Assembly: GCA_027322375.1 (NCBI GenBank)
Contig: DAHVRS010000311.1
Coordinates: forward strand, 1-11,499
Reading direction: 5' to 3'
Origin: Brachybacterium sp.
GTDB taxonomy: Bacteria > Actinomycetota > Actinomycetes > Actinomycetales > Dermabacteraceae
Length of the DNA stretch: 11,499 nucleotides
Below, one piece after another: positions 1 through 11,499 of this stretch. The notes under the pieces were generated by a model. The model saw only the letters and a program-made list of their open reading frames with translations, ran no database searches and had not been told where the DNA came from. The translations under genes were made by a program, and so were the position numbers. Position 1 is the first letter of the stretch; every line of letters starts with the position of its first letter.

Positions 1-921
1 ACCACCCTTCCCACCACCGGCTCTGAGGGCGCGGACATCGACACCCCGGACGCGCTCGCGCAGGTGCGCCGTGCCGCCGGTCCCCGCATCGCCCTCGCTC
101 AGATCGTGGTGAGCGAGAACGTCGAGGAGACGTTCTCCGTGGTGCGCGCCGCCGTCGCCGAGGCCGCCGCGCAGGGCGCCCACCTCGTGCTCCTGCCCGA
201 AGCGACCCTCACCCCCTTCGGCACCGACCTGCGCGCCGCGGCAGACGCCCACCACGACCGCTTCGCGGCTCTGCTCCAGGAGCTCGCCGACGCCCACGGC
301 GTCATCGTGGTCGCCGGCTCCTTCAGCCCGGCCGACGGCACCCGCGTCCACAACACCGTGCTGGTCCGCGGACCGGGCGGGGAACCGAGCGCCGAGTACC
401 GCAAGATCCACCTCTTCGACTCCTTCGGCGCTGACGAGTCCCGCACCGTCGCTCCCGGCGACCAGCTCGTCACGATCGACGTGGACGGGACCTGCTTCGG
501 GATCGCGACCTGCTACGACGTGCGCTTCCCCGAGCAGTTCACGGCGCTCGCCCAGCGCGGCGCCCAGGCCGTGCTGCTGCCGCTGGCGTGGCAGGACGGG
601 CCCGGCAAGGAGGAGCAGCTCCAGCTGCTGCTGCGCGCCCGGGCGCTGGATGCGACCGTCGTCATCCTCGCCGCCGACCAGGCCCCGCCGGAGGGCTACG
701 AGGGTGCCGCCGCCCGTGGTGTGGGACTCAGTGCCGCCGTCGGACCGCTCGGCGCCGTCCGGCAGGAACTGGGTCGCGAACCCGGTCTGCTCCTGGTCGA
801 TCTGGACCTCGAAGAGATCGCTGCCGCCCGCGCCGCACTGCCCGTCCTCACGCACCACGTGCCCCTGCCGGAGGCCTGGAAAGTCCCTTCCGGAGGCCTG
901 GACCAGCCCCGAAAAGGGTGA
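1..921 (+). CDS. Carbon-nitrogen hydrolase (nitrilase superfamily), 5' end outside window
   Basis: Nitrilase-superfamily amidohydrolase, which would hydrolyse a small amide in the cytoplasm through a Glu-Lys-Cys triad. Numbered from the GTG at 64, the triad is visible as E46 in LLPEATLTPFG, K114 in YRKIHLFDSFG and C150 in FGIATCYDVRFPEQF. From that GTG it would be 285 residues, a normal family length. However, the frame is open to position 1, the 21 upstream codons have coding-like G/C at 19 of 21 third positions, there is no ribosome binding site before 64, and no other start codon lies in that stretch. I therefore think the true start is upstream of the window and the gene is partial here. 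The KIHLFD signature resembles the omega-amidase and deaminated-glutathione-amidase branches, but the substrate cannot be read from sequence. It is followed after 46 bp by the copC-like gene, which has its own promoter. Confidence 0.9.
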   Translation, partial: TTLPTTGSEGADIDTPDALAQVRRAAGPRIALAQIVVSENVEETFSVVRAAVAEAAAQGAHLVLLPEATLTPFGTDLRAAADAHHDRFAALLQELADAHGVIVVAGSFSPADGTRVHNTVLVRGPGGEPSAEYRKIHLFDSFGADESRTVAPGDQLVTIDVDGTCFGIATCYDVRFPEQFTALAQRGAQAVLLPLAWQDGPGKEEQLQLLLRARALDATVVILAADQAPPEGYEGAAARGVGLSAAVGPLGAVRQELGREPGLLLVDLDLEEIAAARAALPVLTHHVPLPEAWKVPSGGLDQPRKG

Positions 922-955
922 CCAGAGGCACAGGTTGAGGTACAAGACAGTGGCG

Positions 956-961
956 TAGCCT
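956..961 (+). promoter_or_regulatory. -10 element of a leaderless promoter for the CopC gene
   Basis: TAGCCT fits the actinobacterial TANNNT -10 consensus and lies exactly 6 nt before the ATG at 968. Transcription would then start at or next to the A of the start codon. A weak -35-like TTGAGG is at 935-940, with a short 15-nt spacer. The AGGA at 964-967 directly abuts the ATG, too close to act as a Shine-Dalgarno for it. Confidence 0.55.
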
Positions 962-967
962 GCAGGA

Positions 968-1630
968 ATGGTCCACTCGATGCGTTCCCTGCCAGCCCCC
1001 ACCCGTCTCGTGAGCCTCCTCGCCCTCGCCAGCGCGATCGCCCTCGCACTGCTCCTCGCGATGCCCACCGCCGCGCAAGCGCACGACACCCTGCTCGAGT
1101 CCGATCCGACCGACGGCGACGTGCTCGAGACGTCCCCCGAGGAGCTCACCTTCAGCTTCTCCGCCAACATCCTCGACGTGAGTCCCGTGGTGAGGATCAG
1201 CGACGCGGACGGTGAGACGGTCGCCGAGATCACCCCGACCATCGAGGGCCCCGTCGCGACCGCGGCCCTGCCCGAGCCGCTCGCGGCCGGGGACTACGAG
1301 ATCGCCTGGCGCGTCGTCTCCAGCGACGGCCACCCCATCGAGGGCACCTTCGCGATCACCGTCGAGCAGGACACCGCCGCCGAGCCCGATGAGTCTGCAG
1401 AGTCCGAGGAGCCCGCTGCGAGCGATGACGGTGGCGCGACCGCTGCGGAGACCACCGGTGACACCGCCGCGAGCGACGCCGAGGACCAGACCTCGGAGGA
1501 GAACCCGGCCGCGCAGACCGAGGATGAGTCCGCCGGCGGGCTCTCGATGCCGCTGCTGCTGGGGATCCTCGGCGTGGTCGTCGTGGGCGCAGTCATCGCT
1601 GGCGTCGTCATCGTGCGCCGTCGCGACTGA
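968..1630 (+). CDS. CopC-domain copper-binding protein with C-terminal membrane anchor
   Basis: Exported copper-binding protein of the CopC/YobA family, 220 residues. Residues 1-38 form a signal peptide (hydrophobic core about 14-32, cleavage after AQA), leaving His39 as the mature N-terminus. In characterised CopC proteins this His is a Cu(II) ligand together with an Asp and a His near mature position 84; here D120 and H122 in VVSSDGHPIEG fall at mature positions 82 and 84. The one-domain fold runs to about residue 133. It is followed by an acidic Ser/Ala/Glu-rich stalk (about 134-186) and one transmembrane helix (about 191-214) ending in RRRD, so the copper domain should sit outside the cell, tethered to the membrane. 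There is no CopD partner in the window. A second in-frame ATG at 980 is possible, but the leaderless promoter favours 968. Copper buffering or delivery is inferred from the family. Confidence 0.88.
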   Translation: MVHSMRSLPAPTRLVSLLALASAIALALLLAMPTAAQAHDTLLESDPTDGDVLETSPEELTFSFSANILDVSPVVRISDADGETVAEITPTIEGPVATAALPEPLAAGDYEIAWRVVSSDGHPIEGTFAITVEQDTAAEPDESAESEEPAASDDGGATAAETTGDTAASDAEDQTSEENPAAQTEDESAGGLSMPLLLGILGVVVVGAVIAGVVIVRRRD

Positions 1631-1666
1631 CACCCAGCTGCGGCTGACCCCGCTTCACGCACGAAA

Positions 1667-1696
1667 GAGCCCCGGCACCTCGCAGTGCCGGGGCTC
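1667..1696. terminator. Bidirectional hairpin terminator between convergent genes
   Basis: Perfect 12-bp inverted repeat (GAGCCCCGGCAC, 6-nt loop CTCGCA, GTGCCGGGGCTC). It sits 36 bp after the stop of the CopC gene and 25 bp after the stop of the oppositely oriented small gene. Read on the - strand it is followed by TTTCGTG, a short T run; on the + strand no T tract follows. Its position and symmetry suit a shared terminator. Confidence 0.8.
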
Positions 1697-1721
1697 CGTC
1701 ATGCTCAGGGGAGCGGAAGGG

Positions 1722-1919
1722 TCACTTGCCCTTCTCGTCGCCCTTGCCGAGGCCCATGCGGTCCTTGGCGGCGTCGATGCCGGAGTCGACCTGCTTGTCG
1801 ACGTTGTCCGGCGTGCGCTCCTTGATCTGCTCACCGGCCTGGTCGAGGGCCTGCTCGACCTTGTCCGGGTTGTCCTCGGCGAGGCCCTTGGCCTTGTTCA
1901 GCGCGTCATCGAAACCCAT
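1722..1919 (-). CDS. MT0933/Rv0909-type antitoxin-like small protein
   Basis: A 65-residue, highly charged helical protein beginning MGFDDALNKAKGLAEDNPDKV and ending in a Lys/Gly/Asp-rich tail. The pattern of an MGF start, a DKAKGL-like stretch, then repeats of DKVEQALDQAGEQI type resembles the MT0933 (Rv0909) antitoxin family, and loosely CsbD stress proteins. In Mycobacterium tuberculosis Rv0909 is paired with the SRPBCC-fold toxin Rv0910; no such partner is next to this gene. The start is well supported: AAAGGA at 1928-1933 on the - strand lies 8 nt from the ATG. The gene is single, bounded by the hairpin at 1667-1696 and by the divergent DeoR-type gene. No transmembrane segment or catalytic motif is visible. 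A general stress or nucleoid-related role is as likely as a toxin-antitoxin role. Confidence 0.8.
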   Translation of the reverse strand: MGFDDALNKAKGLAEDNPDKVEQALDQAGEQIKERTPDNVDKQVDSGIDAAKDRMGLGKGDEKGK

Positions 1920-1947
1920 GATGCATGTCCTTTCGTTCGCGGACCCA

Positions 1948-1960
1948 CCCCGACTCGGGG
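1948..1960. repeat. 13-bp perfect palindrome in the divergent region
   Basis: CCCCGA-C-TCGGGG, 6-bp arms around one central base. It lies just downstream of the inferred start of the antitoxin-like transcript and about 125 bp before the inferred DeoR start. It could be an operator, possibly for the neighbouring DeoR-type repressor, or a short hairpin in the leader of the - strand mRNA. Confidence 0.5.
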
Positions 1961-1970
1961 CGATGCCGCC

Positions 1971-2000
1971 AACCTAGGACCCTTGCGCGCCGTGACTCAA
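1971..2000 (-). promoter_or_regulatory. Promoter of the antitoxin-like gene
   Basis: On the - strand TTGAGT (1995-2000) is followed after 18 nt by TAGGTT (1971-1976), a reasonable -35/-10 pair, giving a transcript start near 1964 and a 5' leader of about 45 nt. The same stretch can also be read as GTTT (1999-2002), 16 nt, GGGTCC (1977-1982). This partly matches the GTTT-N14-17-GGGTAT pattern of SigB/SigF-type stress sigma factors in actinobacteria. Which reading is used cannot be told from sequence. Confidence 0.55.
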
Positions 2001-2071
2001 ACGAGACCGAGAAGTCGTCCCCGTTCTGGCCGTCCATGCACGGAATCCCGCCGAACGCGCAGAGAACGCGC

Positions 2072-2077
2072 AATACT
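2072..2077 (+). promoter_or_regulatory. Possible -10 element of a leaderless DeoR promoter
   Basis: AATACT matches 4 of 6 bases of TATAAT and stands 6 nt before the GTG at 2084. No Shine-Dalgarno is present before that GTG, so a leaderless start is the simplest reading. It is weaker than the other -10 boxes in the window. Confidence 0.35.
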
Positions 2078-2083
2078 GACTGC

Positions 2084-2998
2084 GTGACGCCGCGCATTCC
2101 CACCTCCGACGACGCCGCACCCGCCACTTCGGCCACGGCTGCTTCCACGACGACTGCCCCCACCCCGGCCTCGCCGGCACCTGCTCAGTCGGCGCCCGCC
2201 ACTGTGCCCCGCGACCGCAGGGCCCGCTGGGACCACGTGCTCACGCTGCTCGCCTCCACCAAGCGCCTGAACGTCGCGGACGTCGCGCGCGAGCTCAGCG
2301 TCTCCGAATCCACGGTCCGGCGCGACTTCATGGAGATGGAGCGCGCACAGCTCGCCCGCCGCACCCACGGAGGGATCATCGCGATCGACGTCGCCTACTC
2401 GCTGGCGACCGTCCCGCGCAGCGCCGACGAGGGCTCCGCCCAGCGCGAGCGGATCGCCGCCCACGCCTCCACCCTCGTCGAGCCGGGACAGATCATCGGC
2501 TTCAACGGCGGACGCACCACCACCGCGACCGCCCGCCGCACCGTGGCCCGCCCCGACCTCGACTCCCGCGACGGCTCCCCGGGCCTGACCGTCGTCTGCG
2601 CGGCGCTGAACATCGCCACCGAAGCCGTGCTCCGCCCGGCCGTGCGCACCGTGGTCCTGGGAGGCGTCGCCGAGCCCTACTCCTTCGAGCTCACCGGCCC
2701 GCTCGCCACCGCCACCATGCGCGACCTGTGGCTGGACACCATGTTCGTGGGCACCGTCGGCCTGGACCTGAACGCGGGCCTGACCTGCAACTCGGACGCC
2801 GAAGCCGGGGTCACCCGCACGATGATCGGCCACTCCCGCCGCGTGGTGGGCCTCGCCTCCGCAGACAAGATCGGCCACCGGGCGCTCGCCGGGATCTGCC
2901 CCGTCTCCGTCCTCACCGACCTCGTCATCGCCGGCGAGGTCCCGGACGATCTGCGCGCCCACCTCGCCGAGGCCTCCGTGCGCCTGCACGAGGTGTGA
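2084..2998 (+). CDS. DeoR-family transcriptional repressor
   Basis: DeoR/GlpR-type regulator. After a disordered Ala/Thr/Pro/Ser-rich N-terminal tail of about 45 residues comes the winged helix-turn-helix (RWDHVLTLLAS ... LNVADVARELSVSESTVRRD ... RRTHGG). Then follows the DeoRC sensor domain, which in this family binds a sugar phosphate in a phosphosugar-isomerase-like fold (GQIIGFNGGRTTTATA, TVVLGGVAEPYSFELTGPLA, DTMFVGTVGLD, ASADKIGHRALA). From the GTG at 2084 the protein is 304 residues, against about 250-260 for typical members; the excess is the tail. An upstream in-frame ATG at 1925 would add 53 codons with no homology and would overlap the divergent promoter, so I reject it. No sugar kinase or transporter is adjacent, so the regulon is unknown. 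The gene is divergent from the antitoxin-like gene, and they may share control. Confidence 0.85.
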   Translation: MTPRIPTSDDAAPATSATAASTTTAPTPASPAPAQSAPATVPRDRRARWDHVLTLLASTKRLNVADVARELSVSESTVRRDFMEMERAQLARRTHGGIIAIDVAYSLATVPRSADEGSAQRERIAAHASTLVEPGQIIGFNGGRTTTATARRTVARPDLDSRDGSPGLTVVCAALNIATEAVLRPAVRTVVLGGVAEPYSFELTGPLATATMRDLWLDTMFVGTVGLDLNAGLTCNSDAEAGVTRTMIGHSRRVVGLASADKIGHRALAGICPVSVLTDLVIAGEVPDDLRAHLAEASVRLHEV

Positions 2999-3021
2999 CA
3001 GCACGGCTGCACGAGGTGTGA
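2984..3021 (+). repeat. Direct repeat spanning the DeoR stop codon
   Basis: The 15-bp sequence CTGCACGAGGTGTGA occurs at 2984-2998, where it encodes the last residues LHEV and the stop, and again at 3007-3021 in non-coding DNA. The offset is 23 bp, so the second copy is in another frame. It looks like a small tandem duplication of the gene end. The rest of the 153-bp gap up to 3151 holds only the promoter of the next gene as far as I can see. Confidence 0.75.
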
Positions 3022-3138
3022 GCGCACCCGTCCGAGCGCGCCCGCGCGAGAACCCATGTGACCATCGGAACGCGCCTCCTGAACAGGTCCGGGCCTCCGA
3101 GCGCGGCACGCCTGCACTCCGAGATGCCCCGGCCCCGG

Positions 3139-3144
3139 TAGCGT
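3139..3144 (+). promoter_or_regulatory. -10 element of a leaderless promoter for the DUF4011 gene
   Basis: TAGCGT, 7 nt before the ATG at 3152, preceded by GG and followed by GG as in the other leaderless starts here. No purine-rich ribosome binding site is found upstream of 3152. This also decides against the in-frame GTG codons at 3143 and 3146, the first of which overlaps the hexamer itself. Confidence 0.5.
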
Positions 3145-3151
3145 GGTGACC

Positions 3152-6100
3152 ATGTGGAATTTCCTGCGCGGGAAGAAGCGGACGGCGCGTTCCGAGGAGA
3201 GCGTGAGCGTCCCGGACGATGCCCTCTCGGCCCTGGCCAGGGAGCGTCGTGCCGCCGTGGCGGGCACCGCTGCGAGCGCGCCCAGCGCACCCAGCGCGAG
3301 CACTGCCGCGAGTGCGCCGTCGGCCCCGTCGGCCCCCTCCGCCTCGGAGGCGCCCGGCGCCGAGGAGCCGCCCCGCATGCAGGTCCCCCACGGCTACGAG
3401 GTGGTCGTGGACCGCCACCTCGACGAGGTCGGCGCCGGGATCGCGCCCGAGCAGGATGAGGATGACCTGCCCGCCGTCCCGCGTGAGCACCGCCCCCTCA
3501 GCCGCGAGGACCGGGTCGCGGACTCCCTGGACCGCTGGTCCCAGCAGATCACCGGGGGAGTGCAGGCCCCGTCCTTCCTCACCCAGATCCGTGCGGGCGG
3601 CGTGGTCCTGGACCTCACCCACTCCCACCCCTCCGGGCTCGCACAGCTGCTCGCTGGTCGGGGTCCGACGCGCCTGTCCTCCCTGGTGCGCGAGGTGGGG
3701 GCGCTCGCCGACGCCCGCGCCCACGCCCGCTCGATCCGCGAGATCGCCGAGCGCCACGCGGAGGAGGTGGGCCTGACCACCTGCCATCTCGGGATCGGCG
3801 AGGCCGTGTGGTACCCCGAGGACGGCTCCGCCCCGATCCACGCGCCCGTGCTCGTGCGGCCCCTCACCCTGCGCCTGCGCGGCAATGCCCGCGAGGACGT
3901 GGACCTCGAGGTCGACGCGACCGCGGACCTGAACCCCGTGCTGCTGCGCTCCCTGCGCGAGGCCGGGGTCGCGGTCGATGCGCGCGCCCTGCTCGCCACC
4001 ACCGACTCTGCCCACGGCTTCGACCCGAACCCGGTCCTGGACGCCTTCCGCTCCCTCGGTCAGCCGCTGCCCGGCTTCCGGATCCTGCACGCGCTCGTGG
4101 TCGGGAACCTGATGGACGCGGCCGGCTCCGTCGCCGAGGATCTCGACGTCGACCGCCCTGACTGGGCCGCCTCCCCGCTCGTCGCCGCGCTCGCCGGTGA
4201 TGAGGGCGCCCGTGAGGTGGTCCGCGGCGCGGAGGACGCGACCGAGGTGCCCGAGGTGCCGGAGGAGGAGCTCGTCGCCGCGGTCGATCCCGGCCACCGC
4301 CAGGTCCTCTCCCGCGTCCTCGCCGGGCAGGACCTCGCCGTCGCGACTCCGCCGGGCACCACGAGCCTCGGCCTCGTGGTCGACCTCGCCCAGGAGCTCA
4401 ACGCCCGCGGCCGCTCCGTGCTGATCGTCTCCCAGCGCCGCCGCAACCTCGCCCAGCTGGTCGAGATCGCGCAGCGCCGCGGCCTCGAGGAGCTTGTCTT
4501 CGATCTCTCCCCGGACCCGTCCCTGCAGCGCAACGCGTCCGCCGCCCTGCTGCGCAGCCTGCGCCGTGCCGGCACTCACGGGCTCGGCCCGGATGATGAG
4601 GCGCCTGCCGAGCTCGGCGAGAGCCGCGACATCCTCGTGGGCCACGTCGCGGCGATGCACCGCATCCAGGAGCCCTGGGACGCCTCCGCGCATGATGCGA
4701 TCTCCGCGCTCGCGGCCCTGACCCGGCTCAGGCCCGCCCCGCGCACCCAGGTGCGGCTGCGGGCGGACGTCGCCGCGCAGATGATCGGCGCGGACCGGGA
4801 CCGCTTCAGCGAATCGCTGCGCGAGGCCGCCGAGGTGGGTGTGCTCTCCTCCGGCCCCGAGACCACCGCCTGGTACGGCGCACCGATCAGCTCCGACACC
4901 CAGGCCGCACGCGCCGAGGAGCTCGTGGACGAGCTCAAGGAGGACATCCTCCCGCTGCTGCGCCGTGCCTGCGCCCGCTCCGGCTCCGAGCTGGGCCTGA
5001 CCGAGCCCGCGACCCTCACCCAGCTGGGGGAGCGGATCGCGCTGCTGGACCGGGTCCGCGGCGTGCTCGGCACCTTCCAGGCCGCCGTGTTCGTGGCCCC
5101 GCTCGCGGACCTCGTGGCCGCCACCGCGGACAAGCGGTGGCGCGAGGAGCGCGGCGTGACCATGGGCTGGGGTCTGCGCCGCCGCCTGCGCAAGGACGCC
5201 GCCGCCCTGCAGCGCCCTGCCTCCCTGTCCCCGGACCTGCATCGCGACCTCGGCGAGGCCCGCGCGGTCACCGAGGCGTGGCGCCGCGCCGCCGTCGGCG
5301 CCATCCAGGCCGACGGGGCAGTCGCTGCCGACGGGGCAGCCGCCGCCGCCGCGCCGGGGGCGGCCCCCGCTGCCGCGAGCGAGGAGCGGACCACCCGCAC
5401 CCGCCCCACCCTGCCCGACGACCTCGAGTCCGTGCGCCGCGCCGCCGCTCGTGCGCAGAAGGCGCTGGACGAGCTCGCAGTCCTGCTGGATGGGACCGAG
5501 GCCGGCGCCGACCTCGCCCACACCGACCTCGACGAGCTCGAGCAGCGGATCGCCGCGCTCGCCGCGGACCGCCACGATCTCGAGACCCTGCCGCGCCGCA
5601 CCGAGCTGCTGCGCCGCCTCACCTTCGACGGGCTCGGCGAGCTGGTCGAGGACCTGCGTGTGCGCCGTGTGCCCCGCGATCAGGTCGGCGCGGAGCTCGA
5701 ACTCGCCTGGTGGCGCAGCGTCCTGGAGCTCATCGCCGGCGCCGAGCCGACGATCTCCCAGTACGACGGCACCTCCCTGTCTCAGGTCGCCGAGCGGTTC
5801 CGCCGCCTGGACGCCGAGCACCTCGCCTCCGCCGCCGCGCGCGTCCACGCCGCGGCGGACGAGACGCGCGTCGCGACGATGAAGACCTACCCGGACACTT
5901 CCCGCTCCGCCATCGCGGAGCTCGCCCGCTCCTCCACGGTCTCCATCCGCGACCTCGCCGCGAAGTACGAGGACATCCTCTTCGCGGCCCGTCCCGCCTG
6001 GCTCGCCTCCCCGTACCTGGTCCCGCAGGTCATCCCGCGCGGCCGCCACTTCGACGTGCTCATCGTCGCCGACGGCGGGCGCCTGCCCACCGCGGCCGCA

Positions 6101-7918
6101 CTGCCCTCGATCGTCCGCGCCGAGCAGACCGTCGTGGTCGGCGATCCGCTCGAGTACGGCGGGGACTCCGCCCCGAGCCTGCTGGACGACATGCTCCGCA
6201 TCGCCCCGCACCTCGAGATCCTCCGCGACCCGCACCCCGCCACCGAGGGGCTGCGCAGCTTCGCGCAGCGCCGCGCCCTGGCCGGGGAGGTGACCGCCGT
6301 GCCGAGCCCCATCGCGCCCGAGCGGGACCGCCTGGTCATGGTCGAGAACGGCCGCGGTCCGGTCACCGAGGGCATGGAGTACGTGGAGAGCACCGAGGCG
6401 GAGCTGCGTCGCGTCACCGATCTGGTGATCGAGCACGCTCGCACCCGGCCCGAGCGCTCCCTGGCCGTGCTCACCTTCACCGACGAGCACGCCCGGCGCC
6501 TCATGGAGCGGATCATGAACACCGTCTCCGTGATCCCGGCACTGCGCGACTACTTCGACCCGGGCGCGAAGGAGGTCTTCACCGTCCTGCCCGCGGACCA
6601 GGCCACCGCCGTGCTGCGCGACGACATCATCGTCTCGGTCGGCTTCGGCAAGACCCCGCACGGCCGACTCCTGCACCGCTTCGGGCCGCTGTCCGAGGCG
6701 AACGGGCGCAAGGCCCTCGCCACCGTGATCACCCGCGCCCGCGGCCGCACCACCGTGGTCTCCTCGATCGGGGTGCAGGACCTCGACCACGCCCGCCTGC
6801 GCACCGACGGCGCTCGCGACCTGCGCGCGATGCTCTTCGTGCTCCAGGGCGGGCCCGACGTGCCCGTCATCCCGCACGTCTCCGCCCTCACCGGCCATGA
6901 CGTGGAGGTCGCGCCGCCCGTCCCCGAGGCACCGCGCGCCATGCCCGCCGCCCCGATCCAGGAGGGCGTCGGCACGACGACGGGCGCAGAGAATACCGCC
7001 GCCCCCGCCGCGGGCACTGCGGCCGGGAGCGAGGACCTCTCGGACGAGGATCTCGACGCCGCGATCGAAGCGGCGCTCGCCCGCAAGTCCAGCGCGAGCG
7101 CGGACAGCGCCGACCCCGAGGACGCTGGCCCCGACGGCGCCGAGACGGGCGATGCCGCGACCTCGGGCGCTGACCCGTCGGCCGACGGGACTGCCGCCGC
7201 AGCCGCGGCTGCCGAGGGGGCTGACTCCGACGCTGCATCCGACGACGCCAGCCCGTCGGCCGATCCTGACGCCGAGCCGGCCGAGGAGGAGGCGCCCGCA
7301 CCCCGCGCCCCGCGGGCGCTGGAGACCGACGCGCTCGTGCAGGACCTCGCCGACCGCCTCCAGCGCCTCGGCCTGCTGGTCGAGCGGGACTTCGGCCTCT
7401 CCGGCGACCGGATCGAGCTCGCGCTCGGCCACCGCGACATGCCCGGACGGCTCCTGCTCGCCGTGGACACCGACGGCTCCCACTACGTCGACACCCCCAG
7501 CCAGCGCGAACGCGACCGGCTGCGCGCCGAACGGCTCGAGGCGGCCGGCTGGGCGACCGAGCGGGTGTGGTCCTGGGCGCTGTTCATCGACCCCGACGGT
7601 GAGGCGGAGCGGATCCGCCGTGCCGTGGACCGGGCGCTGCGCCTGGTCCAGGCCGAGGAGCGCTCCGACTCGCCCTCCGGCGTGGGCACCATCCGCCACC
7701 GCCTGCCGCGCCCGCAGATCCCTGCCGGTCACCCGCTGTCCTTCTACTCCAGCGACGACTTCGACGCGGTCGTGGAGTACATCTGCTCCGACGGCCGGGC
7801 CCGGCTCGAGGAGCACCTGGCCACCGAGGTGCGCAGCTTCCTCGGCTTCGAGCAGCGCTCCGTGCTGCTGGACGTCTCCGTCTCCAGCGCGATCCGCCGC
7901 TACCAGGAGCGCCAGTGA
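3152..7918 (+). CDS. DUF4011-type SF1 pseudo-helicase fused to a Vsr-like nuclease domain (REase_MTES_1575)
   Basis: A 1588-residue cytoplasmic protein. Order: basic start MWNFLRGKKR; Ala/Ser/Pro tract (about 30-70); DUF4011-like region (about 115-300), recognised by ARSIREIAERHAEE, LGIGEAVWY, APVLVRPLTL and LNPVLLRSLREAG; SF1 helicase core of the Upf1/DNA2 kind (about 375-1245) with a large helical insert and an Ala-rich linker; acidic linker (about 1250-1390); REase_MTES_1575/Vsr-like domain (about 1392-1500) with GHRDMPGRLLLAVDTDGSHY, RERDRLRAERLEAAGW and RVWSWALF; and a C-terminal tail. Key ATPase residues are missing. Walker A reads PPGTTSLG (400-407) instead of PPGTGKT. Motif II reads IVADGGR (971-977) instead of IVDEASQ. 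GDPLEY (997-1002) stands where GDPKQL is usual, and TAVLRD (1152-1157) replaces QGDERD. SVGFGK (1162-1167) and ITRAR (1193-1197) persist. So I infer a helicase fold without normal ATP hydrolysis. Relatives with intact motifs occur in phage defence. The next gene overlaps its stop. Confidence 0.85.
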   Translation: MWNFLRGKKRTARSEESVSVPDDALSALARERRAAVAGTAASAPSAPSASTAASAPSAPSAPSASEAPGAEEPPRMQVPHGYEVVVDRHLDEVGAGIAPEQDEDDLPAVPREHRPLSREDRVADSLDRWSQQITGGVQAPSFLTQIRAGGVVLDLTHSHPSGLAQLLAGRGPTRLSSLVREVGALADARAHARSIREIAERHAEEVGLTTCHLGIGEAVWYPEDGSAPIHAPVLVRPLTLRLRGNAREDVDLEVDATADLNPVLLRSLREAGVAVDARALLATTDSAHGFDPNPVLDAFRSLGQPLPGFRILHALVVGNLMDAAGSVAEDLDVDRPDWAASPLVAALAGDEGAREVVRGAEDATEVPEVPEEELVAAVDPGHRQVLSRVLAGQDLAVATPPGTTSLGLVVDLAQELNARGRSVLIVSQRRRNLAQLVEIAQRRGLEELVFDLSPDPSLQRNASAALLRSLRRAGTHGLGPDDEAPAELGESRDILVGHVAAMHRIQEPWDASAHDAISALAALTRLRPAPRTQVRLRADVAAQMIGADRDRFSESLREAAEVGVLSSGPETTAWYGAPISSDTQAARAEELVDELKEDILPLLRRACARSGSELGLTEPATLTQLGERIALLDRVRGVLGTFQAAVFVAPLADLVAATADKRWREERGVTMGWGLRRRLRKDAAALQRPASLSPDLHRDLGEARAVTEAWRRAAVGAIQADGAVAADGAAAAAAPGAAPAAASEERTTRTRPTLPDDLESVRRAAARAQKALDELAVLLDGTEAGADLAHTDLDELEQRIAALAADRHDLETLPRRTELLRRLTFDGLGELVEDLRVRRVPRDQVGAELELAWWRSVLELIAGAEPTISQYDGTSLSQVAERFRRLDAEHLASAAARVHAAADETRVATMKTYPDTSRSAIAELARSSTVSIRDLAAKYEDILFAARPAWLASPYLVPQVIPRGRHFDVLIVADGGRLPTAAALPSIVRAEQTVVVGDPLEYGGDSAPSLLDDMLRIAPHLEILRDPHPATEGLRSFAQRRALAGEVTAVPSPIAPERDRLVMVENGRGPVTEGMEYVESTEAELRRVTDLVIEHARTRPERSLAVLTFTDEHARRLMERIMNTVSVIPALRDYFDPGAKEVFTVLPADQATAVLRDDIIVSVGFGKTPHGRLLHRFGPLSEANGRKALATVITRARGRTTVVSSIGVQDLDHARLRTDGARDLRAMLFVLQGGPDVPVIPHVSALTGHDVEVAPPVPEAPRAMPAAPIQEGVGTTTGAENTAAPAAGTAAGSEDLSDEDLDAAIEAALARKSSASADSADPEDAGPDGAETGDAATSGADPSADGTAAAAAAAEGADSDAASDDASPSADPDAEPAEEEAPAPRAPRALETDALVQDLADRLQRLGLLVERDFGLSGDRIELALGHRDMPGRLLLAVDTDGSHYVDTPSQRERDRLRAERLEAAGWATERVWSWALFIDPDGEAERIRRAVDRALRLVQAEERSDSPSGVGTIRHRLPRPQIPAGHPLSFYSSDDFDAVVEYICSDGRARLEEHLATEVRSFLGFEQRSVLLDVSVSSAIRRYQERQ
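7905..7909 (+). promoter_or_regulatory. Shine-Dalgarno inside the DUF4011 gene for the coupled small gene
   Basis: AGGAG, 5 nt before the GTG at 7915. It is one of the few strong ribosome binding sites in the window, and it decides the start of the 70-residue gene. Confidence 0.7.
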
Positions 7919-8127
7919 CCACCCCGCGGCGCGGCCGCGTGGTGATCTCCTCGCTCACCGGCAAGCCGATCCCGTGGGACGAGGAGGAGCAGAAGGCGGC
8001 GCGCGAGGAGCACCGCCCGATCCTCCCGGACCGCCTCGCAGAGGACGCGCCCGAGCCCGGGGCCGACGAGTCCAACGATGCGCGGATCGCCGGCGAGGTG
8101 CCCCCGCACTGGGGTCGCGGCCGCTGA
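7915..8127 (+). CDS. Small acidic hypothetical protein, translationally coupled to the DUF4011 gene
   Basis: A 70-residue protein that I do not recognise. It starts at a GTG that overlaps the upstream TGA in the arrangement GTGA, and has AGGAG 5 nt upstream. This is strong evidence for a real gene co-translated with the large protein. The N-terminus is basic with a short hydrophobic patch (MTTPRRGRVVISSLTGKPIPW). The middle is charged and probably helical (DEEEQKAAREE), and the C-terminal half is acidic and Pro-rich, ending GEVPPHWGRGR. There is no signal peptide, transmembrane segment, zinc-ligand set or catalytic motif. Its position makes it a candidate partner or modulator of the pseudo-helicase/nuclease, which is inference from coupling only. 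No obvious terminator follows it. Confidence 0.72.
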   Translation: MTTPRRGRVVISSLTGKPIPWDEEEQKAAREEHRPILPDRLAEDAPEPGADESNDARIAGEVPPHWGRGR

Positions 8128-8157
8128 CGCGGCGTCCCGGCACCCGCGGACTCAGCG

Positions 8158-8201
8158 TCTTCGTTGCAGCTGCTACTGCTCTTCGTTGCAGCTGCTACTG
8201 C
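8158..8201 (+). repeat. Two perfect 22-bp tandem repeats
   Basis: A 22-bp unit beginning TCTTCGTTGCAG occurs at 8158-8179 and again, identical, at 8180-8201. Each copy contains the palindrome GCAGCTGC. The repeat sits in the 160-bp gap before the DUF368 gene, about 75 bp upstream of its -10 box, and is visibly less GC-rich than its surroundings. A looser CTGC-rich stretch follows to about 8221. With two palindromes 22 bp (about two helical turns) apart, it could be a regulator binding site; it could also be simple slippage. Confidence 0.8.
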
Positions 8202-8275
8202 ACTGCACGGCGCTGCGCTGCGCGGGGTCCGTCACTCTGGCGGCACTGACCTGCGCGTCGGCGCGAGGCGCTTCG

Positions 8276-8281
8276 TAGGCT
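8276..8281 (+). promoter_or_regulatory. -10 element of a leaderless promoter for the DUF368 gene
   Basis: TAGGCT, 6 nt before the ATG at 8288, in the context GTAGGCTGAGGCCATG. I see no clear -35 hexamer at the expected distance. Confidence 0.5.
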
Positions 8282-8287
8282 GAGGCC

Positions 8288-9235
8288 ATGACGGACACCG
8301 CCCCCGCCGCCCCGCCCGCCCTGCCGCGTCATCGGAACCCGGTCGCGAACCTGCTGCGCGGCGCGCTGATCGGCGTGGTCGAGACGGTGCCCGGCGTCTC
8401 CGGCGGCACCGTCGCGCTGGTCACCGGTATCTACGACGAGCTCATCGAGGCCGGCCACCAGGTCACCGCCGCGGCGCGCACCCTCGTCACCGGCCCGGAC
8501 CGGATCGCCGGAGCGCGCGAGCACCTGCGCGGCGTGAACTGGCTGCTCATCCTCCCGCTGCTGGTGGGGATGGCCGCGGCCGTGCTCACCGTCGCCGGCC
8601 CTGTCGCGGGCCTCGTCGAGGACCATCCCGCCACGATGCGCGCCCTCTTCCTGGGCCTCGTCGCCGGCAGCGTGCTCGTGCCCATGCGCCTCTCCGGCGG
8701 GGCATGGCGCCTGCCCGAAGCAGGGCTGTTCCTCGCCGGCGCCCTCGGCGGGCTGCTGCTGACCTCCCTGCCCTCGACCTCGCTCAACCCGAGCCCATGG
8801 GTGGTCGCCCCCGCCGCCGCGCTCGCCGTGTGCGCGCTGGTGCTGCCCGGCGTCTCCGGCTCCTTCCTGCTGCTGAGCGTGGGCCTCTACCAGCCCACCC
8901 TCCAGGCCGTCGACGAGCGGAACCTCGGCTACATCGCCTGGTTCGGGCTGTGGGCGCTCGTGGGCCTCGTGGTGATCGTCCGGATCATGCGGGTCCTGCT
9001 CACTCGCCACCACCGCGGCACCATGGTGGTCCTCGCCGGGATCATGATCGGTGCCCTGCGCAGCCTCTGGCCCTGGCAGTCCACCGAGGGCGCCCTGCAG
9101 GCCCCGGGCCCGGACTGGCCGCTCATGCTGCTGCTGGCCGTGGTGGGCGTCGCGGCCGTGCAGCTGCTGGTCCTCGTCGAGTCCCGCCTCGCCGCCCGCA
9201 CTGACAACGACGACACTGCGGCCACCCGCGACTGA
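8288..9235 (+). CDS. DUF368 family polyprenyl-phosphate translocase (PopT-type)
   Basis: A 315-residue polytopic membrane protein of the DUF368 family. Members (PopT) were shown to return undecaprenyl phosphate across the membrane so the carrier lipid can be reused for peptidoglycan and other surface polymers; in many actinobacteria the carrier would be decaprenyl phosphate. The family hallmark is present twice: VETVPGVSGGTVALVTGIYD (PGVSGGT at 35-41) and LVLPGVSGSFLLLSVGLY (PGVSGS at 187-192). This reflects the internal duplication with re-entrant segments. Hydrophobic helices follow at about 85-107, 117-137, 146-164, 172-185, 217-240, 245-264 and 277-300. The N-terminal 15 residues are Ala/Pro-rich and the C-terminus is charged, both probably cytoplasmic. 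The start has a leaderless promoter. proC follows after 28 bp, apparently with its own promoter, and there is no functional link to it. Confidence 0.92.
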   Translation: MTDTAPAAPPALPRHRNPVANLLRGALIGVVETVPGVSGGTVALVTGIYDELIEAGHQVTAAARTLVTGPDRIAGAREHLRGVNWLLILPLLVGMAAAVLTVAGPVAGLVEDHPATMRALFLGLVAGSVLVPMRLSGGAWRLPEAGLFLAGALGGLLLTSLPSTSLNPSPWVVAPAAALAVCALVLPGVSGSFLLLSVGLYQPTLQAVDERNLGYIAWFGLWALVGLVVIVRIMRVLLTRHHRGTMVVLAGIMIGALRSLWPWQSTEGALQAPGPDWPLMLLLAVVGVAAVQLLVLVESRLAARTDNDDTAATRD

Positions 9236-9251
9236 CCTCTCGCCCTGCCCG

Positions 9252-9257
9252 TACCCT
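9252..9257 (+). promoter_or_regulatory. -10 element of a leaderless promoter for proC
   Basis: TACCCT, 6 nt before the ATG at 9264 (GTACCCTGGCGGTATG). It lies in the short gap after the DUF368 stop. No Shine-Dalgarno at usable distance is evident; the GGCGG before the ATG is only 1 nt away from it. Confidence 0.5.
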
Positions 9258-9263
9258 GGCGGT

Positions 9264-10103
9264 ATGACTGACACGAGCACCGACAGCATCGACCTCTCCA
9301 CCGTCCGCGTCGCCCTGATCGGGGCGGGGAACATGGGCGGGCCCGTCGGCCTCACCATGCTCGAGGCGGGCGTGCGCCCCGAGAACCTGCGCGTGGCGAA
9401 CTCGAGCGCCGAGAGCAGCGAGCGTGCCGCGAGCGCGCTCGGCGCGACCGCTGCCACCTCCCGTGCCGAGGCGGTCCGCGACGCGGACGTCGTGGTCCTC
9501 GGCGTGAAGCCCTACCAGGTGCTCGATCTCCTCGCCGAACTGCGCGAGGACCTGCCCAGCGGCGTTCTCGTGCTCTCCCTCGCCGCCGGCACCACCCTGT
9601 CCCACATGCGGCACACCCTCGGCGCCGGCGCCGCGGTGATGCGCGCGATGCCGAACACCCCGATCTCCGTGGGGGAGGGAGCCGTGGGCCTCATGGGCGG
9701 CGCGGACGTGGACCCCGCCCACCACCGCCTCGCCCACGCCCTGTTCTCGAAGGCCGGGGTCGCGGTCGACATCACCGAGGACCAGGTCCACGCCTTCATC
9801 GGCGCGGCCGGCTCCCTCTCCGCCTTCGTGTTCCTGCTCATCGAGGCGATGACGGACGAGGCCGTGCGCCTCGGGCTGAAGCGCGACCTCGCCGCCGCCC
9901 TCGTGCAGCAGACCGTGCGGGGCGCTGCGACGATGCTCACCGAGGAGGGCACCCACCCGGCGGTCGCGAAGAACGCCGTCTCCAGCCCCGGCGGCACCAC
10001 CGTCCAGGGCCTCGCCGCGCTCGAGCGCGAGGGCGTGCGCAACGGTGTCGCGGCTGCGATGGCCGCCGCCGCAGACGCCTCCCGCGCCATGACCGAGGAC
10101 TGA
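9264..10103 (+). CDS. proC: Pyrroline-5-carboxylate reductase
   Basis: Last enzyme of proline biosynthesis: reduces L-1-pyrroline-5-carboxylate to proline with NAD(P)H in the cytoplasm. The 279-residue length is normal. An N-terminal Rossmann fold carries GAGNMG at 20-25 (VRVALIGAGNMGG). VVVLGVKPYQV follows at the end of the dinucleotide domain, then the conserved AVMRAMPNTPISVGEG. The C-terminal helical dimerisation domain has the substrate-binding signature ending SSPGGTTVQGL (S241-T246). The ATG at 9264 is chosen because it follows a TANNNT box by 6 nt and leaves a short tail of about 13 residues before the Rossmann fold; longer in-frame extensions overlap the DUF368 gene. All expected family motifs are intact, so I have little doubt. 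It converges on the potassium-channel regulator gene, 43 bp away. Confidence 0.96.
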   Translation: MTDTSTDSIDLSTVRVALIGAGNMGGPVGLTMLEAGVRPENLRVANSSAESSERAASALGATAATSRAEAVRDADVVVLGVKPYQVLDLLAELREDLPSGVLVLSLAAGTTLSHMRHTLGAGAAVMRAMPNTPISVGEGAVGLMGGADVDPAHHRLAHALFSKAGVAVDITEDQVHAFIGAAGSLSAFVFLLIEAMTDEAVRLGLKRDLAAALVQQTVRGAATMLTEEGTHPAVAKNAVSSPGGTTVQGLAALEREGVRNGVAAAMAAAADASRAMTED

Positions 10104-10110
10104 TCACCCC

Positions 10111-10144
10111 GCCGTCGGGACCCGGCTGTCGGGCCCGGCGCGGC
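10111..10144. terminator. Possible hairpin between proC and the ktrA-like gene
   Basis: The 43-bp convergent gap contains two near-repeats, GTCGGGACCCGGC (10114-10126) and GTCGGGCCCGGC (10128-10139). GTCGGG of the first can pair with CCCGGC of the second with one G-U wobble, and GCC/GGC can extend the stem across a 2-nt bulge. Alternative folds exist and there is no T tract, so the exact structure is uncertain. Confidence 0.35.
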
Positions 10145-10146
10145 GC

Positions 10147-10812
10147 TCAGGAGCGCTGGGAGAACTTCTCGATGAGCCCGGTCTTCCCGGAGACGATGAG
10201 CAGATCGTGCGCGGCGACCATCGTCTCCGGCACGGCGTAGGTGAAGTCCTTGCCGGGCGACTTCACGCCCACCACGGTCACGCCGTAGCGGCGGCGGATG
10301 TCCGACTCGGCGAGGGTCATGCCCTGCACCTCGCGCGGCGGGCGCATCTTCACGATCGCGAAGTCGTCGTCGAACTCGATGAAGTCCATGAGGCGGCCGT
10401 TGACGAGGTGGGCAACGCGCTTGCCGGCGTCGGCCTCGGGATAGACCACGTGGTGGCAGCCGATGCGCTGCAGGATCCGGCCGTGCGCCGCGGAGATCGC
10501 CTTCGCCCAGATCACGGGCTTGCCGAGGTCCACGAGGTTCGCGGCGATGAGCACGCTGGACTCGATCGTGGTGCCCACCCCGACCACGGCGAGACGGAAG
10601 TCCGCCGCACCGATCTGCTCGAGCACCTCCGGCTGGGTCGCATCCGCGCGCACCACATGCGTGAGCTGCCCGGAGTACTTCTGGACCAGCTCCTCGTTCG
10701 AATCGATCGCGAGCACCTGGGTGCCGAGCTTCTCGAGCGTCAGGGCGATCGAGGCACCGAACCGGCCCAGGCCGATCACCAGCACCCCTTCATCGCGCGC
10801 ACTGCGTGGCAT
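10147..10812 (-). CDS. ktrA: KtrA-type RCK potassium-transport regulatory subunit
   Basis: Cytoplasmic gating subunit of a Ktr/Trk potassium uptake system, 221 residues. It has a single RCK_N Rossmann domain with GLGRFG at 14-19, an acidic residue at the end of the second strand (AID, about 37) and VVRADATQPEVLEQ. A TrkA_C domain follows (about 138-218: EVQGMTLAESDIRRRYGVTVVGVKSPG). One RCK plus one TrkA_C and this length match KtrA, not the double-unit TrkA of Escherichia coli. Family members bind ATP/ADP or NAD(H), and often c-di-AMP at the C-terminal domain, to open or close the membrane subunit. GAGGAG at 10818-10823, 5 nt before the ATG, confirms the start. The transporter gene lies just upstream on the same strand with a 124-bp gap, which appears to contain a second promoter. 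Confidence 0.92.
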   Translation of the reverse strand: MPRSARDEGVLVIGLGRFGASIALTLEKLGTQVLAIDSNEELVQKYSGQLTHVVRADATQPEVLEQIGAADFRLAVVGVGTTIESSVLIAANLVDLGKPVIWAKAISAAHGRILQRIGCHHVVYPEADAGKRVAHLVNGRLMDFIEFDDDFAIVKMRPPREVQGMTLAESDIRRRYGVTVVGVKSPGKDFTYAVPETMVAAHDLLIVSGKTGLIEKFSQRS

Positions 10813-10876
10813 GTCTGCTCCTCACTGCAGGTCCTCCCTGCGGGCCCGCGCAGAGCGCGGACGGGACCGGCGGCAC

Positions 10877-10882
10877 AGTCTA
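10877..10882 (-). promoter_or_regulatory. -10 element of a promoter for ktrA
   Basis: On the - strand TAGACT followed by GTG, the same TANNNTG form as the other boxes here, lies in the gap between the transporter gene and ktrA. It would give a leader of about 58 nt ending in the GAGGAG site. No good -35 is seen, so co-transcription from the upstream gene remains possible. Confidence 0.4.
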
Positions 10883-10919
10883 GGCGCTCAGCACGCGCGC
10901 AGAGGCCGCTTTCCACGGA

Positions 10920-10944
10920 GCTCAGCCGAGGATCGCTCAGCCGA
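10920..10944 (-). repeat. 10-bp direct repeat duplicating the transporter stop codon
   Basis: GCTCAGCCGA (+ strand) occurs at 10920-10929 and 10935-10944, offset 15 bp. Read on the - strand both copies contain GGC TGA in the same frame, the first being the real gene end and the second a backup stop five codons later. This is a small in-frame tandem duplication. Confidence 0.6.
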
Positions 10945-11499
10945 CGATGGGGCGTTCCTTCGGCAGTTGCACCATCCGCACCCGGGAGCGGACCGCGAGC
11001 GCCGCGCCGAGGGTCATCGGACCCAGGCGCCCCACGTACATGCACAGGATGATCACCCACTTCGCGTCCGTGGGCAGCAGCGCCGTGATCCCGGTGGACA
11101 GCCCCACCGTGCCATAGGCGGAGAGGACCTCGAACAGGGTCTGGTCGAGGGTGAAGGTGCTCATCCGCAGCACCAGGAAGGTTGCGAGGAACACGGTCGC
11201 CGCGCTCATGACGAGCACGCCGATCGCCTGGCGGATCGTCTCCTGCGGGATACGGCGGCCGAACACTTCCACGTCGGGGTTGCCGCGCACCTCCGCCCAG
11301 ATCGCGAGCATGAGCAGCGCGAAGGTCGTCACCCGGATGCCGCCAGCGGTGGAGCCGGAGCCGCCGCCGATGAACATCAACAGGTCGGTGACCAGGCGCG
11401 TCTCCGCCGTCATCGCGCCCACGTCCAGGGTCGCGAACCCGCCCGAGCGCGGCATGATCCCGGCGAACCAGGTCGCCAGCAGCTTCGTGCTGGTGGAGT
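10937..11499 (-). CDS. TrkH/KtrB-family potassium transporter, 3' part
   Basis: C-terminal 187 codons of a TrkH/KtrB membrane subunit; the frame stays open to the window edge, so the start lies outside. Two of the four pore-loop repeats are visible: the third selectivity-filter loop (TKLLATWFAGIMPRSGGFAT) and the fourth (SAYGTVGLSTGITALLP). Between them are LLMFIGGGSGSTAGGIRVTT, a family hallmark, and membrane helices around FALLMLAIWAEV and AIGVLVMSAATVFLATFLVL. The tail MYVGRLGPMTLGAALAVRSR is also typical. The protein carries K+ (and sometimes Na+) inward, gated by the RCK subunit encoded next. KtrB is the likely class because the partner is KtrA-sized, but the missing N-terminus is needed to tell KtrB from TrkH. 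Confidence 0.93.
   Translation of the reverse strand, partial: STSTKLLATWFAGIMPRSGGFATLDVGAMTAETRLVTDLLMFIGGGSGSTAGGIRVTTFALLMLAIWAEVRGNPDVEVFGRRIPQETIRQAIGVLVMSAATVFLATFLVLRMSTFTLDQTLFEVLSAYGTVGLSTGITALLPTDAKWVIILCMYVGRLGPMTLGAALAVRSRVRMVQLPKERPIVG

Follow-up and report, generated by a model that had tools for sequence, protein, structure and literature searches.

A helicase–nuclease-fold protein with eroded ATPase motifs, probably a scaffold, and its small PPHW-ended partner in Brachybacterium and across its order

We analyzed a stretch of 11,499 nucleotides from a Brachybacterium sp. of the family Dermabacteraceae (assembly GCA_027322375.1, contig DAHVRS010000311.1), referred to below as the window. 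Its main feature is a large gene lying in a single uninterrupted open reading frame, for which we took ATG 3152 as the start, in agreement with the 'MW...' that opens the consensus of its relatives. Directly behind it lies a small gene that the earlier note on this DNA had missed. The features discussed below are as follows:

3152..7918, plus strand: pseudo-helicase/nuclease-fold gene, 1588 aa, ATG start (alternative GTG start at 3143)
3719..3946, plus strand: DUF4011 region, residues 190–265 (Pfam PF13195, 21.1 bits, cut-off 22.2)
4349..4372, plus strand: eroded Walker A, PPGTTSLG, placed by alignment to intact relatives
6062..6082, plus strand: eroded DE box, IVADGGR
6140..6157, plus strand: eroded motif III, GDPLEY, GD kept
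6605..6622, plus strand: eroded QGDERD motif, TAVLRD, RD kept
6728..6742, plus strand: motif VI, ITRAR, kept (first Arg in 113/115 and second in 115/115 family rows)
7340..7624, plus strand: MTES_1575 Vsr-like REase fold, residues 1397–1491 (Pfam PF18741, 62.4 bits, cut-off 38.2; Vsr-like fold in the model)
7412..7426, plus strand: altered nuclease residue, IELAL (D>E), against IDLAV in intact relatives
7463..7486, plus strand: altered nuclease strand, VDTDGSHY (E>D; second D kept), against AVESDG in intact relatives
7739..7915, plus strand: C-terminal helical domain, residues about 1530–1588, three helices in the model (dN/dS 0.05–0.42 over residues 1500–1588)
7915..8127, plus strand: partner microprotein, 70 aa, with a GTG start within GTGA that overlaps the TGA stop of the large gene by 4 bases; ends NDARIAGEVPPHWGRGR

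The large gene had been described as an intact 4.8-kb frame with native codon use, and both points were borne out by the ORF listing and by a codon usage that matches that of seven window neighbours (r = 0.986; GC3 0.94). All the strings quoted in that description were found, namely PPGTTSLG at residue 400, SVLIVSQRRR at 422, IVADGGR at 971, GDPLEY at 997, TAVLRD at 1152, SVGFGK at 1162, FGPL at 1177, and ITRAR at 1193. Alignment and structure model agree on a predicted SF1B (Upf1/IGHMBP2-like) helicase fold, with the Upf1-like two-RecA arrangement of SF1 helicases, joined to a predicted Vsr-like nuclease fold. MTES_1575 was the only Pfam family above its cut-off; DUF4011 narrowly missed its gathering score in the window protein and is assigned in six family relatives (P0030, P0097, P0105, P0107, P0109, and P0113). 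No Pfam helicase family and no PDB sequence matched the window protein at E up to 1, PHROGs gave no match for it, and Rfam (gathering scores) and tRNA scans of the window were empty.

To place the motifs, we aligned 236 proteins, comprising 115 rows of the window's family (Brachybacterium/Dermabacter/Helcobacillus-type) and 121 further rows. The three protein searches of the analysis covered the best 120 of 370, the best 120 of 1122, and the best 120 of 384 matches. The alignment confirmed the motif matching that had been made by eye: GPPGTGKSQ, VVFDEASQ, GDERQLP, and VQGDERDA of intact relatives correspond to TPPGTTSLG, LIVADGGR, GDPLEYG, and ATAVLRDD. The Walker A motif had been said to lack both Lys and Thr; the Lys is indeed absent, whereas the claim on Thr is right only locally, as two threonines precede the Lys position and Leu follows it. 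The replacement of the ATPase signatures extends to the whole family. The Walker A Lys is present in none of 114 readable rows (one gap), its column being filled by S67, T18, G9, P8, V4, A3, L3, D1, and H1. Similarly, no row has an intact DE box (0/115), with the Walker B Asp replaced by A110/S3/T2 and the Glu by Asp in 115/115. All 110 reference rows, which were selected for having the Walker Lys and include named proteins of Pedococcus, Terrabacter, and Angustibacter, have this Lys together with the D, E, Q, and R of motifs II–IV. The Lys is also gone in 11 of the 121 rows outside the window's family. An alignment of orthologues had been proposed in the earlier note, with intact close relatives and a mutated window copy as its refuting case; we found instead a loss that is shared across the family and reaches deep into the order.

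Not all motif residues have been lost. In 115/115 family rows, motif III still has its GD, the QGDERD motif its RD, and motif V its glycines. This retention, together with that of the motif VI Arg in nearly all rows, would suit a nucleotide switch or cryptic ATPase, in which ATP, held by the arginines of motif VI or by a shifted lysine, would trigger a change of conformation. Yet erosion has gone further in other families of the same clade, with f4 lacking both the motif III GD and TRAR, and f10 and f20 lacking TRAR. The old Walker A stretch (residues 380–470) is also looser than the RecA2 side in 11/11 pairwise dN/dS comparisons (0.15–0.92), and we consider this possibility quite unlikely.

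The dN/dS analysis, a further check that had been suggested, used the Nei–Gojobori method on the window gene and 11 fetched relatives. The 11 pairs gave 0.21–0.51 for the entire gene, 0.08–0.40 for residues 950–1225, 0.06–0.28 for the REase domain, and 0.43–0.88 for the linker, ratios that are probably too high because dS is expected to be underestimated at such GC content. The window-family protein is under purifying selection, and the old ATP site is less constrained. Internal stops are absent in 25 of the 26 window-family loci examined, and one locus (L007) has a frame problem. A defence gene decaying neutrally towards its loss would account for the missing catalytic residues and for frame problems in L007 and L046, but this reading is highly improbable in view of the intact frames, the purifying selection, and the order-deep age and retention of the gene.

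The retention became evident from a survey of the window's order with an intact orthologue as query (E up to 0.001), in which 98 of 99 genomes and 52 of 52 genera had a family match; some of these matches are fragments, and some genomes carry additional longer paralogues. Even a genome of 0.8 Mb (G053) retains an eroded copy of 1205 aa. Class-wide, 39 of 98 genomes had a match, six of these from the window's order, and strong matches outside the order occurred in few families. We aligned 89 order orthologues from 49 genera and 19 families, taking the best family-profile match per locus; of the 98 genomes, G000 was left out as the window itself, and G014, G016, G030, G032, G035, G040, G056, and G092 as fragments or not fetched, so that family f16 is absent. 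With L075 gapped at the Lys column, the Lys is kept in 5 of 88 orthologues, those of both f5 genomes and of three of the six f17 genomes; sixteen families have none, and f12 is unreadable at this column.

We built a rooted mixture-model tree with three intact plasmid DUF4011 proteins as outgroup, to which no family apart from f5, f17, and f38 contributed more than three rows. A single clade (46 rows, 100) contains every row of the 17 families outside f5 and f17, and it adjoins the f5/f17 group that holds intact rows. Further Lys losses fall separately in f38, f25, P0119, and part of f17. The most likely history is thus one loss of the ATPase residues in an ancestor shared by most families, with additional losses in other lines; a single main loss is likely rather than proven, since the tree comes from a quick search, has no bootstrap, and contains long branches. 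In an earlier tree, lacking outgroup and mixture model, intact rows had been nested among the eroded, and another tree, of 59 rows from two protein searches, required at least five changes of Lys state, four of them forced by well-supported branches. The rooted tree weakens the view that independent losses were mostly responsible, as it shows one principal loss together with others. We rejected decay of this copy alone on account of this tree, the family-wide loss, and purifying selection. The idea of a separate branch with a maintained, non-hydrolysing helicase fold, put forward in the earlier note, is supported by these comparisons. One loss outside the window's order is the Lys to Arg change (GTGRTQ) in the class relatives of f38 (L123–L127), in which a PPHW frame ends 226–891 bases downstream.

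The surroundings of the gene are conserved as well. In most families, varying subsets of seven genes lie downstream: mscL, a SAF-domain gene, fmdB, a penicillin-acylase-like gene, 5-formyltetrahydrofolate cyclo-ligase, glp, and GNAT (names from an Actinomyces oris record, with fmdB and penicillin acylase assigned by eye from the sequences). At least one of the seven is found in 71 of 80 genome loci and at least two in 63 (fmdB in 61, mscL in 45); none is found in nine loci, including most examined f20 loci. The loci with at least one of the seven include 5/5 of those with intact copies and one locus from another order. The block shared with intact copies argues for one vertically inherited gene that lost its activity in place. 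The window's family has moved from this mscL/fmdB block: here the gene sits in fixed synteny between a DeoR gene and proC/TrkA/TrkH, surroundings that were seen, among the 80 loci, only at the two members of this family. In the window, a polyprenyl-phosphate translocase-like gene (VCA0040-like, 8288–9235) lies between the partner and proC, and it was not found in several window-family loci. A passage of a Micrococcus luteus competence paper names a SAF-domain gene, possibly this neighbour (PMC8467076).

A tblastn search with the intact orthologue P0116 matched 381 plasmid records and one phage record, but in no record was 80% of the query covered at a single place. Four plasmid records were examined closely: three are the outgroups of the rooted tree, and the fourth is an eroded orthologue of Actinomyces oris (L029, 7743–12441) with a changed nuclease site, on a 415-kb replicon labelled plasmid, where it adjoins mscL and has a separate PPHWG frame.

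We then considered the nuclease fold, in which IDLAV..AVESDG of intact relatives is replaced by IELAL..AVDTDG in the window. The two altered acids, D and E in intact relatives and E and D here, are presumably the catalytic residues of PD-(D/E)XK/Vsr-type enzymes. Within the window's family (111 readable rows), the Asp position holds E104/D7 and the Glu position D101/E5/A3/M2. The protein might therefore still serve defence, its helicase fold sensing phage nucleic acid without ATP and its Vsr-like nuclease cutting: both positions are acidic in most of these rows, and the constraint on the REase domain is among the strongest in the gene. Across the order, however, both positions are acidic in just 25 of 86 readable orthologues; 39 of 89 have Pro at the Asp position and 29 of 89 have Leu at the Glu position, and in many families the acids are plainly lost (P, L, V). 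The suggestion that the helicase fold positions an active nuclease is thus not supported by these alignments. With the fold kept though its acids changed, a binding or structural role appears likelier than cutting, at least order-wide. In L046 (G029) and P0105 (named Brachybacterium sillae), the nuclease domain is out of frame or missing, and the helicase core and a downstream PPHW frame are still there.

The nearest described families are anti-phage by name, which also speaks for a defence role. The best library match is PDC-S37, a candidate only in the PADLOC library, at 324 bits spread over 4 stretches, for a model that comes with no cut-off; the intact orthologues P0116 and P0120 score 827 and 853 bits against it, and the window form is without ATPase. 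The name PDC-S37 was not found in the open-licence literature searched. Several stretches of the window protein also resemble ProA (NF058533) and Hhe (NF042953, a DUF4011 protein), both anti-phage proteins by library name. Its scores are far under the curated cut-offs, with 290.3 bits against 1500 for ProA (model of 1903 positions, against 1588 aa) and 143.5 against 2000 for Hhe (1797 positions), and P0116 and P0120 also fall below both. Unlike Hhe and ProA, the window gene has lost its ATPase, occupies a fixed chromosomal place, and has a PPHW partner. Defence-type enzymes are usually regarded as patchy and mobile, and the patchy presence and variable surroundings of a defence island contrast with the near-universal spread and fixed synteny found here. 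The anti-phage role raised in the earlier note thus finds no support for the window gene, and we regard continued defence as unlikely.

The frame of the small downstream gene was found in 23 of 26 window-family loci, in 22 with the same 4-base overlap, and a PPHW-ended partner occurs in 27 of 28 loci (L002–L029), the remaining locus lying at a contig end. Invariant in 24 sequences are M1, an SSxTG stretch, and PPHWG. The partner matched no family in Pfam, NCBIfam, PADLOC, or PHROGs. A PPHW/PPHY tail is fused to the large protein in 100 of 120 among the matches listed of the second protein search (e.g., DRWLEEQRPPHWGRD) and in none of P0001–P0115. Across 89 order loci, the tail is fused in 16, a separate downstream frame in 59, and absent by the strict pattern in 14, four of which (f4) carry a PPHW end with a longer tail. 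Some of the 59 separate frames may be chance, since a looser pattern gave 13 other hits over 1.0 Mb of sequence from order loci; this is probably so for the most distant one, which lies 1.2 kb away in L099. That the peptide is fused in some lines and separate in others suggests that it works together with the large protein. We rejected PPHW as a general C-terminal tag of the genus: in the window's own genome (74% complete), the partner is the sole occurrence of the PPHWG DNA pattern, against one hit for the reversed pattern as control, and all 29 C-termini matching the PPHW pattern in 30 fetched loci are the partner.

Taken together, we assign a probability of about 0.6 to the window gene being the Dermabacteraceae orthologue of a near-universal, vertically inherited chromosomal gene of the order, whose product is an ATP-independent nucleic-acid-binding scaffold with a PPHW docking peptide. 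Kept with its tiny neighbour protein in nearly all sampled relatives of the order, it looks like an enzyme turned scaffold and not a dying gene. The ancestor would have been an active helicase–nuclease of the Hhe/ProA/PDC-S37 kind; following the loss of its ATPase residues, the protein would bind nucleic acid without hydrolysing ATP and act as a scaffold, which the PPHW peptide may dock to another protein, and the nuclease fold would now be mainly structural or a binding surface. The housekeeping derivative that the earlier note had envisaged is, judging from these sequences, probably what this gene represents. More tentatively, and at somewhat less than even odds, a defence-type helicase–nuclease may have been domesticated before the order radiated, yielding a near-universal, catalytically dead two-part scaffold (1200–1700 aa, often a pseudo-nuclease, plus the docking peptide, in many lines a separate coupled microprotein) with an ATP-independent chromosomal or RNA job, and PPHW would then be an undescribed docking motif. 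Here a defence-type enzyme occurs in almost every sampled genome of an order, usually within a conserved block of genes, and has lost its ATPase and in many cases also its nuclease site. Since intact and eroded orthologues share this block, they form natural before-and-after pairs, in which the role of a non-hydrolysing helicase fold is directly testable.

PriA belongs to a different helicase superfamily from the window protein. A comparable case is nonetheless PriA of Deinococcus radiodurans, which has degraded helicase motifs and no ATPase yet keeps DNA and partner binding; it is confined to one phylum, and the relevant passage mentions neither a nuclease fold nor a microprotein (PMC4504706). 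Another pseudohelicase is Utp25p (PMC9539457). MTES_1575 of Microbacterium testaceum shares the SF-I helicase and Vsr REase, and differs, in the passage describing it, by HEPN and transglutaminase domains and two wHTH (PMC3710099). Hhe appears among helicase-bearing defence systems in an excerpt of PMC12278908, and the helicase passage of PMC9519451 has no bearing on the window protein. A large DUF4011 core gene flanking cDHS1 in P. aeruginosa is kept in every isolate searched, according to a passage that mentions no lost motifs or partner peptide (PMC10250203); core status therefore need not follow from erosion. No description of the eroded branch or the PPHW partner was found in the titles and abstract openings of the best-ranked open-licence literature.

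Finally, a 1939-codon open frame runs on the minus strand of the window (1997–7816), antisense to the DeoR and helicase genes; long antisense frames are expected at 75% GC, and we take it as one of these.
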